NCBI GenBank assembly: GCA_002104935.1 | Contig: MCGT01000007.1 | Location: forward strand, 496,001 to 560,000 | Direction: 5' to 3' | DNA: 64,000 nucleotides | Origin: Hesseltinella vesiculosa | Lineage: Eukaryota > Mucoromycota > Mucoromycetes > Mucorales > Cunninghamellaceae | Shown here: positions 1 to 64,000 of the stretch, in pieces | Position numbering within the stretch: position 1 is the first letter of the stretch | How the letters are laid out: every line of letters starts with the position of its first letter | The notes under the pieces: generated by a model | What the model saw: only the letters and a program-made list of their open reading frames with translations | The model's database searches: none | What the model was told of the DNA's origin: nothing | Program-made: the position numbers and the translations under genes

Positions 1-2999
1 GTTCTTGATAATAGCTACTCAAGGCAGTACTCGATCAGCAGCAAGTAAAGTACAAGGATCGATCGTCCAAGGATGGCAAGCTGGCTGAAATCCATGTAGT
101 GGATCCCATGGAGAATCGCTTGATCTTTACCAATCGGCCCGCGTATCCCAACTTGATCGACTTTACGCCCACCCCCATCACCCAAGTCTCTGGCGCACCT
201 GCCCCTGGTCATGCTCCCCTTGACGTTGGTCTCACCCCCAAATCATTTGCTATTTTAACTTCGGGTGGCGACTGCAGTGGTAAAAAAAAAAAAAAAAAAA
301 AAACCAAGAAACACTCTTATTTTTTTTAATCAGGTATGAATCCAGCTGTCAGGGCCGCTGTTCGTTATGGTATTGCCAAAGGTTGTAACGTGTACGGCAT
401 TTATGAAGGTTATCAAGGTATATCTTTTTTTTAATTTTTTTTTTTTTTGTTGGGGGTGTTGATTCATGCCTATTGTGAAAATGAAACGGCGACTTCTCTT
501 CCTCACCTGATTTATTTTTCTTGGTTAGGCCTGGTCGATGGCGGCAAATACATTCGAAAAATGGATTGGAAAAGTGTACGGGGATGGCTGTCCGTGGTAA
601 GGGATTCTCTTGACCGCCTTGTGACCCAATCTCACCTCTTTTTAAAAGGGAGGCACGTCCATTGGAACGGCAAGATGCATGGCTTTCAAGACACGTGAAG
701 GTCGCCTGAGTGCTGCTGAAAATCTGGTCAAACATGGCATCGATTCGCTGATTGTCTGCGGTGGTATGTAGCATCCGTCTCTTTCTTTCTTCCTCACCTT
801 CTTCTCTAGGTGACGGCAGCTTGACAGGTGCCGATGTGTTCCGATCGGAATGGGGTTCGTTGATCGCGGAATTGCTCTCGACGGACCGCATTACCGACCA
901 ACAGGCCAAGACCTTCTCCCATTTGACCATTGTGGGCATGGTGGGATCGATTGATAACGACATGGCTAGCACTGACATCACCATTGGGGCTGCCAGCTGC
1001 CTTCACCGGGTGTGTGAAATGGTGGACTCGATTGGAACCACCGCCTCGTCCCACTCGCGTGCTTTTGTGATCGAAGTCATGGGCCGCGACTGTGGTTGGG
1101 TGGCCATGATGGCTGCCATTGCAACAGGGGCCGACTTTGTGTTTATCCCCGAACAACCTCTTGCTGCGGGTGAATGGCAGGAAGCCATCTGCGACGTTGC
1201 TCACCGCCATCGTGAAATGGGCAAGCGCAAGACCGTCATCATTGTCGCCGAAGGCGCCTTGGACTCCTCCCTCAACCCAGTCAAATCCGAAGACATCAAG
1301 AATATCCTGACCGAGCGCCTTGGCCTCGATACACGCGTCACCATCCTGGGCCATATCCAGCGCGGCGGCACCCCATGTGCCTTTGACCGCATCCTGGCCA
1401 CCACCCAATCCGTGGCTGCTGTCGAAGCTGTCCTCCAATCCACCCCCGACATGCCGTCGCCCTTTATTGGCTACGTCAACAACAAGGTCACCTCCGGTCC
1501 CCTGATGGACGCTGTCGCCCTGACCCACCAAGTGGCCGATGCCATCCACAAAAAGGAATTCGACCGCGCCATGCAGCTGCGCGATCCTCAATTCCGACAA
1601 GACTTCACCATCTACAACGCTACCTCTGTCAAAGGCAACGATTCGCTCCTTCTGCCCTCCCACCGCCGCCTCCGGTAAAAAAAAAAAAAAAAAAAAGCAG
1701 CAGCAGCTGGCTCATCCTTTCCATGCTAGCTTTGGTATTGTGCATGTGGGTGCGCCAGCCGCCGGCATGAATGCAGCAACACGCACCGTGGTACGCTATG
1801 CCCTGAACCGTGGCCATGTACCCGTCGCCATCTCCAACGGCTTCGATGGTCTCCTCAAAGGCGCCCTGGAAGAAATGACTTGGATCGACGTGGATGGCTG
1901 GAGCAATCTAGGCGGCTCTCACCTGGGCACCAACCGCCATGTGCCCGGCAAACACATCGACATGGGCATGCTCGCCTATCAGATGCAGCGTTACGAATTA
2001 CAAGGCCTGGTGATCGTCGGCGGTTTCGAAGCCTACAGCAGCCTCCTTGCTCTGAGCCAGGCACGAGACAAGTACCCATCCCTGCGTGTCCCTCTCTGTG
2101 TGATCCCAGCCACCATCTCTAACAACGTGCCTGGCACAGATTATTCCCTCGGCTGCGATACCTCGCTCAATATGATTGTCAATGCCTGCGACGCCATCAC
2201 CCAGTCTGCTCGCTCGTCACGCCGCCGGGTCTTCGTCGTCGAAGTCCAAGGCGGTCGCTCAGGCTTCTTAGCTGTGCAGGCCGGCCTGGCTTCTGGCGCC
2301 AACACCGTGTACATTCCCGAAGAAGGCGTCACCCTCGACCGCATCCAGTCCGACGTCCATCACCTCATGGCCCTGTACCTGGACGATGACGCCGACCGCT
2401 CCGAAGGCCGCATTGTCCTCCGCAACGAAACCGCCAGCGACACCTACACCACCGACGTCATCAGCAACATCTTCAAGGAAGAAGGCCATGCCCTCTTTGA
2501 CTCCCGCACCGCCGTGCTTGGCCATGTGCAGCAAGGCGGCGCTCCCTCGCCGCTCGACCGTATCCGAGCCAACACCCTCGGCTTCCGTGCTGTGCAGTTT
2601 TTGGAAAAACAGTCCAAGGATGCCCTGAACCAATTTGCTGCCAAACATAACAATGCTACTGATGATGACCCGGTCCTACACACTTCCTCCATCCCAGTCC
2701 CCAACCGACCCATCGAACTATGCACCGCTCCCAGCTCTGCCGCCATCGTTGGCTTCTCTGGTTCTGGCGTTCGTTGTATTTCCGTGGACGAATTGATCCG
2801 CATCACCGATGTCAAGAACCGCAAGCCCAAGTCTGCCTGGTGGTATGTTCAACGTCCTTTTGTAAGTTTTTTTAACCGAAGCAACGAACCACTGACTCAC
2901 TTTTTTTTTTTGTCCTTGCAGGTGGACCTTCTTGCTGGTCGAGGTTTATTTACTCCCGAAGCCCAAGCTTTGCACTGTAAAGACACAACTCATTCGTAG
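1..2999 (+). CDS. ATP-dependent 6-phosphofructokinase, 5' end outside window or unresolved
   Basis: Phosphorylates fructose-6-phosphate in cytosolic glycolysis. The exons that join in frame are about 15-279, 334-417, 529-596, 649-763, 810-1674, 1730-2861 and 2922-2999. The N-terminal half carries the glycine-rich ATP site ([13 protein letters not shown]), GGDGSLTGA, the catalytic SIDND and GRDCGW. The C-terminal half restarts at [16 protein letters not shown], the degenerate regulatory repeat of the tandem eukaryotic enzyme. The 1675-1729 intron begins GTAAAA with a run of A. Its acceptor is fixed by frame: only the AG at 1728-1729 joins ...HRRLR to FGIVHVG. The last intron is 60 nt without a stop, so retaining it would be silent for frame. 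Stop codons in frame at 6-14 show that the true first exon or exons lie upstream. The family call is firm; the start is unknown. Confidence 0.93.
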
Positions 3000-4494
3000 A
3001 CGCCTCTTTCCCTTTGTAAATAAAAAAAAAAGAATGAATAGACCTTCAGAGGCTCGACACCGCTTTTTTCAGCTGACCAACACCAATTTAGATAAAACCA
3101 ATTGTCCTACATGCATGAACACAAGCACTTGCAGCCATGTCGTCAAAAGGGCAGCCAGAGCCCATTGACCATTCTCTTCTTTTTTTTTTTTTTTTGAATA
3201 CTCATCGGCTGGTTATCTGGCTGTAGGCAAACCGACCATCAAATGAGACTCGTCCAAGTGGGTCGGGTTTAGCTGGTCTTTTTTTTTTTTTTTTTGGTTT
3301 TTTAAAGTTTGGGCGAAATTAAATAGCAGTGCAACCATGGCTAACAGCGCGTCGTGAGTGCCAAGAAGCCTTTGCAGGAACAACATCCTCATACCCAGGT
3401 GGTTTGGGATGCACGTAAGATCATTGTGTAGCCAACGTGGGCGAGATAAGAAATGAATCTATCGGAAGCATGCTGACATGACACCGGCAGCCTCGCGCAT
3501 CTACCAAGCGCTCTGCTCAAGCTGCACGTCTCTTTTGTGCATCGCTCGTTCTTCAGTGCAAGATCGGAGAGGTCTGTGCTTTCAGTCATGGTCTTTTCTC
3601 ATCCATATTGCTCGAGTGCAACACTTTGGGCATGATGCGATTTATGGTTCCCGTGGGAGGAAATGCCATATTACTTTTTGAACCACCCAAAAAAAAAAAA
3701 AACAAGACCCGTTGGTAATGGTCGCCCAGCTAACTTTTGATCCGTTCTATGTTGGCACCTCCAACCAAAAGAAGAACCATCTTTCACCAAACCAATCAAC
3801 ACCATGATCTCCACCGATGAACCAACATCCTCTATGGACGAGCAATGACCTTAAGCACAGGCCCCTCTGTCCTCCCAACGTGGAAAAAATAGACTCAACC
3901 TCAGCCTTGGCCATCAAAGCCACGCCCAATTCTCCCCTGAAGGATTGCCTATCCATTTTCCCCCCAGCAACTTGGCAGCCTGTCACTAAAATTGTCGTCA
4001 TGCTATCACCATTCTGGCCGTGGCCAATGAAAGCCAAGGGCCAAAAGCGCACATTCGGATCAGGAGCAAAATAAATAACACCTATGAAAACTGCAGGAGA
4101 GGCGTCATGTACAAAAAAAGTAAAAAAAGAGAGACGAAACAATAGAACAAAAAAAAAAAAAAAAACGTGCCAAAAAGAGTCACCCGCTGATTCAAAGGGA
4201 AATCAAGTGCAGTTTTCGTTGCCCGTTTTGAATTTTAGGTTTCTTTCTTCCTTTTTCTCTTCCCCATCTCTCCTTGTTGGACATACTCTTTTTATTGTTT
4301 GCTATCGTTAAACGTTACCAATTACCATCCATTACTTTTTTATTTCATTCTACGTTTACCTAGCGTTTAATTATTCTTGCTATAAAGAATCAACAACCGG
4401 CTGAGCATTCTTTAGGGTAACCCTTGCTTAACAAACTTTTTCTTGACTCACCTTTTTTTTTTTTTTTTTTTGGTACATAATTCCTCCCTCAGTC
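3000..4494. other. Intergenic, about 1.5 kb, no supported gene
   Basis: An AATAAA-like signal lies near 3018, just after the phosphofructokinase stop. There are several T or A runs of 15-17. Overlapping open frames at 3747-4142 (minus, 131 codons) and 3817-4074 (plus, 85 codons) have no recognisable domain and no intron structure. Positions about 3711-3770 match the dispersed repeat at 61.4-61.7 kb. A T-run at 4452-4471 lies about 25 bp before the kelch gene start. Confidence 0.6.
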
Positions 4495-7017
4495 ATGCAA
4501 TCCATCTCGGGTATCATTACACAAGTACGATCTTCCAAAGGAGAGGTGCCGCCACCTTTGGTTGGACCTTCGATCACCGTAGCAGGCGACCAAATATTTG
4601 TGTTTGGTGGCCGCCTTGTGTCTAATCGTAAAATGACAAATCAACTCTATGTCATGGATGTCCACACCCAAACCTGGACCCGATATATTCCTTCACCCGA
4701 TTCCGACAAACCACCTTCGCCCCGCTACTTCCATTCGGCCAATGTCTACAAAAAAAATGCCTTGATTATCTTTGGCGGCATGGGCTACGCTCGCCCCAAC
4801 GACAACAACAAGGACGACGCCGATGGCCTCTCTGTGCTGGACGACCTGGTCATCCTCGATCTCGAAACCATGACCTGGCGACGCCCTACCATCCACCCTT
4901 CCCTGTTTGCTCCGCGCGCTCGCTACGCTCACCTGGCCGAGGTCACTGAGGACAAGCTCATCGTTATCGGTGGCCAAGACGGCAACAACTCCTACCTGCA
5001 AGAACTCAACATCCTCGATCTCAAATCCTGTGAATGGGTCCAGGTCAAGGACATCGAGAAACAGGTCGGCGGCTACCGCTCCATCGCCGTCTCCACCCCG
5101 CCCGGCACCCGCCTGCCTTCGGCCATCAAGGACAGCCTGGGCGACGACCCGTCCTGGTCACATCACGACGACAAACGGCCCTCCAGCGCCACCGTTCCCT
5201 CCCAATCGTCTTCGCACGATGAACCCAACCCTATTTATCTGTATACCAACTACAATTTCACCAACGTCAGCCGTGAACTGCAACTTGTCTTTTTACCGGC
5301 CGCTGGCAACAACCCCACCGTCGAGGACTGCTCCCAATACATGACAGGCTCGTCCATGCCGCCCGGTCTTCGCTTCCCCACCGGCCACACCCTTGGACAT
5401 CACCTCATCCTCGCCGGCACCTATCTGTCCCAGCCCAGTCAGTCTTACAGCATCTGGTCTCTCAACCTCGGCACCCTCACGTGGGGCAAAATCGAAACAG
5501 GCACCGTGCTGGCTTCGGGGTCTTGGAATCGAGGCGTCCTCCACGAACCCACCAACCGCTTCCTCGTCTTTGGCAACCAGCAGCGCAGCCTCCTTGGCGA
5601 CTATAATCACCGCCAAACCAACTTTGACCACATCGCCATGGTCGATCTCGAAGCCTTTGGTGTCTACCAGCTCCCCCGCATCACCTGCTCCACCCTTGCG
5701 CAAGAAATGGGCCTCAGCCTCCTCAACGAGCCTGCCGTCTCTGATTTCTACATCATTACCCGCGAAAACCAGTCTATCCCCATCAACTCCGCCGTCGTTG
5801 CCCAACGCTGGCCCTTTTTTGCCCAGCTCCTCGCCTCTGACGAAGACGACGAGAAGAAGAAAAAATCAGACCTCACTGTCCTTGACCCCGACAGCCACTC
5901 GCCCACCACCTCCCCCACCGCCGCCTCCCCTGTCGACCTTCCCACCTCCCCCCAGTCTGCTGCCGCTCCTGAACCCACCCTGCTCAAATCCCAAACCATG
6001 CTCTTTCCTTACCCTTACCCCGTCGTCATTGCTCTGCTCCAATTCATCTACACCGACAATCTGTTGACCGCCCAGCAATACCAGCCCCATATCCTCGCCC
6101 AGCTCCTTCTCCTTGCCGACATGTACGACTTGCCCCGCCTCCAAGAACTCGCCCGCCACGCCCTGCACCAAATGCTCAACATGTCCACTGCCCCTTTGAT
6201 CTTTGAAACCGCTGCCCTGTCTCATCAAACCAGCCTGCAGATCCGTGCCCTCAAGATGATGATCGCTGCCAAGAAAATGATCCAGCAGCAGCAGCAGATG
6301 CTTCAAACTGGGCCCCCTGCTGCCGCCCCTGGCCAACCCATCAACTCTCCTCCTTTGCAACAACCCACCGGTACCGCCACCCCACCCGACGCCCTCTCCC
6401 CCACCATCAGCCCCTCCCAATCCACCCTGGACACCTCCCAGAAGGCCATTGCCTCCCGGCGTCCTCACCAACCCCCCTTGCCATCCGTCACCCCCACCCC
6501 GCCTTCCTCCAACCTCTCCTCCCAATTCCTACATCTGCAACGCCAACTCTCTCTTGCCTCTACTCAGCTCTCCCCCTCTCAGCAAATCCAAATGCAGCAC
6601 CAGCAGCAGAACCAACAGCACCAGCGTCAAAACTCTGTTTCCGCCTCCTCTCCACCCTTCTCCGCCAAACGAACCCCCAGCTCTGCCTCTCCCCCCCAGC
6701 CAGCCGTCACCAGCCCTGGCCGTTATGATCGCTATGCCGCCAGCAATGCCCAGGATCCTTACAATGCTCTCGTCGGCACCCGCTCCTCTACCGCCATGTC
6801 CACCCAGCCTGCCTCCTTTGGCGCCCTCTCTTCTACTGCGGCCTCTTCACGCCTCCATGGCTCCGTCTCTTATATGTCCAAGTCCTCTTCCATGCCCACG
6901 CACGAGGCCCCCGGCATAAGCCCCCCCTCCACACCACGCCAACCAACCTTTGACGCCGATACCATCCAAAGAAAAAAGGAAAAAAAGAAAACCTTTTTTG
7001 GCGGCAAACTCTTTTAG
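4495..7017 (+). CDS. Kelch-repeat plus BTB domain protein
   Basis: Intronless, 840 codons. Residues about 15-420 contain kelch blades, each with a hydrophobic strand ending in GG (FVFGGRL, IIFGGMG, IVIGGQD). A BTB/POZ region follows at about 420-600, with the YIITRENQSIPINSAVVAQR and LLQFIYTDNL segments, interrupted by an acidic and Ser/Pro insert. The remaining 240 residues are Pro/Ser/Gln-rich low complexity and end in a basic tail. Kelch-BTB proteins are commonly substrate adaptors for cullin-3 ligases. In fission yeast a protein of this architecture (Ral2) acts in Ras signalling, so that is a candidate role, not shown here. The ATG at 4495 is the first in frame and follows a T-rich promoter stretch. 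Confidence 0.85.
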   Translation: MQSISGIITQVRSSKGEVPPPLVGPSITVAGDQIFVFGGRLVSNRKMTNQLYVMDVHTQTWTRYIPSPDSDKPPSPRYFHSANVYKKNALIIFGGMGYARPNDNNKDDADGLSVLDDLVILDLETMTWRRPTIHPSLFAPRARYAHLAEVTEDKLIVIGGQDGNNSYLQELNILDLKSCEWVQVKDIEKQVGGYRSIAVSTPPGTRLPSAIKDSLGDDPSWSHHDDKRPSSATVPSQSSSHDEPNPIYLYTNYNFTNVSRELQLVFLPAAGNNPTVEDCSQYMTGSSMPPGLRFPTGHTLGHHLILAGTYLSQPSQSYSIWSLNLGTLTWGKIETGTVLASGSWNRGVLHEPTNRFLVFGNQQRSLLGDYNHRQTNFDHIAMVDLEAFGVYQLPRITCSTLAQEMGLSLLNEPAVSDFYIITRENQSIPINSAVVAQRWPFFAQLLASDEDDEKKKKSDLTVLDPDSHSPTTSPTAASPVDLPTSPQSAAAPEPTLLKSQTMLFPYPYPVVIALLQFIYTDNLLTAQQYQPHILAQLLLLADMYDLPRLQELARHALHQMLNMSTAPLIFETAALSHQTSLQIRALKMMIAAKKMIQQQQQMLQTGPPAAAPGQPINSPPLQQPTGTATPPDALSPTISPSQSTLDTSQKAIASRRPHQPPLPSVTPTPPSSNLSSQFLHLQRQLSLASTQLSPSQQIQMQHQQQNQQHQRQNSVSASSPPFSAKRTPSSASPPQPAVTSPGRYDRYAASNAQDPYNALVGTRSSTAMSTQPASFGALSSTAASSRLHGSVSYMSKSSSMPTHEAPGISPPSTPRQPTFDADTIQRKKEKKKTFFGGKLF

Positions 7018-8013
7018 TCACTCTCTCATTTTTTTTAATCCATGTTCAAAATCCCATCAATACACTTTTTTTTACTCCCTTTCGTTACACTGTTCCATCT
7101 CCCTCTACACAGGAATGAAAAAAAAAAAAAAAATGACAACCAGATGAACTGGGCTGCAATTTTTAAAAGAAACCGCAGTCATCAAGAGTGCCATCGTGTT
7201 AACTTTGACTGTTGCATACCGAGTGCCTTGGAATTTTCTGATCCTGCATTTGGAAAGGGAGTGCAGTGCCATTTCCGACCGTGATTGGTTGGCTATCGAT
7301 GTATAGCACGGACAAAAAGAAGATAAAAAAATAATAAGAAGGAAAACCAAGAAAAATTGTGCAAAAAAAAAATATCAGTGTTAAGCATTCTGCAGTAGCC
7401 AACCAATCACAGCCCGCATCGCATTTTCTTATTTTGCGGACAAAGTCAAGTTTTGCATCGGCGGAGGTTGAACCTGGCTGTTTTCGCTGTACTGCCGATG
7501 GCGGCATCTTGATTGGCCAAAAATCAAAAGATGGCCTTGTCTTGAACGCATTGCTTTCAGATGCGTGCAGCGTAGGTGGCCTGCACTAGACGCTGGTATG
7601 AGACATGGCAATTATTGTATATGGTCCGTTGATAAGGCCTGTCGTTTGATACTTACCGTAGTTGTTCCCGCATAAACCTACACTTAAAACAAAAATTAAA
7701 CTGGATGAACCCAGACCCTTCGCGACAGCACCTTCCATCAACAATAACGACAATGCAGTTGCATTTCATGACGTTGTGAGAAAAAAAAAGCGTGCTCGAA
7801 AGCACAACACTGGAGGGGATAGCGCAGACCAAAGTACTACATCGCCATCTCTTTTTTTCTCCTCGCATGGCCAAGTAATCATCCACAACTGCGAAACTTC
7901 CTAACTGGAACGGCTACGTAAAAAAAAAAAAAAAAAAAAAAAATGCATGATGAGCACCGTCCCCATCACTGCTCTCCATCTCATTCCAGCTCGATGCCCA
8001 GATACAGGACCTT
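7018..8013. other. Intergenic, about 1 kb, with a perfect 15-bp inverted repeat
   Basis: No gene is supported. The 15-mer at 7281-7295 and its exact reverse complement at 7396-7410 contain CCAAT/ATTGG boxes. Several small open frames (7199-7507 minus, 7662-7904 plus) have no recognisable content. Confidence 0.55.
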
Positions 8014-8207
8014 CTCCTTTGACCATCTATTCTCGGCCACCCAAGCCGCCTTCCTAAAACAGCAACAACAAGCCAACTCAGTCGCCCACCCGCCAGAGAA
8101 AGTAATTTTTGATGCTGCCCATCTGCAATTTAGGCCCCCAATTTTCTGTCGAGCAGCAAGGGCACGACGTCTAAAAAACATTCACATCAAAAGTACCCTT
8201 TCCTGGT

Positions 8208-8614
8208 GTCGGCTTTTTTACTCCCCAACGTCCACGCTCCCACGGCTACCACCACGCTTATGGAAAATACCGCCAACCCCGTCGCCCTGGTTCATCGGTG
8301 GACAAGATCACGGACGACCTGCCCAAAAGGTATGTTGGGCCGGTGGACAGTCGAGGTGTCCCTGTGGTCATAGTTAGCACGAAAAGGAAAAAGGTGCGCC
8401 ACAACCCTTTTTCCTTAAAGAACAAGCCTTCCAACTCCGACCACTGACACCATTTTTGGACCTCTGTCCGCCCAACCTTTTTCTTTTTCTTTTCCTTCTT
8501 TTACCTCTTTGTGGTGGTCCACCGAACCACCAATATAAATATCCCATATCTTTTATCAAAATAAAGAAGTAACTTAGACTTATCTTTTTGCTCTGCCAAG
8601 AAAGTGACACTGGT
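8208..8614 (+). mobile_element. Arm-specific 407-bp insertion with a coding-like 3' end
   Basis: This stretch is present only in the left arm. It is bounded by CTGGT on both sides (8203-8207 and 8610-8614), consistent with a 5-bp target duplication. From 8208 an open frame without a start codon runs about 79 codons to a TGA at 8445-8447. Its composition is protein-like and basic, with a segment reading DKITDDLPKRYVGPVD. It is followed by AATAAA near 8561. It may be a captured 3' end of a gene; a deletion in the right arm is the alternative. No terminal inverted repeats or poly-A tail are obvious. Confidence 0.5.
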
Positions 8615-8661
8615 CCAAAAAAATAAAAAATAAAACAAAGCGAGAGTCGGCAAAAAAGATA

Positions 8662-8732
8662 TGCGCGATCGGGGAATCGAACCCCGGCCCTTCGCGTGGC
8701 AGGCGAAGATTATACCACTTAACCAACCGCGC
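8662..8732 (-). tRNA. tRNA-Gly (GCC anticodon), left arm
   Basis: 71 nt. Acceptor stem GCGCGGT pairs with ATCGCGC, with a discriminator A. The A-box is TGGTTAAGTGG and the B-box GGTTCGATTCC. The anticodon loop is CTGCCAC, with anticodon GCC. A run of T follows within about 10 nt on the transcribed strand (Pol III terminator). There is no intron. It lies near the outer end of the left arm and is identical in sequence to the tRNA at 31702-31772. Confidence 0.95.
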
Positions 8733-10547
8733 TTTCTTGTTGTGTAAGCCACCGAAACAGTCAAATTTCATAAAACGGCAATTCGGCGTTATGTATAGCC
8801 GAGTGCCGTGTTGAGCACAAATGCCCTCCTTTCCATGCAATTGCGCCTCTTTGCCGGCCATATTTTTCTCTGAATGCATCTTGCTATTGTAGTGTACAAG
8901 CAGAATTCGCTATTATAGCCAAAACGATCCAGTGTGGCCTGAAATACGGACGCCAAGCTGAATGGACGTCGACAGCGGTGTCGGGATTGCAAATACCAAA
9001 AAAGGATGACACGGGGAGCTGAGTACTAATCCACCGGACTGCCGGACTACTGCCGGATTGAGTAAAACAATAGGGGATTTTATTTTACAGCCTTTGGAGA
9101 AGCATTGGAATGAATCGACGCACAATAAATAGCAGCTGTGTGAATTTGCTGTTTTTTTTGATGACGGACGATACGGAATCCCCAGTGACAGCTCTTTTTA
9201 GTCGCACTGGCCATCTGAAGTCGGGTCAGGTTAGCAAGTAGAGTCAAAATAACAAATGAGTGGGCCTGTTTTCCAAAACAGGCTTCTTTAGCTTTGGTCA
9301 CTGGTTTTTTTTTGGTTGAGAGATTCCAAAAGCATGGTCCAAATTCTCTCCGTAGGCTAGTTTTGCACAACCGGCCCAATGGGTTTTCATTTTGGCTTTG
9401 ATTCCTAACCTGCCCTATTTACCTTTTCTGTCTTTTTGAATTTCCGCCGCTGGGCGGCTCGTGCCTATAGTTTTTTTAGTGCATGTTTGCTCAAGCCCTT
9501 GCTCATCCCCCCGCTGCCTGCGAGAGTTGAAGTGCTAATCATGGTCATCTCTTACCATTTTGCACTGGTCTGCAAAATTTGGAGCAGATTTATTTAGAGC
9601 AATTTCGCACTTTGATTTTTGACCATGTCGCCTGGGGGTCCTCTGGCAAAAATGACCGATTTTTCATTTTTTTTAGCTGGAGAGTCGGAAATGCCAAAAC
9701 GTAGTTGCGCAAAACTTGGCTGGGCAGTCTTCACCAATCGTCCTGATTTTTCCAGCTACATCATCATTCGTGTGTTTGCGCACTTGTGCACTATTACACT
9801 TTGAACCGATCACTCAAAAGTGCTGTGCAGCGTTGCTATTTTTTTTTTCGAAATGAAAAAGGATTGGCGATTGCCATATTCAGCATCCGCAGAGCAGCTT
9901 TTTTTTTTGGGCAGCACAGCAGCTCTTTCTTTTTTTTATCAGGCTTCTGTGGTTATTTTCTTTCTTTTCTTTACATCGTCATGCCTCGTCTTTTTCTCTT
10001 TACGCTAAATCACAAAGCACCCTCCATTACGTCTACCGCGTTTTATTTTTGAAACTTGTTCGTTGTTTAGGAATGTCTCTCAATAACAAAACGATACAAA
10101 GGTTTCAAGGTAGGCTTCTGATAAGTTTTTTTTTTTTTTTTTTACTCAACATCCAACTCTCCAAGAACCTATAATTATTATGCACTTTTTTAGGTAAGAA
10201 GCAGGCAGCCGTCGTGTTACGGAATGGCAGTGGCTTTAACAAGAGTCTAGCCATGTGTCTTTGTTACAGGTGGCACACTCGAAGCATCCAGTGCAATGTT
10301 ATGACTCTGCGCCGTCTTTTTTTTTTTTTTTGGCTAACATTTGCAAGATGGCGAGGGACTGAAACGCGTTTACTCTAGGGTAGTGGACTATCAATGCTAT
10401 AATGAATGCGCTAAGCACCAGCAGCTTTGGATTCTAGGTTAGCCCTGAATAGAAAAAAAAAGTGCGCGTCGCCTTGATTTTTTTTTTTGATGGCCAACAG
10501 TTGAAGATCCTGTATTTACTGAATCGTACCAGCAACACCAGTGACTA

Positions 10548-10789
10548 CGAACAATCACGCGGGCCACTTTTCCAACTCTGTGTTACAACTTGATCAAGGC
10601 CTCTCTTTTGCCAGTGGGTGCCAGCTACGAGAGAATTAAAAAATAGTAAGGAGGAATGGGTAGCTTTTTTTTACAGCAATCGTTGAACGCGACCATTGAA
10701 TAAACAGATATATTGAAAACATTCAGAATGGCGGGGGGGGGGAGCATGCTTGTGTTCACCAGTAACCGACCGTTGACCACTCTTCCTGG
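10548..10789. other. Short intergenic stretch inside the inverted-repeat spacer
   Basis: No gene is seen. It contains a run of ten G at about 10733-10742 and then enters the GC-rich tandem repeat. Confidence 0.5.
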
Positions 10790-11018
10790 TCACTGAGGGA
10801 CACAGTTGTGATCGAGAATGTCAATCCCGGGCCGGGACGGTGGGGACAAAAAGTCTCATCCCCCGATTGGTCCCCAGGCTGTCCCGTATGTGTCGCAACC
10901 TAGGGACACCCTAGTGACCGAGAATTCCAGTCCCGGGCCGGGACAGTGGGGACAAAAGTCTCATCCCCGGACTGGTCCCCAGGCTGTCCCGTATGTGTCC
11001 CTACCCAGGGATCCACTG
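10790..11018. repeat. GC-rich tandem repeat, about 106-bp period
   Basis: Two units (10810-10915 and 10916-about 11018) share GACCGAGAAT, TCCCGGGCCGGGAC, GTGGGGACAAAA, GTCTCATCCCC, TGGTCCCCAGGCTGTCCCG and TATGTGTC. A decayed fragment of a third unit precedes them from about 10790. Many GGGAC/GTCCC boxes face each other, so the strand could fold. It differs in base composition from its AT-rich surroundings and lies just upstream of the mitochondrial uS3 gene. An open frame across it (10818-11072) is a by-product of the repeat. Confidence 0.85.
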
Positions 11019-11215
11019 GGAATCCATTTAAACCTAATAATTTTCAAATGCCGAACGACAGCAATTTTGTGAAAGCGACTTGTGGAGACACACAGAAAGA
11101 AACAGTCCAAAAAGAGAACAGCGGCGGGATCTTAAATTTGTATTTTTTTTTTCCAAGGCTTGTCCCCTTTCTTGTTTATTTTTATTTTTTTCTTCTTGAA
11201 CAGTAACCTATAGCC

Positions 11216-11974
11216 ATGTCTAAAAGCATCAAGGCCCTTAGTCTAAAGGGGAAGCAGGACTGGAACACATCGATCTTTTGCTTTTCCCGCAATGGACGCA
11301 ACAATTTGCTCTGGGAAAAGGATGGCACGTCGAAACAAATGCTGAAACACTATTTCCAACAACACTTGACATCGACCCCTTCGTTTCGCCATTCGCCTAG
11401 CAAAGTGACGATTCAAATGTTCTATTATGCGGATCCCAACTTTGGTAATGTCGATCAATACAAGCTGGAGCCATTGGAAAAGCTGCTACAGTCGTTTTAT
11501 CCTCACAAGTACGTTGATCTTCGCTTGATCCGAGTGCACTATCCTTACATGAATGCTGAAATCCTGGCACAATACCTGACGCACAACTCGCATCGCCTTG
11601 GCTGGTCGATGCTGACTCGCAAGTTTATGAAGGGAGTGCCCATGGTGAAGCCTCCTTTGCCACACAACATGCCTTTTGGTGTGGAATGGAACAGCCTGCT
11701 GCCTCAGACCAGCAACGGCCAACTGACGTCGGCCATCCAAGGGGTGAAGTACCAAGTGTCAGGTCGTCTTGGCCGAAGAAAGGGTGCTTCTCGTACACAA
11801 GTGATGCGCAAGTCTCTGGGCACCTTTCAATTCACGAGCCATAAGTCATTGGTGGATGTGGGACGCCATACCTTCGCCAACAAGAACGGTAGCATCACTG
11901 TCAAGGTGTGGATTGCTTCGGCCTTGTTTGGCGTCAATGCTCTGGCCAAAAAGGTGGCTCAACCCAAGCTTTAG
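11216..11974 (+). CDS. Mitochondrial ribosomal protein uS3 (nuclear gene)
   Basis: Intronless, 252 codons. The C-terminal part carries the uS3 signature SGRLGRRKGASRTQVMRKSLG, cut short here to SGRLGRRKGASR and MRKSLGTF, then GSITVKVWIASALFG. It resembles the mitochondrial rps3/VAR1-type small-subunit proteins more than the cytosolic one, which is longer at the N-terminus with a KH domain of different sequence. The N-terminus is basic (MSKSIKALSLKGK) and could serve for import. TGG encodes Trp and codon use matches nuclear neighbours, so this is an adapted nuclear gene, not a fresh mitochondrial insertion. In many fungi this gene is still in mtDNA. The start follows a T-rich stretch and is the first ATG. 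Confidence 0.8.
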   Translation: MSKSIKALSLKGKQDWNTSIFCFSRNGRNNLLWEKDGTSKQMLKHYFQQHLTSTPSFRHSPSKVTIQMFYYADPNFGNVDQYKLEPLEKLLQSFYPHKYVDLRLIRVHYPYMNAEILAQYLTHNSHRLGWSMLTRKFMKGVPMVKPPLPHNMPFGVEWNSLLPQTSNGQLTSAIQGVKYQVSGRLGRRKGASRTQVMRKSLGTFQFTSHKSLVDVGRHTFANKNGSITVKVWIASALFGVNALAKKVAQPKL

Positions 11975-12027
11975 ATCTGTCTCATAGAGAACCAATGTAC
12001 AAATAAACGAAAAAAAAAAAATAGAGT

Positions 12028-12542
12028 TTATTTTAACAGGGTGGTATCCAGAGAGGTTTTCAGTTGTTCCATTTTTTGCACGAGCGTCAGGGGATCGGCT
12101 GAAAAGGAGTCTTGTAAATCACTATGCAAGAAAAGAAAAGAGTCAATCCAGATGTATGCATCCATTTGTTCACGAACGTCTTGACCGAGTTTGGTATAGA
12201 TTCATCGGTGTCGAGTTGGATGGAGCAGGGTGCATTGGGAGGCACCGTGAGGGTGACGATGGCCAGAGGCAGCTGCAAGACAAAGACGAGGGATTGATTG
12301 GCAGTGAGGTTTTTGGATTGGATGCAATCTTTGAATTGGGTTTCAAAGGCGTCGAGAGGCGAGGTGTCCAGGGAGCCTTCGCCAAAGACAATGGCATGGT
12401 GAAGGGATCTTGAGGGTGTTCCTGTCAATGGTAGAGGGTGACGAAACTGGCAATCACTTCCTGCACGACAGTGGCCTTGTTGGAAAAAGCGACAGAGGGT
12501 AGGGAACCGTTTTGGCGAATGGGTCGACGTGTTTGTGTGCAT
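12028..12542 (-). CDS. Small CCCH zinc-finger protein, unknown role
   Basis: The N-terminus holds one CX7CX5CX3H finger (CRFFQQGHCRAGSDCQFRH), a class that usually binds RNA. A region follows with hydrophobic strands (SLVFVLQLPLAIVTLTVPPN) that could be an RWD-like fold; that is a guess. The frame must change near 12178. One solution is an intron at 12122-12177 with a weak GTTCGT donor and a good pyrimidine tract ending CATAG. It gives 152 residues ending ...QKMEQLKTSLDTTLLK and the stop at 12028-12030. The alternative is a one-base frame break, because the intron's own sequence also reads as a plausible helix in the downstream frame. The ATG at 12542 was chosen as the closest one before the finger. 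Confidence 0.6.
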
Positions 12543-12732
12543 TTCAATAAGACAAAAAAGAAAACAGTGACAAAAAAGAGGAGCAGCACAAAAAAGGAAA
12601 GTCATTTCAGTTTGCATGCTCTCTTTGTGCAACCGACGATATCAAAAAGTCAAGAGCCCACCCTACTTTGTCTCGTTTTTCTTTGTTTCTTGTTTTTTTT
12701 TTGTTTTTTTTTCCTTCTTCCATAAAACATTG

Positions 12733-15700
12733 ATGGAAACACTTGAACATCAGTCAGCACCTGAAAGTACAAGAGGACTGTTTGATGCTCCTGGAAAGGT
12801 AATATAATAAAAAAAAAACTTGCAGTTTCAGGACAAAAACCTTATCCCCCTCCTGCCCCTTTTTTTCAATGGTCAGATACAACCTCAGCGAAGTGTGTCA
12901 TCCAACAGGCACAGGTCGATGGATGGCCGTCAAAATCGGTTATCGTACGGAACACACCAACGGTCGCGGTCAGCAAGTACCTCAGATATGGGTATGAGCG
13001 GGCGGCGGGCGGTGGCCTTGCAGCCACTCCATGAAGAAGATGATGGCAAACGCACAAGTGTGACCGTGGACTCTCTCAAGGATATGATCAATACTCTGAA
13101 AACCCTTCCTCCCACAACGTCAGTGTCAACATCCATGCTGAATGGTAAACGGTACGGGCATCGCAAGCAACATTCCTTGTCGGCCATCAACCCACCAAAT
13201 TCTGGCGCCAATATACAATGGTCGCACAACGATGGCAAGGGCGAGCAGATCCGCGGCCAACGTCGCCGCTACAGCCATTCACATTCGCAACCGCCAAGCA
13301 ACAGTGGTAGCGATGATGATACTCGTCGTGACATGGCCTGGGCCGAAGCTGAAGCCAAGCTGGTTGGATCGTCATCCTTTGCTCGTGCTGAACAACGGTC
13401 GTTGCACAAGCGCACCTCATTGCAGCAATTAGCCCCGCTTTCTGAAGAGCCTAATCAACACCGCCTGACCTCCAGTCGCTCCTCCTCTGCCCTGTCCAAA
13501 CGCACCCAGTTCAACAAGCCTCTAGATCTGGCCATGCCTCCTTTGCCTCAGGAGGATTACAACAGCAAGCGACGTTCTCACGGCCACTCCCGTCGGTCTT
13601 CTCGAAACGTCGACATGGACTGGCGCACATGCAAGTTTCATTGGTTTTGAAAGAGAAAAAAGGAAAAAAAAAAAAAAACTGATGGCGTTTTTTTTTTTAG
13701 CGATCCCATCGCTTCCAGCTGCACAACCACCAACGTCGCCCCGTCATTTATTCCAATTTGTGCCGTTTACTCCGACGCGTGTCAACTTTGCAAGAGATGA
13801 TGCCAACCCACATCAGCGCCGACCACTGTTTATTGCGCATCTGCCATTTAGTGCTTTGACTTCCTTGTTCCGTTCGCGCCAAATTGTGCATGGCATGCTA
13901 CGAGTCAACAAGCGCAACCGCAGTGATGCTTATGTGTTTTGTGAAGAATTGGATGCCGATATTTATATTGCCGGCTCAAGAAACCGCAACCGTGCGTTGG
14001 AAGGGGATGTGGTGGCTGTTCGCCTGGTCGACGTCGACAAGATTCTGCTTGAAAAGCATGAAAAGGAGCAAGTCAAAATGGTACGCAATGCTGGTCAACA
14101 ACGTGTCCGTTTGCCCGATGAAGAAGACGAAAACGAAATCATCTTTGGTGGCGATGAAAGCGTCGATCTTGTCAAGCCAAAGTATTGTGGTGTAGTAGTG
14201 GCCATCATGGAGCGTGCCCAAAATCAAGTCTTTTCCGGCACCCTGACCATGATCCGCCCCAACAACAAGCGTGCGCAAGAAGAAAAGGAAAAAGAAGAAC
14301 AATATGGCACCCCTACCCACAAGGATGTCCCCCGTATTGTGTGGTTCAAGGCGACCGATAAGCGTGTGCCTTTGATTGCCATCCCTGTGGAGCAAACGCC
14401 CTCGGACTTTGTTGACAACAGCGAAAAATATGCCACCCGTCTGTTTGTTGTAAGTTTTTTCAGAGGGATGCAGGCACTTGACTGACTCTTTTTTTTTTTT
14501 TTTTTTAACTCAGGGATCCATTAAGCGCTGGCCGATCACCTCGCTCCATCCCTTTGGGACCTTGGAAAAGGAGCTGGGTTCGGTGCATGACTTGGGCACC
14601 CAAACAAAAGCCATTTATGCCGACAACAATGTCACCGATGCCGATTTCTCGCAAGCTGTGTACGACTGTCTACCTCCTGCACCCTTTGAAGCCTCTGTCG
14701 ACGATCCCTCGCCTACAACAAAGCGTCGTGATTTCACTGGCGTGCGCTGTTTCACCATCGACCCCAAGGATTCCAACGGTAAGAATCAGGTCACCAAGCG
14801 GCGAGTGAACTCATCCTTTTTTTTTTGAAAGTGCTGGACGACGCTCTTTCGATTGAACAGCTTGAAGAAGATGTCTTCCAAGTTGGTGTGCACATTAGTG
14901 ATGTGACCTACTTCATCAAACCTCATTCTGCCCTGGACAAGGAAGCTCGCACCCGTGGTGTCCGTGTCGATCTACTGCACTCGCATGTGCCCATGGTCCC
15001 CGAGTCTTTGACTGAGCAAATCACCAACCTGATTCCCAACCATACACGGTAAACAGCACCGACAGTGAAGCGTGTGCCAAGCTGATCCCCGCCTTTTTTT
15101 TTTTTTTTTTTTTCCTCTCTCGCCATTGTAGATTTACAGTCTCTGTAGTGTGGAAGATCAACCGTCATGGCAAGGTCTTGGATACCTGGTTTGGCAAATC
15201 TGTTATTCGGTAGGTCCTCTCTTTTTTCTTCTTCTTCTTCTTCTTCTTCACTTTGCCTTCTTGTTCGGCTGACCTCGGACATATTCTTCATAGATCATGT
15301 GCTCAGTTGACATTGGACGATGTGCAGGCAGTACTGGATGGTCAATCCATCGAGACATTAGATGCCAATGTGGAAAAGGATATCCAACTGCTGAATGCCG
15401 TGGCACTGGAACTGTACAATGGTCGCATGGAAACTGGCTGTCTGACACAGTGTCGTGACGAGCTCGTGTTTGATTTTGATACCGACTTCACACCCCACAA
15501 CGTTGCTCCCCACAAGAAACTCGACCTGAGCCACCGTATAGTCAAGGAGTTTTTGCTGTTGGCCAATATCAGTGTCGCACAAAAGATATCCAGCCGCTTG
15601 CCTGAGCAAGCCTTGTTGCGTCGTCATGCCTCGCCCGTGGATCGAAAAATCGTAAAGGGTTGATTTTGCCCCTCAATCTCCGCTCACGTCTCTCTTTTTT

Positions 15701-16871
15701 TTTTTTCTCATCTACGTAGCGCCAGCTGCAACAGTACTGTTCTCGTCAGTTGGGTGTGCAGGTGGATATTGGCAGCGCAGGCGCATTGGAACGTTCGATT
15801 CAAGCCATTGAAGATGTCAAGTTGCGCAAGCTTGTGTCTGTGATTGTGCTCCGAACCATGAGCGCTCCAAAGTACATTTGCGCCGGCACCTATGATATTG
15901 CAAAATATTCCCACTATGCCCTGAACGTGCCATTGTTTACCCATTTCACAGCTCCTAGCCGTCGTTTTGTTGATCTTTTGGTCCATCGCCAATTGGAATA
16001 TGCATTGTCTTCTGAGGGTAAGCTGCAAAAGGCATGAGCGATGCTGACGGCATCCTTCCTTTTGGTAGAAAACACGTTTTACTTGGATCGCAATACAGTG
16101 CAAAAGCTGGCCCAGCATTGTAATGTCAAGAAGCAGACCGCCATCCACGCTCGCGAGCAAAGCAGCCTGCTGTTCTTAGGAACTTATCTGGACAACAGTG
16201 CCAAGCAGAATGGAAAGGCCGTGGTTTACCGTGAAGCAACGGTGGTGGCCGTCGACGAAAACCATTTCGATGTCATGGTGGCCGATCTCAACATGGAAAA
16301 GCGCGTGCACCTGGCCAACCTGCCTGTGTGGCGCTCCGACTATGGCGAACAAAAGCACACCCTGACCATGTACTGGCGCAAGGGTGTCGAGTCCTCGACA
16401 GGCAAGCAGCGCCACTGGAGCCTGAGCGACGACGAAGATGACCACGATGACGACGCCTACTTGGACGAAGAACTACTTTTGGAAGAAATGAAGCGCGCGT
16501 CTTTGGGTGATGATGATGAAAAGGACCCCGGTCACTCTCTTGCTTCTCCTGCGCGTGACCTGCCCGTCTCGCCTGTGCATCGCCTTCCTCAGCCCCAACA
16601 GAAGGATGGATTAGAAAGGCGAGTGGAGGCCCTGGCCATTGCCCCACCTACCGTGGAAACCCATCTAGAACCAGCCGTGCCTGAAACGACAAAGTCCAGC
16701 ACCAAGCGTGCTTCTCTTGTGCGAGCCCGTCTGTCCGACAGCACAGCCTACAGCACCGAGCAAGGCTACCAGACCATTAAAGCCCTGGACAAGATCCGCG
16801 TGGCCCTCGTCATCGATACTTTGCGCACCCCACCATTGATTCGTATTGTTGCTGTCAATCCGTTTGCCTAG
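12733..16871 (+). CDS. SSD1: Ssd1-family RNA-binding protein (RNase II-like, probably inactive)
   Basis: Nine exons that join in frame, about 1,195 residues: 12733-12798, 12877-13630 (acceptor could also be 12826 or 12832, same phase), 13701-14449, 14514-14778, 14832-15048, 15132-15209, 15294-15651, 15720-16017 and 16069-16871. The N-terminal 250 residues are low complexity, rich in Ser/Arg/Gln. Cold-shock-like domains follow (FVPFTPTRVNFARDD onwards), then the RNB domain (TIDPKDSNVLDDALS...) and an S1-like end. Ssd1 binds mRNAs for cell-wall and polarity proteins and represses them; fungal Ssd1 is a degenerate nuclease. The metal-site motif here has Val where active enzymes have the second Asp. 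The second intron is GC-AG (13631-13700, GCAAGT), the only way to keep the frame. Confidence 0.9.
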
Positions 16872-16989
16872 GCGCCGCTCAGTTTTTTTTTTTTTTTTTT
16901 ACCCCCTCTCTCCATTCCATTTTTGAATTCCTTCCTCGTCGTTTCCCATAGTTATTTCTCATGTTTTTTAAATTGAAGAAGAATAAAAT

Positions 16990-17859
16990 CTATAGGCTTT
17001 GTGTAGATTGAAAATACGCGTTGGCCTCGAGATAAGAAGCAAGGCCGCCGACGTCGATGCGGCCGGCAATGGGATAGGTATAGATGGTATGGCGAGGGTA
17101 AAGGTAGGAAAGGGCTTTGCCAGTAGCGTCAAAGTGATCCAGGCCGAGCTGCTTGTTCTTGCAGTCGTCCAAAAAGGCCCCGATGAGTGCGATGGATTGC
17201 TGATCAAAGAGGTAGAAGCAGGGACAGGCTTGTCGGGCGTCGGTGGTTTCGGGCGCGGGTTTTTCCAAGAAGCTTGTGATGCGTCCATGGCTGTCGGTTT
17301 CGACAATGCCAACCTTGTGTACGAGATCGTCTGGCACGGTATAGAGCGTGACCAGGCTGTGGCCCGGCTGCTTGGCTTGAAGGAATCGGGTCAGGTCAAA
17401 GTCATTTAGAAACAAGGTGTCCCCGCCAATGACCAAGACATTATGCTGCTGCAGGTCAAAATGGGTGATGCCAAACCAGATATCAGGTACAGCACCCAGT
17501 CGATTGGCGTTGCTGGTGGTGCCGTCGCTGGCAATCTGGGTACGCGGCAGCTGGTGACGATCGGCCCAATCACAAAAGGCCGGATGGCAGGCATCGTTGG
17601 TTACCAGATGGATGTCATTCTTGCTGAACCCATGTTGCTGTAGTAGCTCCAACCAGTGTGTGATCAGGCTGTCCTTATCGCCCATGGGCAATAAAGCCTT
17701 GGGCACGCCCAACAAATGGTGATAATGGCGGTTGTTCTGTAAATCCTTTTGCAATCGCGTGCCATACCCTGCTCCTAGAATGAGAACTATAGAAATACAT
17801 GTTATTTGTCTTGTTATTTGGATGTTCTTTTTTGGCGCTTCACCTTTTGGATGGACCAT
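16990..17859 (-). CDS. Sugar-nucleotidyltransferase-like protein
   Basis: About 270 residues in two exons: a 16-nt first exon (17844-17859) and 16990-17786. The intron at 17787-17843 is 57 nt and stop-free, so retention keeps the frame. It starts MVHPKVLILGAGYGTRLQ, the glycine-rich nucleotide-binding motif of the NDP-sugar pyrophosphorylase fold, then GVPKALLPMGDK, VIGGDTLF and VGIVETDSHGRITSFLEKP. These enzymes join a sugar-1-phosphate and an NTP. The exact sugar is not readable from sequence. It is converging with SSD1 upstream. An upstream in-frame Met (17943) precedes a hydrophobic run and is less likely. Confidence 0.82.
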   Translation of the reverse strand: MVHPKGEAPKKNIQITRQITCISIVLILGAGYGTRLQKDLQNNRHYHHLLGVPKALLPMGDKDSLITHWLELLQQHGFSKNDIHLVTNDACHPAFCDWADRHQLPRTQIASDGTTSNANRLGAVPDIWFGITHFDLQQHNVLVIGGDTLFLNDFDLTRFLQAKQPGHSLVTLYTVPDDLVHKVGIVETDSHGRITSFLEKPAPETTDARQACPCFYLFDQQSIALIGAFLDDCKNKQLGLDHFDATGKALSYLYPRHTIYTYPIAGRIDVGGLASYLEANAYFQSTQSL

Positions 17860-18256
17860 GCTGGAAAAAAAAAGGCAAGATAGGGAAAAGGAAGAAAAAA
17901 AAAAGAGCGGGGAATCAAAGGGATGGAAATTTTCCTTGTGCAACAGACCCGCATTTATTGTTTCATTGGTGTCAAACCTTCGGTTGATCCAAATGATGGT
18001 GCAAATAGGTCAATTAGGTCGATTTGTGAGCTGATTGGGTTATCGTAAAGGGAGGCTCATGCTTTGTTTAAGGATTTTTTTTATTGATGGAAGCTTGTGC
18101 CTCTCCTGGCTGTCCATTAGACCGAAATGGTTCCAAAAAAAGGGGAAGCGGGCGGGCAATCTTTTTTTTTTAAAATTGTAGCAGAATCACGTTTCTCCTC
18201 TTTTTCAGGCCTTTCTCCTTTCTCTCTCTCTTCTTTATTTGAATTTGATTGTTGCC

Positions 18257-20443
18257 ATGACGACAGAAGAGCCCATCATGCCATCAGCCGACTATCAAAG
18301 TCATCCAAATACACCCCAGCCTGTGCATGGTGAACATATCATTGGCAGTCTTGTTGATCTCGATGTAAACCTCCATCTCTGACAAAATCTCGCTCATCCC
18401 ACTTTTTTTTTTTTTTTTTATAGAATGGATTCCAGTTTTTATTGGACAAGGTCAAGTTAGACATGCAAGCAGCAAAGGTAAAGAGAAGCGGACTGGTTCA
18501 CGTGCCTGACTCTGGCATATATTGGTATAGGACGTTGTGTCGTTTTTGAAAAAGCGGGCTAGTATTGAAGAAGAGTACGCCAAGCAAATGGTCAAGCTAT
18601 CTCAGTCCATGTCAGATACTTTCAAGTCGTACCCTCGCTCAAGGTAACGTTAAAAAAAACGAGGTGTCACAAAAAAAGAGCTCACAAGCGCAACTCTTAG
18701 CTCGTTTGGGAACGCTTGGACGTCTTTTCTCAAAGTGCACGAAACGATTGGCGAACAGAGGCAAAAGTTCTCATCCGATGTCACCGAGGTTGCTGATGAC
18801 TTGCAGCTGTTAATCAAAGACACCGAAAAGGCCAGAAAACAAGCCAAGGACGCTGGTGCCAAGCAAGAAAAGGTTCTGATGGATGGCGAGGCGACGTTGG
18901 AAAAGGTACAAGCCAAAACCGACAGACACATGGCTCATTCTTTATTTTTCTATAGACCAAACAAAAATATGATCTGTGCAGTGAGGAATGGGAACGAGCT
19001 GTGCTGCAAAAGACAAACGACCCCTACCACACACCTAAAAAAGGATTATTTAAATCCACCAAATCTCAGTATCAGGTACGGTTAGCTTGGAAGTAAAAAA
19101 AAAAAAAAAAAAAAGGCTCGTGTTCACAGATGGTTCTAGTTGAATCGATACGAAGAGGATGCACACAACAAGGCTGCTCAAGCAGATCAACAATACCGTC
19201 AACAAATACAGCTAGTCAATCAGTCCCGGCGTGAATACTTCTCGTCCCATCTGCCTGAATTGCTCCAAAACTTGAAGTTTGTGGGCGATGAATGTTGTAT
19301 GGCTCTGCAATACCAACTCGCGCGATATGCTTATATATACGAACGTGCCCTTGTTGTGGATGGACGAGCTTTGGACAATGACACTGGCAAGTCTTTTTTT
19401 TCCTATGTCCAGCATCCCATTGACCCCGGCGAGTTTTTTTTTTTTTTTTCCCATGTCGATTAGGTTTTGGCCTACGCTCGCTAGCGGAAAGAGTCGACAA
19501 GGACCAGGACCTGATGGAGTATATCAAATCATGCAATGGCCAGCGTAATTCAAATCATATCCGTGTGATTCAACGTGGCGATGTGCCATACAAGGAATAT
19601 GTCATGGTAAAAATACGCTTGTCGGGCTCAGAAAATCAGCGGGCTCATTTTTTCTTCTAGTCGACAGCAGCTCATCAGATTTTGAATCCAAACCCTGTGT
19701 TTGGCGTGGAATTGAATACCCTATTGAAACGCGACAAGCATGAAGTGCCTGTCGTGATTCAAAAATGCGTGCAAATGGTCGAAAAGCATGGCCTGACCTG
19801 CATTGGCATTTACCGAGAATCTGGGTCCTCGACAAGCATTCAGAAACTCAAGGCCGAATTTAACCGAGGTACGTCAGATAAAATGAAATCGCGAGTACTC
19901 ACCCTTTGCAGATTACAAGAGCGTAGATTTGGAGAACAATCCACATGCAACGGATATCAACAATGTGTGTGGCCTGCTAAAGCTCTGGTTCCGAGAATTA
20001 CCAAGCCCTGTGTTCCCCAATGCCGCTTACGACCATTTCATTGCTGCTGCTAGTACGAGTCCTTTTTTTTTTTTTTTTTTCAAAACTGGAGGTGGCTGAT
20101 CCCTTTTTTTCCACTTTAGAAATCGACGACGAGCGCATGCGCATTTTGGGCCTGCATACGGTGATCAACGATCTACCCGATGCCCATTATGCAACGCTCA
20201 AATACCTCATGTGCCATCTTCACAAGTACTTTTAAAGCTTGTCTTCAGACCGTTTGCTGACCTCTTTATTATAGGGTGTGTGGGCAGCATGAACAGAACA
20301 AAATGACCTCGAGCAATTTGGCTGCCATTTTTGGTATGACATTGATTGGCGATGCTGGCAGTCGCATGGCAGATACACATTTACACGTCCGGGTGATTCA
20401 GACCGTCTTGGACCATTACCGTTTGATTTTTGAACAGGATTAG
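18257..20443 (+). CDS. F-BAR and RhoGAP domain protein (Rgd1-like)
   Basis: Eleven exons, 537 residues. An F-BAR coiled-coil (about 35-290; FLKKRASIEEEYAKQMVKLS) binds curved membranes. A C-terminal RhoGAP (about 355-537) follows, with the arginine finger in GIYRESGSSTSIQKLK, LKLWFRELPSPVFP and NLAAIFGMTL. Rgd1-type proteins switch off Rho GTPases at growth sites. Exons: 18257-18364, 18424-18477, 18531-18643, 18701-18905, 18956-19075, 19140-19386, 19464-19606, 19661-19868, 19912-20052, 20120-20225 and 20275-20443. The intron 19387-19463 starts GCAAGT (GC-AG); no GT donor keeps the frame. A polyadenylation signal AATAAA lies near 20490. Confidence 0.9.
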
Positions 20444-20655
20444 CCTGATCTATTCACCTATGATATATTTTACCTTTTAGCTTCTTGTAATAAAGTTTTC
20501 GATCGTTTTGAAGAATGATACACCAAAGCAGGATCGCTCCCCACCTTTTTTTTTTTTTCTCACGGGTCGCAATTTTTTTTTCTTTCTTTTTCTTCCCCTT
20601 TCCCCTTGTTTTTCAGTTTGACTGCATCTCGTTTGACACTTTTTTTTCCTTTGCC

Positions 20656-22335
20656 ATGCCTCCTAGAGTTTATTCCATTACAAAAGCCGCCACTCTACTT
20701 TGTCATCCTCTCAGCAAGCCTCGTCAGCCTTTGATGGTAAGTATTGTAGAAAAAAGGGTTGCATTTACCCTGTTCTTCCCTTGTTCTTCCCGATGAATGA
20801 CCGGCATTATTTTATTTTATCGTGAACATAGGCTAAACGTGCATTGTCTCACACCGTCACACCCATCCGCTGGGCACCTGCTAGTTTGTTGGGATCAAAG
20901 TCGATCATGGGACGCCGGTCATTCCACGGTTCTTCTTTGCAAATGGGCGTGCAGCCTTTTCTCTTGGCTGATATTGGCGAAGGCATCACAGAATGTGAAG
21001 TCATTCAATGGTAAACATGAGCCGAGACAACCAACCAAAAAAAAAAAAAAAATTGACAAGCGTTTGTTTAGGTTCGTAAAACCCGGGGACACTGTTGCTG
21101 AATTTGACAAGATTTGCGAAGTCCAATCCGATAAGGCGTCGGTGGAAATCACTTCTCGCTTTGCCGGCAAGGTGGTCAAGCTTTATCACGATGTCCATGC
21201 GATTGCCCTCGTTGGCCATCCTTTGGTGGATATTGAAACGGAGGGGGACGAGGTGGTCAGTGAATCGCCTGCGCCCGCTGCTCCTGCTGCTCCTGCTGCT
21301 CCTGCTGCCCCAACACCCACCCCTGCCCCAACACCCACGTCCTTTGCCTCGAGCGACCACCAAAACGAACAAACCTTGGCCACCCCTGCCGTTCGTCGAT
21401 TTGCCAAGGAACAAGGGGTTGATCTCCACCATGTCAAAGGCTCTGGCGTGGATGGCCGCATCCTCAAGGAAGACGTCACGGCCTTTGTCACTGGAAAAAG
21501 TAAGAAGCTCTTTCCCATTTTACCCATCTCACCCGCTCTTTTCCTTCTAGCTCAACCACCAGTGACCCATGCCCAACCCGCCCTCCAGCCACAAGCCGGC
21601 GACCGTGTGGAACCTCTGACACCCATTCAAAAGGCCATGTTCAAATCCATGACCAAGTCGCTGAGCATTCCTCAGCTGGGCTACAAGGACGAAATCGAGC
21701 TGAACCAGACAACAGACTATCGCAAAGCCCTCAATGACCACGTTGCTCGTCACCCTGACACGTATGCCTTCCAAAAAATGTCGTACCTGCCCATCTTCAT
21801 CAAGTGCATGTCGATTGCTCTGCAACAATACCCCATTTTGAACGCCACCCTTGGCCAGGATGTTGACGCCAGCCAGCCAAACGCCGTCAAATTGACCTAC
21901 CGCTCCTCTCACAACATTGGTGTGGCCATGGACACGCCCCAAGGTCTGATTGTGCCTAACATTAAAAACGTGCAACAAAAGACCATTCTGGAAGTCGCTG
22001 CCGAACTGCACCGACTGACCGAGTTGGGCAAGAAGAATGCCATTCCTCCTGCCGATTTCCAAGGCGGCACCATCACCCTGTCCAACATTGGTGTCATCTC
22101 CGGCACCTACGCCAGCCCTGTTGTCGTGTCTTCGGAAATGGCCATTGTCGCCCTTGGCCGCATGCAAACCCTGCCTCGCTTTGATGCCCAAGGCCAAGTC
22201 ATTGCCAAGCAAATCCTGCCTGTCAGCTGGTCGGCCGATCACCGTATCATCGATGGTGCTACCATTGCTCGCTTTGGAGAGCTGTGGAAGACCTTGATCG
22301 AGAACCCTGCTCTCCTTGCCAGTGAGCTTCGCTAG
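20656..22335 (+). CDS. Branched-chain 2-oxoacid dehydrogenase E2 (dihydrolipoyl transacylase)
   Basis: Mitochondrial matrix enzyme of Val/Leu/Ile breakdown. Four exons (20656-20736, 20832-21010, 21072-21499, 21551-22335), 490 residues. The N-terminus is basic and presequence-like. The lipoyl domain has the modified Lys in SDKASVEI. An Ala/Pro/Thr linker (AAPAAPAAPAAPTPTPAPTP) and a peripheral-subunit binding domain (ATPAVRRFAKEQGV...) follow. The catalytic domain ends with DHRIIDGAT, holding the active-site His and Asp. The lipoyl start FLLADIGEGITECEVIQWFV fits the branched-chain rather than the pyruvate enzyme. Intron 21500-21550 is 51 nt and stop-free. Confidence 0.93.
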
Positions 22336-23359
22336 ACCTCTTATAATAAAAGCTGATGTTTATTTCTGCGTGTCGTGTTGAAGAGGTATCGAGGCGTGTG
22401 GGTTTAGTATTCTTTGCGTTCAGGAGGCAGTCCACAAGGAAGTACCATTTTCTACATGCATGCCGGTGAGTGATCGTTCATCACGCCTTTCCTGCTTACC
22501 TCTAACAAGTTGGCTCGGACTCGGGCCTTGGATTCGTTTTCAGCCACAGCAATATACGACAGCAGAGAATTGTGAGACACCATCGATGCTAATGAATCTC
22601 GTTGGATATTGGTCATCCAATCACTATTTTAAAAAAAGAACATTCACATCATTATTGACTATGATCATGCTATTCATCTTTACTATTTGGTTGTATCGGC
22701 GTGACCTGTGCCGGCGTATTTGGATTGCACTATTCAAAAAGAATCAGAATGGATCCATTCTTTCATTCTTCTTCACTTACAATGCTCCAGTTGACTATTC
22801 ATATTATTGGCCTCCTACAAGCACATCATCAGTCAATCATCCATATTTCCATCGCCATCTTACCATGATAAAAAAAAAAAAAAAGCTGAATAAGGGAGGA
22901 AAGAGCAGCAGGCTTTTTTTTTTTTTTTTTTTTTTTTTCCTGACTGGCAAGCTCCGCCTGGTTCGTTTTGGTTCACAGGCCACTGTGAGAACTGTTCTTG
23001 CCAACTGCAGTTTTATTGGATTGGAAAAAGTGGTCTGCTGAGGGCTTAAGAGCCGGAAAAAAAAAAGGTGACTGCATCCCTCTGTATTCTCTATACTGTA
23101 AAAGACAGAGGTTTAACGTCGAGAACAATGAAAAAGGAGGATGGTCTTTGAATAGAAAGGAACCTCAGAAGGCTTCTTCTTTTTCCCCTGTTGACTGAGT
23201 TTTTTCTATTTTTCATTGTAGCCCTTTCCCCCTTTTTTTTTTTTTTTTTTTCCCAATCCCCCAACCTTTTTTATCTTTTGTTCCTTTCATCTACCAACAA
23301 CAAGGAAAAAAAAAAAAGAACCTCATCCTTTTTATCATTGTAATTGAACGACTTGCTTC
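22336..23359. other. Intergenic, about 1 kb
   Basis: AATAAA lies at about 22346, just after the E2 stop. The open frame at 22460-23041 has T-run translated tracts and no domain, and I do not support it. T-runs occur at 22914-22938 and 23234-23250, before the next gene. Confidence 0.55.
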
Positions 23360-24578
23360 ATGAGACAGCAACTTGATTCTTTAAAGTGGACTCCTCCATC
23401 ATCTGTAAGTGCCGTTGTTTATCCAGTGCCTTGATTTCCCATTGACACCTTTTTACCCATAAAGAATGCATTACAACAGGACCAAGCTTCTTTATTATCG
23501 ACACTAGACGATTCTGGTATAATTCATCCATCATCCATTTCTCTACTCGACCGCTCATTTTTTTTTTTGATTATTCATTGGAATAGATGATAAGGCTGGC
23601 ACCGTCTCGCATTGGTTGAACAAGCAAGTTTGGAAGGATGGCGACAAGGAACTCACACATCGTGCAGTCACAACCTCCCTCACAGCTTCCACCAACACGG
23701 CCGCCGTGGAGACGCTACCGAACAACAGAAAACCAGATCAGGACATGGATTCGTTGACCTCGTCCTTGAAAGATTGCCACCTTGCCACACCCACCTTTGA
23801 CTTTATCAATACCACGGCCCCTTCGTCCTCACCTCCTCCACCCCCTGTCTTTGCTCCTGCCCGCCTGCCTAACAAACCCGGTCTTGACAACAAACATCGG
23901 AAGATTCTTCCCCGCCCGACGCCTCGCCGCGAACGGCTTGGCGCGCATGAATTCCAAGCTCTTTTACAGCGATCCAAAGAAGCCGTCGCTGCTCCACGTG
24001 TGTCCACCACCCCTCCTCTCCCTCCACCCTCCACCTCACCCTTATCTACCTTGAAACGTCGCCCCTCCTTTGAATCGCTTGATTCGTCTTGCTCGCAAGC
24101 AACCATACCCATGGCCACCACCTCGATACCCCCCGCCAAAACCCTCGCACCTCCCCCCACATCACGTCACCTGACGAAAAAGCTGCCAGGGTCCAGCCCC
24201 ACCAAACCTCTTGGTGTCACTCGGAAAAAAAAGACTACTCCCTACAGTGACTTTGATGTGTTTTGCCATTTGATCGCTTTGCCGCTGGATTCCGACGACT
24301 GGGTCTGTCTGTCCTGTCAGTATCGTATTTTTGTCCATGGTTGGAAAAAAGTGTTGCAGCATCGTCGCAAAATGCAGCGCAAACAACGCCAGCTACTAGC
24401 TCAGTTGGTCCATCAGCAACAACACGAGCACCACTGTCATCATCATCACTCGTCCTCGATGTATCAACAGCGCTATCATACTTGCATGCCATCCACCAGC
24501 ACCACGTTGGCTTCCTCCCCGCTTCAACCCCTGGAAGACCATGAAAACTGCCTACCCCATCAACAACAAGTGCATTAA
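23360..24578 (+). CDS. Hypothetical protein with basic C-terminal domain
   Basis: Not recognised. Three exons that join cleanly (23360-23404, 23465-23516, 23587-24578) give 362 residues. Residues 1-60 look ordered (LSTLDDSDDKAGTVSHWLNK, then a WKDGDKELTHRAV segment). The middle is Ser/Pro/Thr-rich and disordered. A compact block near residues 240-310 contains YSDFDVFCHLIALPLDSDDW, VCLSCQYR and a run of basic residues and Gln/His. The single CxxC pair (CLSC) and later His residues could bind metal, but no known finger pattern is complete. The His-rich tail is simple sequence. Confidence 0.7.
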
Positions 24579-25654
24579 CCCCTCTTATTTCCTCTCTTTT
24601 AAACTTCCATACCCTCTTTTTTCTGCACTCTCACGGAACAAGGTTGGACCAAGCTGTTCCTTTTCAAGCAAATAAAACTAAAACTAAAAAAAAAGAAAAC
24701 CACAAACGGTTTGTTTCCAGGGTTTTTTTTACTCTTAATTTTGCAAGCGTGGGATTTTTCCAATCATCCTAGATAGCGGATCTGTCCCTGATCAGTTTAT
24801 GGAAAGTTTTCCCAAAATAGGGCTCAAGCGCGATGGTTTTTTTTTTTCTCTTTGGTTTTGCCGATGTCATGAACTTGGCATGAACAGTGCATAAAAGAAC
24901 AGGCTCGCACCAATACAACAAGCAAACACTATGTCATTTCCAGAAGAAAAAAAAAAAAAGCCCGGATAATTCAGAGGAGAAAGAGGATGTCAGGTTTTGG
25001 TCATTCACCTTTGGAGAACTTCTTTTTTCTACTTTGGCACATGCACTTATTTCTCTTGTACGACAAGATAAAAAAAAGTTTCCTTTCCAGGGCAATCAAG
25101 ACAAAGTTTTTGTCATCTTCTAAACTGGGTAATATGTATCATTTTCAGTCCTTCACTGACCTTTGGTCTTGGCAATGGCCAGAATCACCCTGGAACAAAC
25201 TTTACTCGGGCTCCTTGTTAAAAAAAAAAAAAAAAAAGAGCATCATGACCCTCGTTTTATGATGTCGCACAAGGAAAAGACCATTCGGAAGAAAAGGTAA
25301 AAGGGTGTCTCTCCTTGCCCATCAGCCTCTTCACCAATGACAGGCATGAAAAAAAAGTCCTCACCGAAATCAAACCTGCTGGTGGAGTGGCAACCTTAAA
25401 AATTCCAAATAGAGTCATTTAGGCTTGTTATGGTAATTCTTTGGCATTTGACTCACCTGACCTCTCTGCCTCTGTGGTGTTGGGCTAGCCTGTCATAGGC
25501 GCGACAGTTCGTACTCCGCCAAAACGAAAAGATTTAATTTCGTGGTTTTTTTTTTTTTTTCCTTTCTTTTCCTTTTTTTCCTGACCCACGTTACTTTTTT
25601 TTTTTTCTTTTCTGTACCTCCCTCTCCTTCTTGTTACTTTTGTAGTCCTTGATC
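24579..25654. other. Intergenic, about 1.1 kb
   Basis: No gene is supported. AATAAA is at about 24672. Long A/T runs are present, and T-rich promoter sequence lies at 25545-25610 ahead of the OPT gene. A possible acceptor (TGTAG) lies just before the OPT start, which may indicate an intron in the 5' UTR. Confidence 0.5.
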
Positions 25655-28071
25655 ATGGAGTACGAGACCAAGGTAGAAGAGACTTACCAGTCTAAAACGG
25701 AAGAAACCGTGGAATATGACCAAAAACGCCAGTACGATGAATACTTTGAAAAAGACACTGAACAAGTCAAGGTGGGTGACTTTGAAGAAGAAGATTCACC
25801 CATTGAAGAAGTGCGCGCCGTCGTGCCAAAGTAAGTGGTTTTTTTTATGACCGTGTCGACTTCTTTGCTCACTGGTTTTTTTTTTTATTTTAGCACGGAT
25901 GACCCTAGCTTGCCTGTGTACACCTTCCGCATGTGGTTCCTTGGTATCATGTTTACCGGTGCTTTAGGTTTCGTCAATCAATTCTTCTACTACCGTAAAA
26001 ATCAAATCCAAGTGTCTTCGCTTGTGGTCCAATTGCTGTCATTCCCTCTTGGCAAAGCCATGGAATTCCTCATCCCCAAATCTCGCTTCTTCAACCCTGG
26101 CCCCTTCAACTTGAAGGAACACGTCCTGATTGCCACCATGGCCAACTGTGCTTTCAACACCGCCTACGCCATCGATATCATTACCATCCAAAAGATCTTT
26201 TACAAGCAAGATATTGGCTGGGGTGGCGGCATCCTGTTGATCTGGACCACTCAATTCATCGGGTATGGTTTTGCTGGTTTCCTCCGTCCCTACTTGGTCT
26301 ACCCCTCCACCATGGTCTTCCCCTCTAATCTCTCTCAAATGGCCTTGTTCCGCTCTTTGCATCTCAAGGATAGGTAAAAGTCTGAAAAAAAAAAAAGAAA
26401 AATTCACTCACTTTTTTTTTTTTTTACCTCATCCCAGCAACTGGACCGGTCCTTCTCGTCTCCGATGGTTCTTGTACATGTTCACCTTTATGTTTGTGTA
26501 CTACTGGATCCCTGGCTACTTCTTCAGCGTGTTGTCTTTCTTCTCGTGGGTCTGCTGGATTGCCCCCAACAACATCGTTCTCGGCCAATTGACCGGCACT
26601 GAATCTGGCTTGGGCATCCTCGGCCTGGGCTTTGACTGGTCTACCATCAGTGGTTTCTTGCTGTCGCCCTTGGTCGTGCCCTGGTGGGCCATTGCCAACA
26701 TCACCGTCGGCTTCGTCTTCATTGCCTGGATCCTTGCCCCTGCCTTGTACTATACCGACGTCTGGGACGCCAAGACCTTCCCCATCATTACTTCCAGACT
26801 CTTCACCACCGATGGCTCTCACTGGAACATCACCAAGGTCATGAACCCCGACAACACCCTCAATGAAGCTGCCTATGCCACCTATGGCCCTCTGCGCATG
26901 TCCACCTTCTTCGCCATCACCTACGGTATCGGTTTTGCCGGCATCACCTCCATCTTGACCCACACCTACTTGTACCACGGCAAGGAAATCTGGACCCAAT
27001 TCAAACGCTCTCGCAGCGACAATGAAGATATCCATCGCAAGCTCATGCGTGCCTACCCCGAAGTGCCTTTCTGGTGGTACGGCTTCACCTTCGTCGCCTC
27101 CCTTGGTATCTCCTTTGCTGTCCTGTACAACTGGCCCGAAATGCAACTTCCCTGGTGGGGCATGTTCTTGGCCATGGCCATCTGTGTCGTCTTCTTGCTC
27201 CCCATCGGTATCATCACCGCCATCACCAACCAAACCCCCGGTCTCAACGTCATCACCGAATTCATCATCGGTTTTGCCTACCCCGGCCACCCCATCGCCA
27301 ATGTCACCTTCAAGACCTATGGCTACATTTCCATGGTTCAATGTATCCAATTCGTCGCCGATCTCAAGCTCGGTCACTATGCTAAGACCCCCCCTCGTGC
27401 CATGTTCTGGGTCCAAATCGTTGGTACCGCCATTGCCGGTATTGTCAACTTGGGCGTCGCTCGCTGGTTGATGGAATCCGTCCAGAATATCTGTTACGAT
27501 GAAGGTTTCCCCTTCACTTGCCCCAGTGCCAATACCTTCTACTCTGCCTCCAGTAAAGAAAAAGAAAAAAAAAAAAAAACCGCATCTCACCTCACCTTTT
27601 TATTTTCAACTAGTCATCTGGGGTGCCATCGGTCCTCAACGTATGTTCGGCCCTGGTGAATTGTACAACCCCACTTTGTATTTCTTCTTAATCGGCTTCC
27701 TCTTGCCTATACCCTTCTACCTCTTGTCCAAGCGCTACCCCAATTCCTGGATCCGTTATGTCCACATCCCTCTTATCTTCAACGCTACTGGCATGATGCC
27801 CCCTGCTATGCCCATCAACTTCTCCATGTGGTGCTTGACTGGCTTCATCTTCATGTATGTCCTCCGCAAATACCGTCATGAATGGTGGCGCAAGTACAAC
27901 TATGTCACCTCCGCTGCCTTCGACACCGGTCTTGCCATCAGCACCCTGATCATCTTCGGCGTCGTTTCCGGCTCTGGCTACCAACCTGTCTGGTGGGGCA
28001 ACGGCGGTGCTGACATCAACGGCACCCCCGACAACTGTCCCTTTGCCGGCGCCAACTTTAACGGCGATTAA
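25655..28071 (+). CDS. Oligopeptide transporter (OPT family)
   Basis: Four exons (25655-25830, 25894-26373, 26438-27552, 27614-28071), 742 residues. A soluble acidic N-terminus (about 60 residues, rich in Glu and Tyr) is followed by about 14 membrane segments. Family marks include TDDPSLPVYTFRMWFLG at the domain start, FLRPYLVYPSTMVFPSNL in the first half, FIIGFAYPGHPIANVTFKTY, and HIPLIFNATGMMPPAMPINF near the end. OPT proteins import tetra- or pentapeptides, or glutathione-type compounds, with protons at the plasma membrane; the substrate here is unknown. Codon use is strongly biased (many GCC/ACC/GTC), suggesting high expression. Intron 26374-26437 contains an A-run then a T-run. Confidence 0.93.
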
Positions 28072-29788
28072 TAACTTAATCTTTCTCTCCCTTGTATTTT
28101 GATTACCAAATAAAATGAGTGCTACTACTCTTCCTATGTATTGATTACATCCTTCTCTATTTGCCCAATCTCGCCCCAAAAATAATAATAATAAGATAGC
28201 TTGCAACTTTAGCCGATTTTTTTCCCAGGAGCCGCACCATTCTTTGTGATCTTCGTCCAACTTCCCTGATCTCTATGTAAACATGATGTTGCTCAAATTG
28301 GCAAAAGCAGCTTCGAGTTTTTTTTCCCAGCATTTTTTTTTTTTTTTGGGATCATGAAACTTGAAAATCAACTACCGCGTGCTCTACTCCCAACTTTTTT
28401 TTTAATCAACATGCATCTGAACATTGCACAAAGCTTCCCCTTTTTAGACACATCTTTCCTCGTTCTAAAACTAAAACAGACAGTGCTTCTTTGATCGCAA
28501 TCTATCTTGTGCCATCCTCTTATTTCTTCCGCTGTCCTTGAAAATTCCTGATCCTTATTTTTTCAAGTGCTCCTCGGCGGCTATTTCCGAGCTTTCTCCC
28601 TCTCAGTAAAAAAAAAAAAAAAAAAACGCCCTTGATGTTTTCTCATCATCTTGAAACCTGCTTTTTGCATTTGGTACCATTTGTTCTGCACAGCACAGAG
28701 GACCACGGTGTATTCTCACCAACAGCCAAACAATCATCCGTGATGTCGGTGTTTTAATTTGGCGGGGGTTTTTTTTCTGTCATCGTTTTTTTTTTTTTTG
28801 TCTGGTCTATGCGTCAGGCTGGCTGGGCAACCATCTCCAATCGATCTGATTCGTTCAGCATCATCATCACCCATTTCCCAGGCGATCTGGCAAAAAAAAA
28901 AAAAAAAAAAAAGGTGCAAAACAGCAAGGTATGATCTCGGTTAAAAGCTTGGACCGAATGCACATCATGGAACAGAGCTAAAGACACAGGGAAGTTGCAG
29001 CGAGACTGAGGCAGAGACACCACGCTTAAACTCGATATCTCTGATGCGCATTTGCCACTGCAGACCAACTCTTTTCAGAAGCTGCTAAACTTCAAACAAC
29101 AGACCCCTCTTGGATACGCTGTTACAACGTTTGTTATTTTACCGGTGAGTCTAGAATTTCTTTTGTTTTTAAAAAAAAAACCTTTTTTTCGCGCTTGGGA
29201 CCGAAGAGCTGAGCATGTGAGTGTAATGCTGTACGAGTGAAAAAAAAAAAAAAAAAAAAAAAAAGTCAATTTTATTGCACACAGTAACACGCACAGGGCA
29301 CACGAGTGATCGTTGATTATCACGGATGATGATGTTGGTGAAAAAAAAAAAAAAAAAAAAACGTGCAAGGGCTGCGCTACGGCAGCAGCTTGCTGCCGAT
29401 TCAAAGCTCCCAAGGTTGGCGTGGCTGGTGGTGGTGGCTGGTGGTGGCACCACGGCTGTCACCACACGGTCACGAGTGTGTCGTGGAAGTGTGACACATC
29501 CAGGAAAATTCAACTGTGGAAAGTCGGCGGCCGCGTCCCCCAGCGACCACAGCCAGCCGTGACGGATAATGATAAACACAAGCTACCCTCATGTTTTTAA
29601 GGCATTTGTTTATTCCATGGATGCGTCCGATGATGGATGTACGTAAAAAATAACATTCCTCCCTCTTTTTCTTGCCACCTCCTGCTTTACACATAACCGG
29701 CACCCGCCATGGTCACTTGCCAAAAGAGAGACTTTGATCAAACACCAACACCCCAAAGAGCCGGAAGAGACGCCTGCGTCGTCGCGTT
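28072..29788. other. Intergenic, 1.7 kb, with one orphan exon-like segment
   Basis: AATAAA is at about 28109, after the OPT stop. At about 29005-29141 an open frame reads like protein (SDAHLPLQTNSFQKLLNFKQ, then QTPLGYAVTTFVILP) and ends at a good donor, GTGAGT. I find neither a start nor a partner exon. Several A-runs of 20 or more lie at 28891-28912, 29240-29263 and 29341-29360. Confidence 0.5.
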
Positions 29789-32013
29789 TAGTCACTGGTG
29801 TTGCTCATACGATTCAGCAAATTCAGGATCTTCATGACAATGACAATGGCTAGCCCACAATAGAAAAAAAAATCAAGGTGGCGCACTTTTGTACACACGC
29901 GCCATTTGAGATCACTTGTAATGCCAAAAAAAAGTGCGTCGCCTTGAATTTTTTTTCTCCTCAGGGCTAACCTAGAGTCCATGCTGCTGGTGCTTAACGC
30001 TGCTATTCTTGCATTGATGACCCACCACCCTAGGGTAAATGCAGTCCAATTCCTCGCCATCTTCCAAATGCTAGCCAAAAAAAAAAAAAAAAAAGAACAG
30101 GCGGTGAAGGGACATAACAACGCATTGGATGCTTCAATGTGCTACCTGTAACAAAACGCATGGTTAGACTCTTGTTAAAGCCATTGCCATTCCATAACAC
30201 GACGGCTGTATCCTTCCTACCTAAAAAACCGCATAATAATTAAAGGTTCTTGGAGAGCTGGATGTTGAGTAAAAAAAAAAAAAAAGCTTATCAGAAGCCT
30301 ACCTCGAAACCTTTGCAGCGTTTTGTTATTGAGTGACATTCCTAAGCAACGAACAAGCTTCAACAAAAAAAAAAGCATGGTAGAAGTGAAGGGTGTTTTG
30401 TGATTTAACGTAAAAGAGAAAAGACGAGGCATGACGATGTAAAGTTAAAAAAAAAAAAGAAAGAGCTGTTGTGCTGTCCGAAAAAAAAAAAAAAGCTGCT
30501 GTGCGGAAGCTGAATATGGCAATCCCACCTCTTTCATTTCAAAAAAAAAAAAAAAAGCAACGCTGCACAGCACTTTTGAGTGATCGGTTCAAAGTGTAAT
30601 AGTGCACAAGTGCGCAAACACACGAATGATGATGTAGCTGGAAAAATCAGGACGATTGGTGAAGACTGCCCAGCCAAGTTTTGCGCAACTACTTTTTGGC
30701 ACTTCCCACTCTCCAGCTAAAAAAAATGAAAAATCGGTCATTTTTGCCAGAGGACCCCCCAGGCGACATGGTCAAAAATCAAAGTGCGAAATTGCTCTAA
30801 ATAAATCTGCTCCAAATTTTGCAGACCAGTGCAAAATGGTAAGAGATGGCCATGATTAGCACTTCAACTCTCGCAGGCAGCGGGGGGATGAGCAAGGGCT
30901 TGAGCAAACATGCACTAAAAAAAATATAAGCACGAGCCGCCCAACGGCGGAAATTCAAAAAGACAGAAAAGGTAAATAGGGCAGGTTAGGAATCAAAGCC
31001 AAAATGAAAACCCATTGGGCCGGTTATGTAAAACTAGCCTACGGAGAGAATTTGGACCATGCTTTTGGAATCGCTCAACCAAACAAAAACCAGTGACCAA
31101 AGCTAAAGAAGCCTGTTTTGGAAAACAGGCCCACTCATTTGTTATTTTGACTCATATTGCTAACCTGACCCGACTTCAGATGGCCAGTGCGACTAAAAAG
31201 AGCTGTCACTGGGGAGTCCGTGTCGTCCGTCATCAAAAAAAACAGCAAATAAACACAACTGCTATTTTTTTGTGCGTCGATCCATTCCAATGCTTCTCCA
31301 AAGGCTGTAAAAAAAATTGGAAAGCGTAGGGAAGTAAACCCAAAAAACGCATTTGTTTTACTCAATCCGGCAGTAGTCCGGCAGTAATCCGGCACTCCGA
31401 CGGATTATTACTCCGCTCCCTGTGCCATCCTTTTTGGGTATTTGCAATCCCGACACCGCTGTCGAGGTCCACTCCTCTTGGCGTCCTTATTTCAGGCCAC
31501 AGTGGATCGCTTTGGCTATAATAGCGAATTCTGCTTGTATACTCCAATAGCAAGATGCATTCAGAGAAAAATGTGGCCGGCAAAGAGACGCAATTGCATG
31601 GAAAGGAGGGTATTTGTACTCAACACGGCACTCGGCTATACATAACGCCGAATTGCCGGTTTATGAAATTTGACTGTTTCGGTGGCTTACACAACAAGAA
31701 GGCGCGGTTGGTTAAGTGGTATAATCTTCGCCTGCCACGCGAAGGGCCGGGGTTCGATTCCCCGATCGCGCATCTCTTTTTTGCTACTTTTTGCTTGCTT
31801 TGAGTTTTTTATTTTTTTGACCAGGAAAGGGTATTTTCATGCCTGTTTTGCTGATTTTTTTTTTAGATGTCGTGCCCTTGCTGCTGGACAGAAATGTGGG
31901 GGGCACCTGAACATCAAAAAATATTTTTTTCTGGTGGGTGAGAGACTGAGTTGGCTTTCTCTTTTAGGAAGGCAGTATGGGTGGCCGAGAACTGATGCAG
32001 CATTGTCAAAGGA
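29789..32013. repeat. Right arm of the large inverted repeat (with tRNA-Gly)
   Basis: Reverse-complement partner of 8014-10547. It is collinear over about 2.2 kb, including the tRNA-Gly, but lacks the 407-bp insertion. Near the inner edge a minus-strand frame (29788-30120, 110 codons) has a hydrophobic tail (LAIVIVMKILNLLNRM). The corresponding left-arm sequence is diverged and broken, so it is not supported as a gene. Left and right arms differ mostly by homopolymer length and scattered substitutions. Confidence 0.85.
31702..31772 (+). tRNA. tRNA-Gly (GCC anticodon), right arm
   Basis: 71 nt, same sequence as the left-arm copy. Cloverleaf arms, A-box and B-box are intact, and the anticodon is GCC. 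The T-rich terminator CTCTTTTTTG follows at once. It is oriented outward from the inverted-repeat spacer, mirroring the other copy. Confidence 0.95.
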
Positions 32014-32951
32014 GTAGGCCCTGCGTCTTGGCACCGAGTCGATACAAAATGGGCAGATATGACATGATAAGGACCTGATCCTGGAGTAGCTTTAGTTTCT
32101 TTATTATGCGTGATGGTCGGTAGGCTTGTTTAAAACCGGCAGTTTTGCTGAAGTTGATCATTGGTTAGCCTAGGACAAAAAAAAAAAAAAAAAGAGAGGC
32201 AAGCGGGCGCTGAGGGCAGACTAGTACTGGGCTTGGCACCATACAACCCAGTGTCATGCGTTTGACCGTGCCTTTTCTCACGATAACATGTCATTGATTA
32301 TTGTTGAGAGGGAAGACGCTCCTGTGACGGACCAGGGTTTTCTGCGGTTTTCTTTCTTGATGGACCAGCATCGAGGGGAACATGACGGAATTGGACCTTT
32401 TTTTTATCCGTCGAGATTATCTCGATGGCAACATTAGTTGCTTATGAATAACCAGCTTATGAATAACCAGCCAATCAGAACGCCATTATTGTCAGCAGAA
32501 CAAAAAAAAAAAAAAAGGTGTCTCTCTGCTATCTCGTCGTTGCGTGAAATTAGCACGTTTTCAGCGTGTCTGAGAGATCCAAGCTGAAAGACACCACCAG
32601 ATACGTACCACGTCAATGAGGAAGGTCAATGTTTTTCACCAAGACCGCTGCTCATCTTATGTAACTCGTCTAATGAACTTTTGAAAAATCGCAAGAGGAC
32701 CCCATTGGATTTTGAAAAAAAAAAATGGTGTAATTATTTCCGAGTGAATGGATCAGTGCTTTATTTTGCACAGGAATATATTTTTATGAATGATATGTAT
32801 GCTGAAAATATCAAGTTGAACGGTCATGCTCACACATCCATCTTTCTATGTTTAAACTTGACATCTCCAATTCCGCTGGAAAAAAAATGCCGGTGTTTTA
32901 AAACGCCCAAACCGCTAAGAGCAGCGTTGCCACAGATCTCTCTCTCTCTTC
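32014..32951. other. Intergenic, with a 15-bp tandem duplication
   Basis: CTTATGAATAACCAG occurs twice in tandem at 32441-32455 and 32456-32470. The open frame at 32681-32974 has no recognisable content. Confidence 0.5.
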
Positions 32952-33257
32952 TCAATCAAGACACACAAGCATGACTGATGAGGCCATCATGTTAATCACA
33001 TGAGTTGAACTGCTTGGACCGCTTGAGCCGGGCGTGAACCGCTTGAACCGGATGTGAACCGCCAGAGTGGAGTGTGCTGGGTGAGCTCTCATTTTTGAAT
33101 TTTTTTTTCTGTCACTCTCTTTCCAGTCTAGGAAGACGAGCATGTTTGATGAAGCAATCATGCTAACTATGCGATTTGAACCGTTTGGGACGCATAAGCC
33201 GCGTGTGAACCGCTTGAGCCGGGCCGGAACCGTTTGAGCTTTTTTTTTTTTTTTTTC
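32952..33257. repeat. Duplicated block with phased GAACC motif arrays
   Basis: Two related units (about 32952-33125 and 33126-33257) start with similar CATGxxTGATGAxGC(A/C)ATCATG sequence. They carry arrays at 33004-33062 and 33171-33239. Within the arrays, GAACC or GAGCC boxes recur at alternating 11 and 9 bp, a 20-bp period with core GAACCGCTTGARCCGG. The same array type occurs upstream of the related gene copies at 48.4-49.2 and 60.2-61.1 kb. A T-run (33240-33256) separates the second array from the gene copy at 33293. Confidence 0.8.
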
Positions 33258-33292
33258 AAACTCTTCTTTGCCACACATCTTATCAATGTACT

Positions 33293-33530
33293 ATGGAGGA
33301 GATAACCTGTGAACTAGCTATCTGTATGTTGTATTGTATGGAGTTTAATGAAACAAATTCTAGCAAAGTAATGAAGGAGGTTGATATTGGCGATGTAGAT
33401 CCTTGCTATGAAGAGGATCAAGAATACCCGTCTTGGTCACGATCAAGCGAGTCTTAGACGAGCCTCATCGTTACAAAACATCGACCCTCGAACGCTACGG
33501 TTTGTTCCATCGTGGGTGTGTCTTATTTAT
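33293..33530 (+). pseudogene. Frameshifted copy A of a small multicopy gene family
   Basis: Begins MEEITCELAICMLYCMEFNE, closely matching the intact frame at 60218-60442. A one-base loss near 33431 breaks the frame. Reading on in the next frame restores PVLVTIKRVLDEPHRY, the same segment as copy B. No domain is recognised. It lies 53 bp downstream of a GAACC array. Role unknown; the frameshift marks it as a probable pseudogene unless sequence error is responsible. Confidence 0.7.
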
Positions 33531-34976
33531 ACATAACCATATTATTTAGCAGTTTTATTTTTGAAATTCTGGAACGGCAGCTAGGGATAAAGCTATTATA
33601 TTTTTTTTCCACTCAGCTACGATTTGGAACGCTGCAAGATTCTGTACGACAGTTGAACAGAAGCAGGGTTCCAAATCTTTGAGGGCATCGGGTTTCTTGG
33701 TCAACGTTGTCACATTTTCTTTGGCAAACAAAAAGCATGCAAACGGCTATGTTTTGCTGATGAAAGGGAAGAAAAAAATAGCCTGGAGGTGGCGGCGAAT
33801 AGGGAGCGGTCGGAGCCTAGAATGGCCAATACAGTCGTTGCCTTTTTTGGTGAAGAAATGGAGATGAAGGCGGTCATTTTTACAGTATTTGCAGTCAAGG
33901 TTTTTTTTTTTTCATGGTTGGTGCGAATTTACATGACTCTTCTTGTAAGAATACATGGCAGAAATCCGAGCTAGTTCAACCAAGGACCATTGAAAATGGA
34001 GAAATGGAGGGACAGTGCCGTTTCCCGCTGATATCAAAAGGAGTTTAAAAATGGCAGACGTCATTTGTGCCGATCTCATGGGAGATTGCCGGCCATGTGT
34101 GGCAGCCACGTTTTTGATTTTGCTTGACTATTTCCGAGCAGGCTTGTTTGTGAATGGCGAGAGGGGATGGAAGAAAGAGAGAAAGACACTTGGAAGGAGG
34201 GGCAAGGTCACATGCGCAGTGCTGCTGGAGACGAGCTGAACGGATGATGACGAAAGATGGCCCTCAAAAAAAAGACCCTTGGGGCATTAGGTAATCTTCT
34301 GAAAAAGGGTTGACCTGGTTTTGTCACGGGCCGAAGGGATGATGGAGTTGAAAAGGAGGTTAGGGCTGGGCACCAATAACAAAGGGAAGAAAGAAAGGGC
34401 TGCGATGGGCCTGGCGTGTTTATGAAAAAAAGGTGGGGCGGTGGGAAATAAAGGGCGACCCAACGTTCAGGCTCGTCATTGCGATGGTATAAAGTAGGGT
34501 CGGCCCTATGACGTTCATTAGGATAAGGATCCGTTACTCGAGAAAGATGTCTTGGTTTCCCCATGGGATAAATAAAAAGAGCGGAGTAGGCTTAGCAATC
34601 TGTCTCAGCCAACCCTGATGAATGACCCTTTTTTTAAGATATTTTTTGACAGGGCTCTTACGTAAACCAACACGGCTCTTGGAAGGCAGATGAACTCGAG
34701 CCATGACCATCAAGCGGGGAAGACAGCATGGAATAGACCAGAGCAGGAAGGAAAAAGAACACAGCGTGTCCCAGTGATTTTGAAGGTGGTCAGGCACAAT
34801 TCAGCCGTTAACCAATCATGACTGCAGGCAAGGTTTTAGACTGGAAAAAAAAAGGGTCGACGAAAACCCCTTTTTTGGTTAAAGCTCTCCCTGTCATGAC
34901 TTTTTTTAAATGGCCTTTTTTTTTTTTTTTTTTTCCTCCTTCCTCTTCTCATCTCCCGATCTTTTTTATTCTTTTT
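33531..34976. other. Intergenic, about 1.4 kb
   Basis: No gene is supported. Open frames (33679-33867, 34208-34564 minus) lack recognisable content. A T-run at 34916-34934 precedes the next gene. Confidence 0.5.
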
Positions 34977-36488
34977 ATGGCGCTCACTTGGTACTATTCA
35001 CCTGTGGTTCAAGTTGTATTTTTGGGCTTTGTATGTTTCTGTTGTCCAGGTTGCTTTAACAGTCTCTGTAGGTTCACATAAAAAAAAAAGGAGTGGATGC
35101 TTACTTTAAAAATAGCTGGATTGGGTGCCGGGGGCTCAATGAGTTCCAACGTGGCCTTGACGGATTCAGCCAATGCAGCGTTGTATGCCTGTTTTTGTAT
35201 TGTTGGGTTCTTTGCCGGGTCGATTGTTAACAAGGTGGGCATCCGGCCATGTTTTACTATCAGCTCGCTGGGGTACGCTCTTTACTCGGCGTCGTTGTGG
35301 GTGTATGATCGCAAGCAGGTGGGTGGATTTGTGATTGCGGCTGGCGCCATTTTGGGCTGTTGTGCTGCCATCTTCTGGTCTGCTCAAGGTGCCATGATGA
35401 TGTCGCTGCCCAAGGAAAATGAAAAGGGCAAATTTGTTTCGATTTTTTGTAAGTTGGCAAGTTCGCAAAGAAAAAGGTGCTGATGGGCCGTTCATTTTAG
35501 GGTCGCTCTTCAATTTGGGGGGCATTCTTGGCTCGGTGATTACGTTGGGCTTAAATTTAGAAAATGCTGAAGCTGGCGGGGTGTCGACGAATTCCTACAT
35601 TGCGTTTGTGGTGATTATGCTGGTTGGGTCGGTGCTGAGCCTGGGCATGGCTGATCTGGCCAAGGTGGTGCGGTCCGATGGCTCACGCGTGGATGTGGTC
35701 AAGAACACCAGCTGGAAAGTTGAGCTGCAAGGAAGTCTGGAGATTTGGCGTGATTGGCGCATGGTGTTGCTGTTCCCTGCCTTTTTTGCTAGCAACTTTT
35801 TTTACTCGTACCAGTTCCGAGTCAATGCTGTGTATTACGATGCATCGACGCGTGCGCTCAATGATACAATGTAAGCAAGAAAAGAACGAAAAGGACTTTT
35901 CACCCATTTTTTTTTTTTCATGCCGTCAGGTACTGGGGAATGCAAATCTTTGCCTCGCTTGCCATTGGCTATTTCCTCGATTACCAAGGTCTGAGCCGAC
36001 GCGCGCGAGCATTGATGGCGTTGGGGGTGATGGCGTTGATTCTGCTGGCGGTGTGGATCGGTGCATTTGTTTTCCAATTGACATTTGACAATAACTTTGA
36101 TCAGCCGATCCATTGGACAAGCCCCGGGTTTGGAGGCCCCTTTGTGCTGTACATGCTGTTTGGATTTAGCGATGCCCTGTATCAAACCTATATCTACTGG
36201 GTGATGGGCAGCATGTCCAACTCGACCGAGGTGCTGGCGCGCTATGCTGGGTTTTACAAGGCGTTGCAAAGTGCCGGTGCAGCCGTGTCGTTTGGCATTG
36301 ATGCTGTCAACATCCCGCTAAAGTGGGAATGCTTGGTGAGCTGGTTGCTGGTGATGGTGTCGTTTCCACTCATGGCCATGGTAGCCAACAAGGTACCGGA
36401 AACCGCGGTGGAGCCCGAATTACCGCGGGACAAGCATACCCTCAAGGACAGTGCTGTCTATCAAGAGGAGAAGCATCTTGCCTATTAA
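34977..36488 (+). CDS. UNC93-like major facilitator protein
   Basis: Four exons (34977-35067, 35116-35448, 35501-35870, 35930-36488), 450 residues, about 11-12 membrane segments. The start MALTWYYSPVVQVVFLGFVC, then FCCPGCFNSLSGLGAGG, is the conserved first helix of the fungal UNC93-like (former DUF895) branch. GSIVNKVGIRPCFTISSLGY is the loop after helix 2. Family members are membrane proteins with unknown substrate in fungi. The C-terminus is a short charged cytosolic tail. Introns are 48-59 nt. The start is the first ATG after a T-rich promoter. Confidence 0.88.
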
Positions 36489-36813
36489 CGTCGAGGTTGT
36501 ATTTTTAATTTCCCATCATTCCTCCTCATTTTGTAAATTATTATTTTTCTCTAAATGAAAACATTGTCCATTGTTAAAAAGAAAAGACTGCTTGCTTGCA
36601 TTCCCACAACGCCCAAGCAAGATGGCTAGCGAGAGCACGATCATGTGCGCATTGGTCTTTCCACACGGAAGGCTGTGTTACTTTAGGCGTTGCGGGTGCG
36701 GAAAAAAAAAAAACTCCCCACCCCCTTGGCTTTTCTAGCTCTCCTTTTTTTATCCTTTTTTTTTTTTTTTTTTTTTTTTTTCATTCTTCTACTTGATACA
36801 TTGATACAACAAC

Positions 36814-38201
36814 ATGGCGTCTGTGCCTCATACCCAATACACCATGGACCCCGATGAAGTAGATAGCGTGTCGTCTGCTTCGGACATTGAGCTTGAAGAC
36901 CATATCGAGACGATTCCGGATCATCCTTTGCAATCGGTGGCGGCTGATTATGCTACTGACCAGGTGGATCAAACCTTGTTAGATGACAATGGCGAACCCA
37001 ATGTCTCTCGCCCCTCGTCTACTGCTCCTGAAACGATGACTTCTTTACCAACCAGTCAGTTAACCCTGGAACAAGTAAGCGCCTCATTAAAAAAAAAACG
37101 TTATCATGACTCTAAAAAAAACGACGTCCCTATTTACCCTCACCTTGTCTCTTGCAGAGTGTTCAAAACGTGCGAGATACAACCGACATTGTGTCGTTAA
37201 AGGTGGACGGCCAATTGCCAGAGTGGCTGGCAGCTGAAGTATACACCGTTGGCCCTGGTACCTTTGATATCCGTTACACACGAAAGGTGGAGATCGACGG
37301 CCATTTGCAAAGCGCCACCGGCACCTTTGTGTTCAACCACTTGCTGGACGGGTAAGCGTCTCATTTTATTTTATGGGAGCCTCATCTGTTTTTGACGAGA
37401 AAAAAGATTACCACTGGTAAACCGATTTGATTTGAATGGGGAACAAAACGCCGTTGCGTACAAGAGTAGGCTGACGAGCCGCCGCTTGATTGAAAAGATC
37501 CACAACCATCATGGCTATGCGCCTTGCCACCCTGCTGGTCTTTTTAATACACATGCCAACCAAACTGTGCTGATCAAGTTTATCAAATCTGCCTCCAAAG
37601 CCTCTAAACCAGATGGTGAGCCTTGTGGCGCCCGTATCCTGACTCAATTACCTGGGGTGGACGGTCAACTCTTTTGTCAAAACCTCGCCAACCACGTAAG
37701 GAAAAAAAAAAAAGGAGGAAGAGCAGCGAACTAGCACTGACGGTCTTATTTAGATTCAAGAGCTGGATCCGTTTGATTTAAAGCCAAAGCGCGTGACGAC
37801 TTGGAACGAGGTGAACAGCTTGTTTGCTGGCTACAGCTCCTGTGCCAATGGCGTGTGGGACAGCGCGACGGGCGAATACATTAACTTCAGCATGGAGATT
37901 GGCTACCGTACGACTCGCTACCACTTTTTTGCGCTGACCAATGACAACCCTCGTGGGTCGCTGATTGCCACCGTCGACAATGCGCCTACAGGCTATGTCC
38001 ATAGCTTTGCCGTGACCCCCAACTACATCGTACTTGCTGTGTTCCCCCTGCTGGCCCATTCGGCGGCCGTTAAATATGCCTGGAACGAAAGCATCCTGGA
38101 CTCGTGTGCGTTTTATCCCAACGAGCCCACTCTGTTTTATGTCATCTCCCGAAAGGACAAATGCGTCACGGCTGCCTATCAAGCCCCTGCATGCTTTGGG
38201 T

Positions 38202-38238
<37 letters not shown>

Positions 38239-39006
38239 GGTGTCTTATGGTTGTCTAGGTTCAATCATGTCAATGCCTATGAGGAGGATCAAGGTCTGTT
38301 TGTGGACATGGTTGCGTACAATGATGAGGCCATGGCGCGGTATTTATCCACTGATCAGCTGCGGGACGAGTCGGCGGCGATGCCAGCCTCGGAAATCCGA
38401 CGCTACTTGCTGCACAACCTGACTTCAGCCTCGTCCGTCTATGCCCAGAACCAAACGTATGTGCCTACAATCTCCAGCCTGACGGCGCGTCTGTCGTCGT
38501 TGTGGACCTATGCGTCTGGCAGTGCTGCAGCCGACGACCAAGCTAGCCATGAGGATTTGGAACAGTCGAACCAAGCTGCCCATTGGAGCTACTGGATGCC
38601 TGTGGCGACCTATACCACGCTGGGCCATGACTTGGAACTGCCCACCGTCCACCCAGCTTTCAAGATGAAGCCCTACACGTATGTCTATGGCCCAGCTCTG
38701 GCGCGAGACGACGCGACGGCGCCACGCTTATGGAACAGCTTGGCCAAATGGAACACCCAGACGCGAACCTTGGCGGCCACCTGGCAAGAACCGGGCTGTT
38801 TCCCTGGCGAAGCCCAGTTTATTCCGCGCACCAATGCTACTGCCGACGAGCAAGACGGCGTCTTGGTCAGTGTGGTGCTGGATACCATCAAGCACACCTC
38901 CTTTTTATTAGTTTTGGATGCGCGCTCCTTCAAGGTCCTTGCCCGTGCTGACCTTGACGTGATTGTCCCGCCCTCCTTTAGCCGTGGTGCTGTCAAGTCT
39001 CGATAG
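36814..39006 (+). CDS. Carotenoid-oxygenase family protein with degenerate iron site
   Basis: Five exons (36814-37074, 37158-37351, 37407-37695, 37754-38199, 38259-39006), 645 residues. The N-terminal 90 residues are acidic and probably disordered. The family fold is clear: GQLPEWLAAEVYTVGPGTFD, then FNHLLDGLPLVNRFDLNG, TWNEVNSLFAGYSS, and NAYEEDQGLFVDMVAYND. Active members hold Fe(II) with four histidines. Here the expected positions are Asn280 (CANGVWDSATGEY, usually xAHP), His331 (YVHSFAV, kept), Asn399 (FNHVNAYEE, usually FHxxNAYE) and Ser638 (PPSFSRG, usually GFHG). So three of four ligands are gone. Mucoromycete relatives make apocarotenoids for trisporic-acid signalling; this copy is more likely non-catalytic. 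The intron at 38200-38258 carries about 32 A. Confidence 0.88.
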
Positions 39007-39125
39007 GCGCCTCTTTTTGCAAAATAAAATAGCATCCCTTTTTTTTTATAGTCAAGCGCAGATCAAGTGGGTGGAATGATGTATGCAAGGGCGGGTAAAA
39101 AAAAAAAAAAAAAAAAGGAGAGAGC

Positions 39126-40361
39126 TTAATCGCTGTCGTCTAGTTCATCGTGGGATCCTTGTTCTTGGTTGCCACCGTCCGAGTCGCCACCGTCCGAGCC
39201 ATCACCGCCCAGGTCACCATCCTGTGAGCCATCGTCGCTGTGGGAGCTGTCGTATTCTAGGGGATCATGGTCGCTTGCGTCGGGGGCAAAGTCCATGTCG
39301 TCGTCTTCGTCGTCGTCGTCGTCATGGTTGGCGGTGTGGGGCACGTCGTCGTCGGCGGCGTCGTTTTCATACTTTTCGGCTTTTTTGGCAGGCTCGGGGG
39401 CTTTTGTTTCTTCGGTCATGCTCTGGTCGTTGATGCCGAGTTTCTTGATGTACTGGTCGATACCTCCGTACTCGGGCTGCTCGATCATGCTAAAGGGCAG
39501 CTGCAGCTTGTTGTCCTGGAGATAGCTCGCCAGGGCGGCGGCCGGGGCGCCCAGGGGTTGGGCATCGGGTGCAAGACAGACCTTCAGGTCAAAGGTGCGC
39601 TGGGTCACGCTGGTGATGACGGTGGCAGCAATGGCACGTGTGGGGATAAACAGGGTGGGTTTCTTGAAGCCAAAGAGAATGCCCAGAGGCAGAAAGTACA
39701 GGAAGCCTTCCTTTGTGTGCATGTAGGTGTTGACGTAGGCTCGGCTCGGCTCGGGCTTGCCGGTGCTGGCAGACACACCCGTGCAGGTGAAGTGTTGGCG
39801 CGAGGGCATGGCCATTTGGTCGGCAGACACAATGTGGCTGGTGAGAACATCGACGATGGCCTTGCGTTTTTCATCGGCGGTCGTGTACTCGCTGTGGCTG
39901 TTGGCGTGATGGATGGTCATAGGAGGTCCTTTTTCGGGCAGGCTGAAGACAATGGCCTCGGCAGACGTGAAGAGGGCAAAGGTAGAAGCGCCTTGGGGCC
40001 GTTCTGGGGTGGGCACGGCCACGGCATGCTGAATGTCGAGGATGGGGCAAGAGAACTCGATGGTGTTGGTTTTTTCGTTGATAAGCACAAGCTCGCTGGC
40101 GGTGATCTGTAGTATCAGGCGCTTGCGGGCCGGCGCTTGGAAGCTGATGTCCTTGATGATGATGATGGGGGATTCATTGGAGGGTATGTTGGTGATTTTG
40201 CGCCGTTTTTCTGGATGATCGGTCGTGTCGGGGAGGCCATGTTGGTAGAAGTTGGCCAGGGCTTCGAAAGCGGCGCAGACTTGGTCATTGCTGGTGGCTA
40301 AGACTTGTTCAATGCGCGTCCGCAATGGGCGATTGTCAATTTTGTCGAGCCAAGAGGGCAT
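39126..40361 (-). CDS. Rtt106-like histone chaperone
   Basis: Intronless, 411 residues. A helical N-terminus (SWLDKIDNRPLRTRIEQVL) is followed by a tandem PH-like region (QAPARKRLILQITASELVLI; GFLYFLPLGILFGFKKPTLF) and a very acidic tail rich in Asp (residues about 340-411). Rtt106-family chaperones bind H3-H4 and deposit them behind forks and at silent regions; the acidic tail and tandem PH fold fit. A Pob3-like FACT subunit is less likely because the SSRP1-type N-terminus is absent. The start at 40361 was chosen because upstream in-frame sequence is a translated T-run. Tail-to-tail with the carotenoid-oxygenase gene. Confidence 0.8.
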   Translation of the reverse strand: MPSWLDKIDNRPLRTRIEQVLATSNDQVCAAFEALANFYQHGLPDTTDHPEKRRKITNIPSNESPIIIIKDISFQAPARKRLILQITASELVLINEKTNTIEFSCPILDIQHAVAVPTPERPQGASTFALFTSAEAIVFSLPEKGPPMTIHHANSHSEYTTADEKRKAIVDVLTSHIVSADQMAMPSRQHFTCTGVSASTGKPEPSRAYVNTYMHTKEGFLYFLPLGILFGFKKPTLFIPTRAIAATVITSVTQRTFDLKVCLAPDAQPLGAPAAALASYLQDNKLQLPFSMIEQPEYGGIDQYIKKLGINDQSMTEETKAPEPAKKAEKYENDAADDDVPHTANHDDDDDEDDDMDFAPDASDHDPLEYDSSHSDDGSQDGDLGGDGSDGGDSDGGNQEQGSHDELDDSD

Positions 40362-40527
40362 GAATAGAATTTTTTTTTTAAAAAAAGGAAGAGGCACAGA
40401 AAAAAAAAAAAAAAAACAAAAGAGAAAAAAAGTTCCGCTGCACGCGGTGGAGTCAGAAACGATCAATTAGCTTTTATGAAATAAGAGGGAATATGCTACA
40501 AGATTACAAAAGAGTAAGAGGAGAGGT

Positions 40528-41857
40528 CTATTGCAAGAGGTAGGAGACAAGACGATAAAGGATATAGATTAGCGGTACATAGGGCAACATGTAAATCCAA
40601 ATGGCCAGGAATTCCTTGACAGGGTGGTGGAGGGCCATGGGGATGGTGAGCGTGTTGGCGCCGTCCATGTTGCTGATGAGAGGCGTGTTGTCGTGCATCC
40701 AATCCAGGTCGTCGCCGTGGTCAAAGGAGGTGAAGTGGCCCTCTTCGTAAAACTGTTCCATGCGATGGTCTTTTTCGACCCAGCGGTTCAACAGCCATTT
40801 GGAGAATTGGTCGGTGTCGGTGGGCAGTTCTGAGCGATGGTAGCGTCGCAGGTGGAGATGGATGTCACGTGGACCGTGGCCAGAGAAGATTTGTTTGAGT
40901 CGGAGGGTGTCCTCGGGTATCTCGTCTGGTTGGATGCCAGGATAGCCAATGGTCAAATCGTACATCCATTCTATGCTTTCTTCTAGTGTATCTAGGCACA
41001 GTTTCAAGCCAGTTGATCTTGGTAGCAGGGTGTACAGGTTATCGTCCTATCAGCACGAGACGGTCAGGACAGACGTTGTTTGTGTTCAAGACTTACCAGG
41101 TTGTTTTTGGCAGCAAAGTTTTGAGATCGTTCACGACCTTCTTCGCAGATGACCGTGCCTTCAGGAAAGAGGAGAAGCCACATGGGACGTTGGTCTCGAA
41201 CGGACCGTTTGAGGTTGTTGATGACAGTGTCCTTGTCATCGATCAGCCGGCGCTTCATAAAGATAAAGTCCATCACACACATGCCTGCGCCAAAAAACGG
41301 GACATACTTGAGGCTGTTCTTGAGCATGATTTTGATATAGCCATGGGCTCCTGCTAGATAAGAAAGGAACCATACATAGATCCAATCGGCATAAATTCTA
41401 AAAAGATGCGTCAGCCAGAGGTCGCGTGACAAAGACGGGAACTTTTTTTTTTTTTCATCATGGGTGGGGAATGGCGGAACATCAAAAAAGGAAAGGGCTG
41501 GGCAAAGAAAACTTACTGGTGGTTGGCAATAACGATGGTGCGATCAGGAAAACTCAGGATGGTCTCTGGCGTGTCCAGGGAGGTTTTGTCAGGCAAGGTC
41601 AGGATAGAGGCAGGAGGACAGGATTCGTCAAAGTACAGAATGAGGTTGCAAGGAGCGAGGAACTGCATTAGCCCAAAGAGGCTCTGTGCCCAGCTGGCCA
41701 GAATCGTGGAGAGATGCTGTTGGTACTTTTTTCGTGAAAACGGTCTCATGCAGAGCAGCAGTGGTAGACAGCCAAGGCCAACAGCAGCTGCTTGCACCAA
41801 TAGTACAACAATCACAAGCGTGATGCAAGCCACTTCTTTGATGGTCCATCTTGTCAT
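40528..41857 (-). CDS. PlsC-type lysophospholipid acyltransferase
   Basis: Three exons (41517-41857, 41097-41397, 40528-41046), 386 residues. Acyl-CoA-dependent transfer to lysophosphatidic acid or a related lysolipid at the ER. The catalytic NHxxxxD box is split by the first intron (ANHQ/IYADWIY, residues about 112-118). FPEGT follows at LLLFPEGTVICEE, and PRSTGLKLCLDTL at the third-exon start. Hydrophobic segments lie at the N-terminus (about 8-40) and C-terminus (LAIWIYMLPYVPLIYILYRL), typical of the AGPAT5/LCLAT1-like branch. The N-terminal ATG at 41857 is the first in frame. Confidence 0.88.
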
Positions 41858-42032
41858 TGAAATAAAAGAAGGATGAGAAAGAGAAAACGTTTTCCACGGC
41901 CGGTGACACAAAAAAGCGCTGCAAAAAGCAAAATGACGCTGGGCGGAGACCCAATTGAGGTTTTTTTTTTAAAAAATGCTGCTTGGTCAGTGGCTTTCTT
42001 TTTTTTTTTTTTTTTCGATCTACATTGTCACC

Positions 42033-42866
42033 ATGGTAATCATAAAGATCTTGACAATGGATGTTTATTGATCTCGCCCTCTCCTTTTTTTTTTTTTTTT
42101 TTTTTTTTTGCATGCTTAGCCCAATAATAAGCGCCATACCTTGAAAACGATCAAGAAACGAGAAAACCTACATCCCTACTCTCGCAAGGCACAGCAGCTC
42201 GCTCGGATTGTCATGCGGAAAGACAAAATCGGCAGCAAAGTCAATAGTAAAAAGGATAACATTGGTAATGTTGATGCAACCTGGCATGATCTCTGATCCA
42301 TGGCATGACTCATTTTTTTCTCTCCCCTCTCTTCTGCGCCCCAGCCAATCGATGGCTTTGGTTCCGCTATTCGCTGGATGATGGGGTGGCCTACACGGAT
42401 GAAAAAGGCATGCACGAGTTGGTGCAACTGTAAGTGCACGCCAAGACGACCACAGGCTGACCACTCAACGTTTGTGTAGGTATTTGAAGCGTCATGACGA
42501 TGAATTGGCTGAATTACGGGCACAGCGACAAAAGACCAAACGACCCAAGTCGCAGCGTGAACATTTATTAGAAGCTACCTTGACCAGTGAAAAGGACGAA
42601 TACAGATCAGGCATGGGTAAGGAAGCGACCAAAGAAAAAGGAAATAAAGGGGGTCCACACTCACATTTTCCCCTTGGGGGGGGGTTGTAGATTTGCCAGA
42701 TATGACGATTCGCAAGTCGTTGGAAGTGCTACGCCAATGGGATGGCGATAGCAACGGCATGGACAAGATCAGAACTATTCGATTACACATGCCTAGTGAG
42801 CATGATAAGAAAGAAAACTCTGGCATGGCTATCGACACAAACCCGGATGACATGGATACCAAATAA
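42033..42866 (+). CDS. Tma16-like ribosome-assembly protein
   Basis: Five exons (42033-42035, 42120-42264, 42345-42429, 42480-42616, 42691-42866), 181 residues. Starts M/PNNKRHTLKTIKKRENLHP, then YSRKAQQLARIVMRKDK, the basic Tma16 core; the family associates with pre-60S particles. The first exon is only the ATG: the codon abuts GTAATC and the next exon starts after a 25-nt T-run and CTTAG. The upstream reading of exon 2 hits a stop and gives no other start, so the ATG/intron arrangement is supported. It ends in an acidic tail. Confidence 0.85.
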
Positions 42867-43345
42867 ACCTCTCGTTGTCATGAGCCCCATCTTCTCCTGC
42901 CCCTGAAAATGACCGATTTGTTCTTTTTTGCAACCTTGCACAAACTACCCATCATGACATTTTTTTCCGTTGCGAAACTCGGCTATATACAAAATGTAAC
43001 ACGGCCCCAGGCTCCTTTATGACACGCATGTCTTTTTAATAGAGAATCTTTGCATGAAAAAAGGAGGACAGGCCAGCGTGTTTGAAAAAAAAAAAAAAAG
43101 GATCAGCAGAAACCAAAGCTGGCATAGAAAAAAAAAAGAACCAAGATTCCATGCGGTTGCAGCACTTTTTCATCCCTTTTTGTAGAAAACAGAGATGGTG
43201 CAACCATGGAGTTGACCACATTGTACAACTTCTTTCCCGGCATACCCAAGAATGGCATCCGTCAAGTCTTTCCACGGCCCCTATAAAAATCGATCGCTTC
43301 TTCCCGATTCTTTTTTTCTTTTCCTTTCCTTCCAACCAGCTAATT
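42867..43345. other. Intergenic, about 480 bp
   Basis: No gene is seen. A-runs occur at about 43086-43099, and T-rich promoter sequence at 43305-43330. Confidence 0.45.
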
Positions 43346-43912
43346 ATGACTACTCTACCACTGACAAGTACCAATCTGAAGCAGATTCCGACCGTGATGT
43401 CGATGGAATCAAGGATAGATCAACTCTATCGAGATGTTCCGCCCAACGGGTTACAAAGCCGACGCAAACCTCGGTCCCGGATGTCCACCGGCTCGTCATC
43501 TTCTCGCCATCGCCGGTTGCAAGCTCAGCAGTATAGTGATCAAGACACTGCCAGAAGCAGTGTGCTGTTGTCTCCTCGGATCTTGCCCTTTCCTTATCAT
43601 AACGACTCCCACTTTTTGCCGGTGGTTGAGCATCAGCGCCAGCTACAGCGGGCCAAATCCATTGCTTCGCTACGTCCCTCGGTCGATACCATGCGCTGTG
43701 GCGCTTCATCCATCTTGTCCTCCCCTACACCATCTTTAACCCCACGCCGGCGCACCTCCCAGTCCATTCCCTGTCCTCGTCCGACCTCCGCTCCTGCTGT
43801 TCCACCTATGCCCCGGCCAAGAAAATCCATGGCTTCTCGTCCTTGGCTGCAAAAAATTTGGCTCTTTTTCAAACGAAAGCCGTTTTTTTCTTTTTCCATG
43901 CCTACGTCTTGA
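43346..43912 (+). CDS. Small Ser/Pro/Arg-rich hypothetical protein
   Basis: Intronless, 188 residues. Not recognised. It is polar and low complexity through residue 160 (for example MSTGSSSSRHRRLQAQQYSD), with a hydrophobic/basic C-terminus (WLQKIWLFFKRKPFFSFS) that could be an amphipathic membrane anchor. The chosen ATG is in frame with a longer open frame whose upstream part is homopolymer. The arrangement (promoter T-tract, ATG, stop, AATAAA near 43984) supports a real gene. Some similar Ser-rich small proteins in fungi lie in signalling scaffolds; no role is claimed. Confidence 0.6.
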   Translation: MTTLPLTSTNLKQIPTVMSMESRIDQLYRDVPPNGLQSRRKPRSRMSTGSSSSRHRRLQAQQYSDQDTARSSVLLSPRILPFPYHNDSHFLPVVEHQRQLQRAKSIASLRPSVDTMRCGASSILSSPTPSLTPRRRTSQSIPCPRPTSAPAVPPMPRPRKSMASRPWLQKIWLFFKRKPFFSFSMPTS

Positions 43913-44162
43913 CCTTTATAATATCCCTTTTTTGCATCATGATACCATTCTTTCTATTTCTATGTTTATGCTCTATGGCCTACAATAAAATGTGTAATGC
44001 CCCCCCCCTTTTTTTTTGTGGAAATTCAAAAGAGACGGAGCTTGACAGGCTGTTGGGTGACGAAGGCCTAAAAAAAAAAAAACACACAGCTGGACATGCG
44101 TACGCGTTCATTTTTTTTTTCTTTTTCTCTTCTTTTTTTCATTCATTTTTATTTAATCCACC

Positions 44163-45970
<1,808 letters not shown>

Positions 45971-46338
45971 ACAAGTGTCACCTTACCTCATCTCCCTTCT
46001 CTTTTCTCTTTTGATCACGCATCCCCTCTTGTTTCTTCAATGAAATCCATGTTGTTACCTATTTTTTTTTTTCAAAGAGTCCCGCAGCACAAGCCTCTAT
46101 CGCAAATAAACAAACTTCCTTTTTTTTTTTTTTTTTTTGATGATCATCAGGTGGAGATAGGAAGGAGTGCATCTCTGCAAGCCCGTGATGGCCAGCTCAC
46201 TTGCGCGCCTCGGTCGCCTTTTTGATCCAAAAAAAAAAAAAAATCGGGAAAACACCGACCGCGACTTGTTTTTCTCTTTTTCTCCTCGTTTTTTTTTCTC
46301 ACTTACTCTTTCTTGTCATTTTCAATCGATTCATCAGC

Positions 46339-48234
46339 ATGGCAAGGTAAGCATCGACGATGGCAAAGAACCATGACTAACCTGGCTATTTCTGTATCCT
46401 AGTGACGAGTTTTGCATGGCGCTGGATCTTGAAAAGAAGTTCCCAGTGCTGGACCGATCCACCTCGGACTACAACAATCTCGAAGCCATGAACGACAAGT
46501 TTATGATCAAGGACAGGACATTTCAAAAACAATACGCCAGCATCTACTTTATTCGCTTGTTACATTTACGACCTATTGTCTTGGAACGAGCAAAGAGCCG
46601 GTGGGCGTCCTTGCCAGGTAAAACAAAAAAAAAAAAATGTTGTCTCATGTTTTTTTTTTGCACAGAGAAACCTGAGTATGTTGCCAAGGCCCTAGACGTC
46701 CCGAACGATGAAGTATGTTATATCATTGGTACTATTTACATGGACATGGCCTTGAAGCCTAATGTGCTAAAGGATCTCAGTGAAGAGGTAAAAGAAAAAA
46801 AGGACGAGGCAAAGGAACCTCTCACTTTTTTTTTTTTTGGTAGAGCTCCGTTGTCTTACCACCCACGCCAGAGAAATATCGGACGGAAAAGCCTGTGATC
46901 TCTCTGGAAGACGAATCTGGGCGTGTACGGTTGATCGGAAACCAACTGGATAAAGAGATGCTCATCACTGGCATGGTGGTTGGCGTCTTGGGTCGTGAAG
47001 AGCCTGTCAGCGGCGCTTTTGAAGTCATTGAAGTCTGTTACCCTGGCATGCCCAAGCAAATGCCCCTCCCCACGAATCATGGTAAAACCATTGGCAACAC
47101 AGCCCACATGTTGACCTGACCCACTCATAGATCAAAAATTTGTGGCCGTCGTGTCTGGCCTGAATATCGGAAGCAACGCTCAATCGGATCTCAAAGTGCA
47201 AATGATGCTGGAATACCTCTCCGGTGAACTGGGCAGTAGCATGGTAGGACAGAGAATGGCCAGGAACATCCTCCCGCGAACCTCACTCCTCTTTTAGGAC
47301 CAAACCAATGCCTCGTCCATCACAAGAGTCATTATCGCTGGGAACTCTCTTGCACCGGCCGTGCCCAAAATCGAAAAAGGAAAAAAGGTTTGTCTGGTTC
47401 AACGACCCACAAAGATGCTCATTCCTCTTTCTTAGAAACAATATGGTTACGATGCTACGTCCTTTGATAGCCAACCATTGAAACATCTGGATGCTGCGCT
47501 TGGTGAGTTGTGTATGACAACCGACATCGACCTGATGCCTGGGCGGCAGGACCCCGTGGCCATGCATTTGCCCCAGCAGCCTCTCCGACGCTTTCTCTTT
47601 GATACTTGCAAGCAATATTCCTCCTTCCATACTGTCACAAATCCTCATTGGTGCCAAATCGATGGTGTCAAGTAATCCTTTCTTGCCAAAACAAAGGATG
47701 ATGGCTTGACATGCATGCTTCTTTTTTCTTCAGGTTCTTGGGCACATCTGGGCAAAACTTGGACGATATCTACAAATATTTGGACGACGTTGATCGATTA
47801 AAAATGATCGAGGAAAGTCTGTTCTGGCGCCATATTGCTCCCTCTGCCCCAGACACCCTATGTACGCGTCGTTTCTCACAATAGAAAACGAAGACTGACA
47901 GATCTTCATTCTTAGGGTGCCATCCATTCCAAAACCACGACCCTTTTCTCTTAGACGAGTGCCCTCACGTATACTTTATTGGCAACCAGCAGCAGTTTGA
48001 GACAAACGTCGTCAAAGGTAAGATCTAGCTTGTCAAAGAGCCATTTCCTCATCGTCCATGTTTTAAAAAGGGGAGGATGGTCAAAGTGTTCGTGTGGTCC
48101 TGGTGCCATCGTTTGCTGAAACAGGCACCATCGTGTTGGTGAATGTATCTACGTTGGAATGCTTGTCCCTGTCCTTCAGCGATGATTTTATTGGCTCACC
48201 TTCCGACCGCATAGATGCCATGGATGAATCATAA
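46339..48234 (+). CDS. DNA polymerase delta small subunit (POLD2/Pol31)
   Basis: Multi-exon, about 440 residues. The B-subunit of DNA polymerase delta, which links the catalytic subunit to the rest of the holoenzyme. The N-terminus MASDEFCMALDLEKKFPVL follows an 8-nt first exon (46339-46346). An OB-fold region (SLEDESGRVRLIGNQLDKEM) is followed by an inactive calcineurin-like phosphoesterase: FVAVVSGLNIG, LGELCMTTDIDLMPGRQDP and the conserved FQNHDPFLLDECPHVYFIGN. Ends MDES after the last exon. The gene stands between Rpt1 and the repeat at 48.4 kb. An A-run and a T-run lie in the intron near 46620-46663. Confidence 0.92.
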
Positions 48235-48436
48235 GAGTAAAGCTGGCGCCGAGCCTTTTGCATAGCCATTTTTTTTAAAAAAGGGACCAATTGATGGGGT
48301 TGAGTGTTTTTTTTATATTTTTATTCAGTTGATTTCGAACGCTGGAAACATTTCGTGCGACAGTTAAAAGGTGATAAAACCGAAATATCCTGTAATATTT
48401 CTTGGCGATTCAACATCCGTTCGGTGCTTAACCTTG

Positions 48437-49166
48437 TCAAAAAAAAAGAGCAGTAGAATAACGTAAAAAAAAAGAAGTTAAAAAAAAGGAAGAAAAGTAA
48501 GGACAGGACTTGCTTTTGTCAAAAAAAAAAAAGGTGCGGTGAAAAAAAAAGGTGCAAGGCTCGGGATGATGAACCCATAATTGGCAACTTGTACCATCCT
48601 TCATTTTATACAAGAGTCTTCGCCTTGCATTGCTGCCGTGGAGTCTCTTTCTTGTGTACGGTTCATCAAGGAATTCAACCTTCATTCTTGTGCACCATTT
48701 AGTAAATCCCATGAAAGAGTTAGAGTCAAACTTGGAACAATATCGTAGGACTGTTAGAAAGACTTCCTTTGAGGTGATATATGTCAAAGTGTAGCTGTCG
48801 TGATTGGTCATATCGCCAACGGTGAATGCAGAATTTATAACTTGAATAATTTGGGAGTCGCATGCTTTGCAAACAGCAAAAAGAGTGTCAAGGTCAGTCA
48901 CATCAGTTACGCATAGCAAATCATGTCCTTAGTTGGTCTTTTTCACTGTATTCCAATGGTTCACTCTTCGACAAATGTCTTTTGTATGTTATTGGCGATG
49001 CAAATATTCTTGTCTTTGATGCAAGTACAGGGTGTTCAGGATCTGTGAGATAACAAAGCTCCAAATCTTCAAGTGAAGCTAGTTTATTTGTCAAAGCCGA
49101 AACGTTTTTATCAGTATGTTCCAATGCATAAAACATACAAAGCGCCTGTTCTTTTGAAATTGACAT
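48437..49166 (-). pseudogene. Copy C of the multicopy family, interrupted frame
   Basis: Two adjacent frames read as one protein. 49166-48921 begins MSISKEQALCMFYALEHTDK and aligns to copy B at the A-x-CMxY...E and DPxxPV positions. 48919-48437 continues with VTDVTDLDTLFAVCKACDSQ and about 130 more residues ending near a T-run. The break near 48925 matches a gap of about four bases relative to copy D (60873-61125). No domain is recognised. A GAACC motif (49363-49403) lies about 200 bp upstream. It could be expressed if an unrecognised intron removes the break. Confidence 0.6.
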
Positions 49167-49362
49167 TTGCTAGAACAAAAAGAAAAATGAAAGGCTGCTC
49201 GTTGCTCCCACCAAACCGGGTTTGCTCTCAGCGCCTGTGATTCATACGGGGATGGGTCCTTCCCGTTTTTTTAGGTTTCCTTCGTTTTTGAACTTTTATC
49301 TCTTCATCTCAGCTTTCATCGTAGCCTACATGGCATCTTTAACATCTCAATAGTCTTATCCG

Positions 49363-49403
49363 AGCGATTTGTACTGATTGAACCGCTTGAACCAGGTGTG
49401 AAG
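49363..49403. promoter_or_regulatory. GAACC motif upstream of copy C
   Basis: GCGATTT, then GAACCGCTTGAACC. It shares the GCGATTTG start and core of the arrays at 33171 and, reverse-complemented, at 60631-60700. Only one full repeat is visible. Confidence 0.5.
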
Positions 49404-49478
49404 CAATCGACTTCGCCATAGTAGCACTGCTTACAACATCCACGGTAGAGCCACAGGCTAAAGTTTGTCATTGATTTA

Positions 49479-52400
49479 TTAGAAAAAACACAGATTCTCG
49501 ATCTTGGATCGCAGCTGATCAGCATCACATTCCAGAGCGCGCGCAACCAGTTCCTGTTTGCTGGGGCTCAGCGCCAGATAGGTTTCCACCAAGTCACCAT
49601 CGATGTAGTTCCGTGTGGTCTCGGTCCGCATGACGTTGCGGAAGCTGCGCCAGGCATTGTAGTCCATATTGCCGATGGGAGGCTGAATCTTCAATATTTG
49701 CTCCTGTACCTTGAGAAACAGGTCGTGCTCTTCTTTGCTGATCCCAGTCATCGTTCCGATTGCACCATTGACAGTGACATAGAGCAACGACCAAGACTTT
49801 TTCTGAGCTGTTTCATCGAGCGCATCTGACAGCGAGCCTATAACAAATAGAGGGAGAGAGGGAGAGGGAGAGTCATTAGTTTGTAGCCTCCACAGACGTC
49901 TTTCATCTTACCTTGTGCCATGCGGTTGATGGAGTCGCCTAAATGATACTCGCCAACAACGTCCAGGCGCAAGACATCGTCCAGGAGCATATCATCGGCA
50001 TTGACAGCTGGTTTTTGAAGGGTGAACACATTATGAGACATTTCGGCGCCAACGTACAGGTCAGCATCGATGAAATGCACGGCGGTCATCCAGTTGGAAT
50101 TGAAGTCCCGGGCCACGTTGACCAAAGGTTGGTTGGGGCCGCTTTCGTCCAGCCTCAGCAGTGACATGGATTGCATGTAGTCGCCAACAAGCAGCGTATC
50201 ATCCTTGGCGTCCATATCTACAACGAGCACGTTGGTGTGGATTTTCGATGCCAGAGTCATGCGCTGCCCAGCACCGGCCTCCGGTCGGAAGGAAGTCATG
50301 TAATACAGCTGAGGAGGCATGGTGAGGATTTGTCGTTGCCATTATTTTTTATTTCATTGCTTACCGATCCATTGACACCCACAGCAATACTTTGCATAAA
50401 AGGCTTGATGCAGTACACTACACCAGGCACTTCTACGGCGTCAACGAGTTGCAGTCGTCTGTTGGCACCAAAGCTAAACATCAGCACACGGCCAGAGTGG
50501 TCTTGACCATCGCTGTCGGCAGGCTTGGCCGTACCAATAAACACATACAGCCGCTGATCATCCCATAGTCGAGCCACACAGAGGCTCTCTACCACTTCAT
50601 TGTCTATCAAGTCATGCTTGCCGATTTCTAAGAGATGGAAGGGGGAAAATGAGCGGGCTTCTTTTTCATTGGCAGCTTGCCTTGGAATGTTCTTGCATCA
50701 TAGACATGCAGCCAGCCAGTATTTGATTCTTTTCCACTGTCGGCGTCTCGGTGCAGCAAGGATGTGCCCACCAGTAAAGTCTGTGTGTCGTCGTGATAAG
50801 CGATGCGTCTGCCCATTTTGCCATCCAGGGGTATTTTGGAAAAGTGTAACTTGCGGACAGGATCGATCTGGCCAAGCAGGACAGCATGTTTGGTCAAAAG
50901 CATCATGGAATCAGGCCACATGGCATTATTGAAGAGGCCAAACCCCGTGACATCCTTCAAAAAAAAAAAAAGTGAGCTGTTTGCTTCATTTATTTCATCC
51001 TACCTTTAGGTTGACCGCCGAGTAGACCAGGCGGCCGTGCTCGCTGTTGATGATGGTGGGCTGGTCTGAGGAGCAAAAGACAGCGTTGCCATGCATGTTG
51101 GTGAATGCGTACAAGGACCCGGATTGCGTACCAATGGAGATGGTTTTTTGATCTTGGAGCTTTAGCCTAGCGTTAAGGGTATAATGGACAAGTCTTCCAT
51201 CGCCGACAGACACAAACAAGTACAGTTTCTGACCAAAATATTGAAACAGCATGCTATGAGGCACGGTGTTTTCCAGCGTCTTGTTTTCCACTGTGCTAGA
51301 GTCGCTGACGCGAAGAATAAAGATCGAGTTGCCATCCCAAGAGCCAACAGCCACCATCATTTCGGTATGTCCTCTACCCTCGCAAATCGCCAACGCCGAG
51401 ATCTCATGTTCCATGGGCCGGTTCCTGATCAATAGAAAAAAAAAAAAGGTGAGATGACACGCCGCACTCTTACATTTGCCTGTGGACTTACCACATCTCG
51501 ACAAGACCGTGGTCGCGGATTTGAATGCAGACCAGGTGGCCGGTGCCGCAAGAGACAATACAGCAGTGCTCACTGATGACAGCGACCATGATGGCGTTGT
51601 TAGGAGGAGGTTGCCATTGATTGATCGTACCGCTGACGCCATCGGCGTGCATCAGCCGGACATACATGGGTGTGATTTGGATGATGTGGCCGTTTTTCAG
51701 GGACCGGAAGGCAAGGGTGGGTGCGGTCATTTCCATGGTCGAGAATGTCGACAGCTCTTTCATTGTTTTGGTGGCCGGGTCCGGGTGATAGAACACTCGC
51801 GTTGTTGAATAGGTGGAGACGATCAGGGCATTGTGCCAATCGGATTTCATATTTTGCATGATTGATGCCGAGAAGACGCGTTTGACACCCGCCAGAGGGA
51901 TCACAGCGCGTTCCTTAAACCCGATACCACTCTGCACCATGCGCAAGGACCCGTCCTTGTGCACACCAGACGTGCACACCATGGTTCGCTTTTGAGAAGA
52001 AGAAAGAAAAAGTGAGCATTGATTTGGTCCTTCTCTTTCCTTGACTTACTCGCCCTTGCTTGTCAAGATCAAACAGACAAAAATCGGTAATGGGTGAGAG
52101 ATTGGGGTACTCATCAAGGACCTTGAGGGATTTCTTGCTGTTGGATTCATTGTGTTGTATCTGTATCAGTTTCGAATCGCCTTGGGTGGATCCCACATAC
52201 AATGTATCGTTGCCCAAAAACGTTAGACATGAGCTGATGGAAGACTGAGGGCGGAAAGAAGGAATGAGTTGCATGTTCATGCCAAGCTGCCCTCTTTCAT
52301 TTTGAAATTTACCTCGCCTAGATTCTGGATCAGCAACTGCTCAACTCGGCTACCAACAAGCGTCAACAGATAGACTGTCCCCAAGGAGTCTCCTAGCAAA

Positions 52401-53504
52401 CATTGACGATCGTTGATAAAGGTATGTCTAAGAACAAAAGTAAGACAGGTGTGAGCCGTGAGGAGAGAGGAGGTAGGTCTTACGATGTGACCATGATGAC
52501 GTCCACACTGACGCAGATCGAGTCTTGTGGACTGTAATAGCCAATGGTATATTCACCCACCACCAAAATCGCGCCTTGATCGCCAGGCACGGCGATCAAC
52601 AAATGGCTGGTGAATTCGAGAGGTGATTTGATCTTGTAGTATTCGTGCAGTGGCTGCTTGTCGATCTTGACCTTGTAAAACTTGAGCCACATCGCATCTT
52701 CTTCCTCATACAGCACAGCAACCATGGGCTCTTGTTTATAATCAAGAGCGGCGATACTTTTGATGTTAAATTCCGGTACTCTAAAAGAGAGATCAGTCAT
52801 CCACTGCGTCCATCTTTCTCCAGCAAGTTACTTTGTGACGATAGGCTCGAATTGCGCTGTTTGCTTGGAAGTGGCCTTGCCCTTGCCTTTGCTATCCGAT
52901 TGCAAAGGCAGGATAGTTAGCAGACCGGTATTGGCGCTGATGAGGGCGCATTGGCAGTGGGGGTCGATCACCGACAGGATATCGTCGTTGGGCCTTGCGT
53001 TTTCTTGTTCCAACAGGTGTGAAGCTTCGGTAACGATTGATTTCGTTTGAGGATCATAGCGCAAAATGCAGTACTGTTGCTGATCGCCAAGAACAAACAA
53101 GGAGCATGTGGATCGTCCCTATTGTTGTGAAAAATATAAATGAATTAAGTGAGATCTAGCTACTGCTTGGTCTCCAAGGTGACATCAAGGTTCATTTACC
53201 TCTATCGTAACAGGCAATATGGAAGCAATTCGACAAAACACATTGAAATCCAACACTGGCACAAGCGATTGATCCATTAGCGAGTAAACTTCAATCCTTG
53301 TTCCTTTGCTATAGAACCCATTGCCCGTCCCCCCCAGTAAAAAGAGGAAGGGTGAGCATTGTCCTCGTGAGTGTGTGGCATTGTGTTTGTTTACCTGGTG
53401 ATTAAATTGGTGTCTGTTGCGGAAAGGAACGAGCCCTTGACTGCAGCATGGGCAGCGGTTGGCGATTGCAAGGTTTTGATACATGTATATCTACTAGAAG
53501 CCAT
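49479..53504 (-). CDS. DDB1: DNA damage-binding protein 1 homologue (DDB1)
   Basis: Multi-exon, about 1,100 residues. Starts MASSRYTCIKTLQSPTAAHA, the DDB1/CPSF160 N-terminus, which is more DDB1-like than Rse1/Sf3b3. Ends MDYNAWRSFRNVMRTETTRN, YIDGDLVETYLALSPSKQEL, the helical C-terminus of DDB1. The three WD40-like propellers fit the length. DDB1 is the adaptor for cullin-4 ubiquitin ligases, with roles in repair and chromatin. One intron (donor at 50680) uses GCAAGC: exon ...ARTFQ joins EIGKHDLIDNEVVES only with that GC donor. Other donors checked are GTAAG-like. The start at 53504 follows an A/T-rich stretch. Confidence 0.92.
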
Positions 53505-53649
53505 GCAATCAAATACCAATGATGTAAAAAGAAAAGAACAGAGAAAAAGGTAGAAAAAAAGCGAAGAAAAAAAAAAAAGAAAGCTGAAAACGCGCACCTG
53601 TTTTCCAGTGCCCGCACCAGTCAAAGAGAGTAGACAATAAAAACCCTGT

Positions 53650-53684
<35 letters not shown>

Positions 53685-53710
53685 CATTCCTTTCTATCTT
53701 TCACTTTCCA

Positions 53711-54406
53711 ATGGCTCAGCGCGTACCTCGATGGAAACAAATTTTATGGACTCAGCTTCAAAGTAACATCAAAATGCGAGGGCTGGAATCCTGCTACATG
53801 TCCCTGGCTCTGGCTGGCCCGAGTGTCCGGACGGTGGTCTGCCGTGGATTCGCTGGACAACATCATCGAGAAGACCTGGGCTGGATGAGCAATGTGCTGC
53901 TGGTGACGACTGCAAAAAACTCTCTAAAGGTCAGCCGCATTCAAGAATGGAACAAGTATGAGATTTGCTGGTATATGTTTGGCACTCAAGAACAGTTCCG
54001 CTTGACCGGCCACGTCCACGTTTTTCCGCCACCCGCCCACACCACACCTCACGATCTACCTGAAGTGACAAGGGTCAGGACCGTTGCACCTGATCAAGTA
54101 GATCTGGTGGCAAACAAGTCGTTTTTGCTACGACAAAGCAGCCAGCCTGCCTTTGACTGGGAGGCCGAACGGCGACGCCAGTTTGCTCTGCTGGACGATG
54201 TGCTCCGGGCCTCCTTCTGCGACAGTTTGCCCGCCAGCAGCCGTCTGGCCATCACGGGCCTCGACAGTCATGGCTGGTTCACTTCTGACAATCAAGCAGC
54301 TCTGGACGCTGCCTATGCTAACTTTTGCATCCTGCTCTTGACTGTCGACCACATGGACTATCTCAGTTTAGCTGGTGACCATAGACAATACCCTGCGTCC
54401 CTGTAG
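53711..54406 (+). CDS. Pyridoxamine-oxidase-like FMN-binding protein (Alr4036 type)
   Basis: Intronless, 231 residues. Starts MAQRVPRWKQILWTQLQSNI; then SLALAGPSVRTVVCRGFAG, WMSNVLLVTTAKNSLKVSRI and WNKYEICWYMFGTQEQFRLTG form the split-barrel FMN-binding fold. The family (Alr4036 and relatives) is related to pyridoxamine-phosphate oxidases; its reaction in fungi is not settled. The C-terminus, VDHMDYLSLAGDHRQYPASL, is a little shorter than expected. An intron to 54447 is formally possible but the polyadenylation signal at 54423 argues against it. It is divergent from DDB1 and shares a 200-bp promoter with a 32-nt A-run. Confidence 0.75.
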   Translation: MAQRVPRWKQILWTQLQSNIKMRGLESCYMSLALAGPSVRTVVCRGFAGQHHREDLGWMSNVLLVTTAKNSLKVSRIQEWNKYEICWYMFGTQEQFRLTGHVHVFPPPAHTTPHDLPEVTRVRTVAPDQVDLVANKSFLLRQSSQPAFDWEAERRRQFALLDDVLRASFCDSLPASSRLAITGLDSHGWFTSDNQAALDAAYANFCILLLTVDHMDYLSLAGDHRQYPASL

Positions 54407-55053
54407 ACCTGATGAAGCTGACAATAAAAAGACTGTCACCACCAACAGGTCGTTTCTCGCCGCGGAACCTCAAAAATGCTGACGCAACACTTGGTCAGAT
54501 CTACAACCGCATAGCTCACTGCACTCAGGAGTGATGAAGGTCGCGTTCATATCTCCTCGACGTCCCTGTTGCTATTTTGGTTGGTGTGTGACAAACTATG
54601 GAAAAGTGGGCTATCATGACACAACAAGACAGTTCAAGAGTGCGACATTATTTTTTTATTGCCCCGAGGAAATGCCGAAGCAAGGCACTTACCAACTGCA
54701 TAAAATGGCATTTCGATCTGGTAGAACATGGCGCAGTTTGAGATTCACTAAACCTCGTGCAGGCATTGGCTGACCACCGTTCCGGCTCCTCTCTTGTCGA
54801 AGGCTACGGTTTGCTTTGAACAGCCTAAACATTGAAAATGGGTGGTTCCTTATTGAAGATCGTTGTCGTTAAAATTGAGAAAAAAAAAAAAAGTGACAGG
54901 CAAGAATCTTCCACTTGGACAGTGCCGCAGCTTTTTAGGCTTGATTGGCTGGGCAACTGCGGCTGAGTAATTTTTTATCGTGGTTATAAAGCTGTGAAAA
55001 CTTTTTTTCCCCCTCTTTTTTTTTTTTTTTTTCCTCAAAACAACGGTTTAATC
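54407..55053. other. Intergenic, about 650 bp
   Basis: AATAAA at about 54423. A small frame at 54531-54773 has no recognisable content. A T-run at 55017-55032 lies just before the eIF6 start. Confidence 0.5.
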
Positions 55054-55879
55054 ATGGCTGTCCGTAAGTTTGATCTTGAACTGGCTCGATAGAGAACGAT
55101 AGCTGGAAAGAAGAAATGGTAGCCACTTGACATTCATATTTATTTTTCTAGGTGCACAATTTGAAAACAGTAACGAGATTGGTGTGTTCTCCCGTTTGAC
55201 CAATTCCTACTGTTTGGTTGCTCTTGGTGGCTCTGAAAACTTTTACAGTGTCTTTGAAGGTGAATTGGGTGATGTGATTCCCGTTATTCATACTTCCATT
55301 GCTGGCACTCGTATTGTCGGTCGGTTGACCGCTGGCAACAAGAATGGCTTGCTGGTCCCTTCCACCACCACCGATCAAGAACTGCAACATCTTCGCAACT
55401 CGCTGCCTGACAAAGTTCATGTACAACGAGTCGAAGAACGCCTATCAGCTCTGGGCAATGTGATTGCTTGCAACGACTATGTTGCGCTTGTGCACCCTGA
55501 TATCGATAGAGAAACCGAAGAAATCATTGCTGATGCTCTCCAAGTCGAAGTCTTCCGACAAACGGTGGCTGACAATGTGCTTGTGGGCTCTTACTGTGCC
55601 CTGAGCAACCAAGGTGGGTTGGTCCACCCCCGTACAACCGTCCAAGATCAAGATGAACTGTCGTCCTTGCTGCAAATCCCCTTGGTGGCCGGTACCGTCA
55701 ACCGTGGTTCGGAAGTCATTGGTGCTGGTGCTGTCGTCAACGACTGGTGCGCCTTTGCCGGTATGGACACAACCTCCACTGAACTGAGTGTCATGGAAAG
55801 CATCTTCCGGTTACAAGACGCTCAACCTACTGCCATTGTCAATGAATTGCGTGATACCTTGGTCGACACTTACTCTTAA
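55054..55879 (+). CDS. TIF6: Translation initiation factor 6 (eIF6/Tif6)
   Basis: Two exons (55054-55063, 55152-55879), 245 residues, the usual eIF6 length. Binds the 60S subunit at its intersubunit face and is needed in the nucleolus for 60S biogenesis. Starts [20 protein letters not shown]; then [40 protein letters not shown] and [20 protein letters not shown], the pentein repeats. Ends with the short tail [14 protein letters not shown]. The first exon is 10 nt. Confidence 0.95.
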
Positions 55880-56064
55880 ATCATTTAATCTTTTTGTCAC
55901 CCTCCCAGCCCTCTCATCTCTTCCCTCTCTCTACTCCCGCGTGCATGTTTGTATTTTTTTTTTTTTCGCTTGTTTACATCCATTTTATAAATTAAAAAAA
56001 AGAGCCTGTGGACCGCAAAAGATGTCTGAAAAATGTACAAGAGGAAAGGGTGATTGTGGTATTT

Positions 56065-56689
56065 TCAAAGTCTGGCTGGAGGGACGGAGCTTTCGCGATC
56101 AATACTGAATTTTGAATGTGAGCTGGTAAAGCAAAGATCCTCTTCCTTGTTGAAAACCTCGGTATACACATTTCCCAGCTTTGGCGATAGTCGTTTGACA
56201 TGACACTCTAGCACCAAGGTTTCACCAACTTTGATATTTTCAAAAAAATGAACGCCCAAATCAGTGGACACGCCAATCAAGCTCCAACGTGTTTTGCCTA
56301 GGTTGAAGAACATCATGAAGCATGAATCTCGCTATTTTGCTTACTATCTGCGACGCACCTTCATAAACATGTATAGCAAAACTACTGCAAATGTCGATGA
56401 CGGTAGTAATGCACCCTGCTGCAAGATAGCCTCGACTATGCAGAAGGTGAGAAAATGACCTTGACGCCCCCCCCCTCTTTTTTTTTTCTTTCCTACAACC
56501 GTACCCATCACTGTGACACTGCTCCACCTGGAACTCCCATACGAGCGTGTTTGGCTTGAGATTGACCATGGCTAGGTGGCTGGACACAAGATCCTCCCAA
56601 ACCTCGGGATTCTGCTTATTCATACTGTACAGAGTTGCTAAATCCTCGAGTTCTGGGTATTTCGAGGCAATGTCTGGGGTGATTTTCAT
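56065..56689 (-). CDS. Hotdog-fold acyl-CoA thioesterase (ACOT13/PaaI-like)
   Basis: Three exons (56505-56689, 56359-56435, 56065-56297), 164 residues. The hotdog core is RGYLAAGCITTVIDICSSFA, then STDLGVHFFENIKVGETLVL and ECHVKRLSPKLGNVYTEVF. The family (ACOT13, PaaI) hydrolyses acyl-CoA; the usual HGGxxAxxxD motif appears here as GYLAAGCITTVID, with RGYLA where HGG is normal, so the active site may be altered. The N-terminal 45 residues are a helix-rich extension. Convergent with the eIF6 gene. Confidence 0.8.
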
Positions 56690-56993
56690 GGTTCTAGGAT
56701 GGAGGGAAAAATAGCAGGAAAAAAAGAAAAAGAGAAAGAGAGCAACGGAAAAGGATGGGGGCCAACAAAGCTTTCATGGCCATTTTTAAGCTTTAGCTTG
56801 CAGCATGTGAAAAAAGTGAAAGGCGCAGGAGAAAATCGGTGTCAAAAAATGCCATGATCCCAAATGAGAAAAAAGCAAGTGGCTTGCTCGACGAAAGTGT
56901 CGGACAAACATGGTCGATTCTGCACTTATTTTTTTTTTTAGTGTTGGGTTTTGGCATGTTTTTTGTTTCTTTTTTCTTTTCACTCTTTTAACC

Positions 56994-57419
56994 ATGTCTC
57001 AACCCCAATTCAGCGAAAACGATCAACGTGAACTTGCTCAAGTAATCAGTATGACCCAGCTAACTTCAATAGTGCTTATTCTCTTGCTTATTTATCTTCT
57101 AGTTCCTCGAAGCCGAAAATGCTAAGGCTCGTATTCAACAAACCGTTCACTCTTTGACCGACACCTGTTGGGTAAGACCCTCCCCATCCCATCATGAAAA
57201 CGATGGATGGCTTTGGTTATCATCCATGGCAAAACTAACGGTCATCCTTTTTTGATTTGTTTGTCGGATCTCTACCATTAGGACAAGTGTATCGCCAAGG
57301 TCAACAACAAGCTCGACCGTAGTGAAGAAGCCTGTTTGTCCAACTGTGTTGAACGTTTCTTGGACACCAGTTTGTTCATTGTCAAGCGTTTGGAAGACTT
57401 GCGCAGCACTGGCATGTAA
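56994..57419 (+). CDS. TIM8: Mitochondrial import chaperone Tim8
   Basis: Three exons (56994-57041, 57103-57171, 57282-57419), 84 residues. Small Tim protein of the intermembrane space, partner of Tim13, shielding hydrophobic precursors. The twin CX3C pairs are CWDKC and CLSNC, spaced as in Tim8; the segment FLEAENAKARIQQTVHSLTD is Tim8-like rather than Tim9/10/13. The start is the only ATG near the T-rich promoter at 56929-56939. Confidence 0.9.
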
Positions 57420-57555
57420 ATTTGTATTTTTTTTTTTTCGTTTTTCTTTTCTCCACCACTTTGTTCATAGTACACAACCTCTCTCTCCAAAGTTTAACGT
57501 TTGAATAGACAGATTCCATGTTGAATAAACACATTTTCAAGCCATCTTTATTAGC

Positions 57556-58202
57556 TTATTCCTCGTATGCTTGCTCGGCCATTTCCTGTCGAATGTCGTC
57601 CCATGCCTCTTGAATCTCGGCCATGGTATGTTGTAGCCTGGGTCACGAAAAAGACGGGTCAACCCATCGTTTTTAAAATAAAAACTGTGTAGGTCTTACT
57701 TTTGTTTGGCTTCTTCTACTGTAGCATCGTAGTCCATATCGCCCTTTTTAGATTCAATGGTATAGATTTGGATGCGTACCGTCTAAGAAGAAAGAGGGCG
57801 TGAGCCTATTAGATAGTAAAAAAAAAAGAGACACTTGCATCGTTCAATTTTTCTTTTTCAGCCAGCTGCAAACGTCTGACGAGTTGGGCCAGGTCAGCTC
57901 GATCGGTGTCACGAAAATCGCTTTCGATCGCTTGGATTTCCCAGGACACTTCCTGGAAGCCTTCCGTGACGATCTTGCATATGGATGAATACTGCTCCTC
58001 GGGGCACTTTTCTTTCAAGTAATCTTGGTAGGCTCTAGAGCGAAGTAAAAAAAAAAAAAATAGAATGAGCCATGGGGTGGTCATTGGTCAAGTCTACGAT
58101 GCTTTTTTTTTTTCTTTACTCTTCAAATTCTTGATACAGGGCGATGCGAGTTTCCTGTGCTCGTTGAAGTTGCTGTAGTTTCTTTAATACTGGATTGCTC
58201 AT
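57556..58202 (-). CDS. REX1-B domain protein (DNA-repair related family)
   Basis: Four exons (58120-58202, 57839-58034, 57700-57782, 57556-57637), 147 residues. MSNPVLKKLQQLQRAQETRI, LYQEFEEAYQDYLKE, FQEVSWEIQAIESDF and RADLAQLVRRLQLAEKEKLN match the small helical REX1-B family, named for a Chlamydomonas gene needed for excision repair. The second intron (57783-57838) starts GCAAGT (GC-AG); the exon before ends LND and TVRIQIYTIES follows. The whole protein is predicted helical coiled-coil. Function in fungi is unproven. Confidence 0.75.
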
Positions 58203-58456
58203 GCTGGTATATCAATGGCCGATCAACACAAAAATGGGTGGTGAGAGGGAAAAAAAAGAAGAAAAAAAGAGCAACGCGGACCGCCCTTTTTTTCAGAAAT
58301 CGTCCAGAATCATGCTGGGGGAAATGCTGTGGGCTTTTATTTTTTTTATAACTAATTTTTTGGCTTTTACTACATGGAGACAGAGGGAGGGAGAGAGTGG
58401 AAAGGGAATCAAGGCAAATGTACAGAGAATGATGAGAGAATGGGGCAGAGGTTTAG

Positions 58457-59220
58457 TCAAGCAGCTTTCTTGGCGGCTTGCTCGCGCTTTTTTTGCCTTT
58501 TCTTTTTCTTTTCTTCTTCCAATAATCTGCGCTTCTCGCTGTTGGCGGCGTAGGACTGATGGCAGAAAAGAGAGTGAGACCCAGGCCAATGATTTATTCT
58601 GGTTTACCTCTTCAGCTTGTTTTTTGGTGCGACGAAGCAAAATAATATGAGGCTCGGGCCCTGCACGGAAGAAAAAGAAACCGTTGAGAATGCTAAATAG
58701 CTCTTTTTAACTTGACTTACGATGAATCATGTAGTGTTCCCAAAAATCTGACAAGGAAAGTCCATATTCAAGGAGCTCTTTACGTGACAGGAGCTTATTG
58801 CGGGGTAAATGCTGAGCGATTTCCAGTGGCAAGATGTAGTGTCTGTCAAAAAAAAAAAAAAAGAAAGCAGTGAGCAGGGAGGCTGGTCAGGAACGTTGGC
58901 CATGTACCGATATTGGTAGACATCATCTAATAATAAGAAAGAGAGAGAACCGTTGAGTGCTGAACACGAATCGATGATGGGATGTGGTGCTCACCGTAGT
59001 ATGTCAATGACCATTTGATACCACCTTTGAAATCTTCAATGTCTGCCAGCTTCCTTTCAAGCAGCTGCTGTTTTTCTTCCTCGGTGAGTTCACGAGGGTT
59101 TTCTTGCTTGGCAATCTGGGCCTTCTTTTTGCCGGAACGCTTGTGATCGGCCTCTTTGGTAATTCGGCCCTGGCTGACGGCATGGTCAGGCTGTTGGATT
59201 TCTTTGGATCGAGGTTGCAT
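58457..59220 (-). CDS. Cyclin-dependent kinase regulatory subunit Cks1 with extensions
   Basis: Five exons (58995-59220, 58908-58926, 58721-58842, 58608-58660, 58457-58555), 172 residues. The Cks core (about 68-145) reads GIKWSLTYYGDDVYQYRHYI, then HYMIHRPEPHIILLRR, the anion-binding and hinge region of the fold. Cks proteins tether CDKs to phosphorylated targets. Here the core has a charged N-terminal extension of about 65 residues (TEEEKQQLLERKLADIEDFK) and a basic tail RLLEEEKKKRQKKREQAAKK; the usual Cks1 is about 80-110 residues. The 19-nt second exon is supported by frame. Confidence 0.88.
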
Positions 59221-60217
59221 GGCGTTGAATCAAACACAATCAGACAATCGATGTTGATAGGACGACAGGGAAGTCGGTAAGGTGGGATGGTATAAGGCAA
59301 AAGAACAGCCAGCAAGAGAGAGAGAAAAAAAATCAAAGCAATCAAACAGAATGGATTGTCACCAACGGAAAAGAAAATGGAAAAAAAAAATAACCAAGAG
59401 GCACCAAAAAAAAAAAAAGGCGGCGTGTTTTTTTTTTTCGACGCAAGCTGAGATTGTCGCGCATGCACAGGGAAGACCAGCTGCTCGCAAAGATGACACG
59501 CTGGTGGTAAGCAAAAAGGTTGTCTGGTGCGCAGCGCTAAGCATATGGTTGAATGCGATTGCCAATGCACCTTGGGATGTCGACACTGCCCTGGCCTTTG
59601 CTTGCAACGCTCTGGATAACTCCGAACACGGGCAGCCGTAAAAAAAACCATCGCTTTTTTCTCCCTTTGTTCCCGAACCATGCGCTCTCTTGACCATTAC
59701 TATAAACCAAAGCCAAAAGAAAAAGTAGGGACATTATAAAGAAGGAATGGACGATGACGCCCTTTGTGTGTGTAGAGCCATTCTTTGATCAGTGTCCACG
59801 TGACAGAGGCCAATCCTTCCAACCACCAGCGCTTCTGGCCAACGGACGACGTGCCAGTATTTGTGCTGACCGCGACTTCTTTGCTTTGGCATAAACCTAA
59901 ACCTAATCGGCTTGTGTCTGTGTGCCCCACTACCAATCACCTCAGCCCGTATTGGCACAAGCCTGCAAGCTATCAAGATAGTCGCCGGTCCTCTGCTCAT
60001 GCATCTTTCCCTTGAGCAAGACCTCTGAGCTACAACCCACAAAGGCACGCATGGCCCATCGGTCCTCTATTCAAATTGCCGCCACAGCATTACAACCCAC
60101 GGGAGAGAATAAAAATAGTTGTATCGCTTTATCATCTTGCTGCCTGCCATTCCAAAATTTCAAAAATAAGATTGTTAAATAATGTGGCTATGATAAATAA
60201 TAAACATCCAGGAATAG
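59221..60217. other. Intergenic, about 1 kb
   Basis: No gene is supported. Open frames in both strands (for example 59282-59641 plus, 59004-59681 minus) are made of A/T runs or overlap Cks1. ACAACCCAC occurs twice (about 60034 and 60094). Confidence 0.5.
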
Positions 60218-60442
60218 TTAAGAACCTTGAAATGTAGCGTTCGAGTGATATCCTTTGTAACGATGAGGCTCAGCTAAGATTCGTTTGACGGTGACCAAGA
60301 CAGGTTTTTCTGGATCGTCTTCATAATAAGGATCTAAATCACCAGCAATGTCAATTCTCTTCAATAGTTTTCTAGAGTTCGTTTCGTTAAACTCAACACA
60401 ATACAGCATGCATATGGCTAGTTCACGAGTTATCTCCTCCAT
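60218..60442 (-). CDS. Copy B of the multicopy family (intact short frame)
   Basis: 74 residues starting MEEITRELAICMLYCVEFNE; includes DIAGDLDPYYEDDPEKPVLV and KRILAEPHRY. Not recognised. It is the only copy in the window with an uninterrupted N-terminal block, but compared with copy C (about 230 residues) it looks truncated after about 74 residues, or continues through an undetected intron. The start is the internal Met 60442, homologous to the start of copy A; an in-frame upstream Met exists but its sequence is not shared. A GAACC-type motif (60529-60545) lies 87 bp upstream. Confidence 0.5.
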   Translation of the reverse strand: MEEITRELAICMLYCVEFNETNSRKLLKRIDIAGDLDPYYEDDPEKPVLVTVKRILAEPHRYKGYHSNATFQGS

Positions 60443-60528
60443 AGTGCAATAAGAAAATGTATGGCAAAGAAAAAAGGTCAAAAATAAAGGCAAGAAAGAG
60501 CCAGAGAAAAAAGATCCCCTGGTAAAAG

Positions 60529-60700
60529 GTTCAAGCGGTTCACACTATGTAGGCTAGGTTGAAAAGTGGGCAGAAGAGAAAACTATCAAAAAACGAAGCA
60601 AAACAAAAAAAAATAACGAGATGTTTCGCAGCTTAAGCGGTTCGTCCCAAGTTCAAGCGGCTCACACCCAGTTCACATCCAGTTGAAGCGGGTCAAATCG
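60529..60700. repeat. GAACC phased array between copies B and D
   Basis: Reverse-complemented, 60631-60700 reads GACCC, CAACT, GAACT, GAGCC, GAACT, GAACC and AAGC at spacings 9, 11, 11, 9, 11, 9, the same phasing as at 33171-33239, after a shared CGATTTGA start. A single extra motif, TTCAAGCGGTTCACAC, lies at 60530-60545. It stands between two head-to-head family copies. Confidence 0.75.
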
Positions 60701-60872
60701 CGTGCATAAGATGGTTGAGTCGTCTAACCTGCTTTTTCGGTTAGGGTGATAAAACCATGATAGATGCAATATGGCTTTCATGCAAAAAAAAAAAAAAAAA
60801 AATCACAGGCAATGAGTGTAGCCCTATTTGGCTTGGTGTGAACCATTTTTTTTTCTTTTCTTCTAGCAAACA

Positions 60873-61125
60873 TGTCAATTTCAAAAGAATAGGCTTTAGA
60901 TTCACTTAGATTTGGAGCTTTGCTATCTTACAGACCCTGAGCACGACCGATTGCACTCGCCATGAACATACAAATGATGTTTGACGAAGACTGAGCCATC
61001 GGAATACAGTGAGAAAGACCAACTTTGTAAGGACTTGCTTTGCTATGGACGTGACTGACCTTGACATTCTTTTTCTTGTTATAAAGCATGCGATTCACAA
61101 GTCATCCAATTTATTAATGCTAAAC
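60873..61125 (+). pseudogene. Degenerate copy D of the multicopy family
   Basis: Starts ATGTCAATTTCAAAAGAA as in copy C, then has a stop, an internal deletion of about 60 bp and further stops. The block GAGCTTTGCTATCTTACAGA, and later GCATGCGATTCACAAGTCAT, match copy C nearly base for base. It is clearly broken. It lies head to head with copy B, about 430 bp apart. Confidence 0.7.
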
Positions 61126-61396
61126 TGGTCTCAAATTTGACTATGTGCGGTAAGTTTTGACACCAAACACGCCTTTTGTTTGTAACACACATTTCCTTTT
61201 TTAAGAGATGACAATGCACTCAACATCACTGTCATAGATCAAATGCCATTCCACAACAAGGCTGTAACGTTGAATTAACATTGGATCCGTTTGTAAATGG
61301 TGACACTGGCTTTAGGATTCCTTTTTAATATCGAGGTTAGTACTCGCTGATGACCAGCTGCCGTGCCTGCACTACCAGGAATGAAAGAAAAGCATT

Positions 61397-61694
61397 GTGC
61401 GGAAATTGAATTTGACCACTCGTTTCTACATTTTATTTAAAAAGGTTGCTACACAGCACGTTTGAGTGTCAGATCGACCTGAAATTTTGTAAGGGAACGC
61501 AAATGCATGAATGATGATGGTGCTGAAAAAAATCGAGTCACTTGGTGAAGGTCGCCCGGCCAACTTTCGATCCGTTTCATTTTGACACCTCCGATTCACC
61601 AGCTTAAAAAAATGAAAAATTGGCCATTTTCCCCAGGGGGACGCCCAGGCGATCTGATAAAAAATCACAGTGCAAAGTTGCTCTAAATAAATTC
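61397..61694. repeat. Third, diverged copy of part of the inverted-repeat arm
   Basis: Matches part of the right arm (about 30500-30805, same orientation) at roughly 65-75 percent by eye, including ATGAAAAATYGGYCATTTT, CCCAGGCGAC/T and GCTCTAAATAAAT. It lacks the tRNA. A short piece of the same family lies at about 3711-3770. Confidence 0.7.
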
Positions 61695-62283
61695 TTGTAG
61701 CGAAAAAAGGGTTTGTTTTTTATTTGCTTATTTTTGTGGGTTAGTTACACAATCCAAATGGTCAACAGCTCCAGTGCTCTCCAACCTCTCCAGCAGATCC
61801 AGTGTGCTCCCACTTCAAAAACAGCAAATTTTGGCGTAATGCCGCCACAATGTCGCACATCATCGTCCAAAGTCCTGCAGCTCCAGAGCTCTCCAATTGT
61901 CCAAATGCCAACAGCTCCCTTCTGTATCTCCTCGCCTTTTTTTTTTTTTTTTTGCGATTCACCAACTGAATGACAGAATCTGACTTGCTTGCACTTGATT
62001 TAACTTTCTCGTGCACTAGAAAACAATTTAGCGGTTCCCGCCGCCAAAGATGGCGCAAATCCAGTATCCCATTTCCTTCAATGATCCGGAGTTTTAGACA
62101 AAACCTTTTGTCTCAACATTTAATGCTCGTGTGCAAAATTTGAAAAAAAAAAGTTGACTGCTGTTAAGTGAGTTAACCACTCAGTACAGACGTTGCCGGC
62201 TTTTCGTCGGAGCTCTTTTTTTTTTTTTTTTTTTTTGGCCCCTGGGGTTCTTGCACTCTTTCAATTCCCAGATCTTGAATAAA
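61695..62283. other. Intergenic, about 590 bp, upstream of EF-G2
   Basis: No gene is supported. T-runs lie at 61937-61952 and 62216-62236; the latter is about 48 bp before the start codon. Confidence 0.5.
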
Positions 62284-64000
62284 ATGATCTCATGTTTGCT
62301 TGCTCGACCTGGGCGATCGGTGGTGAAGATCAGCCATGACGTGAGCAGTATGCGCTTCTATGCTTCTGGTAAGAATAATGCGTTTTATTTTATTTTGCAT
62401 TGTTCTTTAATACGACTAACCACTGCTTGATTTATAAACAGCTTCCAAGGCTTTCAGCACTCCCAAAACCAGAAACATTGGTATCATTGCCCACATTGAT
62501 GCAGGTAAACTATATATATATTGTATTGCTTTAATATGCTTCCTCAATGTTGGGGCTTGCGCTGGGCTTGATCATTCATCTCGATCTCATTGACAGGAAA
62601 AACGACGACAACAGAGCGCATGCTGTACTACGCCGGCGTGACGAAACGATTGGGCGATATTGACGATGGCGATACCGTGATGGATTATCTCAAGGCCGAG
62701 CGAGAACGCGGGATCACGATCAATAGTGCAGCCATCACATTTGGATGGAAAGACCACCGCCTCAACTTGATTGACACCCCTGGTCACGTTGATTTTACCA
62801 TGGAAGTCGAACGATCTGTGCGGGTGCTGGACGGAGCCGTGACGATCTTGGATGGCGTGGCAGGTGTCGAAGCCCAAACGGAAACAGTGTGGCGTCAGGC
62901 CGATCGATATAGCTTGCCTCGACTGGCATTTGTCAACAAGCTGGACCGCACCGGCGGGGCGTTTGGCCGCACGGTGCAGGAGATCTGGAAGAAGCTGCAA
63001 GCCCGACCGCTGGTCACCCAGCTGCCCTGCTACTATGATGATGCCACACGAAAAGGATGCCTTGCAGCCGTTATAGACGTGGTCGACATGAAGGTGCTGG
63101 AGTGGACGTCGGACGACGGCCATAGCTGGACAGCTACGGCCTTGACGAAGGATGCGCCAACCTACGACGAAGCTGTCCTCGCCCGCACTGCCCTGGTGGA
63201 AACGCTGGCCGAAATGGATGAAGCCATTGTCGATGTCTTTTTCGACCAAGCCGACGGTGACCATATGCAAGTGCCAGCAGTCGCTATCAAGGATGCTATT
63301 CGCAGGGTGACCCTGGACAACAAGGCTGTGCCGGTGCTGTGTGGGTCTGCTTTCAAGAACATTGGCGTCCAGCCTTTGCTGGATGCGATTGTGGACTACC
63401 TGCCGAGCCCCCTCGACCGCCCGGCGGCCTTGGCCACCATCAACGACCAACGCACCCAACTCATGATCCCACTCAAAGAGAATGCCTCGCTCTGCGCCCT
63501 TGCCTTCAAGGTGACCCACGACCCCCGCCGTGGACCAATGGTGTATGTCAAAGTGTACGCCGGCAAGCTTGCTCAGCGCGCCACGCTCTTCAATACCACG
63601 ACACGGTCCAAGGAGCGGGCCAACAAGCTGCTACAGATGTACGCCAAGGACGTCGAAGAAATCCCAGCTATTGAAGCCGGCAACATTGGTGTGATCGTCG
63701 GCCTCAAGCACACTCGTACAGGTGATACCCTGGTGATGGCCAACGACCGACAGGCTGTCAAGACCAATCTCCAGCTCGGCCATATCGATATCCCTAGCCC
63801 TGCCTTCTTTGCCGCCATTGAACCGCACTCGGTGTCGGATGAGCCTGCCGTGGAAGAGGCGCTGCAGCACCTCACCCGTGAAGATCCTTCGCTCAAGGTA
63901 TGGACGGATGAAGACAGTGGCCAGCGGCTGATCAGCGGCATGGGCGAGCTGCACCTGGAAATCGTCAAGGACCGCCTGATCAACGACTTTAAATGCAAGG
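62284..64000 (+). CDS. MEF2: Mitochondrial elongation factor G2 (MEF2/GFM2), 3' end beyond window
   Basis: GTPase that works with the recycling factor to split mitochondrial ribosomes. Exons 62284-62368, 62442-62504, and from 62597 to the window end; about 530 residues are visible of an expected 750 or more. A presequence-like start (MISCLLARPGRSVVKISHDV) is followed by the P-loop AHIDAGKTTTTE, split by the second intron at DA/GKTTT. Then ERGITINSAAITFGWK, DTPGHVDFTMEVERSVRVLD and NKLDRTGG. IDDGDTVMDYLKAERERGIT is typical of GFM2 rather than the translocase GFM1. Domains II and III are present; the end is cut by the window. Confidence 0.92.

Follow-up and report, generated by a model that had tools for sequence, protein, structure and literature searches.

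A Mucorales gene family of often paired genes, some with upstream tandem arrays, and a predicted serine-recombinase-type domain in Hesseltinella vesiculosa

Introduction

The maize element MuDR carries two convergent genes that start near its alike ends. Elements of the IS607 type have a MerR-like N-terminal DNA-binding domain and a TnpB/Fanzor partner gene. In the IS607 type a DNA-binding part precedes a C-terminal serine-recombinase fold, as is implied by the title of 6dgc; IS607-type and Fanzor/TnpB systems in eukaryotes are the subject of PMC10711439 and PMC3627910.

The gene family described here resembles each of these in part. With the serine recombinases (resolvase/invertase, TP901-1 integrase, IS607 TnpA) it shares, in predicted models, the catalytic fold, together with a YxRKS motif; it differs from them in having no Pfam Resolvase match and apparently no paired arginines, and in carrying other domains in front, a partner gene reduced to the first of these domains (the "solo" gene) and tandem arrays. 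Two domains are predicted in front of the recombinase-type fold, which sets the family apart from the IS607 type. In the models its middle domain resembles the RFX winged-helix DNA-binding domain, with 14% identity and different neighbouring domains. Its pairs of genes are mostly convergent (13 of 17), which is reminiscent of MuDR, but near-identical starts are found in some pairs only, the enzyme fold differs, and the modules share no common terminal repeats. We know of no other instance of this domain architecture, nor of any system in which two such genes are combined with arrays whose units differ from place to place; searches of the literature on Hesseltinella vesiculosa, Mucorales, serine recombinases, winged helix/RFX, transposable elements, IS607/Fanzor and MuDR showed none.

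Results

Family copies in the window

The window, by which we mean the whole 64,000-nucleotide stretch of DNA that was analysed, corresponds to C67:496001-560000 in a genome of 27.05 Mb and 85 contigs. It contains four copies of the family, most of them broken, at the four places given by the earlier note; they start at 33293 (A, plus strand), 49166 (C, minus), 60442 (B, minus) and 60872 (D, plus). The features are as follows.

33006..33231, plus strand: GAACC array upstream of copy A, inside two 125-nt repeats that are 73% alike
33293..33457, plus strand: copy A, solo N-domain gene, with a frameshift after about 46 codons; inverted match to copy B
48593..48769, minus strand: copy C, downstream stretch like the middle (winged-helix) domain; tblastn match to residues 114-174, E 0.006
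48975..49166, minus strand: copy C, N-domain coding part, from N-domain matches and translation; frame open to about 48920
49379..49402, no strand assigned: short GAACC array upstream of copy C, with GAACC at 49380 and 49389
60218..60442, minus strand: copy B, intact solo N-domain gene; open reading frame of 74 codons
60520..60700, minus strand: degenerate GAACC-type array between B and D, with GAACC at 60528, 60537 and 60639
60872..61125, plus strand: copy D, remnant of a full gene like C, broken at several points; from inverted matches to copy C and translation

Copies B and D lie head to head around the array, as the earlier note had described, with start codons 430 bp apart. The N-domain of the intact copy B, modelled by AlphaFold2 with a pLDDT of 93.3 (residues 1-65), is 65% identical to that of the solo copy at C18, and the relic D reads MSISKE, followed by a stop. 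The copies fall into two sister pairs: A and B align at 77% over 330 columns (33264-33580 with 60144-60471), and C and D at 73% over 257 columns (48830-49081 with 60897-61121), the inverted matches between D and C including 68 nt at 85% and 37 nt at 89%. The N-domain exon of C is without stops, and a longer similar reading frame is also present, by translation, at its middle-domain stretch; downstream of this stretch a recombinase-domain match was sought and none was found. Copies C and D are derivatives of a longer gene. The description of the locus as a cis-array with a small gene is thus too simple as regards the gene, while an upstream bias of the arrays is borne out at copies elsewhere in the genome (see below).

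Family size and relatives

The copy B protein matches at least 48 places in the genome at E<=0.01 and at least 44 at 0.001, so that the family is amplified, as the earlier note had suggested. Open frames of up to 441 codons identify the N-domain as the start of a longer gene. The 354-residue protein encoded at C1:941k, which is identical to the hypothetical protein DM01DRAFT_1330986 of Hesseltinella vesiculosa, matches at least 118 genome stretches; all these sizes are lower bounds.

Searching public proteins with a profile built from full-length and partial members gave 10, with the query and some fragments counted in; the organisms named are Hesseltinella, Apophysomyces, Absidia repens, A. 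cylindrospora, Phycomyces nitens, Parasitella, Radiomyces and Rhizopus microsporus. With a profile of solo copies, 19 short public proteins were retrieved, the named ones belonging to Hesseltinella, Halteromyces, Helicostylum, Cokeromyces, Sporodiniella, Rhizopus arrhizus and Apophysomyces; only short candidates were admitted here, so some may be non-solo, and one, P0026, extends into the middle domain. All 11 of the 11 names looked up belong to the Mucorales, A. cylindrospora and R. microsporus being placed there through another species of each genus. One protein of Halteromyces radiatus agrees with the solo gene at C1:1429k in 45 of 61 residues. A search of viral contigs with one family protein gave no relative.

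Domain organization

In the predicted models the product of the full-type gene consists of an N-domain followed by an RFX-like winged helix and a serine-recombinase-type domain, and that of the solo gene is the N-domain alone. The earlier note, which knew of no matching family, was right at the level of sequence: five family reading frames, searched with introns left in, gave no Pfam row above the cut-off, and the PDB sequences gave no convincing match (a designed barrel, the single PDB sequence hit in one search, was taken as chance). It is the predicted structure that provides a relative, namely the serine recombinases. The Resolvase family itself (PF00239) is absent from the rows of the five reading frames and has no genome match at E<=0.01.

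The C-terminal domain is predicted to adopt the serine-recombinase catalytic fold. An Arg-x-Ser motif near the start of this domain, at the end of the first strand, reads YxRKS in 12 of 13 rows and YVRKC in the remaining one. After the third strand, where the Asp-Arg-...-Arg segment would carry what we take to be R68 and R71 of gamma-delta resolvase, the family has D/T/S-F/Y-A/P-G-L/F, and neither of the paired arginines is present in any of the seven rows that cover this segment, their positions being mapped by eye from the alignment and secondary structure rather than from superposed coordinates. On this alignment the two catalytic arginines appear to be replaced. The recombinase-type domain may have lost its chemistry and may instead bring array copies together; the whole protein is probably derived from a recombinase. 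Fold comparison of the N-domain returned nothing reliable and gives no argument for a new fold. Both the N-domain and the winged helix may plausibly bind DNA.

Pairs of solo and full-type genes

At 17 of the 29 places that were fetched with flanks, a solo gene lies beside a full-type gene, six of the 29 covering only about 1.5 kb on each side, where partners may be missed. The set omits C26, a near-copy of C6, and the matches on C4, C14, C15 and C23. Thirteen pairs are arranged tail-to-tail, three head-to-head (C1:941k, C61 and B/D) and one in tandem (C10:348-350k); the head-to-head arrangement of B and D is therefore not the typical one. The matched stretches of nine of the tail-to-tail pairs end 41-357 bp apart. 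In the other four, an array lies between the partners (C1:1699k, 1.9 kb), 0.8 kb separates the matches (C6), or the partner is fragmentary (C10:403k and C5:144k). Counting only pairs in which most of both partners is visible leaves nine tail-to-tail, two head-to-head and one tandem; by hand calculation, the chance of at least nine tail-to-tail pairs among 12 is near 4e-4 if the four orientations are equally likely.

The full-type partner is in fragments in four of the 17 pairs, namely C9:9k (E 8e-4), C10:403k (E 0.006), C17 (E<=1 only) and C5:144k (interrupted), and that of C37 did not yield an N-domain of its own. The module at C5:144k (L044 2363-4625) seems to be broken up by a reading frame that, by eye, resembles a retroelement. 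Six further places have a full-type copy with no solo seen and four a solo-type copy with no full-type gene, to which A and C in the window are added; two solo-type copies in tandem at C34:828k were counted as unpaired, and a weak second N-domain match at C27 (E 0.004) was left uncounted.

A shared first half and divergent tails

Twelve pairs could be aligned. The partners are alike up to about codon 47 and then abruptly different in five, diverged throughout in six, and alike throughout in one. In the five split pairs, promoter parts are also common to both genes and the similarity ends near codons 44-50, with nucleotide identities of N part and tail of 0.97 and 0.41 (C9), 0.99 and 0.35 (C61), 0.91 and 0.39 (C10:348k), 0.86 and 0.56 (C11), and 0.83 and 0.46 (C7). 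The N parts of the diverged pairs at C6, C1:941k and C10:354k are 0.55-0.61 identical. The partners at C5:144k are 98% identical over 416 bp and have the same stop codon. A similar split is seen between Rhizopus arrhizus P0026 and the solo-type P0027 (41 of 41 residues, then 7 of 22), which may come from different genomes.

Compared with random pairing, the N parts of partners are more alike, with an identity of 0.67 vs 0.47 (11 modules, without C5:144k; 0 of 20000 random pairings) or 0.70 vs 0.46 (12 modules, with C5:144k; 0 of 20000). For the tails the values are 0.38 vs 0.34 (389 of 20000) without C5:144k and 0.42 vs 0.35 (33 of 20000) with it. The most extreme case is C61, where the partners differ at a single nucleotide over one half and are 35% identical over the other; such a pattern can hardly come from point mutation after one duplication, and conversion or exchange of the first half would be the simplest account. 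In the N part, dN/dS between partners ranges from 0 to 0.28 where dS was measurable (four pairs), so both the solo and the full protein look constrained; in the tails dS is mostly saturated.

Tandem arrays

Across the window GAACC is rarer than chance, with 100 matches vs 138.5 expected, and each of 100 shuffles had at least 100. Same-strand GAACC pairs exactly 9 bp apart occur three times (33036/33045, 49380/49389 and 60528/60537), all upstream of A, C and B, a number that was reached in 1 of 300 first-order simulations (mean 0.16), the spacing having been picked post hoc. Most motifs are some 60-350 bp away from the start codons, close to the 50-350 bp of the earlier note, but not always as it had stated, since the motif at 60840 is only 32 bp from the start of D. 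Among the three arrays Tandem Repeats Finder scores that of copy A only (33018-33062, period 20, score 69; 33005-33050, period 9, score 46); the array between B and D gives no row at score 40, and no array bases at score >=100 lie within 3 kb of the window copies.

Elsewhere in the genome, 13 of 38 copies (26 loci; window copies and C26 left out) have a tandem array of score >=100 in the 1 kb upstream of them. When set against chance, as the earlier note had proposed, this compares with 51 of 2000 random, overlapping 1-kb pieces of the window, taken away from the copies, that touch an array. Within 500 bp of the copies, arrays make up 18.1% of the sequence upstream and 1.0% downstream; in the control, which contains one array of 216 bp, they make up 0.47%. 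The units differ from place to place: CACACCACGG at C18 (about 246 copies on one side and about 212 on the other), GTCCACTCTT at C10:350k (121 copies), TGGTCAACA at C37 (20 copies), and a unit of 65 bp at C5:422k. The GAACC type is one kind among several and does not characterize the family; it recurs at C10:354k, with the unit GAACCGGTTCACTTTTTTGCT, but other copies carry non-GAACC arrays or none. The units are more alike one another than shuffled units are, and a test of co-variation was negative, unit similarity not tracking protein similarity. In the solo-type protein P0018 the predicted start region repeats V-W-T-G-V, as if the upstream array were translated through.

Arrays with no gene nearby would, by the earlier note, speak against a module of array and gene; of three units searched across the genome, one gave sites of this kind within the stretches fetched, which in part goes against the note. 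The GAACC unit TGAACCGCTTGARCC has eight exact sites in the genome, four upstream of A, B or C, two at C67:573k and two at C24:302.7k, and the 1.3 kb fetched at each of the latter places contains no recognisable family copy. With one mismatch it also matches at the ends of contigs C49 and C44, in long TGAACCGTT arrays, and again no recognisable copy is present within the 1.6 kb fetched at each. By contrast, all 32 of 32 genome-wide matches of the C10:350k unit lie at its own module, as do all of the 100 listed among the 131 matches of the C18 unit. The 9-bp TGAACCGTT arrays occupy the end of C49 and the start of C44 (L055, L056), on C49 also in inverted orientation, and there may be an assembly break at this point.

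Repeats and transposon-like sequences near the modules

Reading frames resembling Tc1-like DDE transposases, named by eye, adjoin the modules at C6, C61 and C1:941k (L040, L041, L033); at C1:941k they are part of a perfect inverted repeat of 1648 bp that surrounds the module. A 5-kb stretch comprising a module and a Tc1-like element is 98% identical between C6 (L040 2328-7301) and C26 (L051 3089-8125), with one outer piece at the opposite end. The inverted arms at C6 and C26 were considered as module ends and dropped, since their outer parts look like Tc1-type ends, which we take to be of the TA-CAG form.

Within the window, a 1.9-kb inverted repeat (8610-10460 and 29949-31824, 88% identity) recurs in part at 61448-61692 and near several family copies elsewhere, and is a dispersed repeat; near it a 105-bp tandem repeat is present in two copies (10796-11011, 87%).

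Of the mobility that the earlier note had considered, no sign was seen: by eye, neither a target duplication nor an empty site was seen at the C6/C26 and C18 repeats. End sequences common to the copies were not found, judged by the differing array units, and the single genome contains no inverted alleles that we could find.

Discussion

The layout recurs across many places, and the repeated pairing, the position of the arrays and the proteins that are alike in one half together suggest a unit that recognises its own DNA. We tentatively favour, as the best of several explanations and at less than even confidence, a two-gene module whose array would be bound by the module's own proteins. The N-domain would bind the upstream tandem array, with a variable segment (residues 52-58) reading part of it. 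The solo and full proteins, where they share residues 1-47, would assemble or compete on one array, and their unlike tails would recognise separate sites. Bridging of array copies would fall to the recombinase-type domain, as nothing more than a scaffold (two catalytic arginines appear to be replaced) or with altered chemistry, with possible effects on expression or rearrangement. The split was found in five of 12 pairs and the GAACC unit is not confined to the copies, which makes this explanation weaker and strengthens that of an ordinary family, the first of its two close rivals.

According to that rival, which is possible if somewhat doubtful, this is an ordinary, fast-expanding Mucorales family of recombinase descent. 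The arrays would be minisatellites in repeat-rich, recombination-prone stretches, and the shared N part would reflect gene conversion between neighbours. Many copies have no nearby array, arrays and proteins do not co-vary, GAACC arrays also occur where the stretch fetched has no recognisable copy, one pair (C5:144k) is alike throughout, and some reading frames nearby look, by eye, Tc1-like, MULE-like or retroelement-like, all of which favours this account. It does not, however, readily explain why the arrays are so strongly one-sided (18.1% upstream against 1.0% downstream), and plain conversion does not predict that the similarity should stop near codons 44-50 in five modules.

The second close rival, which we consider unlikely, is a DNA transposon of the serine-recombinase type, with two converging genes starting near its ends in a MuDR-like layout; the arrays would be the transposase-binding ends, the solo protein a helper or repressor, and most copies old and decayed. 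The family is multi-copy with several copies broken, the predicted fold is that of a recombinase, and at C18 and C6 tail-to-tail genes are flanked by inverted arrays. The C6 module is present again at C26 within a 5-kb stretch of 98% identity, but that duplication also includes the neighbouring Tc1-like stretch. Against this explanation stand the array units, which differ from module to module, the fact that neither a target duplication nor an empty site could be seen by eye, and the apparent absence of the two catalytic arginines.

A DNA-inversion switch, in which promoter and first codons would serve as inverted repeats and inversion would swap the upstream region that drives the full gene, fits the inverted, alike promoter and N parts around a recombinase-type gene at C9, C11 and C7, but is very improbable given that arrays alike on both sides at C18 and C6 would leave inversion with little to change, that tandem and divergent layouts exist, that no inverted allele was seen, and that the catalytic residues are in doubt.

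To return to the self-recognising module, a further step, which we regard as rather unlikely, is that each module evolves its own array and a matched protein pair, isolated from dozens of relatives in the same nucleus, which would make it a new kind of eukaryotic locus. Such a locus would join a recombinase-derived bridging protein to an N-domain-only counterpart, with one half of the two proteins kept alike and the other forced apart; this too we hold with little confidence.

The Mucorales thus have a gene family that has no Pfam match and in which the predicted fold of the C-terminal half is that of a serine recombinase. If each array is indeed what its own pair of proteins recognises, a single genome would contain many natural pairs of DNA-binding domain and site, in which DNA recognition and its divergence would be directly testable, the variable segment being already marked.
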